NCBI GenBank assembly: GCA_030068145.1
Contig: JAPJBO010000092.1
Location: forward strand, 186,001 to 250,000
DNA from: Diplonema papillatum
Taxonomy: Eukaryota; Euglenozoa; Diplonemea; Diplonemida; Diplonemidae
Length of the DNA: 64,000 bases
Direction: 5' to 3'
The notes below the pieces were generated by a model. That model was not told the origin of the DNA. It saw nothing but the letters and a program-made list of their open reading frames with translations, and did not search any database. The position numbers and the translations under genes are program-made. Below are positions 1-64,000 of this stretch, piece after piece (position 1 is the stretch's first letter; every line of letters begins with the position of its first letter).

Positions 1-29
1 TGAGTCTGGTTCATGAGGGGGAGTGTGCC

Positions 30-90
30 CAACTCTGTCTTCCTGGCACCATGTTTCGGTCCTTCAAGCTACGGACGAACAGTCCTCCGT
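30..90 (+). repeat. Partial copy of dispersed repeat family A
   Basis: The stretch containing CCATGTTTCGGTCCTTCAAG and the following CTACGGAC matches the core of the repeat seen in full at 50153-50420 and 55135-55360 (TTTCGGTCCTTTAAGCCACG). Only the central part is kept. It lies downstream of the exon at 301-486 on the opposite strand, probably in an intron. Confidence 0.45.
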
Positions 91-300
91 GCGGAACCAG
101 AGTATCTGAGACGGAACGGTAATGTGTGCCGGTTTGAGATGTGGCTTTCCGTTGCTTGCCATCCGGATCCGTCTCAAGGAGAAAGCCCCAAACTGTGTCC
201 AGCAATGTGAGCCGGATCCGTGAGGGGTGGTGGGGAATCCTATTTCAATGGTGGACAGAATCCTCACATCATGTCTCCCACGAGGAGTTGGGAAGTATAC

Positions 301-486
301 CTGCGTGATGTCGTTAGCAGCCGTCGGTGCCTGCTGTGGGTTTGCCTTCGTGGGAGTCGCTGTACCAGTAGCCGTCGTGGCGGCTGCTGGCATCGCGGGC
401 GCTTCCTGGGAGCTATTTGGCCGCGGTGCCGGCCCTAAATCCGCCGGAATCACGGGACCCTTGGGCCTGGTCGGACCGCCGAAGAA
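301..486 (-). CDS. Internal exon of a Pro/Ala-rich protein, gene truncated by the window edge
   Basis: On the minus strand a pyrimidine-rich tract ending CACAG stands just before 486, and CAG|GTATAC forms a donor after 301. The 186 nt between them are exactly 62 codons (phase 0 in and out). They encode a Pro/Ala/Thr-rich segment that begins FFGGPTRPKG and ends NDITQ. No ATG opens this reading frame; the open frame upstream starts with GTG, so it reads as an internal exon. Composition resembles the proline-rich gene just upstream (674-3529). It could be a further exon of that gene if the latter splices after its membrane segment instead of stopping at 674. The next exon would lie near or beyond position 1. 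No known domain was seen. Confidence 0.45.
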
Positions 487-673
487 CTGTGTGAAGGGAT
501 AAGTAATGAGGATGAGGAGAGGGCAGAACGCCACCTCGGTTCGGCGCTTGTTTCAAGGGGCGGGCATGGTACGGGTGATTGAGCCGTGGCCAGTTCCCAC
601 GGTTCTCCGAACCGTTTTACTCGTGAATTAATTAAGCGACAGTGTATGATAACTTCACCGGTTCTTCCAAAAA

Positions 674-3529
674 TTATGCTAACATGCACTTCTTGTGTTT
701 GCTGAATACGCAAGAATAAACGGTGGCAGCCACACATACTTGTTGAAGCAACAAGCAGAGAACGAGGAAACTGGCAACGAACGTGCCCATCTTGTTCAAA
801 GTGCGCAATTCTTGCATTTCCTTCTGCAGTCGAGCCAACTCGTCAGCTTCCTCTGGCGATGGCTCTTCGGGAGCGGGAGGTGCAACGGGATGTTGCGGCC
901 GGCTTGCAGCCGGCTGCCGCAGTGGAGGTCTCGTCGTGGGTCGCGCTGTAATCGGTATGTCGGGTGCCGTCTGTTGCGCACCTTTCTTCCCGTCTGACGC
1001 AGATTCTGATTCTTCTACTCCGAGAGCTTGTCCAGCACTCGACGTGGGCGTGGGGAGTGTCTTCAAGTACGAGGGAAGCTTCCCCCCGTCTCCCGCAGGC
1101 TGCGTTGCCGGTGGTGCGGCTGGTTGAGGGGGTGCAACGGGCGGCAGGTGTTCATTTGTCGGAATGCTGCTGGCGGGCGGCGGTGGCGGCTGGGTGGGTG
1201 CTGCGCTTGTCTCAATCGCTACGTCGACGCCGAGAGACGTGCGTGTTGCAGCAGCAGTATCCGAAGCTGGCTGTTTAAGCGGTGGCGGCGGTGGTGGCGG
1301 CGGCGGTGCTGGAGGCACACACCCGGCGGAAGTCGGCGTAGAGCTCGGCTCAACATGTACGCCTGGAGGAGGTGGAGGCGTGGGTGTTCCCATGCCTGGA
1401 GGATGTGGAGGCGTGGGTGTTCCCATGCCTGGAGGATGTGGAGGCGTGGGTGTTCCCATGCCTGGAGGATGTGGAGGCGTGGGTGTTCCCATGCCTAGAG
1501 GATGTGGAGGCGTGGGTATTCCCACGCCTGGAGGATGTGGAGGCGTGGGTGTCCCCACGCATGGAGGAAGTGGAGGCGTGGGTGTTCCCACGCCTGGAGG
1601 AGGTGGAGGCGTGGGTGCCAGTTCAGCAACTGCTGCAGACGGTGGTGGCGGCGGTGCTGAAGCGGGCGGTGCCGGTGCAGCAGGAGGCCGAGGTGGGAGA
1701 GGCGCCGCTTCAGGCTCTGGCGAAGTAGTGGGGGCGGCCTCAGTTCGTGCGATGGGCGGCGGCAGCGGCGCTGCAGCAGCAGTGGGTGGGACAGCAGGGG
1801 CACCTGCAGCAGGCGGAAGCGGAGGAGAGGGCGCTGCAGCGTTTCCGCCAGCAGCCCCCGCGGCAGTCGTTACGGGCGGGGGCGGCGGCGGCGTTACAGC
1901 TGATGCAGTTGCAGGAGCAGCAGTTTCCCGCATCTGAGAGCTCTGCAACGGCGGTGGGGGAGGAGGGGGAGGCGCACGCACGTCTGCCAGCGACACTGCA
2001 TCAGAACTGTGACCGGCGCCTCCTGAATTAACCGGAGGTGGTGGTGCGTGCTGCACACCTGCTGCCGTTGCCATTGACGCACCGGGAGGTAGAAGGGAAG
2101 GAGCAGGTTGTAGGGTGGGGCGTGTTGTGTCCGAACCCCGCGTGTCTTCGTCGCTGCTAGTGGAAGAGGTGGGGCCTTCGAACACGTCGTCAGCAGATGG
2201 CACTGCGATGGGCGTTGAAATCTTTACCTGCGACCAGAACGACCCCGTGCTAGCGCTGCTCGTGGCGTTCTCGCTGGTCACTTCGGGCAAGTTCCCCTTC
2301 GCCTGCAGTGGCTTCGCCGGTGGGCTCTCGGGTTCTGCTTCCCTGGCTTCTGTGCGCGTGATTTCGGTGACAGACGGCTCCTCCCGCGACACCTGCTCAG
2401 CCACAACTTCCCGCTTCGCTGCTTCCAGAGGCGGTGGTGGCGGAGGCAGGTGCCCTCTTTTGGACTCCGAAGGATGCTCCGGCTTCTGACGTTTCCTCGC
2501 CGACTCTCCTTTCGATTTTGGCATCGGAGGCGGTGGCAGCGCATGTGATGCCTTAGGCTTTGGCCCACTTTGATCACTTTGAGTCTTTTGAGCACCCGAG
2601 GGCTCGTCCACGGTGGCGGTGCTGGGCTCGGCTTGCGTCTCGAGATCGGTTTGAGTACGAGGTGGGGACGGTGGAGAAGGCGGAGCAGGGGGCGGAGGGG
2701 GGTGACCATCACTTGCATGAGGTTTGGGAGGGTGACTTCGGCTGAAATCGGCGTGCTCCGGCGCATCTCCGCTTGCGCTAGGGGGCGGCGGGGGGATGCC
2801 GCTGGACCGGTTGTGCTGGTCTGCATGTGACCTGACCGGTTTGCCAGAGGGTGGTGCAGGTGGTGCATGTGGGGCAGGTTGTGCTTGTGGGGCAGGTGGT
2901 GCATGTGGGGCAGGTGGGATATGCGGTGCAGGTGGTGCATGTGATGCACGCGGTGCAGATGATGCATGTGGGGCAGGTGGTGCATGCGGTGCAGGTGGAG
3001 CAGACGATGCATGTGGGGCAGGTGGTGCATGCGGTGCAGGTGGTGCATGGAATGCATGTGGGGGTGGCGTTGCCTCATGGCCCGGTGACGCTGTCTTGTG
3101 CTGCGGCTGTTCACGTTGATGCTGGCGCGGCGATGGAGGAGGAGGCGGCTGCTTCTCACGTCCGGCGGATGCCGCGACGCTGCTTGTGTGTGCGGGTGAC
3201 TTCTTCGGAGGACCGGGTGGTGTCGGCTGCGCTCCTGCTGGGGTACTACTGCTACTACTAGTAGCAGGCGCCCTGGGGGATTCCGTCAGCCGCGCCTTGT
3301 GGTGGGAAGCCGTTGTTCTGGACTGGGGAGGGGGTGGCCTAGCCTTGTTCCCGAACGCATCTCGGGCAAGAGTCGCGCTTTCACTCTTGGCATCGTCAAG
3401 CTCGATGTCGACTTCTATGTACGACAGAGACGGTGTGCCAGCGCTTTGTGCGTGGCTTGATTGCCACCGCGAGGCCCCGGTTCGCGTCGATGACAGGCAG
3501 AACGCTGCCACCGAGCGCCGCGCTTGCAT
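674..3529 (-). CDS. Large proline-rich, tail-anchored membrane protein
   Basis: A single 951-codon ORF starts at an ATG at 3529. The first 30 residues (MQARRSVAAFCLSS...) are Arg/Ser-rich and could be a targeting presequence. Nearly all of residues 60-860 is low-complexity Pro/Ala/Ser with many PPPPP runs, as in formin FH1 or WASP-type profilin/SH3 ligands, but no FH2 or WH2 domain was seen. Two repeat blocks are present: degenerate HAPPAP units and a 10-residue GMGTPTPPHP unit. Near the C-terminus a short charged helix (EEADELARLQKEMQELRTL) precedes one hydrophobic segment at about 914-937 and a short Cys/Lys tail, the layout of a tail-anchored protein with a cytosolic proline-rich region. 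A role as a membrane-bound scaffold is inference. It may be spliced on to the exon at 301-486. Confidence 0.7.
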   Translation of the reverse strand: MQARRSVAAFCLSSTRTGASRWQSSHAQSAGTPSLSYIEVDIELDDAKSESATLARDAFGNKARPPPPQSRTTASHHKARLTESPRAPATSSSSSTPAGAQPTPPGPPKKSPAHTSSVAASAGREKQPPPPPSPRQHQREQPQHKTASPGHEATPPPHAFHAPPAPHAPPAPHASSAPPAPHAPPAPHASSAPRASHAPPAPHIPPAPHAPPAPQAQPAPHAPPAPPSGKPVRSHADQHNRSSGIPPPPPSASGDAPEHADFSRSHPPKPHASDGHPPPPPAPPSPPSPPRTQTDLETQAEPSTATVDEPSGAQKTQSDQSGPKPKASHALPPPPMPKSKGESARKRQKPEHPSESKRGHLPPPPPPLEAAKREVVAEQVSREEPSVTEITRTEAREAEPESPPAKPLQAKGNLPEVTSENATSSASTGSFWSQVKISTPIAVPSADDVFEGPTSSTSSDEDTRGSDTTRPTLQPAPSLLPPGASMATAAGVQHAPPPPVNSGGAGHSSDAVSLADVRAPPPPPPPPLQSSQMRETAAPATASAVTPPPPPPVTTAAGAAGGNAAAPSPPLPPAAGAPAVPPTAAAAPLPPPIARTEAAPTTSPEPEAAPLPPRPPAAPAPPASAPPPPPSAAVAELAPTPPPPPGVGTPTPPLPPCVGTPTPPHPPGVGIPTPPHPLGMGTPTPPHPPGMGTPTPPHPPGMGTPTPPHPPGMGTPTPPPPPGVHVEPSSTPTSAGCVPPAPPPPPPPPPLKQPASDTAAATRTSLGVDVAIETSAAPTQPPPPPASSIPTNEHLPPVAPPQPAAPPATQPAGDGGKLPSYLKTLPTPTSSAGQALGVEESESASDGKKGAQQTAPDIPITARPTTRPPLRQPAASRPQHPVAPPAPEEPSPEEADELARLQKEMQELRTLNKMGTFVASFLVLCLLLQQVCVAATVYSCVFSKHKKCMLA
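1360..1620 (-). repeat. 30-bp coding tandem repeat
   Basis: About eight units of a 30-bp repeat (plus-strand core GGAGGCGTGGGTGTTCCCA) encode the decapeptide GMGTPTPPHP in the proline-rich protein. The three central units are identical, which suggests recent expansion. Unit length keeps the frame. Confidence 0.9.
2850..3065 (-). repeat. Degenerate coding repeat, HAPPAP type
   Basis: The plus strand repeats GGTGCATGTGGGGCAGGT with small variations about a dozen times. On the minus strand this encodes His-Ala-Pro-Pro-Ala-Pro units of the same proline-rich protein. Confidence 0.85.
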
Positions 3530-3700
3530 CGTGTGCAGTCCCCCCCCCCGCTGTTTCCTCAGCCCAGCTCGCCACTGCTTTCCCTCCCCCCCTCCCTTCT
3601 TGAGCGGGTTTTTCGATGGAACTCGGTTGGCCGCCTAATCTTGCTGTGACAAGCGGGACCTTCGCATTTGAACACTTTGTTCTTTGGTGGCCGAAAGTAC

Positions 3701-3760
3701 AGATGTTATCAACAGAGATGTTATCAACAGAGATGTTATCAACAGAGATGTTATCAATAT
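3701..3760 (+). repeat. 15-bp tandem repeat, four units
   Basis: AGATGTTATCAACAG occurs three times exactly and then once with the last bases changed (AGATGTTATCAATAT). It lies 170 bp upstream of the start of the proline-rich gene, so it may sit in its promoter region. Confidence 0.95.
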
Positions 3761-4179
3761 GCCTGTTGTGCTTCGTTACTCGTTCGCTACCGCGAACCTG
3801 TTGAGTTTCCCGCGCGATGCAAGAGAAGGGCGCTATCATTTCCCCGGCAGTCCGCCGGAGCATGTGGTATGTCATCCGTACTCATCCCTCTTCTTGAAAC
3901 GCGTGGATACAGAATCGTGCGATGCTCGTTCTCGAACCCAGACTCGTATCGGTGATTCTTGCACCGCCACATTCTCACCAGATCGACTGAACCATAATGG
4001 TCAGCAAGCCAACCATCGTCATATCGAGCAGTGGGAGACTATATCTTCGAGAGATACTGCTGATGTCGACTCTGCTCTCGATTGCCCTGTCAGCGGGGAG
4101 CATGGAGTCGGGTGAAGGTGCGGCCACCTTTACCCTCAGGGAGCGAAGTGGTGGCATTGAACGCACCGCTGCTTCGTCT

Positions 4180-4590
4180 CGATGGGCTCAGTTTGCGGTT
4201 GCGCCTTGCTCGTCCAGTGCCTGGGGAGGATGCGAAAGGAGAAGCGACGTGCCGACGCGGGGTCGTTCCTTTTTGAGATGCACGCCGTCAGTCAGCGGCT
4301 AGCTGTCAGTAACTCGGTAACTGTGATTTTTGACGGCAAGTGCTCACATGGCTTCGCACTCTATCGGCAAGAATTACCCCGAAACCTGCGTGCCTAAAAC
4401 GTCGGGGGGCATCCAACTCAAATCGAGACGGGTCCGCATGTTCTGCCTTATCAGCGTCGGAGTCACTGTCTTTGGGCGCAGTCGACGCTTTCCAGGGCAA
4501 AGCCCGGACACGCAGTGTCCTTCGAGCACAACGCAGATTGCGACGCGGTGCGTGTCTTGCAATTCAAGTGGTTTGTAGAAACTTGGGCAA
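4180..4590 (+). repeat. Dispersed repeat family D, copy 1
   Basis: This block shares an ordered set of short matches with the reverse complement of 9640-10020: GGGGTCGTTCCTTTTTGAGA, the ATGCAC..CGTCAG..CAGCGG region, the TTTCCAGGGCAAAGCCCGGA-like region and the CACGCAGTG end. The copies are diverged and lie in opposite orientation 5 kb apart. No long ORF is shared. Confidence 0.7.
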
Positions 4591-4981
4591 CCGAAACATA
4601 GTCACTTGCTGTCTCTGTTGAGATCGTGCCTTGGCGTTGAGGAACCCGTCTTGCGGGCGAGGTGCTGTGGATCTGCGCCGAGCCCATCACGTTGCAGCTC
4701 TATGTGCCAGCAACTAAAGCGCGAAGGTTGAGCCAATGAGAGCGATATCGCCGGCGCTCAGCTGTTCAGGATTTCCAAAAAGTGGTCCTCGCTGAAGTAG
4801 TCACAGCGAATGCGCCTTCCATCGAAGATCCTGTGGGGGTTTTTTTCGCAAGTAATTACCTTCCCAGAAGTGCACAGTTTTGTATTGCAACAGGGAAAAG
4901 GAGGTTCGGAAGGATCGGAAGCCACAAAAATCCAGGCATGTTGACCGTATCAATCAAGTGGTAGCCCCGGGCAATGCCAAT

Positions 4982-6035
4982 CTAATGATATTCCCAGGGG
5001 AGATCAATGCGGACACACCTCCCTTCCATGACTTCGAGAGATCGCGTGGCGCTTTGCGGGTACTGGAACTGGATGAGGATTTTTGACTCGATGGTGTTGT
5101 CGGACTGCTGCTCATCGTAGATGATGACGTTGGTGACGGGGCCGAACTTCGAGCACTCCGCTTTGACGCTGTTGACCAGATCCGCGTCAATTTCAGACGG
5201 ATCGGCGACCATGTTCGTCAAGCACACGACACGAGAGCTGGTTGTCGTATCCGAAATGACTGGAATCTTCGGGTTGTTCAGCAGGAATTGAAACTCCTGC
5301 AGCACACCCTCGACCGACGCGGAGTCGCCTTTGACGGTGACGTTGGCGCCGGGGTTCGTGTCCATGGAAGGGATGCGGATCTCGCAATTGTACTTCGCCG
5401 ACAGGGCGGCGTGCTGCCTGCCCTGTTTGCCGATGAGGAGGCCGCACTTTTCGCGGGGGATGTCGAGGACCAGCGTCCGCTTCACGAACGTGCTCTTCGG
5501 GCGCATGAGCGCCGACAGCTGCTGCTGCTGGCTGTGCTGCTGCTGCTGCTGGCTGTGCTGCTGCTTTGCCCTGCTTTTGCCGCCGATCGCCGGCTCGGGA
5601 CCTGCCATGAGCGGGTTGAGCAGCTCAGGTTTCGGTGGCGCTCTGACGACGGGCACCGCGGGTTTCGCAGCAGCCGAGAGAGGCGTGGGGGCGGTGACGG
5701 TGGTCGCCTTGTTCTGGGACAGCTTCTGCATGAGGGCGATCTTCGCGGTCTGCCCGCTCAGGTTCAGGGGCTCGTCTTCGACGCTCGAGTAGAACGGCTG
5801 CGCCGCCGGGACTGCGGGCTTCGGCCCCGCCGACACGGGCATGGCCGGATCCGCCAGCGACGATGCTGTGGTCACGAATTTGACCTCTCCCCTCACTTTC
5901 GTCTTGCCGAATGCCTCCGCCGGGGGTGCTGCGTTTTGGTTCGATGGGTTGGGTAAAAAAAAAAAAACGGCGGGGCGTGTGTCTGTGCTTTGTTTGTGCG
6001 CACTAGCAGAACTCACCTGCTTTGGTAAGTTTCAT
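4982..6035 (-). CDS. KH-domain and UHM/RRM-domain protein, putative splicing factor
   Basis: I read two exons: 6035-6017 (ATG, six codons MKLTKA plus one base) and 5928-4982, joined over an 88-nt intron with a GTGAGT donor, a run of 12 T and a CGCAG acceptor; the frame is kept, giving 321 residues. The unspliced frame has no ATG here (it opens with GTG). Residues 30-150 are Ala/Pro-rich with a poly-Gln block near 131-145. A KH domain spans about 157-225, with the nucleic-acid loop IGKQGR. Residues 238-321 match the U2AF-homology-motif type of RRM (CLTNMV near its start, ECSKFGPV in the helix, a C-terminal beta strand). UHMs bind ULM peptides of splicing factors, so a role in 3' splice-site recognition is likely by family knowledge. 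The exact ortholog is not clear. Confidence 0.8.
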
Positions 6036-6083
6036 GTTGCCAACTACTAATTTTTAGTGCCAACAATGCATTGTTAACACAAA
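5989..6083 (-). repeat. First-exon module, copy 1
   Basis: This 95-bp stretch holds the 5' flank, start codon, first exon and donor of the KH/UHM gene. It recurs at 40351-40440 with about 85-90 percent identity, including the ATG and the TTAACAATGCATTGTTGG upstream block. In this copy the donor is GTGAGT and is usable. Confidence 0.8.
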
Positions 6084-6839
6084 AAAACTCTTGAAGGTCG
6101 GTTGTGTACAAGCGATGTCCCACCGGCAGGTGCTCTGCGCAGCTACGTAGCCGAGAGACGGCTGTAGCGTGTGGCTACCTGTGCTGTTCATGTGTTTGTT
6201 GAACGTTACGCCCGCCGCTAAACCCAGATTTACCTGTGTTTCGTGTGGGCTTCACATCGCTTGTCATCACATCACCTCCCTTGAGATTTATTCGTAACTG
6301 GCAGCCTCAGTTCCTAAGAAGCAGGTGCGTATCTAGCAAACGCTTTAACCACAGATGGCGACGGTATCAGAGTTGGGCCCATTATCGGAGTTTGCCCCCG
6401 GAGCCGAAATTATCGGATTTAATCTCGTTTTATCGAAAGCGATAATGATATCGCTTTTTTCGAAACCTGAAAATAGGCAGGAACAGTAAGTCCTGACAAC
6501 AGACGCTTCGTAGACCGCCTCTTTATCGCAGAGCAGGAAAGCTCCGGAGTGTACGAAAAGGGGATGTCTGTGTCCTTGACCGGCTTTCAGCCCAGCGACA
6601 CATCGTGCAAACGTCGCCAACTACGTTCTGCTGTAGCTCAGTGAATCTTGAACACAGTTTGTTCGTTATGATCCTATTCGCTTGCGCAGCGGATCCTAGT
6701 GGTTGTGTACCCGCCTTCAAGAGTGGTTCACTAAAGAATCCCAGGTTGCTGCGAAGCATTGTAATGTCCTTCCAGTTTTTGTGTGTTTCCGGCGATATTC
6801 GCTCAGTCAGTTGCCTGTGACGGCGTTCATTGAGTTGTT

Positions 6840-7160
6840 TGAATTAGTTCACTTACAGTAGCTGCTGATCTGCTGCGATGGTCTGCGGTTTCCAAAGCGG
6901 AGCGATGGCGGAGCTGCGGACGAGTGCGGGGGAGCTGATTTTGATCCATGGTGCGCGAACTTCTGTTGAATAAGGATGGGAGGTGTGCTGATTCCTGAGG
7001 GAGTTGAGGGAATGGTGATTGGGTCGGAGCGTATGGGGCTAAGAAACGGTTGCTTGGCCAGGAGAGGGGTTTGAAAACGGGGGGTTTATCTGCTGCTGAT
7101 CTGCTGCGGTGGACTGCGAGTGACAGAGCGTAGCGATGGCGGAGCTGAGGGGATGTTTGC
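6840..7160 (+). repeat. Two diverged copies of a GCTGCTGATCTGCTGCG-headed repeat
   Basis: About 75 bp beginning GCTGCTGATCTGCTGCG and running to AGCGATGGCGGAGCTG occur near 6860 and again near 7091. They lie downstream of the RNase H ORF on the minus strand and may be 3'-UTR repeats of that retroelement. The remaining 6036-6840 holds no gene I can support. Confidence 0.6.
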
Positions 7161-7393
7161 AGGCTGGTGCACGGGAGGGTTGGTGATGATGATGTGCAGG
7201 ATGTCCGCTGTTAGCGGGGAGTTTTGAGGACTCGGAGGATTCTTGACGCGCAAGGGTGTTGGGGGAAGTTGGGTACCGCGAGAGTAGTACTTCTTGGGGT
7301 GTTGGTATTGCTTGGCCGGGGTGTTGGGAACGAACGCGGTGTGTCTACTGCTTCATCATGTTGTTGCCGGTTGAGGGGTTGCTGCCGCTGTCT

Positions 7394-8908
7394 TCACTTC
7401 TTGCCCACTGCGTGTAGGGCCCATGTTGCCCATTCAGCGCACTTGTCCTCCGGTAGCTGACTGCGAACGCGTAGAGCTACACTTCGGATCACCGCGCGGT
7501 TTCCTTTCGCGAAGGCATCCAGAACCTGCATTCGGGAGGGTGTTTTGCCCCCGAACTCTGGCCTTAGATCCGCCTCCGGTCGGAACCAACTGAGGTGCGC
7601 TGCGTCGTCCGCCGTCAAAACGTGATGGGAGGTGGCCTTTTCATTGCACCCTCGTAGGCCGCATATCTCCGTTGTGCCGTCTTGTAATACCGAGCGCCTC
7701 ACTAGCGCCTGCAGCAGATCCACTGCTCCACTGACCTTCCGGAGCTGGTGCAGCGTCTTGCCGTTGATGCTGCTCCGTGGTGCGTTTAGCCGCTCTCGGA
7801 GTCTGCTGTTCCTCTGATGATCGAGGGCTTTTCGGACAAATCTGCCGATCTCCTCCATCTGCACTAGACCAGCAGCATCTTGGGCGCATACATACTGAAG
7901 GCCTGCGTCTCGGTAGACCCACTCCACATCAAAGACGCTTCGACCGTTCAGGGCTCTTCCTGCTGCCTCGTCCGCTGCATTAATATAGCGGTTGGCTGCG
8001 TGTCCCTTTGCCCATTCTATTGCCGGCGCTGTTGGGAACACTCTTGACAGCGGGTCTGTGGCACTCTTCTTTCCTGTAACTCTGGCTATTGCGCTTTGAC
8101 TATCACAGTATCGGCGGTCTGGCCGTGTGTTAGCCACTATTTTCAGCGCTGCCTCTGCTGCCAGTATTGCACACACTTCTGCTTGCGTGCTCGACGTAAC
8201 CGTTCCGTTAATCCGGGCGCCAAAGGATTGATCGTTCACCGCAACCCCTATCGCGCCTTTGGAGTGCTCCTCTATAAAGCTGCCGTCAGTGGCCAAGACT
8301 ATTTCAGTGCCAGGTTGGATGCTTCGAAGCGCCTTAACGACTGACTTGACGATGGCTGGCTGTTGCAGCTTCCGTACTTTTCGGTAGCAGATGTCGGCCG
8401 TGGTCGGAAGTCGCGTATGATCCAGTTCCGTTGTATTGAGCAACGTGGCAGATGCGGCTCTCCATCTTTGAATTTCAGCGTACTCAGTCACTGGGCTTAG
8501 GCCGAATCCTAAATTGCTGGCTGTGAAGTCCTTTAGCCCCATTCCTCGTCTGTGTTTCGGTATCAAGTCGCTATACGCCGCCTTCAGTTTTGGATGTCTT
8601 GGGTCAAAGCAACGCGATACGGAATGGCTCGCCAGCACCGGCAGGACGAAACTTCGATACAATTCCGCCTTACCCCGGGTCGAACACTGATATGACTGCC
8701 TCACCAGCTTGCACAACCTCGAGAACCTTTCCATCTTCTTTGCATTGTTTTGGCAGCCCGTCGGATCCTGTGCGTGTAAACACCCGCCGAGAAGTTTTGC
8801 CCTGGAGGCGGTCTTGAGTATTCCGACGCCGGGGACGTTGATGGTGCTTTCGACTGGCGCAACTACTATTAACTTTCTTTTTGCTACTCTGAGTCCCTTG
8901 TCTCGCAT
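7394..8908 (-). CDS. Non-LTR retrotransposon polyprotein fragment: RT thumb and RNase H
   Basis: This 504-residue ORF is the C-terminal part of a retroelement polyprotein. Residues 1-160 resemble the RT thumb/connection (MRDKGLRVAKRK and an LYRSFVLPVLAS segment). Residues about 203-320 form a type I RNase H with all four acidic positions: D208 (ATDGSF), E244 (QAEVCA), D269 (CDSQSA) and D313 after KGHAANRYINA. The last 130 residues end in a short Cys/His pattern (ICGLRGCNEKATSHH). The RT palm is missing upstream, and the sequence continues in other frames to about 8970, so this is a 5'-truncated or decayed copy. A small piece of a close relative is present at 51795-51885. RNase H would remove the RNA strand during reverse transcription. 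Confidence 0.85.
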   Translation of the reverse strand: MRDKGLRVAKRKLIVVAPVESTINVPGVGILKTASRAKLLGGCLHAQDPTGCQNNAKKMERFSRLCKLVRQSYQCSTRGKAELYRSFVLPVLASHSVSRCFDPRHPKLKAAYSDLIPKHRRGMGLKDFTASNLGFGLSPVTEYAEIQRWRAASATLLNTTELDHTRLPTTADICYRKVRKLQQPAIVKSVVKALRSIQPGTEIVLATDGSFIEEHSKGAIGVAVNDQSFGARINGTVTSSTQAEVCAILAAEAALKIVANTRPDRRYCDSQSAIARVTGKKSATDPLSRVFPTAPAIEWAKGHAANRYINAADEAAGRALNGRSVFDVEWVYRDAGLQYVCAQDAAGLVQMEEIGRFVRKALDHQRNSRLRERLNAPRSSINGKTLHQLRKVSGAVDLLQALVRRSVLQDGTTEICGLRGCNEKATSHHVLTADDAAHLSWFRPEADLRPEFGGKTPSRMQVLDAFAKGNRAVIRSVALRVRSQLPEDKCAEWATWALHAVGKK

Positions 8909-8974
8909 CCAGACTTGGACAGCTTCTGAGATTGGATCCCACCGCCAACCCCCGACATGCCGGTGGAAGCAAAC

Positions 8975-9560
8975 ACCAGCAATTTCATGCTGTTCGTGCA
9001 GTGCACAAGCTGGGTGTGGTAGATAGATGGAGATGCCACTGCAGTGTCAGCCGAAGGTGCTGATCCTCACAAGCGAGATCTCATGCCGGGATATCACTGC
9101 ACTCCTACCAGTCATCAGCAGACCTAAATTTGATATGAATCCTTTGCCGGTGGACACTTTGGACAAAACGAGACAAATGATGACATAGTCCTACATCCTG
9201 CGCCGCAGGCGCGGAAAAAAATTGGAGGCCTTGTCTGGGGCAGTACGAAGATCCCGAAAACTGGCATGGTGTCACACACAGCGGTTTGCCCAAAGAGTAT
9301 TTGAGAGCACAAAGACTCCTGATAAGCATGAGGATAGACACTGTCCTTCCCTCTTCACAGTTTTGTGTTGGACTCAGTCAGTTTTGATGCCAAATGTGAC
9401 AACATGCTCGCACCATCAGCCACATCTTGTGCCCCAGGCGCGGTTTTTTGAAGCAGTCCGTGCCGCAGGTGAGGTAGAAAGATTCTGCAAAGACTTCATG
9501 ACCAGTACTAGTCGCGAGCTACACCCACACGGGCTCACTCCTACGCCCCAGGTACCAGGC
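8975..9560. other. Non-coding stretch without a recognised gene
   Basis: Only short random ORFs are present. Two phrases ending in CAGGCGCGG followed by a homopolymer (near 9200 and 9440) hint at a diverged short repeat. Confidence 0.4.
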
Positions 9561-9625
9561 CGGAGGAACTCCTCAGGGCCCCCCGGAGGAATTCCTCCGG
9601 AGGAATTCCTCCGGGGTTTTCCTTA
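9560..9625. repeat. Short palindromic tandem repeat
   Basis: GGAGGAATTCCTCC, itself an inverted repeat, occurs twice in tandem with a diverged third unit before it. Confidence 0.8.
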
Positions 9626-9639
9626 GCGGGAGCACCGCT

Positions 9640-10020
9640 GTTTCTAGAGAGAGACGAGTTAGACTTCTGACTGTTTCTTGTAGTAAGCATGCACCGTCGC
9701 ACTCTGCATTATGATTGGAGTGCACTGCGTGTCCGGGCTTCGCTCTGAAAGCGTCGACTGTGGTCCGGGACAGTAGCTGTCCGATGCGGCAGAACTTGCG
9801 GACCGTCCGGTTTGAAGTCGTATGCAGCCCCCTGGCACTCAGGTTCGGGAAATTCTTTCTGGTAGAGTGTGCTAAGCCCTGCTGCCTGCGTGGCTGAGCG
9901 TGCGAGCACTTGCTGTCAAACGAGTAACTGACAGCGAGCCGCTGACCGACGGTGTGCATCTCAAAAAGGAACGACCCCTCGCTTCTCCTATCGCATCCCC
10001 CCGAGCAAGGCACGCCTCGA
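9640..10020 (-). repeat. Dispersed repeat family D, copy 2
   Basis: Reverse-complement partner of 4180-4590. Shared blocks in order include TCTCAAAAAGGAACGACCCC, the GCACTTGCTGTCAAA region, the GGGAAATTCTTTC region and the CGTGTCCGGGCTTCGCTCTG region. Confidence 0.7.
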
Positions 10021-10038
10021 ACTGAGCCATCGTCTGTG

Positions 10039-10646
10039 TTAAATGCACATCATGAGTGGCGATGATCTGCGTCGCCGGCGTCGCGGTGACCTCTTCGCAC
10101 GTGATGTGGCATGCTTTCGCCTCTTCAGCTCGCCATGATCGTCGCGTTGAGGCCCGCGCTTGGTGCTTTGCTTCTCTTTCGCTGCTCGTCCAGCTTCATC
10201 GGTTGCGCATCGATAACTGTCCTCACGGCGTTGTCGTCTGCCCGCTCGGCTTGCTCGGCTGTGCTTCGGCGGTCCTCCTTCACGCTGTTTAACTCCCGGC
10301 TTAGACGCGGAGGTTCGTTCGCGCCGGTGCCGCCTTCTCGAACTTCGCTCTTGATGGCGACGAGGGGTTCCTATTGCTATTGAGACAGAATTTGGAAAAC
10401 TGAGGCAAAATGAAGCTAATAACCTGGAACTGGGATTGTCTAAAAAAAAAACCCCCCCGACCGGTGGTGGCTTTGGGACTGCATACCTTTCTCAGCATCG
10501 GGAACGTCCATCATCCCCCACTTACTGATCTGGTCGCGTTTCTGGGCCTTTCGTTTGCGTCGCGCACGCTCGCCGCTGCTCGAATCCGAGCTACTGCTCG
10601 AAGACGAGTACTTCCGCCGTCTCCGGCGGTCTGCGTCTTTCCCCAT
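10039..10646 (-). CDS. Small Arg/Ser-rich nuclear-type protein, two exons
   Basis: Exon 1 (10646-10487) starts at an ATG and encodes a basic segment, a run of seven Ser with SDSSSGERARRKRK, then GMMDVPDAEKG. A GTATGC donor follows. The downstream acceptor CAATAG before 10370 gives a 116-nt intron; the intron also holds a run of 10 T followed by AG. Joined in phase, exon 2 (10370-10039) reads an Arg/Ser/Lys-rich tail, for 163 residues in all. Another frame of exon 2 (GAA CCC CTC..., ending at TGA 10125) shows stronger GC third-position bias and a more balanced sequence but cannot be joined to this donor without a frame change, so the true splice may differ. RS-rich proteins usually act in pre-mRNA processing; that is inference from composition only. 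Confidence 0.4.
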
Positions 10647-10886
10647 CTTGGTATCTCCCCACCCTTCACAACGCCCCCTTTCCGCTGTGCTTCGGAGTTG
10701 ACGTCCGCAGCTCGAGACCCTCCAGCATCAATGACAGAAGCCCGGACGTCCTGACTGCACGGAGTGAGAGTTTTCTGCGAGAAAAGAAAAGAGCGCCGCC
10801 GGAACGAACCTCGCCGGCTTCGTCCCCCCGAACAGCGATAACGACACAATATTCTGTTTGCGCTGCACATTCCCGATTGTTACGAT

Positions 10887-11135
10887 CCACGCCACGGACA
10901 CATCAGGCGGACTGTGGTGTTACAATCGGACACATCAGGCGGACATGTGGTGTCACGATCCACGGACACATCAGGCGGACGTGTGGTCTTACGATCCACA
11001 GACACATGGCGGACGTGTGGTGTTACGATCCACGGACACATCAGGCGGACGTGTGGTGTTACGATCCACGGACACATCAGGCGGACGTATGGCGTTACGA
11101 TCCACGCCACGGCACACATCAGGCGGACGGGGAAA
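10887..11135 (+). repeat. About 37-bp tandem array related to dispersed family A
   Basis: Seven or so units of the form CACGGACACATCAGGCGGAC plus GTGTGGTGTTACGATC follow one another with small length changes. The first half of the unit matches the CCACGGACACATAAGGCGGA block inside the dispersed repeat at 50153-50420 and 55135-55360. Confidence 0.9.
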
Positions 11136-12119
11136 TGATTTTCCTCAGGTAGCTCGACGAAAGGGCCCTTCCCGTCCCCACGTGATCGTCGACAAGAGAC
11201 GCGAAGAATCTCAGTCAGGCTCATTCGGTTTGCCCCCTTGTTGCGACAGAACGGAGAGCATTGGATGGCAACGACAAAAGAAAGGGTCACAAACGCATGC
11301 CAAAAAAAAAAAAAAAAACGTTCTTGCAAATGGGTCAGTCGCGCTGCCTAAGCTTTGAATTTTCCCGTGTGCTCTTCATAGACTGCTCAGTCGTGTTGGC
11401 GTTTTGTAGAACTTGTCAAAGATATCGTAGTTTCGTGAATCGTCAAACAAATTCCACCGCCCCGTGCATAAGGTAAATAGCCAAGCCCCCTTGATTAAGA
11501 TGGATAACGGCCGAGAGTGCAGATCTCTCTTAAACACGGGGCGGTACCCCGTGTATAAGATGGAAACCCCGCCCACGGTTGCAAACAGTCACCAGAATCA
11601 GCCTCAAAGAATGCCCAGGTTCGAGAAAGTGCGGACGTTTCTCAACTATAGAGCAATATTCCTGCGGTGATCGACGTAGATGATGCGTGGTATCAAGGGA
11701 TTGAGGAACTGCACTTGGTGACAATTGTTACTTCAGCGCGCTGGTTCAGCTCTTGCGAATGACAGTGGCAGCGCCATCTTCTTCCGGGCAAGCTTCGCAT
11801 GAAGGAACACAGCGGAAACCAAGTACCAGCGGTCAGCCAGATCCATGAGCCACGAGCAAACCAAGACCAGTCTGAAACAAGCTCAACAGACATGGTTCCA
11901 CAGTGGTCAGCCCACTGCAGGTGCGTTCATGCTACGCCCAAGGCGACTACAGTGCCCCCTTGAGTAAGGTGGATACCGCCAAAACCCGAGTTTTTCATCC
12001 ATCTCATACACGGGGGGGAAATCTTAGTTTAATGTTTAGGCAGAGCACTGCCTCTCATCAGGGGGGGCGATGAAGAGCAGTCCCGACTCTGGATGGCAGC
12101 GCCAGTTGCATGGACATGA

Positions 12120-12230
12120 GTTTTTTTGTGCGGTTGGCCTTTGTTGGTTAGCTCACTTTTTAGAGTGAAAGTTCGCTTGAAATTTTTTGAATGTATGCAG
12201 GTGGTTCTTGGCCGTAGCGGTACCATAACT
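12120..12230 (+). repeat. Dispersed repeat family E, copy 1
   Basis: TTTTTAGAGTGAAAGTTCGC followed by TTGAAATTTTTTG matches 18146-18195 (TTTTTAGAGTTAAAGTTCGC, TTGAGTTTTTTGG). Confidence 0.65.
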
Positions 12231-13401
12231 GAGGTATTACGGACTGGTGTGTCCAATTGCTTATTCGTTTGGTTGAATGAGAAGACGCTGTAGCTTATTA
12301 ATGGGCAAATACTGGAAGACGACGAGAAAGATGGAAACGCGTGCCCGACACCGGCTCGGAAATGATCGCTACACGACGTTCTCAATCTGTACGACTAAAT
12401 TGCGCTGACAAAACATCGAGGCGTCATGTGGTCAAGCCCGCCACCACGCAGCCGAGCTGACAGCAGTAAACCGCGGGGCACCTGGTTCCACTCCCTTCTT
12501 CCTCTAACCTGGCCGCGCATAGCCAAAACATGATGTGCATCCTGATAGGGTGTGTAGCTCTGAGAGTCATTCGAGTGACATGCATTCGAATGGCAATCAG
12601 TGAGTCACCAACCGGTCTCTTGGCACATCACCCGTGGAGATAGCTGCACCTTTGCGCCTTGTTTCCGCCAGTTTGTTAAGCGAACACGCCGGGTGTCGCT
12701 TGCCATCGTCAGGCGCAAACCCCACCCGGAGGCGCCGAAAGAAAGTAGCAAAAGGGCGTGTTCTCTTGGGTGAAGAAGAAGAAAGAACCAAGGCGGAGGG
12801 CTCGACCTCAAGATCAATGCAGGTTCGCGTCGTGCAAGAGCGCACGTGACACCGCGCTCGCAAGCCTCCGTCGCGAAACCGATCCGGTTTACACGACCTG
12901 CGCCTGCGTTTGCTTACGTTCTTCGCGCCCGGCGCAAGACACAGCGCTTCCTTCATGTAGCAACAAGCGGCATTTCGCATCTTCGGTTGCTAAGAGCCTG
13001 TTTTGGCGGGGTGTGGTGGGTGTGCATTTATTTCCAAAGGCGGAGGTCCTTTCCGTCCCGCGCAGGTGATATGATACCACTGGGACAAAGGCTGGCTGCT
13101 TCAAAGCCTGCCTGGATTGGAACAAGATCTAGAAAAGAGTCATGGACAACGTCGCCCGGGCGCGCTGCAGGAGTCGAGTTCTGAGGACAGCGACTATGCC
13201 GAATAAGCTGGTAAGCGTGATGCAGCTGTTTCCACATCGCCAGTAGACCGATTCCGTCGCAGACTTGAGGATATCCGTGAGGAATCGAAGAGCAACGCTC
13301 GAAAAACTAGAGGTATTAGTTTACACTGCAGGTTTAGACCGAAAGTCTGAATCTGCAAACCGGGGGCGTCGGCGGAGGAGGAGTAGTAGTAGTTTGGACT
13401 T

Positions 13402-13800
13402 GATATGCAGCAACAATCTGTGACGATAGACTTTGCACGCGCTGTGGTATGCAGCAGTCGCTTCTTGCCCCGCGTACTGTTTGGCTCCAGTGCGCGCTTC
13501 ACGTCCGATGTGCAGTTTGACGACGAGCTCGAGGAATCACCCTATGATAGTAGTATATGTGTCGTCCTGGTCCGGAACAAGTCAGGGAGAAGAACGGGCA
13601 ATCTTTACAAACAAACGAGTGACTTAAGGTGGCCGCTTGAGCGGCGCCAATCCAGTGGCACGTCGGCAGTATTTGCACTTCGGGATGGGGCTGCCATCAC
13701 ACGAGCGTCGGCGGCTAGCGAGTGTCGGCAGAGAGTGGTCGGAGCAAGCTTCAACGTGGCATGTCGGTGCCGCACAAATGAGATGGTCGATGTATTCTGA
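13402..13800 (+). repeat. Dispersed repeat family B, copy 1
   Basis: ATGCAGCAACAATCTGTGAC, AAGTCAGGGAGAAGAACGG and ACTTAAGGTGGCCGCTTGAG occur here in the same order as at 21923-22340. About 150 extra bases lie between the first two blocks in this copy. A further piece of the family (GCCAACGATCCAGGTTTC) is near 14440, so the full element may reach about 14490. Part of the extra segment also resembles 63614-63710. Confidence 0.8.
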
Positions 13801-14076
13801 CGCGTTGACTTTGCGCATGCGTCGCGCAGCCTGCGAGATCACGCGCTGGGTCGTCCGGATCCTGTCCCACGTGCCTGCATGCCTTTCCGCGTCTTCTGTG
13901 GCGGCCACATGGACCATTGAGAGCGGGTGGCCTCTACCACCCACTGGACCTTCGCGTCCCGCGCTACCTTGTCTGCCATCAGCTCCCGGATCTCCTCCAT
14001 GTTCGACATGCCGAGGGCACGTCGATATAAGAAAGCGGAGGTCGACCGCGTTTCTTTCTTCGACGCGGCGTTGCAA
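13624..14076 (-). mobile_element. ORF remnant of repeat family B with a Cys/His C-terminus
   Basis: An open frame without an ATG runs to a stop at 13624. Its central part reads as ordinary protein (TEDAERHAGTWDRIRTTQRV, then SQAARRMRKVNASEY). It ends in a Cys/His-rich stretch, LICAAPTCHVEACSDH followed by a CKYC. The family B copy at 21996-22292 encodes a close match on the same relative strand (ICSALTCHAQACSDHCPLC). Conservation of this motif between two copies suggests that the repeat once coded for a small zinc-binding domain. A frame change near 13920 links it to an upstream segment (MSNMEEIRELMADKVARDA). Function unknown. Confidence 0.45.
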
Positions 14077-14118
14077 GAAGCACGCTCGACGCGGGCTGAT
14101 CCGCCCTCACAGTTCCCG

Positions 14119-14290
14119 GCATAGCAGTGCATAGCAGTGCATAGCAATGCACAGCAATGCACAGCAATGTACAGCAATGCACAGCAATGTGCACAGCAAC
14201 GCACAGCAACGCACAGCAACGCACAGCAACGCACAGCAACGCACAGCAACGCACAGCAACGCACAGCAATACATAGCAATGAATAGCAGC
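14119..14290 (+). repeat. 10-bp tandem array
   Basis: About 17 units of ATAGCAGTGC / ACAGCAATGC / ACAGCAACGC, with runs of identical late-type units at 14190-14265. The order of variants suggests step-wise local expansion. Any ORF across it is period-driven. Confidence 0.95.
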
Positions 14291-14759
14291 GAAGCGGAGC
14301 CACTTTCTCTGCAACTCCACTTCGATCCTCGGGAACTGATCCGCAAAGAGGTTTTACTTTATTTTATTATTGCTACAGCGCGTCTCGCGAACCGAACAAG
14401 GCAAGCGTAAGCTCCCGTGATCTGAGGAGGCAGGGAAGTGCCAACGATCCAGGTTTCGGCCTGACAGAAAGACGGGAACCACGAGCGTTTTGAACGTCGG
14501 CGGGGGAAGAATAAAAAAATCGCCGGGAAAACGCAAAACACAGCGTTTTCAGGAACGATAGGTGGGGGGTGGCTTTCACAACGGTGCGCGCGAAGGTGTC
14601 GGGGCCGGAGGGCAGATTCGGATGTTAAAAGCCGCCATTGACCCTGAAGCACCAGGTTGCTCGTGCAAGGCTGTGAACATGCCGAAGCGGTTGCGGGTTC
14701 GTTCTTGTTGAACAAAGAACAGGCCGTGCCCGCGCGAACGTGCTTGGGCACATTTTCGC

Positions 14760-17700
14760 TTATCTTTTTTGCACCGAGGTTACGTACTTGGACAAAGTTG
14801 CGGAGGGTGCCAGCTCCGCCCCGAGCCACCGAAACGACAATTGACCAAGGCGCCCCAGAACCACCCCCCATAAACGGTCAAGATCTGCAAACCCCAGGAA
14901 TCTCTGAACTAATACTCTGGGTAGTTTCTGAAATAAAATCTGGGCGCACACCTCGAACACGTGTGTCAATCCGCGTTTTTTGGCATATTGAGCGGGTGTC
15001 TGTCCTAGACACGGCGAAGCCCACGCAGCACCATCGAACTTGTCAAGTGGGGTTGCTTTTGGGTTGTCGAAGATGTCACGTTTGGCGCCGTGTTGCAACA
15101 TCATGATGACACCGTCCGCGTGTCCCTCAAGCACGGCGTAGTGCAACGGTGTTCTGCCGAGATAGTCCTGTAAGGTAGTTCAGTTTTCTGCGCCCAAGCG
15201 GACCAGGAGCATTGCACGTATCGACAGCCATCTTCACACAGTAGAGGTGCGAAAACTACGAAAACGCTCGCCGAGAACGCCCCACTGCTTCACAGGTCAG
15301 CTTGGCAACATTCTGGAGCTCAAGTAAGGTGAAACACCACCAGAGCCTCCTCCTGGATGGCTCCTCACTTTTCTGCGCCTTGCAGTCAAGTCACCGAATG
15401 TCCTACCAGCAGGCACACACACACTCTGAAGCTGGCAACCTCTCAGACACACGATCTTATGGACCATGGCCTGTGGAACTTAACCGCAAAAGTCGGTAGC
15501 CTACGGTTAAGTTCCAATGATGACCTTGTACTTATAGAAGTTGCCAATGAGCCGTTCCAGCGACTTACAACAGCCTGGCAAATACAGGCCTCCACAAATT
15601 TTGCCCTGTACGAAAGTTAGAAAACCCCCAAAACCCCGACCAGGAAAACTCCCCAGAACCCAGAACCCCCATTCACCCCTGGTCCTGAATCTCACCTTTG
15701 TGTTGCCGACAATCAACCGGGGTCGATGTGCACTCTGGTGTCTTTCGACGTTCTTGCTATCCTGGTGCATTTTTTCAAACCAGCCAATGTAGTGAAGCTA
15801 TTCCCCTAGCTGTGTATGTATGTTGTGCAGCAACGAAAGATGGGAGCAACAAACCTGTTTGCTGAGCATCTCTTTCAGCGGTATTGGCTTTTCGCACAAC
15901 AGACTCTTGCCAGCGATTGACGTGCTCTGGTCTGAGGATAACGAGGGACCCAGACTGTCGGTCTCATCGGTCTGCCGGTAGCTGCCGTTGCTGTTGATGT
16001 AGCTTTGCGACAACGATGTGCACTCGACGTGGTCCGAATGGTACGCGTTTCCGGTCGGAAGCAAGACGCTCTTCACGAGCATGGCCATGCACTGCGAGGG
16101 TTACGAGGGGGTATTAGAGCATGATAAATCCGATACTGCCCCCAGTAAGTAATGCCGTTCTTGTTAAAACATATGTGACGCTGCACGATTCTGGAGTATA
16201 GCTAACGAATGTGCCTGCACTGCGTTATCACCATGACGAATACCAATACGACACATTTGCACACACCTCGGGATGGTGGAACATTGCAGCGTAGTGGAAA
16301 GCGTTTCTCTTGTCGACATGGTTCGTGAAGAAGAGATTGATGTGGTCATGCGGCAGCAGTAAAAGGGATCGAAGCACATCTTCCTTTTGCAAAATAAGCG
16401 ACAGGTGAAGCGGAGTCCAACCGTGGACGCAGGGTTGCCAGCGCATGCTGTCGTCTGGTGCTGCGTCAAGAAGCATGTGCACCAACTCTGTAGAGCCGAG
16501 TTCGATGGCCAGCGTAAGTCCTGATTTCTTGAAGTCCTTTTGCCACCCCCTCTGTTCGCAGTGGACGATATGGCCATCCCACGGGTCTCCGCAGCGTATA
16601 GGTGAGAACGGGCTAGTGGTGAACAAGCTTAGCAGGCAAGACACCGCGTCGACTTGGTAGTTCACGATGGCTTCTTGCAGCGCGCTTCGCAAAAAGTCTT
16701 CGGAGCGCGGGTGCGACTTGCCACTGCTGTACAGGATTCTAATCATTACAACGTTCCCCAACCCAGCGGCCACACTCAGTGGCGGTAGCCCTTCCGCCGA
16801 CAGAGCGTTTGCGTCCGCCCCCATGTCTAGCAGCAGAATCAGGACGTCGACAAAGTTATTACGCACCGCGCGATGAACCGACGTTCCGCCGTCCCTGTCC
16901 CGGCTGTTGATGGCGGTAATATTCGTCTTGCGGAGGCACGCGGTCACGGACGCTACGTTGCCCGTGTCGATTTCCGACGCCAGCATCTGGACTTCGAAAC
17001 ACACTTCCACCGAGCCGCTTGAATCTGAACGCTGACTGCTGTCCGCAGTGCTGAGTTTCCCGCTTTCAATGAGCGGTGCCCGCAAAGGTATGCTGAGCTT
17101 CATTCGATCGTTGAAGCGTTGCAAGTACTCCTTGTCTTGTCTGTACAGCGGTTTGCCCAGGGCGGCCCCGAAGCAACAAAGTGGCGCGAACAGCGTGGCT
17201 ACTGTGTGCATGTTGTTGAAAATGCTAGGGCTGAGGTCGAATGTGTCATGGAGCCAAACCATCAGCAACAACGTCAAGGCGACGACAAGAACTGCCACCA
17301 CATCGCAGAGGCAAGAGGAAAGGCACGGGTGCCACGTCGAAGGATCGGACAGCTCCCTCGTAAACCACAGCACTGGAACCGCCGAGAGAGCGACGTAAGC
17401 GGACAAGACCCTCCAAAAAAATGCGTCTGCTCCACAGTACCCGTACGTCATCATGTCCCAGCCGTTCATGCACGGTAGCAACATGAGCGAGATGAAGTGC
17501 GTGAACAGCACCACCCCTAGCCAGCGCGGCGCCATGGGACGCGTGTTGTTCACGAACAGACGAGACCAGCTGTATTGTTTGCAGATCAGGCTCCCAACAA
17601 ATAGCAGATACCCGCCCGATCTCGCAGCTGCCATGAGCCAGCAGTAGACTGGCACGGCGGGGATGTCTGGTTGCAAAAAGAACTGCCGCTCGACGAGTTG

Positions 17701-17958
17701 CGAAGCGAACATGACAGCCCCCCCGCACGCAGTCAAAATGCTGAACTCGGGAAGTCGAACGGACACAGGCAGCGACCGATGTTTTCGAAGCATGGCAACG
17801 CAGACGAGGGCCAACACGGCGTAAAGGACGCATCCCAGGCCCGCCGCGCCGGAATTGAACACGGATTGCGCTCGCGAGACGGTAGGTCTACTATGGATTC
17901 TGTTCGGAAATATTGCATCGTCCAGTGTAACACCCCACCAGGACGTGTGCACCCGCAT
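14760..17958 (-). CDS. Class C GPCR-like seven-transmembrane protein with C-terminal ankyrin repeats
   Basis: Exons: 17958-16267, 16091-15855 and 15167-14952 or on to the stop at 14760. Introns have GTGTGT..CGCAG (175 nt) and GTTTGT..TACAG (687 nt) ends, all in phase 0; reading through gives 778 residues. Seven hydrophobic segments lie at about 38-57, 72-89, 104-125, 147-163, 179-199, 218-236 and 250-269. Family C hallmarks are visible: PEFSIL leading into TM2, C106 at the top of TM3 with C175 in the second extracellular loop, FVGSLICKQYSWSRLF closing TM3, and LWFTRELSD after TM5. Residues 320-564 hold ankyrin-type repeats (SVHRAVRNNFVDVLILLLDM; GWTPLHLSLILQKEDVL; RNAFHYAAM) and exon 3 adds RTPLHYAVLEGHADGVIMML. 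No venus-flytrap domain is seen; only 37 residues precede TM1, and upstream exons are possible. A GTGTGC donor after 14952 would add further exons. Ligand unknown. Confidence 0.75.
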
Positions 17959-18059
17959 CGGGGCGCCCCCGCCGCTGCGATCGCAGCGCTATTTCTCGGC
18001 CGACGTTGCACGTCTCGGGGTGTGGAGGCAATCTTGTCCGGTCGGGTTTAGAAGACTCG

Positions 18060-19150
18060 CACGGTCCTGCAACCTGCACCGCTTACGATGAACTCAACTA
18101 AAAGAAGGGCTTATTGGTGGTCAGTCTAGCCATGGTCAACTACGGGCCCTTTTTTTTTTTAGAGTTAAAGTTCGCTTGAGTTTTTTGGGGGAGCTTGAGG
18201 TGGCTTTTGTCTTCTATGCCCAATGTCCTTGATTTGGGGCTTCTGCTTCCAGCCGACTCCACCTGCGGGAGGGTTGCCCTGGTGCCGTCCTGGAATCTGG
18301 GCGGTGTCTGAAGAGCGTGTTCGGTGACAAGTTCCGCCTCATTGCATGCTCCGACGAAGTGGGTGAAGGGGCCCCTCCACTGGATTTGGAGCCTGGGCTG
18401 AAGCGGATAAAACCTATCGTCTGCATAACCTAGAGGGTGTTGTGACCACCTGGTAACCCCAGGGCGACTTTTGAAGGAAGGTCGGTCCTGTCTTGGTCTT
18501 GTTCGATTCCGCCGGGAGTTCGATATGAAAAAATGCAAGATTGACTGAGAGGCTGCCTGGCAAGGCCAGGCGTATGAGTACGGGATCGTTAGGGTCTCAA
18601 TTTCCCGTGCGGATAACTGAAGGCTAGCGGCCCCGGAGTGCGAGCTGCCCGGGGGAGTGAGGGCTAACTTCGAACAAAAGACTGGGGGGGTAGGGGGTCG
18701 TTGTTATTGGTGCTGTCTCCTTTCTTTTCCACTCGTTCTCTTCTCTACTCACTGGGGGGGGTCAAATGTATGTCGCCGGGCAACTTTTGCAAACCTCATA
18801 GATTAAGGCATTTTATGCCGGAACCCGGCTCGTCTGAGCTAATCCGCGACGAAAAACGTATTTCGGGTGGGGTTGTGCGTAAAATGGGCTCATAAAACCA
18901 CTTGTTGGTAGTGCTTTTTTTGTGTCCCCATTTGGTACCAGCCACTCTGCTGCTACCTGCTGTCGGAGCTTTTTTGCGAGATGAGGGTAGAACAGAGTGT
19001 GTGTAGCGGGAAAGAGAGTTGAAGTATGGCTAAAGATAAAGTGGTGTCACCTGAGGGGGTAATCTCAGGGCCGCCCACGTGATAAGCCGATAAGCAGTGT
19101 GAACTTGAAATGCAGGTACCACAGGGGCAAGCTTGCATTTGTCATAGGCT
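18060..19150. other. Intergenic stretch, no gene seen
   Basis: It holds family E copy 2 (18145-18240: a T-run, then AGAGTTAAAGTTCGCTTGAG) and otherwise only short ORFs. A minus-strand frame near 18430 contains YADD by chance; its surroundings do not look like a reverse transcriptase. Confidence 0.5.
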
Positions 19151-19154
19151 AGGG

Positions 19155-21323
19155 TTATTTGAATACGTCGTCCGAGGACGATCTCAAAGCGGACGAGGAC
19201 GGTGATAATAGGCTGGTGATATCCAGCTCCATTCTTCGTTTGTTGCGCTTTCGCGCCGGCTGTCCTGCCGAAGCAGTCGCTCGAGGGGGCGATCCTGACA
19301 TGGATGAGGATGAAGTCGAGGTGGCAGGGCTGGTGATATCCAGCTCCATTCTCGAAATGTTGCGCTTTCGCGCCGCGTGCTTTTTTCCGGGTTTTCCCGC
19401 CGGGTCATTCGGTGGTGTCGGGAGTCGGGCTCTTTTCTGCCCCTTTCTTGGTGGTGTCGCTCGGGCCGGCTCGGTCGGAGCGTGCTTTTTCGCCATCTTG
19501 GCCGCCTTTGGGGACGCTTGACGCGTCCTCTTCATGCGCGGTGGTGTCGTCGGCTTCTGTCGGCCCTTCTTCCGCGGCGTTGTTGGCTTCGGCTTAGCGG
19601 GGGCTGGCTTCGGGGGCGCTGGCACGTGGTGGCCCTTTTTGCAGCAGGCTGACGGCCGCCGTTCCGCTAGCGTCGGTAAGCCGCGGCAGTCGTCACACGG
19701 ACCGCGGGCGTGTTCGCGGCAGTCATGGTGGCCGGCCTTGCAGCACGCTGTTGGCGTGTTGCACTCCACGCATCTCGTCATGCGGTGCCGGTCGCAGACG
19801 GCCGGAGGTAAGCCGTCGTTGTCGGCGTGGTGGTGTCGGCAACATGCCTCCACCGTAGGGCCGTGGTGGTGTCCGAGTGCGCGACAGACTGCGCACTTCC
19901 CTTTGTGATGGGTAGCGCACTTGGGGGCATTCTTCGTCGCCTCCGGCACTGCGTGTGGGAGGTGCAGGGGATCCGGGTTGGCCAGTGGCGCTCTGGGGAT
20001 TACCCGTCGCCGCGCTCTGTCCGTCCGCTCGGGCGGGTCGCCGGCGCTGTGCCGTAGCCGGTTTTCACCTGCTGCATGATGGTCGGCCCGGTTTCGGGCA
20101 TGCGGTGGCGGGGCCGGGGCTGGAAGCCGGGTACGCTGCTCAGGCCTATGAACGACAAGGCTGTAGTTTTCGACTTGAAGTCGCCAGGGAGGCACTTGCC
20201 GAGTTGTTGTTGCACGGCCAGCTTGTTGATTGCGCTCAACATGCAGCAACAGTGCCTTGATGTCGAGGCCCGAGAACAGCTCGAAGTCGATAGCTGCCTC
20301 TACTGCTGCCATGTCGCCATCCGATGACCATTCGAGGCCCGAGAGCCAGTCGATCGCTGCCAGGAATGTCCCTTCGTCCCAGTAGCGTAGCCACGCCCAG
20401 GCCGGGGCGATGCGCCGGAACGGGAACTCGCGTTTCGCCGTTGGCATCTGCGCGCAGCGCTCCCAGGGGGTCGCCGCCTTACGTTCTAGCCATCTAACGC
20501 TGATCCGGCGCGCCCGCTCCGCCAGGATCTCTGCCATCAGCGCTTGTACCGGCCCGGCAAATTCCCGTGTCGCCGGCGTCACGATTCCGTGCTCCCGCAG
20601 GCAGCTCGGCCAGAGCCTCCTGTCGGACTGTGCGATCCCCGCGTACTCGGGCTTCGTGCGTATGTTCTCGAAGGCCGTGCAATCCCAGTAGACGTGGTGC
20701 TCGTCTTCCAATGCTCCCGAGCCACACAACGTACAGGCGGGGCTTCCGCCTTGGCGAAATCTCGACGTGTATTCGGCGGTGTTCACGCCACCTGCGAGGG
20801 CAACCCTGATCAGCAGCGCGTTCTGGGGCGGACAGTGGCGCGTTGTCCATAGAGCGTTGGTGGACTCGATCGCGATGTTGGTGATGCCGGAGAAGCTTGG
20901 CCGTCGTGTTTCCAACCGCTTCCACAGTCGGTTCCGCAGGTTGTCGCGGATGATGTGATTTCGCGAGGAGGCGGACATTGCCAGGGGTCGGAGTGCAGCT
21001 CCGTCCAGGTTGACGGACGACGGCGGGCCGCCGTTCCACGTGTGGCCGCAGGGTTGCAGGCCGTGCCTTACCGCGGTTCCCACCGGGCCAAGGGCTGCGG
21101 TCACTCGTTCGCCGTATAGGCGCCGGACTTCCGTCATCAGCGGCATCAGGTGCGGCAGTCTCCCACAGGCGCTGTAGAAATCCGCGGTTATTCGGTACGC
21201 CGTCGCCGTCGCAGGGTGCGTCAAGTGGGCTTTTTCGAGGACTCCCAAGACTACTTCCGAGGAGCGCTTCGGATTCTTCGGCCCCCAGATCGCTCTCGTT
21301 AACGCTGTCGCCAGCTTCTCCAC
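19155..21323 (-). pseudogene. Non-LTR retrotransposon C-terminal region: zinc finger, His/Cys module, basic tail
   Basis: A 722-codon open frame has no ATG at its start and continues, after frame breaks, from the RT at 21324-21935. Early residues (ATALTRAIWG...) fit the RT-distal region. A CCHC finger typical of non-LTR elements lies at C197-C200-H209-C215 (CTLCGSG...EHHVYWDC). Around 340-380 the spacer (WLSGLEW..., AIDFELFSGLDI) matches the spacer of the element at 24194-25987. In place of the RNase H of that element this one carries, at about 468-575, a module of repeated Cys/His pairs (CATHHKGKCAVC, CCRHHHADN, CVEC, CCKAGHHDC, CDDC, CCKKGHH). The tail is very basic and contains two copies of RKRN..RMELDIT. 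The frame is long for a dead gene, so this part may have decayed only recently. Confidence 0.75.
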
Positions 21324-21935
21324 GGCTTCAGTCGTAGGGGGCGCGAACGATATTCTCGCGAGAGCGGCGGGCAGGATGGCTGATTGAACGATGAGGGTTT
21401 TCTGCTGCCTCGGAATTGGGACGTGCCGTAGGAAGAGTCAAAGTGGTCGCGGCCGCTGCGTGAGGTGCTCACCTTAGCCCCCAGGCACTTCAGCGATTCC
21501 TTCTGTGCGAACTGCTCGCCCGTGCTGCTGCGGAAGATCTTCGTCCTACGGCCCAGCCCCGTCGAACGTTACCGTCTTCTCCATGTTCAGCGACATGCCG
21601 GTCAGCGCGCAGAACTCATCGACTAAGTCCGCGCCCCGTTGCAGATCTGCCTCGGAGTGCTTCGCCAACAAATTCGCATCGTCTGCGTACGACTGCGTCG
21701 ACACGCCTGGTGCCTCGACTTTTACCGCCTTCATCAACACTGACAGCAGCGCGTTGATCAGGATGACCGAGATAGGGCACCCTTGCAGAATGCCGTTCGT
21801 CACCTGAAACTCCTTTCCGACCCCGAGGGGGAGCTTGAACCGCCTGACGAGGGTGTCGTAGATGGACTTCAGCGGTTTCAGAATCCGGGAGTGGAGCCCG
21901 AGGTCCTGCATGAGGCGGAGGATATGCAGCAACAA
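21324..21935 (-). pseudogene. Reverse transcriptase fragment with frameshifts
   Basis: Residues encoded at 21935-21546 cover RT fingers and palm: a long helix, LPLGVGKEFQVTNGILQGCP (motif B region) and the active site SYADDANLL, then a helix ending GMSLNMEKT. Downstream the reading changes frame near 21540 and again near 21440 (KIFRSSTGEQ..., then RQQKTLIVQSAILPAALA) before joining the frame at 21323. The 5' side is cut at about 21923, where family B repeat sequence begins in the opposite orientation. The copy is therefore inactive. It belongs to the same element as 19155-21323. Confidence 0.85.
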
Positions 21936-22340
21936 TCTGTGACGATAGACTGCACAATAGTAGTAGCTAAGTCAGGGAGAAGAACGGAGCAATACTTACA
22001 AACAAATGAATAACTTAAGGTGGCCGCTTGAGCGGCGCCGATCCGAGCGCACAGTGACACGTCGACGGTATTTGCAGTTTAGGATGGGGCTGCCGTCATG
22101 AGCGTTGACGGCAAGCGAGTGTCGGCAGAGGGGGCAGTGGTCGGAGCAGGCTTGCGCGTGGCAGGTCAGCGCTGAACAAATGTGAGTTGGTCGATGTACT
22201 TCAGCGTTGTACGAGGCACATAGGTCTACAGTCGCGAAACGCGCTGTAGCAACAAAGACGTCTTTGTGGATAGGGAAGTACCAACGATCCAAGTTTCAGC
22301 GCCTGACAAAAGACAGGAACCACCGTGGACTGCCAAACAG
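21923..22340 (+). repeat. Dispersed repeat family B, copy 2
   Basis: It starts ATGCAGCAACAATCTGTGAC directly at the truncated 5' end of the RT pseudogene and carries the blocks described for 13402-13800, then CCAACGATCCAAGTTTCAGC near 22280. The minus strand encodes the ICSALTCHAQACSDHCPLC stretch. The abrupt junction suggests that one element inserted into or recombined with the other. Confidence 0.8.
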
Positions 22341-22343
22341 ACT

Positions 22344-22728
22344 TCAGTGTGTGGCTAAAGACTTGTTCCGCAGGAAATCTGCTCTGATGTCCATGAGCAT
22401 GGAGCCAAGAGATTTGTGGTCCGGAACCTCTCGAAGGGAGGCCCCATCAGGACGCGTTACAGTTCGTACGTTTCGCGATCCCAGGACTACTAACACTGTC
22501 TTGCATACGCCGTAGTTGACCTTCAGGCCGTACTTCGCGGCTGCTGTGTGCAGAAGCACGCTGGCTGCTGCTGCGCAACCCAGGCAGATGCAGTTGCTGG
22601 CTGTGTGCAGAACGTCCAAGATGCATGCTGGCTACTTTTTCAAGCCGCAATGTAAGCACCGCCGTAGCAAAGCCAACCCGCTCATTAGCTTTCTCAATGC
22701 CCCAGTCGAACCCAGATGTCCAAAGCAC
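22344..22728 (-). pseudogene. Second reverse transcriptase fragment
   Basis: The minus strand encodes, across two frames, ASVLLHTAAAKYGLKVNYGV followed by CKTVLVVLGSR and a KSLGSML. This is the pattern just after the YxDD site of non-LTR reverse transcriptases: the helix, the GLKVN..K turn and the YLGS motif. The YxDD itself is not present. It is unlike the RT at 21546-21935 in sequence and so comes from another family. Confidence 0.65.
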
Positions 22729-23021
22729 CTGACAACTGAGCAGATGGGCAAGACAAGAGTTTGCAAGGATGGTGAGGGGTAGAGTGCGAGTGATTGTGGG
22801 GTGCGGGTAGAGTGGTACGGCGAGGGATGCCCGTTTGCACGTACCTGACCGAGGTTCAGCGCGACATCAGAAAAGCAGGATACACCCCCGAACGACAAGT
22901 CACACGAGCAATAAATACTTATTTGTGGAGGGGGGGGGTTGCCGGCAGCGTCCTTTATGCTTGTGGACACCGCCAGGGACAAACGAAAACGCTAAAGAGG
23001 GGGAGGGTGGGGGGAGGGGGG

Positions 23022-23600
23022 ATTGCAAGAACGTGCTTGGAATGGATGTGCTGGTCCCGTCTGCGCCGTGTACTGTACCGGTCCTTGAAGCCTCTGACAC
23101 ACGCATCATCAAACAGGACAACAGTGTGAGCCTGGTTTGTCAGGCGGCTGCTCGTAGCTCGTTACAGCCAGGACCACTCGTGCTGCTAGAGCATATGCAT
23201 ACGGCGGAGAGCATATGCATATCCGTCACAAGGAGAAGGCTCCTTGGACCGTGACTGAGTAGTCAGTTCAACGACTCAGGCCCCCGGCCTGATTGTTACT
23301 TGTCTTCTTTTTACGGTGGCATTCTGCGACTAAACTCCGCAGGGCAGGGGGTTACCATGTGCAGCACCAATGGCTTAAGCACGAAAAGGAAAAGAATGCG
23401 AGGAAGGAATCCTGCGAGCTAAACAGCATGTGGCGATACGCGAAGTGTCCTGCTGGAATGGGGAGGTTGCAAGAACGTGCTTGGAACGAATGTGTGCTAA
23501 CACCGCACTGGACCCATCTGCACCATGCTTCGGCCCTTTGAACTCCGGTCACGTACGGCGAGCCATCATCAGTGCGGTGCTTAGACAGGACAGCGGTGCT
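23022..23600 (+). repeat. Dispersed repeat family A, composite copy
   Basis: The unit starting TTGCAAGAACGTGCTTGGAA occurs at 23025 and again at 23466. The approximately 310 bp between the two (from CCGTCACAAGGAGAAGG to the GGAATGGGGAGG just before the second unit) match the corresponding segment at 50375-50646. The structure is therefore unit, spacer, unit, with the same order as at 50153-50735. Confidence 0.85.
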
Positions 23601-23868
23601 GGTCTCGTTGGCGAAAACGCTAGAAGGGGACATGGTGCACTAGGATGGTACCTGGGGTTTCAACGAGCAGGGCGGGCGCTCGTCCGAGACGGCAGCGGCA
23701 AGCATTGGCGTTACGAGCAAATCATATGCTGCAACGCGTGTAAAGCGGTCGTCGCCTGGTGTAAACAAATGCATCAGATGCGAGTAAATGTCAACGTCAC
23801 GATAGACGACTTCGAGTCACCGCAGGCTATCTCCCACTCCTCTTCACCAAAAGGAAGCTGCGTTCCGT

Positions 23869-24135
<267 letters not shown>

Positions 24136-24193
24136 AGAACCTATTTTAACGTGGCCCCCCTCTTAGCGAGAGTGCGTCCACGCGCGGCTTCTT

Positions 24194-25987
24194 CTAGGTT
24201 ACTGCTGATGCTCCCCCGGGCTGCTGATGGGGGCCTGGAGTTTCATGCGGGCCGGAGTGGTGCTTGAGGCAGCATGGTCTTTCTTCCTCCGTCTCTCTGC
24301 ACCGCTCTAGTCCATGAGGTCGGCAGTGTTCGGCTTCTGGACGTGGGCACTGTCGGCTGCGTCGCGCGCACACAAGTTCCTTGACTTCTCGTCCGCCCGG
24401 GCCCTCCTTCTCCTGGGGTCTAACCGGGCTCCGTGGGGCTTCCCTTCGAGTTCCTTCCCTGCGGTATTCGTCGACGTTTTGCGACCTCGCCCGTCTGGCT
24501 CCGGGTTGCGACCATCCTTCGGGGTATGTTTCCTCCGGCTGAAAAGTAGCGGCCCATGCCAGGTGCTGCGGGAACAGCGGTGTCTCCTCTGCAGAAAAGT
24601 GATCGCTTTGTACATGCTCCCTGACACCCAGGATAACGTCCTCGGCCGCTCTCGTGATCTGCGCTCTGCACGATACTCCCCGCACAATGGACCCTCCAAG
24701 CGACGTTAGTACTGTCGTCGGCGTGTCGAACCCGAAGTGCCATGGCCGCTTCGTCACCTTCGTGTATGAGCTTCCCAGCTCAATCAGGCTCAGTGCCTTC
24801 CCAAGGAGTGACTTCTGCAACTGTCGCAGCAGCAGCATCTGCTCCTGTCGGGGTGGCCGGCTCCGCTGCACTACGTCCATCGCCGCGTTGCTGAGCGCGT
24901 CCGCATCGCGGTTGCGCTCCCGCCGAACGTGTTCGACTGCCACTTGTAACCGCTGCTGGATGGCGCTTATGCGGGTACTTGCGCGGGTGAGCATCGGCCT
25001 TAGCTGCTCAGAGCAACTTGTTCGTCGTGTCACTTGGCCCACTGCGAGGGCGGAGTCGCCGCGGACCACGCAGCGCACTTCCCGCTCGACTCTTACTTGC
25101 TGAAGGAGCTCTAAGCTAGCCAGGAGTCCTTCATACTCCGCGACGTTGTTCGTGCGCACGTTTGGCAGGGGCAGTACAATCTCCGCTTCTTTCTTGCCGT
25201 TCCGGTACAATACAGCCCCTGCTCCCGCTACTGCAAAAGCGGTGCCGTTTCCACGCGCACCTCCGTCGAAGTACACTGCGATTCCGTCTTCGGCTTCTTC
25301 GTCCGGCAGCGTGTCCCGTGCTGTTGTCGGCTTGTTCCTGGGGACTTCGGGTGGCGGGGCGTAGAACCGATTCTTCACCGGGGGCAGCTTGCACCCCGTT
25401 TCCAACTCAAAGGCTACCGCTAGCTCCATGTAGCTGATTCCCGTTTCCTGCCCCGGCGACGCCCACTTGAGCGCTTTCAGCCAGCCCGTGAAAGCTGTCC
25501 AGAGGCTCGGGCCATGCTTCCATTTCGAGGCGGTTGCTGTGTGTGGGATGTCCGGTACGCTCAAGACCCGGGGGACCGTCGGTACCCATCCTCGCGGATA
25601 CTCTACCGTCCGGTGGTGTCGCGTGGACCGATCCGCCAAACCATCCGCTTCCTGTCTGGCCACCAGTACCGCTACGAAGAACCTCTGCAGTCTCACCACT
25701 ACACGGAGACGCTGGTGCTCGTCGATGGGCAGCGGGTATGCGTTTTGCGTTTGGGGGCACAGGGGGACTACTCCACAAAGACGTAGACACGGCGGCCAAG
25801 TTCCTTGGACGTTCTCCAGGTCAGCGTACTCCGACCTCGTTTGCGCCCACGCCGTGCACCTCCAGAAAAGGTGTTCGACTGTTTCTCGTTCCAGCGAGCC
25901 GCAATACTTGCACGGGGCCTCGAGACCGGTTCGCCCTATGGCCGTGAACATTGGACGAAAGGGGTACTTCCCTGCAGAATGTCCCAT
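24194..25987 (-). CDS. Non-LTR retrotransposon C-terminal ORF: zinc finger and RNase H
   Basis: A 597-codon ORF opens with an ATG but is the 3' part of a larger polyprotein. A CCHC finger stands at C26-C29-H39-C44 (CKYCGSLERETVEHLFWRC). A linker with WLKALKWASPGQ and ELAVAFELETGCKL follows at about 169-201; it is shared with the element at 19155-21323. RNase H covers about 236-370 with D241 (YFDGGARGNG), E284 (VAEYEGLL), D311 (VRGDSALA) and D361/D363 (NRDADALSN), so the catalytic set is complete. The remaining 225 residues are basic and of unknown role. Upstream RT sequence is absent, the junction lying near 26000. The 3' end is followed by a long (CA)n run. Confidence 0.85.
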   Translation of the reverse strand: MGHSAGKYPFRPMFTAIGRTGLEAPCKYCGSLERETVEHLFWRCTAWAQTRSEYADLENVQGTWPPCLRLCGVVPLCPQTQNAYPLPIDEHQRLRVVVRLQRFFVAVLVARQEADGLADRSTRHHRTVEYPRGWVPTVPRVLSVPDIPHTATASKWKHGPSLWTAFTGWLKALKWASPGQETGISYMELAVAFELETGCKLPPVKNRFYAPPPEVPRNKPTTARDTLPDEEAEDGIAVYFDGGARGNGTAFAVAGAGAVLYRNGKKEAEIVLPLPNVRTNNVAEYEGLLASLELLQQVRVEREVRCVVRGDSALAVGQVTRRTSCSEQLRPMLTRASTRISAIQQRLQVAVEHVRRERNRDADALSNAAMDVVQRSRPPRQEQMLLLRQLQKSLLGKALSLIELGSSYTKVTKRPWHFGFDTPTTVLTSLGGSIVRGVSCRAQITRAAEDVILGVREHVQSDHFSAEETPLFPQHLAWAATFQPEETYPEGWSQPGARRARSQNVDEYRREGTRREAPRSPVRPQEKEGPGGREVKELVCARRSRQCPRPEAEHCRPHGLERCRETEEERPCCLKHHSGPHETPGPHQQPGGASAVT

Positions 25988-26040
25988 TCGCTATGAAGTA
26001 CAGTGCTCGCATGCAACACTGGTTTCACCATTCCTGCCGA

Positions 26041-26190
26041 AGTTTGCTTAAAGTTGCTTCAATTTTGCTTGAGCAAATTTAAGCAAATTTAAGCAAATTA
26101 AGCGAATTTAAGCGAATCTGAAGCAAATCTGAAGCAAATCGACTTTGCTTTTTTCGGGGGTCACCAACTTTGCTTAAATTTGCTTTGCTT
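26041..26190. repeat. AT-rich AAGCAAATTT repeat
   Basis: Short units AAGCAAATTTA / AAGCGAATTT are repeated, with reversed copies (AAATTTGCTT) at the right end. It fills the space between the truncated 5' end of the retroelement and the inverted-repeat element. Confidence 0.8.
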
Positions 26191-26196
26191 GCCAAC

Positions 26197-27388
26197 TATG
26201 ATATAACCCAATACTCGCAAAAAAAGTATTGATTCAAGCGACAACTGACCGATCAAGCTCTGTGGCAGAAGAAACAAAGACGGAAAGCTCTCCCAGTCCC
26301 TGCACCTAGGTCCCACAGGGGATTGTGCGAGATCTGCGGTGCAAATGGAAGAAAGGAATTGCGTGTCTACAGGCAAGCTTTTATCAAGGGCTAGTTCACC
26401 CGAGGATCCCATGAAGATAGAGGCACCACGAAACGAGGAAAGAACGGAAGATGTGTTTCCGTTTCCTTCGAGAACAAAAGGTTGGAGGCAGAGGACAGGT
26501 TTTCTTATCAGCTTCTTTGGATGCACATACAGTAAGTGTTGCCTAAAGCCAAGTGTCCCGACATGCTTTTGCAGAACGGGCAGTTCTGCTTGACTCGCGT
26601 GTATGGAGGCCGATGGTAGGCGTCATATTGTGCATACAAACCCCTGATGCTGGAAAAGCCAGTCTTTCGGCACATGCAACAAAAGACTGCTTCCTCGGTA
26701 CTGTCCTCTGCTTCAGCAAACACGCCACGGTGTTTCCCTGTTTCCCTACAAACACACGCCTTCAGATCGCCCCCTCGTCTTGCGGGCTACCAAAATACTT
26801 CTGGCCCCACCCTGTCTTTTTGCCGCTGTGCTCACTAAAGCCCACGTTGCGAAGTCGAGTCCAACTTTTGGGTGGCCTGGTCGTTAGCACGAGCAATACA
26901 CTTACACAAGTGTATTGCGTCGTTCGTCAGAACTTCTGGAACTGGTGGAATAGGCGGCGGACGGAGAGGTTTCAGTTGAAAATCAACATGTTTGGTCTGG
27001 AGTTCGAAGGATAGCATGTCGCGTCGAATGTTTGTCGGGAAGTGTGGGATGCCCATCGCTTCCCATGTCGCGGACTTCTTGTTCTCGTTTTTGTCCAGGT
27101 GTGCGGGTTTGCGCTTATGGTGAGGGGCGTGTGGTTGTTGCTTATCTTGGCAATGGTGATGTCTGCAAGCAGGGTTTGGTTGGCCGGACACGGCAGTTGA
27201 TCTGTCTGTGTCCAATTCCTTTCTTCCATTTCGCACCGCAGAACATAGCCATCTCGCGCAAACTCCTTTGGGACCCAGGTGCAGGGACTGGGAGAGCTTT
27301 CCGTCTTTGTTTCTTCTGCCACAGAGCTTGATCCGTCAGTTGTCGCTCGAATTAATACCGTTTGCGAGTATCGGGTTGTATACCATAC
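26197..27388. mobile_element. 1.2-kb element with long terminal inverted repeats
   Basis: The left end (26197-26355) and the right end (27215-27388) are inverted copies of each other. Shared blocks include ATACTCGCAA, GCGACAACTGAC, GATCAAGCTCTGTGGCAGAA, GAAACAAAGACGGAAAGCTC and AATGGAAGAAAGGAATTG. The arms are diverged by perhaps 10 percent. The interior of about 860 bp has only short frames; one minus-strand frame shows two CxxC pairs (CCMC, CPFC) but no transposase motif. It looks like a non-autonomous DNA transposon or foldback element. Target duplications could not be fixed because the outermost bases are diverged. Confidence 0.8.
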
Positions 27389-27434
27389 TTTCCTCAGCCA
27401 ATTGTATGCGAGAGTAGAGTAATTTCTTCACAAA

Positions 27435-27578
27435 ACTTGTCATATGACGAGTAGGTACTTGTCATATGACAAGTATGTACTTGTCATATGACAAGTACAT
27501 GCTTGTGTATAGTACTTGTCATAATATGACAAGTACACGTACTTGTCATATGTACTTGTCATACGTATGACAAGTACG
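27435..27578. repeat. Palindromic tandem repeat ACTTGTCATATGACAAGT
   Basis: Seven or so copies of TACTTGTCATATGACAAG or its halves lie in tandem. Each unit is self-complementary, so the tract can form cruciforms. It starts about 50 bp from the right end of the inverted-repeat element. Confidence 0.9.
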
Positions 27579-28003
27579 TGTGGGTGGGGAATTTTTCGGG
27601 GGCCACCAGGAACCAAAAAAAAAGGGGGGTCTGCAGAAACCCAAAACTGGAAACCAACCCCCTGGTAGGTTTCCAGTGGTCAAAACGATCCGGAAAATGC
27701 AGACAAATTCAACGACGACTCAATCCAGAAAAATTGGTCGGACTGCTCGTTTAGGCTGGAGGTCGGCATTGGCACGTTTTTCAATTCGGCTCAAGACTTC
27801 TGGTTTACAGTTATAGTGTTCACCGAAGTCTTGAGCCGACAATACGCTTGCTTTTGCTCAGGCGACACCTCACATGAGGATGGGGCGAGCTCTGAGCTTG
27901 GCCTGCCTGGCTGTTCAAAACTCCCTACTTATTTTTGCGTTTCCTTCATACGCCGTGAATGCAAACCCCCCCTCCTTTTCAAAAGAACCAACAACGTTTG
28001 TGT

Positions 28004-28858
28004 TCAGCATACCCAGGCTATACGGGCGAGAGTGGCGCAGCCCATTCCGGAGCTCGGAGCCGCTATCCGATCAGCTTCAGCCTTTTCGACAAGAAACCAG
28101 CCGGGGGGAGGCTGGAAGGAACCGTCGCAAGACGTGTCGTAGTAGATCATGGAGCCGGTGTCCTTTTCTTTGTACCACGGCCGCCCGAGCAGTGTACCCA
28201 TCTGCGTGTACTTCCCATCGACAGCACCCGCAGCCTCGGGGCACGCGCCGCTGATCATGACAGAAGGTGTGGTTGCGTGAGCAGGGTCCAGATTTGGATC
28301 CGCGACAAAATCGGGAACCACGATACTAGTCTTGGGCCTCGAGAAGTACGACCGGAAAGAAGTCGAGGACGCGCTTCCAGAGGAAGCGACGAGGACGAGG
28401 AGAAGTAGGACGAGACAGCACGCGATGTACTCAGTCTTGCAGAAATGGGCTGGTTTCAAGGGTTCGTTCTTGGAAGCAGAGTGCGACGGAGATCCGCGGC
28501 GTGGTCGCATGCCTGGGGAGCGCTTGACCGGCTTGTTCGGCGACTGACTGCCCGGAGGTGGGGGGGCTGTCGCCCGCGTGTTCGCCCTCCGGGTACGTGT
28601 GAAGCCTGCGGCCTCGTCCGCCGGGTCCGTCTCTGCATCGGAATCTGCATCGACGATGTCGATTGCGGGCAAGTGTTTTGCCTTTTCCTTCAACAACTCG
28701 TACGCCTCGCCGATCAACTTAAACCTCTCCGCGTTCCCATTATGCCGATCGGGGTGGGTTTCCTTTGCAAGCTTGTGGTACGCTTTCTTCACATCGGCCA
28801 GCGACGCAGTACTCGGGAGCTCGAGAACTTCATAGTGGTGCGAATCTGCCAAGGTCAT
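28004..28858 (-). CDS. DnaJ-domain protein with one transmembrane segment
   Basis: A single-exon ORF of 284 residues starts at ATG 28858. Residues 7-60 are a J domain: helix II ADVKKAYHKLAKE, the HPD motif at 35-37 (THPDRHNG) and helix III RFKLIGEAYELL. J domains stimulate Hsp70 ATPase. A Ser/Pro/Arg-rich linker is followed by one membrane segment at about 144-161 (YIACCLVLLLLVLVASS). The C-terminal 85 residues have a fold signature DGKYTQMGTLLGRPWYKEKD, IYYDTSCDG, PPPGWFLV, a Gly-Arg-Pro-Tyr module that I recall from many protist secreted or membrane proteins; its function is not known to me. With the J domain on the cytosolic or nuclear side the module would be lumenal or extracellular. No intron is needed. 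Confidence 0.85.
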   Translation of the reverse strand: MTLADSHHYEVLELPSTASLADVKKAYHKLAKETHPDRHNGNAERFKLIGEAYELLKEKAKHLPAIDIVDADSDAETDPADEAAGFTRTRRANTRATAPPPPGSQSPNKPVKRSPGMRPRRGSPSHSASKNEPLKPAHFCKTEYIACCLVLLLLVLVASSGSASSTSFRSYFSRPKTSIVVPDFVADPNLDPAHATTPSVMISGACPEAAGAVDGKYTQMGTLLGRPWYKEKDTGSMIYYDTSCDGSFQPPPGWFLVEKAEADRIAAPSSGMGCATLARIAWVC

Positions 28859-29635
28859 CGCATCTTCCGCAGCCCACGACCTAGTTCACCTCCCCCTAAG
28901 GGGTGTCTTCTTTGTAGCGTTCTTTGTGTGAGAAGATCTCTCTTGTGTCGTGTTCTATTCCTTCGGCGGCAGCGAGCTGGCCACGTGCTAAAATGCTCGT
29001 GCGAGAATTTCCTTTCGTATTTTATGACCCCTGCAGTTGCCAAGGTTTGGGGAGGGGGGGAACATGCACAGCTAAACGGGGGGGTTCCGGCGTGGAAGCA
29101 GTTCCGGCGTGGAAGGCACACTCAGAAGACCGACCGCCGGCAGAGGCAGGGGGGGTAAAGGTTGTCCATGGAGACCATTTTCCGAGTCTAGAGGTTTGGT
29201 AAATTTGAAATTCTCAAATTTAGCTCTCTAGCGAGCTATCCCACTTTTCTGGGGAGGCCGTGGGGTACCCCACCCCGGACATTTCTCTACCGTTTTTTGG
29301 TACTTTTGAGAACTCACAATTCGTCGAAATTTTTTCTCGCGGCGGACAACGGCGTGGCACAGTCGTCAGTGGACGACCTTCCTGGCCTACGGGTGGGAGG
29401 TTCGGTTCCCGCCGGTGGACTTTTTCCGGGTCCGCACTCAGCACACTCAGCATCAAAGGTTCACCAGGGCCCTGGATAAGGGCCCCCGACTTGCCATCAT
29501 CCCGAACTTAGCATCAGGGTTTTCCGGGGGGAGTCCGGGGGGGCCGGTACGCGCCCCGAACTTGCTATCATCCCAAACTTAGCACCAGGTCCCCGAACTT
29601 GCCACCAAACGCCGAGCTTGGCATCATCAGGGTTC
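28859..29635. other. Intergenic stretch
   Basis: Upstream of the DnaJ gene. No gene was found. It holds a tRNA-like module (29340-29425) and short GAACTTGCCATCA-type repeats near 29490-29620. Confidence 0.4.
29340..29425 (+). other. tRNA-like (A-box/B-box) module, SINE-type
   Basis: TGGCACAGTCGTCAGTGG resembles a Pol III A box and AGGTTCGGTTCCCGCC a B box, spaced about 35 nt. A full cloverleaf does not fold. The following GGACTTTTTCCGG resembles the 3' flank of the module at 31745-31815, so the two may belong to one tRNA-derived repeat. Confidence 0.45.
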
Positions 29636-29639
29636 GACG

Positions 29640-29900
29640 GGTTTGAGTTTGCACAAACGGACTGGACAAAAAGGTGCGGGTTTGCACGAACGCCTGACTG
29701 GGCAAAAGAGTAGGGTTTTCACAAACGCCGGACTGGGCAAAAAGGTTCGGGTTTGCACCAACGCCGGACTGGACAAAAAGGTTCGGGTTTGCACAACTTC
29801 CGGACTGGGCAAAAGGTGCGGGTTTCACCAACGCAAAACGATTCGGGTTGGACAAACGCCGGTTCGGGTTTGCGCAAACGCCGGACTGAGCAAAAAGGTT
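29640..29900 (+). repeat. About 36-bp tandem repeat
   Basis: Seven imperfect units of the form CGGGTTTGCACAAACGCCGG plus ACTGGGCAAAAAGGTT. Confidence 0.9.
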
Positions 29901-30012
29901 ACCTCTAGACTCGCTAAGGGTGGTCCTAACACCCATGTACTTTTGGACCCGCAATAATCATGTTCGTGCGCGCTTCCTTCAAACCTTTTTTTTTAGGTGT
30001 AATTCCCTTATA

Positions 30013-30212
30013 TCCCAACACTTGAAATTTTGTTCCCTTATATCCCAATGGGATTGCCTTGGGCAAGGCAATCCCATTGGGTATATCCCAATGGGATTGC
30101 CTTGGGCAAGGCAATCCCATTGGGATACAAGGGAACAAAATTTGTTGGTTGGGATATAAGGGAACAAAATTTGTTGTCCCATTGGGATATAAGGGAACAA
30201 AATTTGTTGACC
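30013..30212. repeat. Palindromic repeat family C
   Basis: TTTTGTTCCCTTATATCCCA runs into ATGGGATTGCCTTGGGCAAG, GCAATCCCATTGGG, and then the inverse GGGATATAAGGGAACAAAAT repeated three times. The whole is strongly self-complementary. The same units occur at 32680-32750 and 34300-34420. Confidence 0.9.
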
Positions 30213-30227
30213 ACAGAACCTGGCCAC

Positions 30228-30385
30228 CAGTCAGTCCGACCAGCCTGGACAGACCAGACAGCCTGGACAGCCTGGACATCCTGGACAGCCTGACAGCCTG
30301 ACCAGACCGGTCAGTCCAACCAGCCCGGACTGACCAGACAGCCTGGACTGACCAGACAGTCCGACCAGCCTGGACTGCCTGACCA
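30228..30385. repeat. CCTGGACAGA-type short tandem repeat
   Basis: Variants of CAGCCTGGACAGACCAGACA fill about 160 bp directly beside the family C palindrome. Confidence 0.85.
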
Positions 30386-30660
30386 GACCAAGCCCTGGCG
30401 GTTGGTGCTGCAAGATCAACAGGAAGGGTGGGTCTTCTAGGTCCTTGGTTTCTTTCAATGGGAAGAACGGGAACAAAAATAGTTACCCAATGAACAGATG
30501 CAGAACCTGTCCTGCTGTAGGAAGGTACAAGGTTGTTAAAAGTCCACACGAATCACAGGAGGTAGGACATGATTCATGGATTAAGTTTGAAAGTACGAAT
30601 CACAGGACGTGGAACATGATTCGTAGGACCGCTGAACACAAAGTTACCAAGTATTCAAAA

Positions 30661-31061
30661 CACCGCAACGGAGCAGGCGCCCGGCAGGCAATAGGCTCGG
30701 TCAGGACTGATCCCTCACACCGAAGTGATCACGGGTTGCCTTGTGAGCGTAGATGCGCGGGGCTGAACTCAGGCTGCATGAGTGGGTTTTGTCAGGTAAC
30801 AATGGCCCTCCACACCGGATCTCAAGAGTAAGCTTCGTTTCCAAAAGTCGTGATCAAGTCTGTATACCCACAGAAGGCGCGAACTTAACGCAAGGACCCT
30901 TCAGACGTGGAACGCATTGGTCAGAAAAGCAAACACCGCAACGGAGCAGGCGCCCGGCAGGCATTAGGCTCGGTCAGGACTGATCCCTCACACCGAAGTG
31001 ATCATGGGTTGCCTTGTGAGCGTAGATGCGCGGGGCTGAACTCAGGCTGCATAGTGGGTTT
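30661..31061 (+). repeat. Near-exact 129-bp direct duplication
   Basis: 30661-30790 (starting CACCGCAACGGAGCAGGCGC) is repeated at 30934-31061 with only a few changes. The 143 bp between the copies are unique. Confidence 0.95.
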
Positions 31062-31744
31062 GCGGAACTGCCGTAGCATCGATCAGCGAGTAAACGTATC
31101 CATCCCTGGCCGTGGCGCTCGATGGCTTCGGTAAACCGCATCGCGTATACAGACGAGACTTGACTCCGTACTTAGAGAGCGAATTCCGTCGATCATGGTG
31201 CAGATGACTTTACGCAGGACGATGCAATATTACCCCTCCCTTCCCTCTTTGCCCTCCCGAAAAGAAAAGGCGTCGTTGAGCAGAGTGTAAAAAAGGATAC
31301 GGGTGCATGAGCACGCGGGGCTCATGCAGATGGAAAAAATCGGCCAATTTATCCGTAACGTAAAACACGCAAACATGCAAGAAGCTGCAGCGCAACCGGA
31401 TGCAAAGTAGGGCAGTGCTAAACATGTGCTGACTGCTTCCAGGATTGAAATTGCTGGTGCTGGTCCTGCTGCCAATCTTGTTACGACGGTTGCTTCCTCT
31501 TCCTCTGGCCGCATGACCACAAGGGCCGAAGTGGCAGTAAAATTTGAGAAATTGAAACCCCATTTTGGAGGTAAACGCAGCCTCAGAATTGGAATTTTTC
31601 GAGACTGGAGGTCCTATGAACATGCAATGTGAATAGCCTCTATTCGAGCCAACCCCACTTTTCTCTACACTAAAAAAGTGTATTGTTTTGAACTAGATAA
31701 TAGCGCGGAGCTGGCTTTTTCTCCCCCTGGGAAAATGTATATGG

Positions 31745-31815
31745 GTGGCAGAGTGAGCGGGTGTCGGCCTTCAGGCCGGTGTGTCCGGGTTCAAACCCCG
31801 CCCATGACACTTTTC
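31745..31815 (+). other. tRNA-like (A-box/B-box) module, SINE-type
   Basis: GGGTGGCAGAGTGAGCGGG fits an A box; CCGGGTTCAAACCCCGCCC fits a B box with a near-complete T arm. The sequence before it (ATATGGG) can pair with CCCATGA after it, as an acceptor stem would, with one mismatch. The anticodon arm is wrong: CGGCCTTCAGGCCG closes on a four-base loop. A tRNA-derived SINE head or tRNA pseudogene is more likely than a working tRNA. Confidence 0.5.
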
Positions 31816-31990
31816 CGGTCGAAGATTATTTCGAGGTTTGCTGTCGTTTCGGGGCCTGATGTGCCCGAAATTTGCGTTTTTTGCGGAGTTCCTCAGCCCC
31901 CCGGAGAAATACCGGAGGGGGGGGCGGCGGGAAAAGGCTGCCCCAGGGCGGCCCCCCCCCGTGCTGGGCCCCGGGTACGAGGCCAAACTT

Positions 31991-32525
31991 TACACCCGAA
32001 CTTAGCTTCGCCCGGACTTTGTTTCGCCCGAACTTAGCTTCACCCGAGCTTTGCTTCGCCCGAACTTTGCTTCACCTAACTTTGCTCACCCGAACTTAGC
32101 TTCGCCCGAACTTTGTTTCGCCCGAACTTTGTTTCGCCCGAACTTAGCTTCACCAGAACTTTGCTTCACCCGAACTTAGCTTCGCCCGAACTTTGCTTCA
32201 CCAGAACTTAGCTTCGCCCGAACTTTGCTTCACCCGAACTTAGCTTCGCCGAACTTTGTTTCGCCCGATCTTAGCTTCACCAGAACGTCCGAACTTTGCT
32301 TCACCCAGAACTTAGCTTCGCCCGGACTTTGTTTCGCCCGAACTTAGCTTCACCTTCGCCCGAACTTTGCTTCACCAGAACTTTGCTCACCCGAACTTAG
32401 CTTCGCCCGAACTTTGCTTCGCCCGAACTTTGTTTCGCCCGAACTTAGCTTCACCCGAACTTTGCTTCACCAGAACTTAGCATTGCCCGAACTTAGCTTC
32501 GCCCGAACTTTGCTGTTCCCCGAAC
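31991..32525 (+). repeat. Minisatellite of CGAACTTAGCTTCGCC units
   Basis: About 33 units of 16 bp alternate between CGAACTTAGCTTCGCC, CGAACTTTGCTTCACC and CGAACTTTGTTTCGCC, giving a 32-bp higher-order period. Several units are cut short. Confidence 0.95.
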
Positions 32526-32659
32526 TTTAACTGCTGCCTCCAGTCTCGCCACGCGCCGGCCTTAGCCGAGCGCACTTATTTTGTTTCAATGGCACCAAAC
32601 GTCCCCGAATAGTCACTTTGACCCCCGGGAAAATTTTTTAAAGGGGTCCCCCAAAAATC

Positions 32660-34430
32660 GTCATGACCACAAATTTTGTTCCCTTATATCCCAATGGGAC
32701 AACAAATTTTGTTCCCTTATATCCCAACCAACAAATTTTGTTCCCTTACCGTCTTCGGAAAAATATTGGATAGGAAAAATATCCAAATATTTTTCCGGTC
32801 CGATCAAAGTTCAAGGCGATTTTCCGGTTGTTAAGTTTAGAACGTATTCCCCCGCCCTCTAACTCTGGTTTCCCCCCCGCGCCTCATGCCACGAAATCCT
32901 AGGCTGAGAGCGCTTTGGACGCTCCGACCCAGCGGGTCTGGGTCGGTTCGCGGCCGGTCCGGAAGCAACGGGGACGCTGATGGTTCGATTTGCAGAAGGA
33001 AAAAGCGCTTACTGATGGAACCGTTCCTTGCGCCCTCACCATCTTTCGCCCACCAGTCGATGTAATGCTTTGTTGTCGCGGTGTTGGCCGGGTCTAGGTC
33101 AAGTGGAACCCCTTCGTGTCTGCGACCTGGGGAATGATCCGGCTCGTTTTCCCCGCCAAGATCACTTGGTAGGGGATGGGTATCCCATCCGCAGCCCCAC
33201 CCGTCACAACAGTAACGCTTCGCTTGTCGCCCATAGTCAATGCGCACATCACGAGTACCTTTCGGGGCGAGTGTCGCAGTCGGGCTGGGCGTGAAAAGCG
33301 CCGCAGCATGGTCGCAGTTCAAGACGCAGCTTTGTGGGATATCGTTACTCCATTAAAGCATGAACAGCTGGCCGCATCTCTTCTTTCTTTTGTTTCGTCT
33401 GGGTTTCATCCAGTACTCTGCTTGTCTTAGTCGTCTGTACGTAGTTGCTTCCGACCACCACTTCCGAGCCCATTCTGTGCTAAGTTCTGATTAGATGACT
33501 GGCAACCCAGTAGTTCGGGCGCAAGCACGCTCACGAGCGAGTAAGTGACAGCGGCCCCGTTCGTTCGTTTTCGCTCGATCAGTTCTAAAGGGATCACGGT
33601 CTCCTTTTTTTCGTAATGACAATGGACGGCCTCTCTTGGCCTTTTGTTCGTCAACGTCGATCGGTTCACTCCGACTTCCGCCTAGAGCGTGTGCAGTGGA
33701 GTTGTTTTTCCCGTACAGCGTACGAGCGCTGTGGCCGTTGCATGCGAAACCTTTTTGCCTGGCATGCTGTTCCACTTCTGCATCCCTCCTGTAGTCCTAG
33801 ACGGCAACAAGCTCCCCTATTCCACCTATTTCAAGGTCTCTTTCCTCCCACGAGCTGTACTCCCGCAAACCCGGAGCGGAGCGTTCTGCGGTGTTCCTCG
33901 TGCGGTATATCTAATTGATATCCCTGGTTCGTTTTCTTCTTTTTTGATCATTTCTTACACCCCGGACTTCAGCAGCCATATACTAAGTCAATGCGGGAGT
34001 GAAAACGTGCGGGAGGCCACTCCCGCGTTGAGGGAGTGAGGTCGACCGCACAAATGACCGCAAACCCACACCCGCAATCCGGAGTGGGAGTCCGGGGTGT
34101 ACATCAAGAGAGCCGAGCAGAAAATCCCGTCCGGGTAAAGCAGCTACTGCTGTGCGGGCAATCAGAGAAGACATAAATTCAAAAACAAAATTTCCGGGAA
34201 AATATCCAAATGTTCCGCGGAAGGCCGTTTTATCCAAAATATTTCCTATCCAAATATTATTCCTATCCAAATATTTTCCTATCCAATATTTTTCCGAAGA
34301 CGGTATATCCCAATGGGATTGCCTTGCCCAAGGTAATCTCATTGGGATATGAGGGAACAAAATTTGTTGTCCCATTGGGATATAAGGGAACAAAATTTGA
34401 AGTGGTGGGATATAAGGGAAATTCACCTTC
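32660..34430. mobile_element. Candidate decayed DNA transposon bounded by inverted family C repeats
   Basis: 32680-32820 (TTTTGTTCCCTTATATCCCA units, then GTCTTCGGAAAAATATTGGA and TAGGAAAAATATCC) is repeated in inverse orientation at 34190-34420. About 1.4 kb lie between the arms, including transposase-like coding remains at 33094-33322. The termini are themselves built of repeated units, so exact ends are unclear. Confidence 0.4.
33094..33322 (-). pseudogene. Possible DDE-transposase remnant
   Basis: One frame from an ATG at 33309 reads KVLVMCALTMGDKRSVTVVT, then GGAADGIPIPYQVILAGKTS. This resembles the stretch before the second catalytic Asp of pogo/jerky-type DDE transposases (TVVL...ADG..LPP.VI..GK). 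A second frame further on reads TTKHYIDWWAKDG, which fits the helix after it. A frame change near 33095 separates the two. No intact DDE triad is visible. The overlapping frame ending at 32837 (161 residues, no motif) is an alternative reading. Confidence 0.3.
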
Positions 34431-35497
34431 TTTTTATCTAACGGGAGTGAGGATAGCGCGCTGTCATCGAACGGGGTTTGTTCTGACAAATTGCATTTGT
34501 TAGACGCAAAAATGCCAAAAAACGGAACTTCGGGCGGTAGAAAACAGTAAGCCCGCAAACGAACGCTCTATCCTTCTTTTTCCTCTCGTGTCCTTGATGG
34601 TCTGGTGAGGTGGGCGGGTGATCGTCACGACAACTTCATTTTCATGGCTGTTTTTGGCCGGCCGGCTTTGGCTGCAAGAGGCGTTGTTTTGGTTGGTGCT
34701 TCGGGAGGAAGATCAGGGGTTCACACCCTGCGCTGCACCGGCGGACACCGAATGAGGGGTGTCGAGACCAAATTTGGTAGGTTCAGTGAGGTCGGGCAGA
34801 GAGTTTTCGTTGACCGCACTAACCCTGAGCCCAAAATCCTGGACGTGGTTCAGGTGGCAAATTTGGTAAATGATCATGATCAGAAGCTCCTACTTGGGCG
34901 GTTCAGTTTCCTCACACATTGCATGTGGCTAAAAACCTTTTTGCGCATAAACTTTTTTTTGAGGCTGCTGGGCCCCCCAACCCGTGGAAGAACGAGCTCA
35001 GTGCCTCAACCCAACTGGAGACACGGGAAACTGCAACCCCCGATACCCCAATGCTCAGTCGGTCCACCCCCTTCTGATGAGCCGTTAAGGCAAAACGGCT
35101 TGCAACGAGGTGATGGGTTCACACTATGTACTCTTCTTGACTGTTCTGCAAGGCGTTCGCACCATCTGTGGTTGTAGCCCCACGATTCTGGTGCTCATTT
35201 TTGAGCAGATTCGTGAGCAAGCATGTTGCGGCCCAATGACTGCTCACAATGGCAAGCGGTGTGACAAGAGTAAGCATCTCAGTCGTATCTGACAGGCTAG
35301 ACAAGAGACATCGGTAGACTTGGGCAAAAGACAGCATAACAATGGCAACAAGAGCACGCTCAAGAAAGGCTCTGCGGCCGTGCCTCCCTGGCCCTCTTTC
35401 TTTCCCGGAGGACCAGCGCGTCCGGCGATTCTCCTTGCCACACCGCCACACTGCCCCGTGCCCCGCCACTAAGCCACAGCTGCGAGCACGCCTGGCA
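34431..35497. other. Intergenic stretch downstream of the DEAH helicase
   Basis: It holds a 100-bp dispersed repeat (34803-34905), and GGAGTGAGGATAGCGCGCTG near 34443 recurs with changes at 41529. A plus-strand ORF of 190 codons (34605-35177) covers the repeat and has no recognised domain; I do not call it a gene. Confidence 0.4.
34803..34905 (+). repeat. 100-bp dispersed repeat, copy 1
   Basis: TTTTCGTTGACCGCACTAAC through CTACTTGGGCG matches 63905-64000 at about 93 percent with small indels. Confidence 0.9.
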
Positions 35498-38049
35498 CTA
35501 CTTCCGCCGCCATCTGCCCGGAGCCGCGTCGATGAGCCACTGCTCTTCGACGGCGACGCAGTTGCGCATGTACCTCTTCTTTGTGAGAACCAACTCATTG
35601 TAGACGAGAAGCGCCGGGTGCGCGCGCGACCGAAAGAGGCATGACGTCGGATGCACGCCGACCTCCTGCCGAGCCTCGATCGTCACGTACGACTTGCGGT
35701 CCGCGTCGTACTGCGCTACGTTTTGGAAGAAGCCGTAGCAGAATGCCTTTCTGATGAGGCTTCGCCCATCTTCTTGCTCAGACCGCCGCTCAATCGGTGC
35801 ATCAGCTTGCACATCAGAGAGCTGGGACGCACTCGTCGAGCCAGAAGCGCCTTTGTTCGATAGTCCCTTCTTCTTCTGCTGCGCAGCGACGAGCAGGTCG
35901 CAAAGCTGCTTGCGGACGTCTGTCACCTGCAGCATGCGCCGCTCGTTGATGAAGAGGTGCCGGCACCAGCTCTTCCGGTCGGTCGCAGTTTTCTGTTTCT
36001 TGTAATCGTTGTACAGGTTGAGCAGAGTCAGGTGGTCGCCGTGCGGTGAGGCGAAGGCGGCCCTCGACTTGTCAGCGGCCTCCCGTTCCTTCCGCGTAGG
36101 GTTCGTCAGCACGTTTTCTACAGACAGCATCGAAAGGATGCTAACGACCGACTCGAACACACCGAACTCCAGCGCCGTCAGCAGCGTCTTCGCATGGGTT
36201 GGCTCCAAGGGGAAAGCGCCGATAGTCATGCCCAGCTCGGTCACTTCGCCTGTGGACGAGAGAGCACCCAGGAGGTAGAGAAGGTGCAAGGCTGCGACGA
36301 TGTGCTGGCGCTGCGGGGGGTCGATGAAATCGAAGGAAAGCGGGTTTTCAACGCCGAGGCACTTGAGCTGGAGGACCACCGCCGTGAGGTTCACCCTGCG
36401 GATCTCGGGCTCGGTGGCCGTTGGGAGGGTGAGGAAGGTTTGCTCGGTGTACATGCGGTAGCACTCGCCGCTCTGTACGCGCCCGGCTCTGCCGGAGCGT
36501 TGCTTTGCCTGCGCCTGCGACACTTCTACCTCCACCAGCGACTCCATGCCAGTCCGAGGGTTGTACCTGATGTGTATCGTGCGGTGTGCGAGACTCGTAT
36601 GAAACAAAAAAGCAGTCAAGCAGGGGACAACCTCTGCGAAAAGACAGCTCTGGGATATTATATGCAGTTCCAGGAGATACGGATGGCAGACAGTCAGGTA
36701 CGTTGAACGTTCTGACTAACTTTTGACGGTCGTCTATCCTTGCGTTCTGGCTTCTATTTTGCGATGCAAAATAAAAGCCAGAAAGGCCAAAAAGGTCGCC
36801 CGCTTCGCTCGCATACCTTTTTTCCTTGACCAGTCCGCAGTCTACGACGTAGCGTATGTTGGGTATGGTCAGCGACGTTTCGGCAACATTCGTGGAGAGG
36901 ATGACTTTGCGGGCCCCCTTCGGCGGTGGCACGAAAGCTCGGGCTTGCCGCTCGACGGACAAGTTCGCGTAAAGGGGGACGGGAAGCAGGTCACCTACTG
37001 CGGTGCCGCCGGCCTTCTTTCGGGCTTCGAGGGTCGGCACTTTGTCCTGCAGCAGCCGCAAGCAATCTTCGATCGTGTCTTGGCCTGTGGTTTTGTATTG
37101 TGCCTTGTCGCAGCAAGGACCCCCATCTCTGTCTGCTCCTTTGCCGTCACCGCCGCGTGGTGCAAAAATCGAAGGGAGAAACGCCTGGTGACTCTGGTGT
37201 GCGGTCGAGTACAGAGTGCTCCGTGCTTCAGCCCTTCAAGGACATGACGCGGACCATCAGCGGAACCCGAGTGTCAACACAGGACATGTAGGAGGGGACA
37301 CAAGCCATACCGGTGAGGAAGACGAGAATATCGCCAGGGTCGTCCGGATGATCGACGTGGATTTGCAGGACGGTGCTAACGGCGCCGTCGATGATGTTTT
37401 TGACCGGATCGACCGTGTAGAACGTGTCGACAGGGAACGTGCGCCCACCAACGAAGGCAATGGGGCAGTTGTTCCAGAATCGCGAGAAGACGCCGGCGTT
37501 GAGTGTTGCGGACATGATAACGATCTTGAGGTCCGACCTACGCTGCGCGAGCTGCTTGATCAGACCGAGTAGGATGTCTGAGTTGACGGAGCGTTCGTGT
37601 GCTTCATCGAGGATCAAGATCGAGTACTGGGAAAGGTTGTCCGACGTGAGGAGCTCCCGGAGGAGGATGCCGTCTGTCATGTACTTGATTCGCGTCGCGC
37701 GCGACGTTTTGTCGTCGAAACGCACGCAGTACCCGACGGTGCCCCCCACCTTGCAATTGGCCTCCTCTGCCACCCGGAGAGCCACTGTAATCGCAGCTAT
37801 CCGGCGCGGCTGTGTGACGCCGATGATGCCCGCACCCTTGGCCAGCCGCCGCATCAAGAACTGCGGCACCTGCGTGGTCTTCCCCGACCCGGTCTCGCCG
37901 AGGAGCACCACCGCCTGATTCCGCTGGACCAGCTCCCAGATCCCTTCTTCCGCTTCGGCCACGGGCAGCCGCTGCGCCGTCACGCGCAGGGCCGCCGCTT
38001 GCTTCCGCCTTTTCACGGCGTCGTCGTCATCCTCGACTCGACGCTTCAT
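35498..38049 (-). CDS. DEAH-box ATP-dependent RNA helicase, DHX33-like
   Basis: Three exons, 38049-37311, 37084-36817 and 36566-35498, join in frame to 691 residues. Introns are 226 nt (GTATGG..CACAG) and 250 nt (GTATGC..ATCAG). Motifs in order: basic N-terminus; motif I GETGSGKT at 51-58; PRRIAA; motif II DEAH at 148-151; motif III SAT at 180-182; FLTGQ across the first splice; STNVAETSLTI; YNPRTGMESL across the second splice; motif VI QRSGRAGR. The helicase-associated region (LGALSSTGEVTELG, MAAFPLEP-like IGAFPLEPTHAKTL) and OB-fold domain follow, with HPTSCLFRSRAHPALLVYNE and LIDAAPGRWRRK at the end. Length and the C-terminal motif agree best with the DHX33 branch (about 700 residues, nucleolar, ribosome biogenesis); other DEAH proteins such as DHX8 or DHX15 relatives are less likely. 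The start was chosen at the first ATG before the basic N-terminus. Confidence 0.92.
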
Positions 38050-39360
38050 GGCTAGCGGTGGAGAAAGGAGGTGTGGTTCCCCCTCTATGTGCGCTCCTCC
38101 GCGCGCTCCCCGCTCCCCACCTAGTCTCTGGTTCACGTTTTTGGGGTCACAAAGCACACTGCCTCTCATGTTTGATGACGCTGGGAGAGGGTGTTGTAAC
38201 AATGCGCTTGGAAATGATTGTTGTGCTCAACACCTATCTGCGCCGTGTTTCGCCTTGAGAAGGCGGACGACCACGCCGCTTTGCGTGCTTCCAGCACCCG
38301 CGCGTGACGCTGAACTTGGCCGGTCCGGCTTCAGCACGCAGGAATGTCGATGGCAGTGCACGGCATCGGCAAGTACTCTGTGCAACTCCAGACCTGACAG
38401 ACCGTGTTGAACTGGCAAGAATTGGCCCTACTTTCTTGCTGAGCCTGGAACCGTGCCCATATGCACGATCGCGATGTTGACGGGATTTGAAAAGGAAATG
38501 GGTTTGTTCATATTTTTGTATGCACGGTTGCTATTCGACACGAGAGGTACAACAGACGGGCAGGAAGAATTCTCTCTTCCGGTCCGGACACAACAAAGAG
38601 CGGGGAGCATCGCCGGCTCGACGGCTGGCATGTGCTTGGCGACAGCCCCGCAAAAAAATGGGGGCCTGGAGCAGGCCGATATCTATGAAAAGACAACCGG
38701 GAAGTTGTCGTGTGTGGGCTAGTTTTGCGTTTCAGGCAATCTTCGCTGGGGTGACAGCATTTCGGGTATTGTTGCTGGTGTGTTCTTGTGCGTAGATGTC
38801 GATTCACCTGACGCATCGATGTGCCACGACCATCGCCCAGGCGCCGAGAAGCCACGGTAGTTTGGTAGGTCGGCACCAAGCCCGCAGTACGCCTTGCACA
38901 GGGGAAGGACGAGCAAGTCGGTAAGCTACAGCTGGCAAGGTACCAACAAAGAAGTGGCCGGCGACTCTTCCGGGGGTCTGTGATTCCTTTTTCTTCCAAG
39001 CAACCGCTAAAGGTCCGCTTTCTGAGCCTCCAAACGAGATGATTCGGGGCTGCAGATGCCACAGCCTTCGCCATTGGCGTTTTGCTTAGTTTCAAGTGTA
39101 TTCGGGCCTGGTCAACCTCAACTGCTTCCAGTGGACTTCCACTCGCGCGGCGTCAATAACGTCCGTGAGATTGACCTGCTTCATCAATGCCTGTTTTTTG
39201 TTGTTGATAGGCTCTGATCCGAGACACTGCAAGAACGATAGGGGTAGGCGCAGCCGCGGTCAGCACTGCGTGCTGACGATAAGAGGGTTTAATCATGTCC
39301 CTTCACGACATGGAGTGGTATCGGGATTTGTATTTTTTTTCGGCTCAGTGCGTCGGCATT
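38050..39360. other. Intergenic stretch upstream of the helicase
   Basis: A diverged family A core (CTCAACACCTATCTGCGCCG, then TGTTTCG) lies near 38226. No gene was found. Confidence 0.45.
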
Positions 39361-39774
39361 GCTAGATCGAACTCGACCCACGTACGAACCGCGAGCTGGT
39401 GTTGTTGAAGGCGGTGACCGACGGCGTGAACGATGCCATCTTGCAGAAGGTGGCCTTGGCGTTCGTACCGCACGCTTCGAGGTGCGGAAGGTGACCTCCG
39501 CGGAATGAGCGACCGAGGGGACGTTTCGTACCCCCCGTTTTCGACGCGCGAGGCGGTGGCGGTGGCGGTGTCGCAGCGGACCGCGTCGTCGCCTTCCGCA
39601 CCTCGCGACGGCGGGAAGCGTGCGGGACGGCGAACACGCGCTCGGCTCCTCTTGCAACATTCGGTCTTTCAGCCTTCGCCTTGCTTTTTTGCCTCGAACA
39701 TGAAAACCGACGTACCACGCTGTTAGAAGGAAGTCGCGCGCATCGCGGGAAAACGGAACCTGGATCATCCACGC

Positions 39775-40306
39775 TTACGCCGTTCGCTCTCGCCGACGCG
39801 GGTGCTCGTCGTTGGCGCCCGCAGCCGGCCGCCGCGCTGATCGGGGGGTCGAAGTCGTAATTCGGGATGCTGACGGGCTGTGGGCTTTCCCGTCCATCTC
39901 CACCATGCGCGCGCCCATGCCACCGCCATTTCCGTCAACGAGAGCAGTAAGGCGGCAGTCACGCCGGGCCTCTCCCCACCGCAACCGCGACCTTCCAAAG
40001 AGAGAGAAACGAGGAACAAGAACGTTGGTATGTGGCTAGAAGAAGACGTACCTTCAGGGTGTCTAGGGAGAGCATAATCAGCTCGTCTTCGCCCAATCCC
40101 TCGAGACGGCATCGGGAGACGAACGTTGCCCAAGCCATCTCACCCGGCGTCGGCGACAAGCACATGTCGGCTGGACTCGGGAACGTGCTCGATAGAGCAA
40201 CGGCCCCACTTCCCGACGGACGCGACTGCACAGTCGTCGCGGAACGCTGGTTGACGACCCTCTGTTGATTGGATGCGGATGGATCAGTCAGTATCGCCGA
40301 ACACAC
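39775..40306 (-). CDS. Candidate two-exon gene of unknown function
   Basis: The minus-strand frame from about 40306 to 40053 reads as protein with GC-rich third positions (CLSPTPGEMAWATFVSRCRL, EDELIMLSLDTLK) and ends in an AAG|GTACGT donor. The first ATG in frame is at 40165; the frame is open further up without an ATG, so an upstream exon is likely. A phase-0 acceptor GAGAG near 39982 would continue into ARRDCRLTALVDGNGGGMGA and a stop at 39775. No domain was recognised. The first-exon module copy at 40351-40440 lies just upstream. Alternative acceptors in the same region give other frames, so the second exon is weak. Confidence 0.35.
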
Positions 40307-40350
40307 AGTGTTACGAGTGACGCAAGCTTGCTATGCAAGCTTGGTATGCA

Positions 40351-40440
40351 CAGGTTTTGTTTGTGCGCACTAGCGGAACTCGCCTGCTTTGGTAAGTTTC
40401 ATTGTACCAACAATGCATTGTTAACACAAAAGACAGGCGC
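40351..40440 (-). repeat. First-exon module, copy 2
   Basis: It matches 5989-6083, including the ATG, the following codons for KLTKA and the upstream TTAACAATGCATTGTTGG. The donor base has changed from GT to GC (GGCGAGT), so a standard splice is no longer possible here, and a 20-bp insert of copy 1 is absent. Confidence 0.8.
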
Positions 40441-40551
40441 GTCGTTTTCTTTGTGTGCGCCGGTTAATCGTTTCTCTGTTAACGGGTTCAGAGTTCTGAT
40501 CAATCGCGAAAACACGCAGCCTGCACAATACATGATAGTTAGTTATGATAG

Positions 40552-43500
40552 TTAGCACGACAAAATGGCTGGAGTACTGGAAACGAGGGTCGGTTGGATA
40601 AGATCGACAAACGAAGCTGCTGGTGACAACGGAGGGGCGGGGCATACCAGAGGTTGCTTTTTGCCTACAGACGTGAGGCTGTTGCTTCGGTTGAAGCTAG
40701 CGGGGGGCATGCGGCTGAGAGCGTGGGGTGGCGTGTGCGTACGGCCGAAAACAGGAGAAGAGGGACGCGCCGTGTGGTAAGTGTGGGACAGGCCAAACGG
40801 AGCGGTCCACTGCGGGCTGTCGACGGCTGCTCGCGCGGGAGGGAAGCGTTTGGCGGTTCCGAAGGACGGCGAGCGGCGGGTCGCCGCGGACGGGCTCTCC
40901 GCCGGAGGCAGCGGCTTCGTCCGCAAATAAAAGGTCTTCTGGGGAACAGGGTCGCACACGTCGCGCTTCGCCCGCCCGAACGTACCGCCGCTTCGTTTGC
41001 TAAGGTAGCCCATCATGCGCCCCGGGTCCACATAGCTGCCTGGGCCCGGCGAGGCGACACCGCCGGCTCTGTTCATTCGCTGCGTCGGCGTCGTGCCGAA
41101 GTTCACGCCTGCGTTCGTTTTTGAGTTTCCGGCGATCCTCCTCGCGCAGTCAGTCTGACTCGGACGAGATTTCCGGGACCGCTGCCTGTCTGACTTTTCT
41201 GCGTACTTTTCTCGTACTGTTGTCGTCCTTCTTGAAACATCGTAAAATAAGCCCAACGTGGTTGCGAAACATTCATCAAGATATAGAGAGAAGGTATGCA
41301 CCAAGTCCCGACACTGACTGGAGAGAAGGCGATGCCTCGTCCGGCTTTCTCTGACGGCGGTTCGGGTGGCACAGCACACGTTCGCCCGCACGCCGCAGCA
41401 CGAAACTTCGAACGGACGGAGCTTAAGCTTTGTGAATTTCTGCACGAACTGAAAAAAAAAAAAAACGGATCTGGCGCTTCCTGTGTTTGTGCGCACTTCC
41501 TCCTTCAACCCTGTTTTGTTCATCTAACGGGAGTGAGGATAGTACGCTGCCAATCGTTCGGTTTTGGTCTTCAAAAAAATGCGTACTACTACGGCGGGCG
41601 CAAGTCGTTGCGCCGTGGGCGCGGAGCGGGCCGCAGCAAAAAAATGAAGCTCAAAGCACGCACCACGGGTCGCCGGCGATATGGCACGGTGCCTGGCAGG
41701 TTTTGGTCTTCTGCAGATGCGTGGACACAGCGACTGGTCACGAAGCCCTCAAACTGCGCGCGGTGTCCCTACCTTAGTTCGCGTGCACAAGCTTGGTCTA
41801 GAAAACAGACGGCAAATTTTACAAAAATACTCGGCGTAGCTGCTTCGACTCCGAATGGAAGGGGGGAAATATAGAGGTAAGGGGCAAATACAATACAAAC
41901 ACAATCTGATTTGTTCTTCGCTTACACCACCAACACGTGGTTCGGTAGTTACAGCACTTGGGATCCCTTCTGTTCTTTGTCGGGCAGCATCGTCGAGCAT
42001 TTCCTTTCAAGCTGGCGCTTATGTAAAAAAAAAGTCTTTTCCCGACTTCTTCTGAAAGAGAAAAAAGGAACTATGGTAGTAGTTTGTTAGACAAGAAAAA
42101 ATGAAGCTCAAAGCACGCACCACGGGTCGCCGGCGATATGGCGCGGTCGGCAACGGACCGGGTGAAGGCAGACAAGCCCTTCGATGCGCTGCGCTTGCGG
42201 CTGCCGGTGGAGCTGGACCTCCGCTTGGCGCCCATCGCCGCGTGATCGACGGTATACGAGCCCGGCCCCGGCAAACTCGTCTTCTGCGTCGCTGCCACCA
42301 CGGTCCGCCTCTCCGTCCCGAAGGATGAAACTCTGCTGCGAGGAGTCAGGGGGCTCGACGGTTTGGGCGGCGTTGCAGGACTTGACGCATACGCCACGGG
42401 TGCTGGGTGGAAGGGGCCCGCGGCGTCGGGCGACCCCCCGCCGTAGTACCCTCCCGGATACGACGCGAAGCTGTGCGGGGGAGACGCTGGGTTCGCGAGC
42501 TGATGCGGCAGCCGGGGCGGGATTTTGGGCTCCGGCGTCAGCGACTCCCAGCGGACCGGCTCTTCGCCCTCCGGGGTCTGCGGCGGCAGCGACGGGGGCG
42601 TCGGCGGGAAGCCCAGCGGCGCGGGCAGCCCCAGCCGCGATCCGCAGGCAGACCCGCCCGGGAAGTGCGCAGCGCGCGGGTCACGGGGCCCTTCGCGCGA
42701 CCCCAGGGGGTGCACGGCAACCGGGTGGCGGCCGCCGGGCGGTGAAGGCGAGCGGTCGGAGCACGACCGCACCGGCGGCGACTGCAGCGCGCCGGCCTTC
42801 GACGCGTTGGACACACCGCGCCTCGGTTGCCCCCCCCGGGACTCGACGCCGGAAGCCGGCGGAACCACGCGGCATGGGCCATCGCGCACGGGGTGGCGGT
42901 GGGGGTGGACGTTGCCCGCCGATGCCGCGGGTGGGCATGCGCGGTGGGCTTGCGCGTCAGCGGACGGCGCGGCGCTTCCCCTGCAGTACGGCGGCACCGA
43001 GCCGTCGCCCAAGTTGCTGGCGCGGGCGGCAGCCACGAGCCCCTGCGCCTGGGCTCTGGTGGTAGTCGTGCCCGGGTACGCTGCCTCCTGCGACATCGAA
43101 GGCCGTCGGTCGCGCGCTTGTTGGAAGCCCCGCCGGGGCGGTTCGTCGGGCTGGCGGACCCCGCCCGACGGCGGCAAATCCGACTCCTGCGGCAGAGTCG
43201 ATGCGCCGGTTCCCGCTGCGCTCTGCCGGCTGGCCACGCTCCTCCCTTTCGATGTTTTCCCCGAAGGTTCACTCACAGACACCGGGGCCGGTGGTGATAC
43301 GTCGGACACCGCCAGGCTGTTGGCAGACGGCGGCAGCGCCGGCGATGCGACCGTGGAGGCTGAAGGGATGACCGCCGTCATCATGCTCCGGCCGAGGCTT
43401 GCCGAGAACGCTGCTGTGTGCTGGGACACCACGGTTTGGATGTGCGGAGACAGCGACGAGCATGTGTCCACCGGCACCAGGTCCTTCGAGCAGGCACTAC

Positions 43501-43642
43501 TCGGGCTCCCGCTGAAGGAGCGGTGCATGGCGCCACTTCTACCGCCTCCCCGACACACGGGCCCCGAAGGGGGGTACGCACCCTTCCCCTTCCCCTGCGA
43601 GTAGTAGTACGGGTTGCATTGAAGTCGCTCGATGTTTAGCAT
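40552..43642 (-). CDS. Sperm-tail PG-rich repeat (PGPGSY) protein, probable axonemal protein
   Basis: Exon 1 starts at ATG 43642 and runs open to a GTGCGT donor after 42121 (phase 1). It is Ser/Pro-rich and near its end carries VSSFGTERR and SLPGPGSYTVDHAAMG. The last exon ends at a stop at 40552 and carries NFGTTPTQRMNRA, SPGPGSYVDPGRMMGYL, GGTFGRAKR, SFGTAKRFPP and SPVFGRTHT. PGPGSY and FG-R motifs are the mark of STPG/SHIPPO proteins, which bind axonemal microtubules. That both parts belong to one gene is inference from strand, spacing and shared motifs. The middle splice is not solved: a strong acceptor (14 T then CAG) near 41452 is phase 0 and does not fit exon 1 directly, and a duplicated donor region (41644-41690) complicates it. 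They could also be two neighbouring genes. Confidence 0.6.
41644..41690 (-). repeat. Duplicated exon-end/donor segment inside an intron
   Basis: This stretch repeats 42101-42147, the end of exon 1 and its donor (ATGAAGCTCAAAGCACGCAC, then CACGGGTCGCCGGCGATATG on the plus strand), nearly without change about 460 bp downstream in the gene. Confidence 0.9.
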
Positions 43643-44560
43643 TGAGTTCTGTTAGGTGCAAGTGCCATCAAGGCGGGCGAGCTCTGTTCACGGGCTAGCA
43701 GCTTTGAACTCGCTCAATGTTTAGCAGTAGCGTTGTGTCAGCTTGAACTCGTTCGATGCTAGTACGAGCGTTGTGCCGTCGCATCGTCTTAACTCAGTGA
43801 ACTTCGGAACGAACCAGCTACTAAATGGTTCGATGGGCTTTTCGCCCCCGACGAGCGGTTTCGGCGTTCGCAACCACGATTTTCTTCCGGTTCGGCCTCC
43901 CTTGAGCGCGAGAAGCTTTTGGGTTTCCATGGGTGGCCACGGTCATCGGGTTGACAGAGAGAATCCCCAATTGTCATGGGCCAACGTTTTTTTGTCCCAA
44001 GAACATTTCCGGAGTTGGGGCTTGCACTGATAAACGAAGCAACGGACGATCAGCATCAACTGACCAAAGGTGATGAAAATGATAAGGCAAAAGTTTCTTG
44101 TTCTTCGCGTGTACAGGGTATAAACCTCTCTGGGGGGGGTTTCCTGTATTAGCACTTTTTCGTTGGCTTCGTTTTCTCTTTCATGTGCAACCGTTGTTCC
44201 GGAAATGTTCCCGTCAGTACAGATGTACTATTAAAAAAAAAATCAATCTGTATCGTCTTCTTGTTTGCGCTGGTGCTGAGCCATTTGCATGCAAATGAGT
44301 ACCACACTATGCCAGCTTTTCGCTATCAAACTTTTGCCGCGCTTTCGTCGTGGTGCAACCCTTATCGGTTGCGACTGTTGCTGGAAGTGACGAGTTCATA
44401 ATCCGAAAAGGAATCGGAATATTGCTATGCTGTTCGAATATTTGAGATGTGAGTGTGCCTACCTTGGTCGCCAGATGTGTCGTCACACACATGCCGGACT
44501 CCAGAGTTCTCAAGGCGGGTCGCAGCCCACACGAGGCTGTCAATTTCCTTTTGACTGCTG
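43643..44560. other. Intergenic stretch
   Basis: Upstream of the PG-rich-repeat gene CTCGATGTTTAGCA occurs with variants three times (43630-43760). 43990-44235 is a copy of family F. No gene was found. Confidence 0.45.
43990..44235 (+). repeat. Dispersed repeat family F, copy 1
   Basis: GAACATTTCCGGAGTTGGGG, then TTTCATGTGCAACCG and TGTTCCGGAA before an A-run, match 54815-54990 in the same order. The spacer is longer here. Confidence 0.75.
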
Positions 44561-44564
44561 CCTC

Positions 44565-45020
44565 TCAGCGTCGACGTGACGGGAGCACCTGAGTTTCGCC
44601 GGGAGACACGATACTCGATAATCCGCTACCCAGCATCATCAGTCGTGCTACGCCTTCCCCCTGTCGGCCAAACGGTGGGGTGGAGTCTCCCGCCGCGTCC
44701 CTCCTTGCTCGCTTATGGGGAGGTGACGCCACTCCTGTCGTGACCAGCAGGGGCGACGCCAAATCACGATGCTGTGTCTGCTCTTGTTGCGTACGGATCC
44801 TGTCGACCTGATGCCACCCCCCAGTTCCAGTGCTATTCGCTCCGTTCTGGTTAGAAACTGATGTCAGCAACCGAATGCTTTGAGTTCTTTCTTCAGCAAA
44901 CACGTGATAAGCGGTGCGCGGGAGAAGAGAGTACCTGCCGTAGACCTGGTCCGTGCTTTCCATTTGTTTGTTTGCAAACAGGATCGGCGCGCATGGAAAT
45001 GCGAGCGCGTTCCTGGGCAT
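44565..45020 (-). CDS. Weakly supported ORF, unknown protein
   Basis: A 151-codon frame from ATG 45020 has ordinary amino-acid composition (MESTDQVYGRYSLLPRTAYH, SPPHKRARRDAAGD) but no known domain. A GCAG|GTACTC donor near 44940 may mark an exon end, which would leave only the first 26 codons. No homology could be recognised. Confidence 0.3.
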   Translation of the reverse strand: MPRNALAFPCAPILFANKQMESTDQVYGRYSLLPRTAYHVFAEERTQSIRLLTSVSNQNGANSTGTGGWHQVDRIRTQQEQTQHRDLASPLLVTTGVASPPHKRARRDAAGDSTPPFGRQGEGVARLMMLGSGLSSIVSPGETQVLPSRRR

Positions 45021-45761
45021 TGTCTAATGTAGACACGTGACTTGAAGCGGAAGGAGCCGCATGGGGCAAGAGGCGCACAAGGTCGGAGAAATCTGGTGCG
45101 TATTCTTTCATCACGTTGGGAAGCGCGAAGTTGCACGCCTGTCTGTGTTACAAAGTCTCCAGGGAGGCGCGAATTGCATGCCTGTGCCAGCCAGCATTGG
45201 AAACAGACATGCTAGTCCGGTCCTGAGAAAATCGGTTCTCATCCCAGGAATACTTTTCCTGAACAAACTCGTGTGCAGCGACGATGCGGTCAACCTACAT
45301 TCTGACACAGTTTGACCGGGATGGGACCATACCCATCTTGACCAAACAGCGGACAGCACCCGACAAAGCCGGACCTTCTGATGGTATTGGTGCACGTTTG
45401 GGAGGCGCGAGTTGCACGCCTGTCCGGAAAGGGGGCGGAAATCTTTTATCGATGCGTCGGTTTTGAAGTTGAGTAATGCAAAATAGTGAAAGGATGCTTT
45501 TACTTCAGATAGTCAACCTCGGCAACTGGGCCAGGATGGCCGCCTCGCATCGACTACCTTAACAGGGTTGCATGTATCCAGGAAACGGCGTCGAGTCTCA
45601 CCCGTTTCCCGAGAAAAAGAGGCGTTCGGTCAGTTGCAGCGTCACCGGCACTTTCCGAATCCGATCCAAAAAAAACGGAAAGTCCCTCCCATCCTACCGC
45701 ACCCGCGTCGGGCAACGGGGGGGTGAAATCACGACGGCCTCGCATTTCCCGGACGCCTAAT

Positions 45762-46620
45762 TCATTGCCTCAGCGCGTCGGTGCCCGCGCGCACTGCTGT
45801 CGAGGCGTCTGTTCGTGTGATGGACGCGTACGTACCGGAGGAGGCCGCGGCTATGTGCTCCACTTGCCTCTTGAGCTCGGTGAAGCGAACCTGGAAGTAC
45901 CTGTTTTGTGTGGGTTTAATTCTCCTTCGGTGCGGTTGCCTTCGGAGCCGTAGGCGCCGCTCCGGTGTGCGAATTAAACTCATGTTTAATGCGCTGTTCT
46001 ACCAAACGGACCTCAGCTACGTTCCTTGGACCACTGACGCTACGGGATCCTCGGTTATGCTCCTTAGCTGGATTGCTAGCTCGGTGGGATGAGCTGGCCG
46101 GCGTGTGGGCACGGCACGGGCGAATGTGGCCGCCATATGGCGGCTGCGGTTGCGGGCCGGCGCCGGCGCGACCGCGAGCAGACAGGCTGCGTGCGCGACC
46201 ACCGCTAGCTGGCTTGCGCTGCCGTGGGCCCGATCGCGCCATTCACGCGGTACCATGGGATTGTGGGTGGTATGTTGTGTTATCGTCGATCCCGAGGGAC
46301 GATCAGTTTGGTGGCTATGTCTGTATGGGATATTTTTGTGCTTCCGACGATCCCGTATGGGCGTATATTGATTTATCAGGGGAATTCTACTAGGTAAAAC
46401 AAACGACCCCTAGGACACCACCGGCTACCCGGAACTTTATTTAGTATTCGACAAACCGAATAAGAACACAGGGTGTGTTATTATTCGATCCCCCCCCCCC
46501 CTTTAACACAGTGCTGAGCAAAGCTGCCTTGTCCACGTCCTCGTCCGCGGCCTCCCAACCGTCGGGGGCAAGGACGACCTCGATGGGAGACCAGTCGACA
46601 GCCTTCAGGTCAATCGCCAT
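45762..46620 (-). CDS. Small two-exon gene, 79 residues, unknown function
   Basis: Exon 1 (46620-46510) starts with ATG just after GTGCAG and encodes MAIDLKAVDWSPIEVVLAPD and an acidic stretch EAADEDVDKAALLST; GTGTTA is the donor. Exon 2 (45890-45762), behind a TTCCAG acceptor, encodes VRFTELKRQVEHIAAASSGT and ends at a TGA. Both exons are phase 0, and the 619-nt intron joins them to a continuous 79-residue protein. The second half could form a short helix or coiled coil. The AG directly before the ATG could be a trans- or cis-splice acceptor for the 5' leader, but nothing else here shows that. The exons might instead be the last part of a longer gene. Confidence 0.45.
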
Positions 46621-46830
46621 CTGCACGAGCAATAGTTTTTGTTTGTGCGATTTAACCTACAGTTACTGTTCTGGTTAAACCGCTGCCAACGTTCTTTTTA
46701 GCTGTAACAAATACTGTCTCCAGGGAAGCAGAAATTGGTTGTCGCAAAAAAAGAGGCGGCAGTTTCGCAGCAGCCGGGCACAGTGGCCGACGGCTACTGA
46801 GCGACCAAGTACAGCCTGCGAGGGTTCTTG

Positions 46831-46969
46831 CAGTTTACTGAGGGAATAGGAGCAAGACGCATGGCTCGATGAGCACGACCACCTCGAATCGACACCAGAA
46901 GAATTCGGCTTCGACGACTAGTAATATCCCGGTAAAAGGTGGCACTTCTGAACTAGCCCGAACCAACCC
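46831..46969 (+). repeat. Direct duplication beside the tetraspanin gene, copy 1
   Basis: CAGTTTACTGAGGGAATAGG through GAACTAGCCCGAACCAAC is repeated at 47201-47347 with few changes and a 12-bp insert. The second copy ends 5 bp before the tetraspanin stop codon. Confidence 0.95.
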
Positions 46970-47351
46970 TCACACCTTCCCGATTATTTTTCCCACCCTC
47001 CATCCCCGCGTGGTAGTCCCAGCGGCAGTCATGGCCTCATGGTCGGTGTTCTTCCCCTTCGTTTGTTTGTAAGTATCCGCTTTGGTTTCACCCTTTGTTT
47101 TGAGATGGATATGCACGAGCCGACCGGAGGAAGGGGTCTGCACAAGCCCCATGTAGCCAAGCCAGTGCGAAAGGCCAGAAGACGCCAGCTCCAATTATTG
47201 CAGTTTACTGAGGGAATAGGAGCAAGACGCATGGCTAGATGAGCACGACCACCTCGAATTGACACAAGAAGAATTCGGGGTGGGGCTGGCTTCGACGACT
47301 AATATTAACGGTAAATAGTGGGCACTCCTGAACTAGCCCGAACCAACAGGA

Positions 47352-49430
47352 TCACAGAATGTCAGTCCCACCTTCTCGATTCTTTTTGAACGTACTGAAC
47401 TGGTGAGATGAGGCACACCTGAAAACCAGAGCGTCGTCTCGGATGGTGTCCCTGCTGTTGATGGAGTCCAAGGCTTGTGTGCACGCGAACGTCGATACGA
47501 ACGTGATGACGAGAGCAATCGCGGCGAAAATCAGCGACAGGATGATTTCTGCGCGCCGTTCCTTCGCGCCCTGTGTGTGCATTGCAGACGTAACAGAGGG
47601 TGCGCCTCTTTGCAATGTGACGTTGTGCTAATGTCTGGCGAGTTCTTCAACTCCTTTTCTTTAACAACCGACATTCCTCAGGTTTGCAGATAGAAATTCA
47701 GGTAGATGGTCCATTGTGCCTGTGACCAGGTTCTTGCTTTATTACCCGCAGCTGCCGCGTCGCTGACGTGGTGATGACAGTCACTGTGCGAAGCGATTGG
47801 CACCAACCCCCTTGGGCGAAGTGCAGGTCTTTGCCGCAATTAGATGAACATGGCCTCATTTCCTGAGTCGGCATGGTGTCTTTCATCCCCGCACGCAGCT
47901 TCAAGAGATCCGTCGCTTAGTACATGAAACCCTTGATGAAATGGAATACACACCTCGACTGCTGTGCCTGCAGCCAAGTCCTTGGAGCTAAACTCGAGTT
48001 CTGACTCGCTCAAGAACGCGATTTCGACGTACAGATACTGTGTGGTATAGTGAGGGGTCAGCGGGAATTACTTACGTAGGAATCACCAAGGCAATAAAAG
48101 TGGGTAACCCATCCTCTTCGTGCGACTTTCTTGGCAGTGGAAGTGCTCACCGGCTAGCGTGCGTGGAGGGCTGTTAGAGTGGGGATGACACTCCGATGAC
48201 GGGCAGGAACATCGATTTCGATTTTGCGTCGCAGCTGGCGGGGTCGAGCGTCACTCGCGTCAGCTTCCGCGTCGCTGCTTTTCTTGGCCGGGGGCCGAAG
48301 CCCCGTCTGCTCTCGTGTCCCGGGTGGCTCGGTCGGGGGGGTCTCCTGAAGGAGGGCTTGGCCGCTGGCGAACATGGCGCGGCCGCGTGCGCGAGTCTGC
48401 GACAGGCCGCGCATTTTCCCTCCCCGAAGTGTGTGATGCACTTCGTTCCTGCGTCCTCGAAGAGCACAGGGCCGGAGTTTGCGGCTGGCGGCCCATCAAT
48501 CTGCTCCATCGTGGCACATGGGCGCGGTGTCGTAGGCTCCGTCCCTTCAGCATCTGCTCCAGGACGACGTCCGGCCATCCGGTGCTGCAGTCCTGGCAAG
48601 CCCAACAAACGACAAGGCCGTCGCCACCGTCTTCGTCGACCTGCCAATTTCACGACTGCGCTGATCATGCAGCATGCCACTCGCTTTCTCGCGTTTTCGT
48701 GAGACATGCAGGGCGCGCAACCGAGACGTGCCCACGGTCGAGTTGTGCTGTCACCACCACCACAGCGCGAATGACGGCCAACCGGTGGCGGCGTGCGAAC
48801 AGCCACGAAAAATAGACGAATTGCGGCGACGTGCCAATAACAAGCGCTTTCTGCTGTCGATCTCAAATTACACGGGGGGGTGTGGGCAGTATCTTTTGTA
48901 ATGGAGAAATTGTGTACCGTTGTGAGGAACGACATGGTTAGTAGCGCCGAAACCATGAACCGCTGGATGTAGTCTTTGTGGGCGGAGAGCGAGCCCACGA
49001 AGCCGAGGCAGGAGGAGAGGACCATCACGCCACCGGATGTAAACGACGCGATTACGACAGCGTCTGACCCGCCGCCAAGTTGGACTGAGCCGACGCCGAA
49101 GATGACGCAGCCGAGGCAGAACTCGAGGATCGACAGATAGAAAAGCCACACGCAGTACTTTGCTGTGTCCTTCATCTCGATCCGGATGCGGTTCTTCATG
49201 AAATTGCGGTGTTCGACCTCGTACCAATCGTCGGTCTCTGGCAGCAGCAGGAATTGCATGGCCACCTTCTCGGCCGCACTGTCTTCAAACGGCAGCACGC
49301 GCGAGGTCTCTTCGTTCGCTTTCGCGTAATCATCGCCGCCCTCCTGCAGCAAACGCGGAAGCCGGATCTCCTCTTCTGTACCATCGTCGTTCCGGCGGCG
49401 CTTTCCCCCAGCCAGCAAATACATCGCCAT
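47352..49430 (-). CDS. Tetraspanin-like four-transmembrane protein, four exons
   Basis: Exons 49430-48918, 48037-47954, 47862-47746 and 47570-47352 all meet in phase 0. Introns are GTACAC..CACAG (880 nt), GTGTGT..CTCAG (91 nt) and GTAATA..CACAG (175 nt). The 310-residue product has a long charged N-terminus, TM1 at about 92-115 (VWLFYLSILEFCLGCVIFGV), TM2 at 124-148 ending CLGFVGSLSAHKDYIQRF as tetraspanins do, and TM3 across the first splice (SALLTMSFLTT|YLYVEIAFL). A roughly 65-residue extracellular loop follows with CSSNCG and a later Cys (GGWC), reminiscent of but not equal to the CCG motif. TM4 is ILSLIFAAIALVITFVSTFA. A GTGTGC after 47419 could be another donor; reading through gives a 38-residue tail. 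Tetraspanins organise membrane protein clusters. Intron 1 holds retroelement debris. Confidence 0.85.
48174..48760 (-). mobile_element. Retroelement 3'-end fragment in tetraspanin intron 1
   Basis: A minus-strand frame reads KCITHFGEGKCAACRRLAHA near 48430, a clear relative of CATHHKGKCAVCRALGHHHG in the His/Cys module at 19155-21323. It is followed by a Pro/Arg-rich stretch and a stop at 48174. Only the last ~190 codons of such an element are present, so this is a truncated or decayed insertion on the same strand as the gene. Confidence 0.6.
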
Positions 49431-49524
49431 CGCCCGGTACCTGTTGGCAAAGTAGAGTCTTTTTGTTACCTGATCGCCATCGCCCGGTACCTGTTGGCAA
49501 AGTAGAGTCTTTTTGTTACCTGAT
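49425..49524 (-). repeat. 50-bp tandem duplication at the tetraspanin start
   Basis: 49425-49474 is repeated exactly at 49475-49524. The unit contains the ATG context (GGGCGATGGCGAT), TTGCCAACAG and CAGGTAACAAAAAG, so both an acceptor-like and a donor-like site are doubled. Confidence 0.95.
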
Positions 49525-50150
49525 AAGTTAGGCTTTTTTTGAAAAATATCACCAACCAGTCCCCGCCCACTGGATCAACTAGCCAGAACCCCCCCACAAC
49601 CACGTTCTAGAAGCAGTTGCTTGCTCCAGTAATATATTGTGATGATCAGAAGTGAGCTACCGATCGTCCGATATCTCGTTCACCAGCCCGGCCCCCGAGT
49701 CGCGCATTTTAAGATTTTGTGCAGTTCCTTTGGTGGGTGGGTGCTGTATCAAAGTCATAGTACAGGCGTTACCCTACCTGGGGCCTCGAAATCCAGAAAA
49801 ACCGCGTTTTGTGCTCAAAAGAAGGCTCGCCGAGAGCATTTGAGCTCGAAATCGGCTCGCAAACATGGTTTTTGGGGGGCCGTAGGTCCTATACCCCACT
49901 TGTCCAGTATCTTACTGTGCCAGAAAACATCTGCCCAAACCCCCCCCCCCCTTTTGGCATCGTACCATATGGTACGATGCCAGACCCCCCCCCCCAGTGC
50001 TGATGCTAAGGCCCCTAAACTCGGCATCGTTGTCAGCCGGACGGCAACGAGGGGTGGGTGGGTACCCCCCCCCCCCTAAACACCCCCCCAGGGTGCGCAC
50101 TAAGGGACGTTGCCCCCGTTGCACGTTGCACCCCCCTTTTGGGGGGGGGG
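49525..50150. other. Intergenic stretch with G/C homopolymer runs
   Basis: GATCAGAAGTGAGC through CGTTCACCAGCCCGGCCC (49660-49700) recurs at 50843-50890. C-runs of 9-13 bases occur near 49940-50080. No gene was found. Confidence 0.5.
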
Positions 50151-50152
50151 GG

Positions 50153-50735
50153 GGATTGCAAGAACGTGCTTGGAATGGGTATGTGCTCAACACCGCACTG
50201 GTCCCGTCTGCGCCGTGTTTCGGTCCTTTAAGCCACGGACACATAAGGCGGACCATCATCAGCGTGGAACCTGAGTGTCTGCAGACAGGACTGCGGTGTG
50301 AGTCTGGTTTGTCAGGCGGCTGTTCGTAGCTCGTCACAGCCAGGACCACCCGTGCTGCTAGAGCACAGGCGAATCCGTCACGGGGAGAAGGCCCCTACAA
50401 CCGTGTCTGAGCAATCAGTTAAAAAACTCAGGGCACTCGCCCTGATTGTGACTGCGACTCGCTAGGCAGCACTGACTTGTCTTCTTTTTACGGTGGCAAT
50501 CTGCGAAGTAAACTCCGCAGAGCACAGTGGACATGGGGTTGCCGTGTGCAGCACCAATGGTTGAAGTACCAAAAGGAAAAGAGTGCGAGGAAGTAATCCT
50601 GCGTGCTGAGGGCAGCAAGTCGCGTTACGCGAAGTACCCTACTGGAATGGGGGGATTGCAAGAACGTGCTTGGAATGGGTATGTGCTCAACACCGCACTG
50701 GTCCCGTCTGCGCCGTGTTTCGGTCCTTTAAGCCG
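50153..50735 (+). repeat. Dispersed repeat family A, composite copy
   Basis: The unit starting TTGCAAGAACGTGCTTGGAA occurs at 50156 and at 50656. Between them lie the same blocks as at 23220-23460: CCGTCACGGGGAGAAGG, TTGTCTTCTTTTTACGGTGG, GTGTGCAGCACCAATGG and ACTGGAATGGGG. The second unit is cut by a G-run at about 50736. Confidence 0.9.
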
Positions 50736-51125
50736 GGGGGGGGGGGGGGGCAGGGGGCGCACTTAGGATTGGGGGGTGCAACGGGCAATGTCAACGTCTG
50801 CTAAATTTGGAAGGGGGGGGGGGGTTGGGCTTATTATAATGATCAGAAGTGAGCAACCGATCGTCCGATATCTCGTTCACCAGCCCGGCCCGGCTGGCGA
50901 CTGTGACTTGTTTTGATGCGCTCGGGAGGTTTGGAGCCCAGCGCCACGTTGCTTGCCGGAAGACTTTGCCTCTCGTGCGTGTCAATCCCAACTGCCCCAA
51001 ATCCCCATTGGAACAGCGTCGAATTGCCTGGTGATGTGCTTCGATGGTGCACCGAATGCAGACTGACGCCACCGATTAGTCGCATGCTACTCTCAACAAA
51101 CGACGGTACATCAAACCGGTGTTAA

Positions 51126-52910
51126 CTAGCTTGATTGTGGTGGTAACCCCCGTTTATCGTCGTAGTACATGGTGAGACCACGTTTGAAGCTTGATGACCA
51201 GACAGCGCAAAACAATTGTACAGCATTGCAGGGCCTCTTCCCACAACTTATGTGTGTTCTCGTGACCACCGCTACCGCGCTGATCTTTTGAGAGAGAGAG
51301 AGAGAGAGAGACAGAGAGAGGGACGAGCTAGAGTGCAGGGACCATGTCTCCGGGGTGTATCCGGTCGCCTCACTGGGCACCCGTAGCAATTTGAACGTGC
51401 GTACATACTTCTGAGTTGTTTTGTCTTCTTCTTCGGCGACGTCGAGGAAGTCGAACATGGTTTCGATCGTCTTCATATGATCAACAAAGTTGAAGCCACA
51501 ACACATAGCATCTTCCTTCTGGACAAACGGATTCACAGAATGCGGCTGTGTGCGTGGTTAAGATGTACAGACGTTCCCCCTTCTGGCGGACCGAGGACGG
51601 GATGAATGTTGAGCAAATTGGAAACAATCGGCGCCTGGAAGGATGTTGGGGCCTGAGTATCCGCAAGACGAAGGCAGCCCTTACAAAGACCAGCCACAGT
51701 CAACGCCGCGTGGGTGCGGGCTTTTGCTATTAAGCATGATGTTTCAAACCCCCGATTGGGCGTAACTACCTCAGTCTTCGGTCATCCTTCCGACCGCGTG
51801 CAGGGTTCAGGTTGCCCATTCTGCGCATTTGTCCGCCGGCAGCACGCGCAGAGCAACACTCTTGACCACTACCCGGTTCCCCTTCGATTTTTTTGGGCTA
51901 TATTTCCCCACGTGTGCTTCCACGTGTGGATCCACAGGCATCAGATGTTGTAAATTTGTTGCATTAGTGTGTTTGTCAGGCCTTCGACTACCCTGAGCAA
52001 CGCACTATGCACACTCCGTGTCTACGTCACAGCAGATGGAACGCGTCTGTTACGTCGCCGCGGGGGCGGCCTACGAGTGGATGTTATTGTGGCCTCCCGG
52101 CCGGAGCCATCGTTGGATGACCCTTCGCTCGTTTCTTCGCGTTTGCGTCGGTTCGCGCGTCGGATGGACGCAGCCGGGGGCTGCGCATTGGGCGGCGTTC
52201 GTCTGGCGGGGGTGTTGGCCCGGAGTTGCGGCGTTGGCAGTTGAGTGCGTCGGCGCTGCCGCGCTGGGGGGGTGCGTGGGACGGATCAGCATCAGATGTA
52301 GATTTTGTTTTATTTTCTCCCCCACATGTGCTTGCCACAGGTGGGTCCACACGCAGGGGAGTCTAGGCCCACAAGTCGCCAAGGGGCGAGGCCATTTTTT
52401 TTTGCCCGCCGCGCATAGGGGGATAGGTTTTTTTCTGTTTCCGACGATCCCGAATGGACGTACAGATTGGTGTCTTTCGACCTTTTTGTGTTTCCGGCGG
52501 CAATATAACCTTAAGCGCCAACTTGTCAACCACACGTATTTTCTGAGGCCGAAAACGGAGCGTAAGCCTTGACGATGGGGGATAGCACACAAAGAAATTC
52601 CGGCAGATACCTCAAGGTTGATTGTGTAAGACTGTCCTTCGATGAGTTGGTGAAACCAGTCGCCCATCCCGAGTACAATATCGGGCTTGCCAGCACTGTT
52701 CAAAACGATGGCTTTCGATGCAAGGACCGACGCTGTTAGCTTCTGGTTGTTGAAGGTAAGCCCAAAGCTGGCGAGTTGGCTCTCGAAGACCTGCAAATCC
52801 TCATGAGCCGCGCTGGCACGGAAAAAGTAGCACACAGACTTCCACGGTGTCATGCCTTGTCCCGTTTCGAGTTTCACCAGCTTGCCGTCATCCTCAAGGG
52901 ACGACGACAT
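51126..52910 (-). CDS. Two-exon gene of unknown function
   Basis: Exon 1 (52910-52611, exactly 100 codons) starts MSSSLEDDGKLVKLETGQGM and ends QSYTINLE before a GTATCT donor. Exon 2 starts at 51518 after GTCCAG and reads KEDAMCCGFNFVDHMKTIET with an acidic helix DFLDVAEEEDKTTQK; both are phase 0 over a 1092-nt intron. An in-frame ATG at 53042 would add 44 residues. Exon 2 either stops at 51126 after a Ser/Leu run made by a (CT)n repeat, or splices at GTATGTAC near 51410, which seems about as likely. I do not recognise the fold; the sequence looks soluble and globular (VCYFFRASAAHEDLQVFESQ; VLGMGDWFHQLIEGQ). The intron carries a retroelement fragment at 51795-51885. Confidence 0.55.
51795..51885 (-). 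mobile_element. Fragment of an RNase H retroelement C-terminus inside an intron
   Basis: The minus strand reads SVALRVLPADKCAEWAT, a stop, then TLHAVG. The element at 7394-8908 ends SVALRVRSQLPEDKCAEWATWALHAVG. The match covers the last 27 codons, has one stop codon and one small deletion, and so is a dead piece. Confidence 0.8.
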
Positions 52911-53042
52911 CGTCGGTATTCGATGATGCCGGTCACCGGAATATATATAGGCGGCAAATAGCCCAAACAGGGGGTTCGGAGACGATTTCACCGATTGAAG
53001 TGTTTCTCTTGTGTCCTGGAAGGGTTGTTCGCGACGTGTCAT

Positions 53043-55130
53043 TGACGAGCTTCACGTGTCGCTCTGGTGCGGAACCCGCCACCGGAATGCAACCCACAGA
53101 CTCCAAGTTTCCTTGACAGAGGAACTTAGGAGGGTAAAAGGTACATAGGGCGGCTGTGTAGTCACTGCGCAATATTGAAATTCAACATTGCAGAAGTGAG
53201 GCCGGGGAGAGCAACGGCGAGCAGACTCTACCATAGGTGGTCATTATTGTTCTGAAGACTTCCGCGCCTGCGGCGCAGGTAGTATTGGCATGCGGATCCT
53301 CTTCCACTTAGCTACCGCAAAGCTGTGAGTGCGATTGGTCAGAATTTCGGTGCCTGCAGTGCCAAGGTACTGGCGGTGCTTGTACTTTACTCCGCTTCAT
53401 TTCCTATGCCCGGCTACAGGGCTGCTGCATTTCTCAGGGAAGCACTCAAGCTCAGAGTCAGTGGAGAGACCTAGTACAGGCTGGCGGCATTGCCATGCGG
53501 AAAGGCAAACTGGAACACACTACGCAAACTCAGTTAGCCTGAAAGTGCGCCAAAAAAAAAAAAAAGAACTCTGTGAGGCCGAGTGAGCTAGAGAACAAGA
53601 GAGGGAGAGGGAGAAACGTGATGGACTGGTGGTGGGGCGGAGGGGGTGTCGTCGTTGCTGGGATCTTCGTTTCGCCCGGCCAGACCGTGGCATCAAACAA
53701 GCAGAGAGCGCTGTTCGGTGCGTAGAGTGTTGACGAAGCCACCAGCCGAGTTGGCACAGTAAGCAGATTGTCTGCAAAATGCGTAACTTCGTCTGTGGCA
53801 TGAGTGCTCGGCCTTAAAGCATGGCCGCGGCCGACCGTCGCGTTAGCTCTGCGGTTGTTCACCGGTCTGCCGATCTCGAGACGAGGGGGCACCGAGGATG
53901 TCGAGAAAGAGACCGACTGGCCTTCGTTCGAGGGTAAAGCCTGTCAGGCTGTCAAGCACCTCGGTGGCTTGTATCCCGTCCAAGCAGCCTCGCCAGTTTC
54001 GATAGCAGGTACAATTGAAGAACGAAATTGGACTTACCCGCGCTCGGCTAACCAAGGCTAATCAAGGCTAACCAAAGAACAGACAGCCCCGGAGGATTCC
54101 ATTGGCGACAGTGAACACCTCGCCGACTCTATACTGCACCGTGCGCGGGCAGGTTCTGGAACCGCGAGTGGTACCTCCATCAGAAAGAGTGATAAGGTGC
54201 CGTTTGCGCACCGTTCGTGATCCAAGGCGAGCGGCTCGGCGTGGAAACGAGGAAGCGAGGACTCACCAAGGACCTGGTCCTCGCTTCCTCGTTTCCACGC
54301 CTAAAATGCCTGGCAAAAGCGCAGTTGTCAGGATAATGAGGACGGAGCGCAGAAAAAGCTGCGGCAGACGACACTGTTCGGCGCAGTTCCGAAGGTGAGC
54401 CGTCCAGAGACGATTGACAGCCTCTCGCGGGTGGATGCTGCGGGCCTTCAGGAACTCGATAACTCGGTGAATGCCAAGTTCAAAGTGGCCGCTAGATGCA
54501 CAGCGTCGTACAACAACGAAAGAATCTCTGGGCTGCTGAAGCGAGCAGGCAACCTAGATGCAAGAGCGGCCGGTGTTCGGTGAACACAACTGGCGCTCCA
54601 CCAGGAGCAGCTGCAACTGTTGGTGCGTTCAATCCGAACGGTACAGCTCTTCCCCCATGAACCACATACTGGAGAAAACAACCAGCGCACAACAAAAAAA
54701 AAAAGCCCAGGAGCTATTTTTGTCAAGGCTGCTTCCTCGCGAGAAGCGAAAATGTGTGCTGTCTGCAGCAGCTGTCGTCAGAGGAGTTGGTCGAAATGCC
54801 GAGATTGGTTGGTTGGATGAACATTTCCGGAATTAGGGGTTTGCACGGGTCAGTACCTGAACACGAGGCGACATTCGCGTGTATGCAGGTCATCCCGGGG
54901 TAGTGTGTTCCCCTGCGGGCAGATTTGGGATGGCTTCGCTCAACGTTTTCATGTGCAGCCGGCGTTCCGGAAGGTTCGGTACTACTTAAAAAAAGGAAAC
55001 GCGTTTTGAGCATCGAGAATGAAGGTGTTTGCACGCCGGAAATAGCGAGCAGTGCTGATTCCGGCGTTCACGTAGGGAGGGGTTTGGATTGAAAGGTCAC
55101 TTGAAACTCCGGTTTTGAAGTCGTCGTGGG
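53043..55130. other. Intergenic stretch, no supported gene
   Basis: Only short ORFs were seen. GGAAACGAGGAAGCGAGGAC is followed 33 bp later by its inverse GTCCTCGCTTCCTCGTTTCC (54242-54298), a hairpin. Family F copy 2 lies at 54815-54990. Confidence 0.5.
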
Positions 55131-55134
55131 AGGG

Positions 55135-55360
55135 GGGATTGCAAGAACGTGCTTGGAATGGATATGTGCTCAACACCGCACTGGTCCCGTCTGCGCCGTG
55201 TTTCGGTCCTTTAAGCCACGGACACATAAGGCGGACCATCATCAGCACGGAACCGCTGTCCTGTCTGCAGACAGGACAGCGGTGTGAGTCTGGTGTTAGG
55301 CGGCTGTTCGTAGCTCGTCACGGTCAGCCCACCCGTGCTACCAGAGCACAGGCGAATCCG
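55135..55360 (+). repeat. Dispersed repeat family A, single unit
   Basis: GGGATTGCAAGAACGTGCTT through GCCACGGACACATAAGGCGG and the GTCTGCAGACAGGACAGCGG block match 50153-50370 almost exactly. The spacer and second unit are absent. Further partial copies lie at 59060-59140 and 38226. Confidence 0.9.
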
Positions 55361-56620
55361 CATGCTCTCACGGCAGAGATCGCTGGAAGAGGTCGAAGCG
55401 TATTTCAGACAGCGCAGCAAGTGCGGCTCTGACAATCTCCGCATTCCCTTCAGCGAATCTCCCCGTGACTTGGATTGTTTGGGTACTCTTATGGGGTCTC
55501 CGACGATTATTTTCGCTTGGCCGACACCATTTTTTGATTGGAGCTCAAAGGGTTGGGTTTTATCCTTTTTCTCCGACGACAGCAAGTGGCAGACTAGCCC
55601 ACCCGAAGGTGGGTGATTCCTTTAGGACTAGCCTACCCGAAGGTGGGTGATCCCTGTAGGCAGGATTTCTCGTACCGGCGGAAGTTGTTTGGATACTTTT
55701 TTTGTGTTTCCGGCGGTTTTCTTTCCATTTCTTACGCAACGGCGGCAACAGTTCTTCACTTGGCAGCGCTTCTCTACGACGGTTAGCTGGTTTTGCGTTT
55801 CCGGCGACACTCGCTCGGGGTTTCTCTTTTTGTGGCTGGGTAGCGGTCTGTGTAAGTCACCGCTGGATCCACAGACTCTGTTTTTCGGAAACGTGATTTT
55901 TCTTTTTGTGACCCACTCATAGGTACCAGGGAAAGCCTGCTACACGGGAGCCAATCTTCACGTGTTCGGCGGTACTGCAGAGCCACGGGCCTACGGGTCA
56001 AGTGGCTACCGATTTCCCAAACTAGAGCATCAAGGCTTGGCGCACCTTGGGGCTTGGCGCTCGCGCTGAACACAAGCTCGTCGAGACGGTCAGCCGCAGG
56101 GCAGAGCGGACGGGGTTGTGACACTGTGCTGCCTCCGACTCAAGCTTTGCAAACTGTGGTTGAGCGTCACGTTCCTGGACCAGGAGCGGCCTTTTTCTTC
56201 TTCTTTCTTCTGACCCACTCGGGGTATTCGTTTAGAGAATCCTGGGGTTGGCAGATTTTGACCGGTTGTGGTGGGGGGTGGTTTTGGGGTTGTGTTTTGG
56301 CCGTGCACCTGTCGTTTCGTGCGTTTCGGTGCCGTTTTCGCCGGTTTTCGGGGGCTCGGGGCGGAGATGACACACTTCCGAAACTTTGCCAAAAGAACCC
56401 GTGGCACGGGCACGCTCAAGAAGCAATCAAAAACTTCAGCCAGTTCGACTTTCAACTGCTCACCCATCAATCAATCAGGACCCTTGGCCTGGGCCTGGTA
56501 CTGAGGCACAGGTAGCTGCAACCTGCCGACCCGAAGCTGAATCAAATAGAAACTGCAGCAAAGCCAGTCTCTAGTGTGCTGCCGCTTCTGTTCTAGGTAC
56601 AGCAGCACAGTACTCCGAGC
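55361..56620. other. Intergenic stretch with short repeats
   Basis: AGCCCACCCGAAGGTGGGTGATTCC is given twice in diverged form (55597 and 55630). TTTTGTGTTTCCGGCGG-type motifs stand at 55705 and 55792. No gene was found. Confidence 0.45.
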
Positions 56621-56623
56621 AGT

Positions 56624-56860
56624 GGCTGTGAGGGGGGTGGAATCGTCGGGAACCGTATTGAAAAGAGACCAAGCTGGTTCTTGCACAACAACTACATCAC
56701 ACGGGCTGTGAGGGGGTGGAATCGTCGGGAACCGTATTGAAAAGAGACCAAGCTGGTTCTTGCACAACAACTACATCACACGGGCTGTGAGGGGGTGGAA
56801 TCGTCGGGAACCGTATCGAAAAGAGACCAAGCTGGTTCTTGCACAACATTTACATCACAC
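56624..56860 (+). repeat. 80-bp tandem repeat, three units
   Basis: GGCTGTGAGGGGGTGGAATC starts at 56624, 56704 and 56783; the units are nearly identical. Confidence 0.95.
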
Positions 56861-57493
56861 GTACAGTTTTGGAGGGTCCACTATTTGTGGTCTATGAGGC
56901 ACACAGGGCGATGTGCCGTAGGCATTTCGGACACGGTTCATCTCCTTTCAGGGACATGACGCCATAGTTGGAAAGCAATGCGTAGTTTTGTTTTATTCTT
57001 TTACTTGTTAGTTGTCGACAACTTGTTTTGTGTTGAGGTGTCATTCAGATGTAAATCTAAAGCCGCCCACGTCAAATACCCACGGCAAAGACGACGGACC
57101 ACACTGTGTTCCAGAATGAAGGAGAAGGACGATCGAAACCCCCAACAGGACACCAGAACAGCTGAAGATCGCCCCTCGATGTGATCAAGGTTCTGACTCT
57201 CGCAGACCTTGGGTCAATGAGGGCAGGGGCGTTAGACAAGAACAAGGGCACTCGGACGGGATTCGTTCCTCTACTGCCTACTCTGCTGTCCGGCGGGTCA
57301 TGATCACGCACTCGCACAGAGAATAAGGGCACTAGATGTATGCCAACGTTCTGACGTCTCTCGGAGTTGGGAGCATGGCCACACATGTCGAAGTAGCAGG
57401 CATTCGAAGTTGTGATGTGGGCCGACGAGGCCACCGCACGAGAGCAGACGGCGAGGAAGGCCGGCGACAGCACAGTTTGAGCAGCGTGCGATC

Positions 57494-58783
57494 CTAATTC
57501 CAGGAAAGAAGCTGAAGCTCGAACGATTGCTCAGTAGTGTACAGGGGGTGAAGTCCAGAGTTCCAGTCCATGACGAGGTCAAAACTATTTTTCGGATCGG
57601 CTGCAAATGTCGCAATGGGTGCAACGACCGGCTCGCCGCTGCACTGCACGACGGGCCGCAGTGCGTACGGCGGAGGAACTATTTCGGGGCCTGCGTTATC
57701 GGCAGCGGAACGTTCGAACTTGTCGCCGGAATCGCTGGATCTCGCATCTGCCGTATCCGCGTAGCCGACGGATGCCACGTCATCGGACAGAGGAGTCTGC
57801 GGCGAAATGCGGCCTTCCGCTAGGCAAGCGTCGGCGGTACTGGGCACGGTGATTGCGGCTGGTTCGCGGCCGGGTCTTGGTGGCGAAGGTGAATGAAGCC
57901 TCCAGCCTTTGGCGGGGCGGACGAGCTTCTCGCCGCATGGTTTGTAGATGCAGCTTTTGCTTCCCAGTTGCAACGTGTGGGCGGTGATGGTCAGGAAGGG
58001 GCTCAGCACGATGGGATCCGCATCGAGCAACGGGTCGTTGCAGCAGAAGAGAGGGGCGAGCTGCGCGTTCTTCCTGCCCAGGTCGAGGAGCACTTCGTTG
58101 CTCTTCCCCTGGGCGATGAACAGCCACTGCGCGTCGGGCAGTTTCGGCGGCTTCCGGATGCTGTCTTCGACCCTGCGCATGACGTGGTCGCGCACCTTTT
58201 CGGCCTCGGCCCGCGTCATCAGCCAATCATCGGGCCCCGCCAGCTGCACGCGGATCACTCGCTTTGCCCGTCCATCCGGCTTCCTGGTGTACGCAGGCTT
58301 CGCCACGACAGCCGACGCGTTCAAGTCGCACCGGATGCCTTCCAGCATGTCGACGACGACGCGGACGTCGTCGTCAAGTTGGTCGCAGGGAGTGTCCGGC
58401 AGACGGAGAGACGTCTGGGTTTCTCCCTCGGCGGCGCGCGCGAGGAGCCGGGCAAATGCGACGGCTGGCGCAGCTTTGCAGACGAGTGCGCGCGCCGGCT
58501 CCGGCGAGCCGCGCCACTTGCGAGACGAGGCAGGGTCGACCAACACGCAGGTACAACTGTCTGTCTTGAACAGCGCGTGCACGCCGGCGGCCTGCATCTC
58601 GCACACCGTCCGCAGGGACGCGCGCATGGGCAGGCGGAGCACGACGTTGGCCCCGCCGTTCTCGCCCATCAAGTGTACGTCTTCGAACTGCGCGCCGTGT
58701 CGCGCCGCCACTTCCTTCATCTCGGACACTTTGCACGTCCGCGGGACGCCGTACACCTTGAAGCTGCTTCCGAAAGACGGCAT
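57494..58783 (-). CDS. Probable retroelement first ORF with RRM-like fold, ending at an endonuclease start
   Basis: ATG at 58783 opens 429 codons. Residues about 6-75 look like an RRM (FKVYGVPRTCKVSEMKEVAA, then ANVVLRLPMRASLRTVCEMQ). A second alpha/beta region follows at about 175-290 (KRVIRVQLAGPDDWLMTRAE, QWLFIAQGKSNEVLL). The C-terminus reads ELQLLSWN and then stops. LLSWN is how the apurinic-type endonuclease of non-LTR retrotransposons usually begins (xxLLSWNVRG), so the frame may once have run on and been broken by the TAG. RRM-like first ORFs are common in such elements. A host RNA-binding protein remains possible. No endonuclease catalytic motif was found downstream. Confidence 0.5.
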   Translation of the reverse strand: MPSFGSSFKVYGVPRTCKVSEMKEVAARHGAQFEDVHLMGENGGANVVLRLPMRASLRTVCEMQAAGVHALFKTDSCTCVLVDPASSRKWRGSPEPARALVCKAAPAVAFARLLARAAEGETQTSLRLPDTPCDQLDDDVRVVVDMLEGIRCDLNASAVVAKPAYTRKPDGRAKRVIRVQLAGPDDWLMTRAEAEKVRDHVMRRVEDSIRKPPKLPDAQWLFIAQGKSNEVLLDLGRKNAQLAPLFCCNDPLLDADPIVLSPFLTITAHTLQLGSKSCIYKPCGEKLVRPAKGWRLHSPSPPRPGREPAAITVPSTADACLAEGRISPQTPLSDDVASVGYADTADARSSDSGDKFERSAADNAGPEIVPPPYALRPVVQCSGEPVVAPIATFAADPKNSFDLVMDWNSGLHPLYTTEQSFELQLLSWN

Positions 58784-58974
58784 CGGGTCGTGTGCTTTGT
58801 ATGTGTGTGCGTTGGAATTCAATCTCGGGTAACCCCTGAAGCGGAGTATAGCCCAAATTTGTGTGTGCGTTTGTTATGGACCCGTTGGTACGTGATGCCT
58901 TCCTTTACGGGAGTACGATCACGCTTGTGTGTGCGTGTTTTCCGGCTTCACTTCCGGGGGGAAAATGTTTCTTC

Positions 58975-58998
58975 GGGGGGGGGGGGGGGGGGGGGGGG
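58975..58998 (+). repeat. 24-base G run
   Basis: Unbroken G tract followed by CGGAG. Such runs are prone to length errors in sequencing. Confidence 0.9.
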
Positions 58999-61125
58999 CG
59001 GAGATGTAGCCTGTCGAGGTGATGGATAATTGTGCAAACCCGGTCACGTACGCGACACACGGCGGACCTGAGTGTCTGCAGACAGGACAGCGATGTGAGT
59101 CTGGTGTGTGTGTGTGCGGCTGTTCGTTGCTCGAACAGCGCACAGGCAAACGGTCAAAACTCCCGCCCCCGGGCCACGGGTCGGACAGTTTCGACCAGTA
59201 AGGAACAGGTTGCGCACCTTTCAACGACCAGTACACCGGCTAAGAGTATAAAAGGAAAGCGGGAAAAATGCTCAAGATATTCGGTATCGATCGGGGACAT
59301 ACAGTCTCTACTATTCAACTCGTGTGTGTGTGGAAAGTTCTGTTAAGAAGGGAAAGGGGAGTAGAAAATTGGCAACAAGCTCGCACAAATGGAACAAGGC
59401 TGAAGCGAGGAAGACGGGGTGCGGAAATCAGTTTCTATGGCATGCAGGTGTGGATTGTGTGTGGAATGCATCGCCGTGGGCACAATGCGCGTCCAGACTG
59501 GGGATAACAATAACAGCACACGTGGTTCTGAGGTTGTTGTTGCGCACGCGAACCACAGGAACATTTAGATCTGGTGCACGGGCACGAGCGTTCAGCAACA
59601 CAAAATAGGCCCATTTGCAGTCGTGTTGGTTCTCCCCCTCTAGCCTCCATCAACAAAAATAGGTACCAGGTGGCTCCTCCAACACCGAACACCTTCGTCA
59701 AAGTGGTGGTGAACAGTGTCAAACGAAAGGCGGGCCGCAAACCGAGGAGCTACCACATCATTGTTCCTTCCTTGAGGCGTGCAACAGGCGGCTCATCGAG
59801 GTTTACCTTTTTAGCAGGTGAGTATTCACAAGAAGAGTCGAGGACAAGCCAGGCTCGAGTGGACGAGAGGGCTAAAGTATTCGAAACTCATTGATTTGTG
59901 CAACAAAATTTTCGCATCTTCGGGCGAATGGTGTGTTAGAGTGGAGGCATTTGCACGCAGTATCACAGCCAGCCTCTCGCTATGTGACTCCGGAGGATCA
60001 CGAACAAGCGTGTTTCAAGGGACCACCAGGCAAAAGCCAGGGCACGAAGGGCGCGAACTTTGAAGGGCGCACGTTGAGTACAGACAGTCGACTGAGACAC
60101 GCGAGACCACATAGAAAAAGACAGCTTGGCTTCCGTTCGGGACACGCCCACTACACCTCGCACTGGCTACCACAACGACACTTCCGGCCAAAAAAGTCCT
60201 CATTTTTCTGAGTTGGGCTGTCCCCCAACGCAGGATGGATTGTATAAAACGAGAGTCTACAAAACGAAGAACAAAAAAATATGGTGTGGCGCACATTGCC
60301 ATTGGGGGGAGGAGACACTGGGTCTTGCGAACTGCTGTCTCTGTTGTGGGCGCACGGCACGGGCGACGCGGTTTCGGCTTAGTTGTTGAACAACGACTTT
60401 TCGAACTCTTGCGCGTATCGACCGACGCCAGCATCTGCATCGGGAGGCCGGCTCGGTCCTTTCAGCCGGCCACCAAGCCCGTATCCGAAGTCGGAGCCCG
60501 CGTTCAGGGAGGCGGCTGGCGACGGTGGTCTGTGCGAGACGTGACGCGGCGGCGAAATGGACGAGCTGTGTGAGGTTGGCGTTTGGCTGGCTGGGAAAAT
60601 CACAGTCCTGTTTTGTGTTTCCGCCGATCCCATGGGACGTACGGATTGGTGTTTGTGTGAGGTGTGTGTGCCTACCTTGGTCCCCCATGAGTATGAGGAA
60701 GCCGTCATGTATCCCGAAAACGCACACATGCCGGAATTCGGAGGAGTTCTCAACCACCTGCGCCACACGAGGCACGTGCCCAACTCCCGTGCAGGACTAC
60801 TGCAGCAGTCTCCACGTATTGCACCTTCCTCGACCACTACAGTCGGGGGGAAATCATAGTTAAATTCTAGCATTTGTTGTGGTTTAGAGGCTCGGTGTCT
60901 TAGGGTCTCCGGTTGACCATTGAGGCTGTGAGGCGGGTACGTATGCCTATCACTCATTCCACGAAAACGTGCGATCCACCATGTTTGGGCCAAATTTTGA
61001 GCAAAATTCGGAAACTTTTTTTGAGCTATCCACGGCATGTATCGGCACCTTTTTGGAACTCGATATAGCCAAAAAATCTGACCCCGAGATGGCACTTTCG
61101 ACGTTTTTCGGCCGATTTTCGGCCT
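58999..61125. other. Intergenic stretch, no supported gene
   Basis: A partial family A copy (GTCTGCAGACAGGACAGCGA) lies at 59076-59140. A TTTTGTGTTTCCGCCGATCC motif is at 60612. Otherwise only short ORFs. Confidence 0.45.
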
Positions 61126-61129
61126 TAAA

Positions 61130-61200
61130 AAAAACACTCTTCGGAGGAATCGAACCAAGTACCCCCAGAACCACAAGTGCGCGACCGATTTAAACTTTTT
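61130..61200 (-). other. tRNA-like module with B box and T-run
   Basis: The minus strand has CGCGCACTTGTGGTTC, a weak A-box region, then TTGGTTCGATTCCTCCG, a good B box, and a run of eight T at 16 nt beyond, as a Pol III terminator would be. No cloverleaf was built. A tRNA-derived repeat is the likeliest reading. Confidence 0.4.
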
Positions 61201-61345
61201 TATTGGGAAAAATAAATTCCCTCTGGTGGAAATGGCTTGAGGAGCGTGACGATAAATTTCGTTTATTTTTTGACAGGATTCCGTTGTGTTTACACAGGCC
61301 GGACAAATAAACGAATTTATTTTTTCCGATCTCGGAATTTATTTT

Positions 61346-61444
61346 GCGCCGCCAGCTATTTTCAGTCGAAACAAATAAATGAAATTTATTGTCCCTAGGG
61401 AAATAAATTCGTTTATTTTTCCGACTGAAAATAGCTGGCGGCGC
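61346..61444. repeat. Foldback element with 23-bp perfect arms
   Basis: GCGCCGCCAGCTATTTTCAG and its inverse (CTGAAAATAGCTGGCGGCGC) bound about 53 bp of AATAAATT-rich sequence that is itself partly palindromic around GTCCCTAGGGA. Related ATAAATTCGTTTATTTTT phrases extend the structure to about 61195. Confidence 0.9.
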
Positions 61445-61995
61445 AGAATAAGGTCGTAGGCAGAAATCTGTAGGGGAGACCCCTCGCAAATTTTTTTTCT
61501 CCCTGTGGTGAGTGAAATCGCGTGTTTTGAGCTCGTTTTGAGTCTAATTCATCCTTTCTGATCCATATCAAGACCTCGCAGAAAGAAAACCGCAGCACTT
61601 GTCCGCAGCGCTCATCCAACAGTCCTACCCAGCACGACAGCACCTGTGCAGTCCTTCATGCAAGCGCCCATGCAAGCAGCATCGTATGTTGTGAACTACA
61701 ACGTCAACCTGCCGGGACTCCCCCAGTTGCAGCAGAACAACCAGGCACATTGATCTGTGACCCGTCACTTACAACAACTCCACTCCTACACAACGTTCTG
61801 CTACGCAATGTCTCAGACACACAACGTTCTGCTAAACTGCTAAACACCAACGTAACTGCAAAGCAATATGCTCAACGTCTTACACAACGTTCTGCCGTGC
61901 ACATTTGCTACGCAACGTTCTGCTAGACACCAACATAACTGCAAAGCAGTGTGGTTTTCTTTCCATCCTCGGGAATTTAGTTTTCCCAATAAAAT

Positions 61996-62192
61996 CATTT
62001 ATTCGGCAATAATTTCCGCCAATTTTGCCTCGGTGTCGGTTTTAGTCCCTCGGGAGGCCCTCGGGGGGGTTTGCAACCCCTCGCCACTCGCTCCGCTCGT
62101 GGCTCGGGGTTGCAAACCCCCCCTCGGGCCTCCCTCGGGACTAAAACCGACACCTCGGCAAAATAAACGGAAATTATCTTGCCGAATAAATG
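61996..62192. repeat. 197-bp near-perfect palindrome
   Basis: CATTTATTCGGCAATAATTT at the left pairs with AAATTATCTTGCCGAATAAATG at the right. Inside, GTGTCGGTTTTAGTCCCTCG pairs with CGAGGGACTAAAACCGACAC-like sequence and GTTTGCAACCCC with GGGGTTGCAAAC. The centre is CGCTCCGCTCG. Such a structure could be a MITE or foldback element. It shares the ATAAAT..CGG style of ends with 61346-61444. Confidence 0.9.
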
Positions 62193-62394
62193 CTTAGTAT
62201 TTGAACGATCCTTCCGGAAGTTCGCGTGACCTGTCAGGAAATCTGTGAAAATCTGCCGACACACCACCACTGCAGCAGTACCGGTATTACCGAGCTCACA
62301 AACGCTCGACGCAGCGAGGAATCGAACCAGCGACCATTTTGTTGGTTTGTGCGAAATGAAGAGACAAAATATTTTCGGATTTCTGGCACAAATA

Positions 62395-62460
62395 GCAGAG
62401 CCGTAAGTGCACTCACCAATGGCTCTTTTGGTCCCCGGTTCGAGTCCCGCGGGTGGGAAC
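62395..62460 (+). other. tRNA-like module with A and B boxes
   Basis: AGCAGAGCCGTAAGTGCA and CCCCGGTTCGAGTCCCGCG have the spacing of a tRNA D arm and T arm, but the anticodon arm does not pair. A second B box (GGTTCGATTCC) faces it on the minus strand near 62320-62332. Confidence 0.45.
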
Positions 62461-62585
62461 CGAATGGGCAAATCTAAGAAAACCGTGCTGTAATGGGCAA
62501 ATCTAACAAAACCGTGCTGCAATGGGCAAATCTAACAAAACCGTGCTGTACTGGGCAAATCTAACAAAACCGTGCTGTAATGGGC
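62461..62585 (+). repeat. 29-bp tandem repeat
   Basis: AATGGGCAAATCTAACAAAA plus CCGTGCTGT is repeated four times with few changes, beginning at the end of the tRNA-like module. Confidence 0.95.
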
Positions 62586-62589
62586 ACCA

Positions 62590-64000
62590 GCCCGAAGATA
62601 CGCTGCCACCATGAATCCGCAGACATTCGGCAACCGACTGTTTCTGCGGATGCATGGTGATGACGCATTTGTCGCTGACGACGACGACACCGACACCGAC
62701 GATGACGACCTGGAAGCTCCCGACATGAGCATTGTGTGAGGGCATGAGACCTTCAGCACACTGGGCAGTATTCTGCCAAATCATCAAGATTTTCTCAACC
62801 CTACCTCTTCTCCTGCACTTGTGTTCATGCGCCGTAACAGGATCGGCAGCCCCTCGGGCTCATGAGCACGGTGGCAGCGGCAAAACAGGTCGGAATCGAG
62901 GCGGAGTGCGCTCTTCGACGTGTGTCCACGGAGGGCGAGTCTGGGGCGAGTTGGGCGTCCCTATCTCTTGAACCTGCATCGAAGTGCCTGCCGCTGTTTA
63001 TCACAGCGAATCACGGTCCACCACGGTCTATCAGGTCCATCCCGAGTCCCTAGAGCTGCATCAAATTGCCCGGTGCTGTATTCTTCGGTCTATCACGGTC
63101 GTGCCAATTAGACCGATGTTGTATGACAGATTCCAAGTGAAAACGCGCAACAACCCCCCGCCGAAAACGGTGCAGAAGCATGGGGTCGCCCCCGGCTTCC
63201 AATAAATAACAATAAATAACATGGGTGCTTGTTGAAGCCAAAAATGGAATTTTCTGATGCGCAATCCTCGGACTATTTCGGGTCAAGAAAAGAGACATCA
63301 CGAACCACAGAAAAGGAGAGAGGTGCGTAAACTTGTTTTGGTTGTTACCTGTCTGTGTCAGGAAAACAACCTTCCGGAAAAAGTCTTCGCGTCTTTCTCG
63401 CCAAGATAGAAGACACACCTGCGGAGAAGCCCTTGGTTCGTGTTGATGGGACCGGGGCGAGGCTGAATCGGCGGCTGCGACCGGTGCTTCTGAGTGTGCT
63501 CCGTAAGCTTTTGAAGCATCTGTGTGCGTATTCTCGGGTCTTGTCGCGGCTCTCCGACCATGCGGTGGCCGCCTGGGCCCGTTTTGCGAACGTAACAGTA
63601 GTTATGGGTTTGAACTTGATATGCCGCACGACGCGCAAGCCGCTACCGACTACCTCTTTGCACGTCGTGCCATGCTTCGGTCGCTTCTTGCTCCGCAGTA
63701 CACAACTACTGCACTACAACTCAGCTATCACGCGGTACAACAGACCTGGGGTGGGAGATTCACAAACGCAGCTTGGGTTCGCACGAAAGAAGAAAGCTTG
63801 CACACGCGGCTTTCAGAGACCTCAAAGCTGCCAAGGAACACGCCATGACCATGAGAAATAGGTGGATCTGACGGCAAACCCGGGAATCCTAACCAAACCG
63901 CTGCTTTTCGTTGACCGCACTACCCTGAGCCCAAATCCTGGACGTGGTTTCAGGTGGCAAATTTGGCAAATGATCATGATCAGATGGTCCTACTTGGGCG
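62590..64000. other. Right end of the window: repeats and unresolved coding traces
   Basis: 63614-63710 (TTGATATGC, then TTTGCACGTCGTGCCATGCT and GTCGCTTCTTGCTCCGC) resembles part of family B at 13398-13480. A plus-strand frame there (FELDMPHDAQAATDYLFARR) and a neighbouring frame (SHERRKLAHAAFRDLKAAKE) look protein-like but break frame; possibly an exon of a gene. 63905-64000 is copy 2 of the 100-bp repeat at 34803-34905. Confidence 0.4.

Follow-up and report, generated by a model that had tools for sequence, protein, structure and literature searches.

A class C-like seven-helix domain fused to a predicted cytoplasmic ankyrin tail in Diplonema papillatum

Protist and algal seven-helix receptors that are fused to downstream enzymes raise the question of whether such receptors can signal without G proteins. 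Plant 7TM-RGS proteins pair a seven-helix (7TM) domain with an RGS box, a non-catalytic cytoplasmic partner domain, and ankyrin-bearing channels and DHHC acyltransferases are multi-pass membrane proteins whose repeats are usually N-terminal. Class C receptors, for their part, carry a defining pair of cysteines, one at the top of TM3 and one in extracellular loop 2.

Among described fusions, the accessory domains of GPCR-bigrams are catalytic (PIPK, INPP, AC, PDE and TKL, with an aspartic protease placed N-terminally), as far as the available portions of two accounts go (PMC6033456, PMC5784254), the former of which also mentions the plant 7TM-RGS proteins. The accessible part of a GPCR survey of choanoflagellates and relatives describes GPCR-TKL/K and GPCR-TK fusions, for which its authors suggest a repeated origin (PMC12716839). 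Among divergent GABA-B-like receptors of diatoms, a ligand domain is reported in seven sequences, so that other diatom sequences would be without one, and the receptor C-termini have no similarity to other GPCRs or known proteins, according to the part of that paper at hand (PMC3727952). The word "ankyrin" is absent from the available main text of the diatom paper (PMC3727952), of the paper on GPCR-PIPKs and bigrams (PMC5784254), of the choanoflagellate survey (PMC12716839) and of a ciliate GPCR survey; in the available text of a fungal GPCR survey it appears once, in a reference title, and "Ank" there denotes a family over-represented among expanded gene sets.

Here we describe a gene of Diplonema papillatum that joins a class C-like 7TM domain to an ankyrin tail. 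We recognised no description of such a protein in the open-access literature, in agreement with an earlier reading of the locus from its letters alone (the sequence-only reading), which knew of no class C receptor with an ankyrin tail; unnamed database entries may exist.

Gene model and seven-helix domain

The window analysed here is a 64,000-nucleotide stretch of assembly contig C92 (C92:186001-250000), and coordinates below refer to it unless a contig or other stretch is named. Its minus strand carries an intact three-exon gene of 778 amino acids, from an ATG at 17958 (the first in-frame ATG, taken as the putative gene start) to a TAA whose last base is 14760, which are exactly the limits that the sequence-only reading had assigned. 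The features of the gene are as follows:

16267..17958, minus strand: exon 1, with an N-terminal tail of about 37 residues, seven hydrophobic segments, a juxtamembrane segment and the first seven or so ankyrin repeats (repeats counted by eye)
17049..17958, minus strand: class C-like 7TM domain, with a 7tm_3 match at residues 43-263 (profile positions 15-247 of 251)
16092..16266, minus strand: intron 1, GT-AG, phase 0
15855..16091, minus strand: exon 2, with the remainder of one ankyrin repeat and a serine-rich linker, without a Pfam match
15168..15854, minus strand: intron 2, GT-AG, phase 0
14760..15167, minus strand: exon 3, with an ankyrin repeat (LGRTPLHYAV...) followed by a repeat-like stretch (LGQTPAQYAKK..., by eye)
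About 50 residues at the end of exon 3, minus strand: C-terminal extension, different in the copy on contig C233
18071..18157, minus strand: 87 bp upstream of the start codon, missing from the C233 copy, where the frame stays open across the site

Exon 1 alone codes for both the 7TM part and ankyrin repeats, so the fusion is independent of splicing, just as had been proposed: the exon 1 tail matches Ank_2 with E = 5e-24 and 85.1 bits, against a curated cut-off of 27.3. The further ankyrin sequence expected in exon 3 was found there as well (Pfam Ank, E = 3.4e-7). By eye, the repeats begin near residue 325 and number eight or nine, with the serine-rich linker preceding the last one or two, and the best ankyrin chain in the PDB aligns to the protein with E = 3.1e-43. 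Apart from 7tm_3, the only Pfam families matched by the protein are ankyrin families, and no RGS match was found in the exon 1 frame or in the later exons.

Hydropathy analysis places seven regions within residues 32-272 (32-63, 71-90, 108-126, 142-168, 179-203, 207-244 and 249-272), in keeping with the seven hydrophobic segments noted earlier, and two extra regions, 369-388 and 390-413, fall within the ankyrin repeats; the term "seven helices" here denotes hydropathy together with charge distribution. All of the family C motifs named by the sequence-only reading, such as PEFSIL and LWFTRELSD, are present in the translation, as are the TM3-top cysteine and the cysteine in extracellular loop 2. 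With Pfam, 7tm_3 was the sole family matched by the 7TM region, over 233 of the 251 profile positions. The E-value varies with query length (1.1e-3 and 19.2 bits for a query of 586 residues, 1.7e-4 and 21.8 bits for 303 residues, 6.4e-5 and 23.2 bits for 256 residues), and the curated cut-off of 33.5 bits was not reached at any of these three lengths. Seven control versions of the region, six of them block-shuffled (block length 16, so that the hydropathy pattern is approximately preserved) and one reversed, gave no match to 7tm_3 at a maximum E of 10, a setting at which HMMER filters nonetheless remove most matches above about 0.1. The likeness of the 7TM part to 7tm_3 is thus beyond chance by this comparison.

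A six-frame search of the 271 Mb assembly with 7tm_3, run exon by exon and so liable to overlook split genes, gave two places at E <= 10, the window gene (E = 0.011, 22.2 bits) and its copy on C233 (E = 0.015), with 2 of 14 prokaryote controls matching in the same search, so that these assembly-wide E-values alone prove little. At E <= 0.001 the assembly yielded no place. Solved structures (PDB) offered no convincing sequence likeness to the 7TM region or to a two-sequence profile; a single phmmer row for the region, RnfE (E = 0.75), was taken as chance. Since the 7tm_3 score lies under the cut-off and no convincing PDB chain emerged, we regard the 7TM part as class C-like by resemblance and do not file it among the class C GPCRs. 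The earlier assignment to that class therefore held in part: the near-full-length profile match (E = 1.7e-4 with the 303-residue query, with none of seven controls matching) and the family marks stood, but 21.8 bits fall short of 33.5, and the TM1-6 exon of a diverged relative on contig C638, described below, has no Pfam match.

The distribution of charges points to an orientation in the membrane. With segments placed by hand and tails left out (the N-terminal tail of the window protein itself holds 4 K/R), the window protein has 9 K/R in its three predicted inside loops but a single one in its three outside loops, and the corresponding counts for the C638 protein are 12 and 6. By the positive-inside rule, this excess would put the ankyrin tail in the cytosol, and we infer a topology with the N-terminus outside and a cytoplasmic ankyrin tail.

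A diverged relative and a near-identical copy

Searched against its own assembly, the window 7TM domain found three places, namely itself, contig C233 (98%) and contig C638 (20%, E = 0.0035). The reverse search with the C638 exon that holds TM1-6 returned itself, C92 (E = 0.020), C233 (E = 0.029) and C105 (E = 0.0061); the last of these (C105:244339-244635) was considered as a further family member but contains two stops within the match and was treated as chance. The gene model on C638, whose exon ends were picked from sequence so that phases fit, is as follows:

L005 (the C638 stretch) 5448-4789, 4637-4525, 4087-3244, 3061-2964, 2844-2752, 2532-2186 and 1961-1819, minus strand: seven exons of the C638 gene

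All introns of this model are GT-AG with fitting phases, and the 765-residue product begins with an N-terminal tail of 12 residues, has TM1-6 in one exon and TM7 in the second, and carries most of its repeats in a frame matching Ank_2 with E = 1.1e-25. The C638 stretches scanned, which cover part of the seven exons, matched ankyrin families only, and the TM1-6 exon matched no Pfam family at E <= 10. The short piece L005:2233-2577, translated in a frame other than that of the gene, had no Pfam match either.

Residues 106-706 of the window protein align colinearly with residues 93-730 of the C638 protein (670 columns at 23% identity; of the 142 bits, some come from ankyrin-to-ankyrin similarity). 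The two proteins have one layout, 7TM domain, ankyrin repeats, linker and last ankyrin repeat, and ankyrin similarity does not account for this identical order. The 7TM parts alone align with 18% identity (6e-8 as a single comparison) and have both cysteines (TM3 and loop 2) in common, as well as a KQY after TM3 and L.D.ST..P after TM5. Taken separately, the last repeat stretch also aligns between the two (E = 8e-13, with 40% identity across 63 columns). For the repeat that precedes the linker, a 45-residue piece found no BLAST match by itself, and the correspondence of that repeat in the two tails was made by eye. Introns at different places, together with the strong divergence, make the split between the two loci look old. 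Given this second, strongly diverged locus with the same layout, the 7TM-ankyrin fusion appears, from sequence comparison, to be an old and kept architecture and not a splice guess or a fresh accident.

We also examined whether ankyrin loci elsewhere in the assembly represent more such fusions. The screen scored 147 of 761 candidates, with at least 20 places, of which 17 rows lay off C92, C233 and C638, and the 10 kb around all 17 (16 stretches) were examined, an approach that an exon-split diverged member could escape. The best tblastn match to the two 7TM domains was one row with E = 0.39, and none of these loci was taken as a further fusion. Several hydrophobic segments within one frame were seen near ankyrin loci at L031 9429-9998 and L035 2674-4572, the latter (minus strand) encoding ankyrin repeats and then the hydrophobic segments and resembling by look the ankyrin-DHHC kind. 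Searches of viral_contigs and genome_contigs (viral and prokaryotic collections) and of the PDB revealed no relatives; these being viral, prokaryotic or solved-structure collections, the result has no bearing on homologues in other eukaryotes.

The copy on C233 (stretch L004) matches the window gene at 97-99%, with window 14913-18070 and 18158-18756 aligned at 97% and 14119-14914 at 89%; beyond these blocks, the 10-kb C233 stretch has only short repeats in common with the window. An insertion in the C233 copy replaces about the last 50 amino acids. A KH gene that follows the window gene at a distance of about 9 kb downstream is present on C233 on the same strand at 94%, which marks C233 as a syntenic contig, and we rejected the C233 copy as an independent paralogue: most probably C233 represents either the second haplotype or a duplication of a large segment, and as such is not independent evidence of a family. 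In a DNA search with a stretch of a DnaJ gene upstream of the window gene, in which 40 of 352 candidates were scored, C233 was absent among the matches listed; the contig reaches only some 8 kb beyond the gene on the upstream side and may be too short to show this stretch. Directly downstream of the window gene lies an array of the 10-base unit GCACAGCAAT (14119-14281), which in the C233 copy extends over more than 1.5 kb (L004 1 to about 1800).

Codon comparison of the two copies revealed differences at 19 of 728 codons compared (of 778), 10 synonymous and 9 non-synonymous (dN 0.0057, dS 0.0208), so that fewer differences change an amino acid than neutrality predicts (P = 0.009 against an assumed neutral ratio of 3:1, with small numbers). 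The first 60 codons contain five of the nine amino-acid changes, including those at codons 40 and 59, which lie at TM1. Codons 60-302 hold one difference, a synonymous one, compared with about 2% difference in the introns, and this near-identity would reflect either purifying selection or local conversion between the copies. In both copies, the open frame and splice sites are intact as far as the insertion, with an in-frame 9-base difference as the only change in length.

Upstream region, proposed working and alternative readings

No ANF, periplasmic-binding or Cache domain was detected in 17950-27900 (three minus-strand frames, Pfam, E <= 0.1), which upholds, over about 10 kb, the earlier view that the gene lacks an N-terminal ligand domain. 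The same search matched RVT_1 and RVT_3 only, and no ligand domain was found upstream of the C638 gene (4.6 kb) or of the C233 gene (4.4 kb), where a weak SelB-wing match (E = 0.013, under its cut-off) was probably chance. The nearest recognised cellular gene upstream is the DnaJ gene (28885-28007, same strand), with the caveat that genes without a Pfam domain would escape this survey. Between it and the window gene lie retroelement pieces at 19155-21437, 21564-21860 and 24881-25228 (minus strand), with a zf-RVT-like ORF (under its cut-off) and reverse transcriptase and RNase H-like matches, as well as a repeat at about 26200-27580 that occurs in dozens of copies across the assembly at 91-98% and parts of which also match inverted, and an uninterrupted TG dinucleotide run of 263 bases at 23871-24133. 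Further off, pieces of a helicase at 35501-38226 (minus strand; OB_NTP_bind, HA2 and DEAD) probably belong to one spliced DEAH-type gene.

The signalling context was surveyed through G-alpha. PF00503 matched in 21 places of the assembly, all inside profile positions 159-262, a stretch that G-alpha has in common with Arf GTPases, and the four places translated (of the top five) all read as Arf-type GTPases. An exact pattern of a G-alpha motif had no matches in the assembly; intron-split genes may escape both pattern and profile. For comparison, six G-alpha paralogues are given for Ectocarpus in the available part of one account (PMC3879662). A brown-algal origin of the assembly, first guessed and then tested with EsV_1_7_cys (PF19114), was dropped, as the assembly had no match to this family; the 14 control genomes had none either, so that this result does not decide the matter.

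We lean slightly towards reading the locus as a functional gene for a seven-helix receptor-like membrane protein with its N-terminus outside and a cytoplasmic ankyrin tail. How it might work is a more tentative matter. The helix bundle, with its TM3-loop 2 cysteine pair, could itself sense a small or membrane-borne signal, while the ankyrin tail would dock proteins in the cytoplasm, and a conformational change of the bundle would alter docking or bring a partner to the membrane, such that the receptor would bring its own docking platform and depend less exclusively on soluble G proteins. Speculatively, the linker rich in serine that separates the repeats might serve as a regulated hinge. This would parallel the direct-coupling model for GPCR-bigrams, minus catalysis, as set out in the available part of that work (PMC6033456). 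The results above support the architecture, its conservation and, by the charges, the topology; sensing by the helix bundle and the handing-on of a change to tail-held proteins we infer. A bolder reading, which we hold to be less likely than not, is that these proteins form a long-standing family of class C-like receptors, either independent of G proteins or modulated by them, in which the bundle senses a small external or membrane-borne signal and switches the binding of an ankyrin scaffold; they would be the sole 7tm_3-like receptors found in this genome.

Several alternatives have to be weighed against this. The 7TM part might instead belong to some other kind of seven-helix membrane protein, be it a transporter, an accessory subunit of a channel or an anchor, with the tail as a membrane-held scaffold, which we consider rather unlikely. 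The weak 7tm_3 score, the C638 TM1-6 exon without a Pfam match, the lack of a recognised G-alpha among the places translated or by motif pattern (introns may hide one) and the L035 frame with both ankyrin repeats and hydrophobic segments speak for such a protein, and ankyrin tails are known on channels and acyltransferases; yet 7tm_3 is the sole family found, over nearly its whole length and in none of the seven controls, and the C638 protein retains the cysteine pair of TM3 and loop 2 as well as the KQY that follows TM3. It is less probable still that the gene is longer, with upstream exons for a signal peptide and an extracellular ligand domain, so that the product would be a class C-like receptor of the usual shape to which an ankyrin tail was added. 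On C233 the frame runs on without a stop for some 100 codons ahead of the ATG, an acceptor-like AG stands just before the ATG of the window gene (by eye), and retroelement insertions could sit inside a long intron, but 17950-27900 gave reverse transcriptase and RNase H-like matches only, the 4.4 kb (C233) and 4.6 kb (C638) upstream gave no ligand domain, and the C638 model likewise begins with a short tail of 12 residues.

That no ligand domain was found for the window gene would also suit a protein that forms a heteromer with another class C receptor, one that binds the ligand; the sequence-only reading had suggested a heteromer partner, and class C receptors do act as dimers. The assembly speaks against this, with the window gene and its C233 copy as the only 7tm_3 places at E <= 10 in 271 Mb (split genes may escape), and we consider such a partnership improbable. 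That the locus is a decaying copy without function seems very improbable: the retroelement matches a few kb upstream and the insertion that makes about the last 50 amino acids different in C233 would fit decay, whereas both copies are open-framed with splice sites intact up to the insertion, differ in length by an in-frame 9 bases and have a synonymous excess, and the C638 model is intact too.

Comparison with known systems

Read as a receptor-like protein, the window product resembles class C or glutamate-family GPCRs in its seven segments, its TM3 and loop 2 cysteines and its weak near-full-length 7tm_3 match, and differs from them in scoring below the Pfam cut-off and in having a C-terminal ankyrin tail. 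Unlike for typical class C receptors, no large extracellular domain for a ligand (ANF/Venus flytrap, PBP or Cache) was detected in the gene or the 10 kb upstream, which makes the protein one more example of class C-like helices for which a ligand-binding domain could not be detected. It is like the plant 7TM-RGS proteins in placing a non-catalytic partner domain on a 7TM domain, with ankyrin repeats in place of the RGS box, and like the ankyrin-bearing channels and DHHC acyltransferases in having repeats on a multi-pass protein, with a different membrane domain.

The fusion may link sensing directly to a protein scaffold. A protein-binding tail in two loci that appear to have diverged anciently would make a clean case: as catalysis by the tail would not blur the read-out, tail baits could name direct partners of a GPCR-like receptor.

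GPCR-TKL/K and GPCR-TK, as described in the accessible part of their survey, are likewise C-terminal fusions to a 7TM domain, with a kinase as the tail (PMC12716839). Of the kinds described so far, the GPCR-bigram, a 7TM domain with a catalytic domain, comes nearest. As in the bigrams of oomycetes and other protists, going by the available text of both accounts (PMC6033456, PMC5784254), a 7TM domain is here fused to a module, predicted to be cytoplasmic, and kept as a gene family; unlike in the bigrams, the accessory domain of the window protein consists of ankyrin repeats only, with no catalytic family in Pfam, and its tail is non-catalytic.
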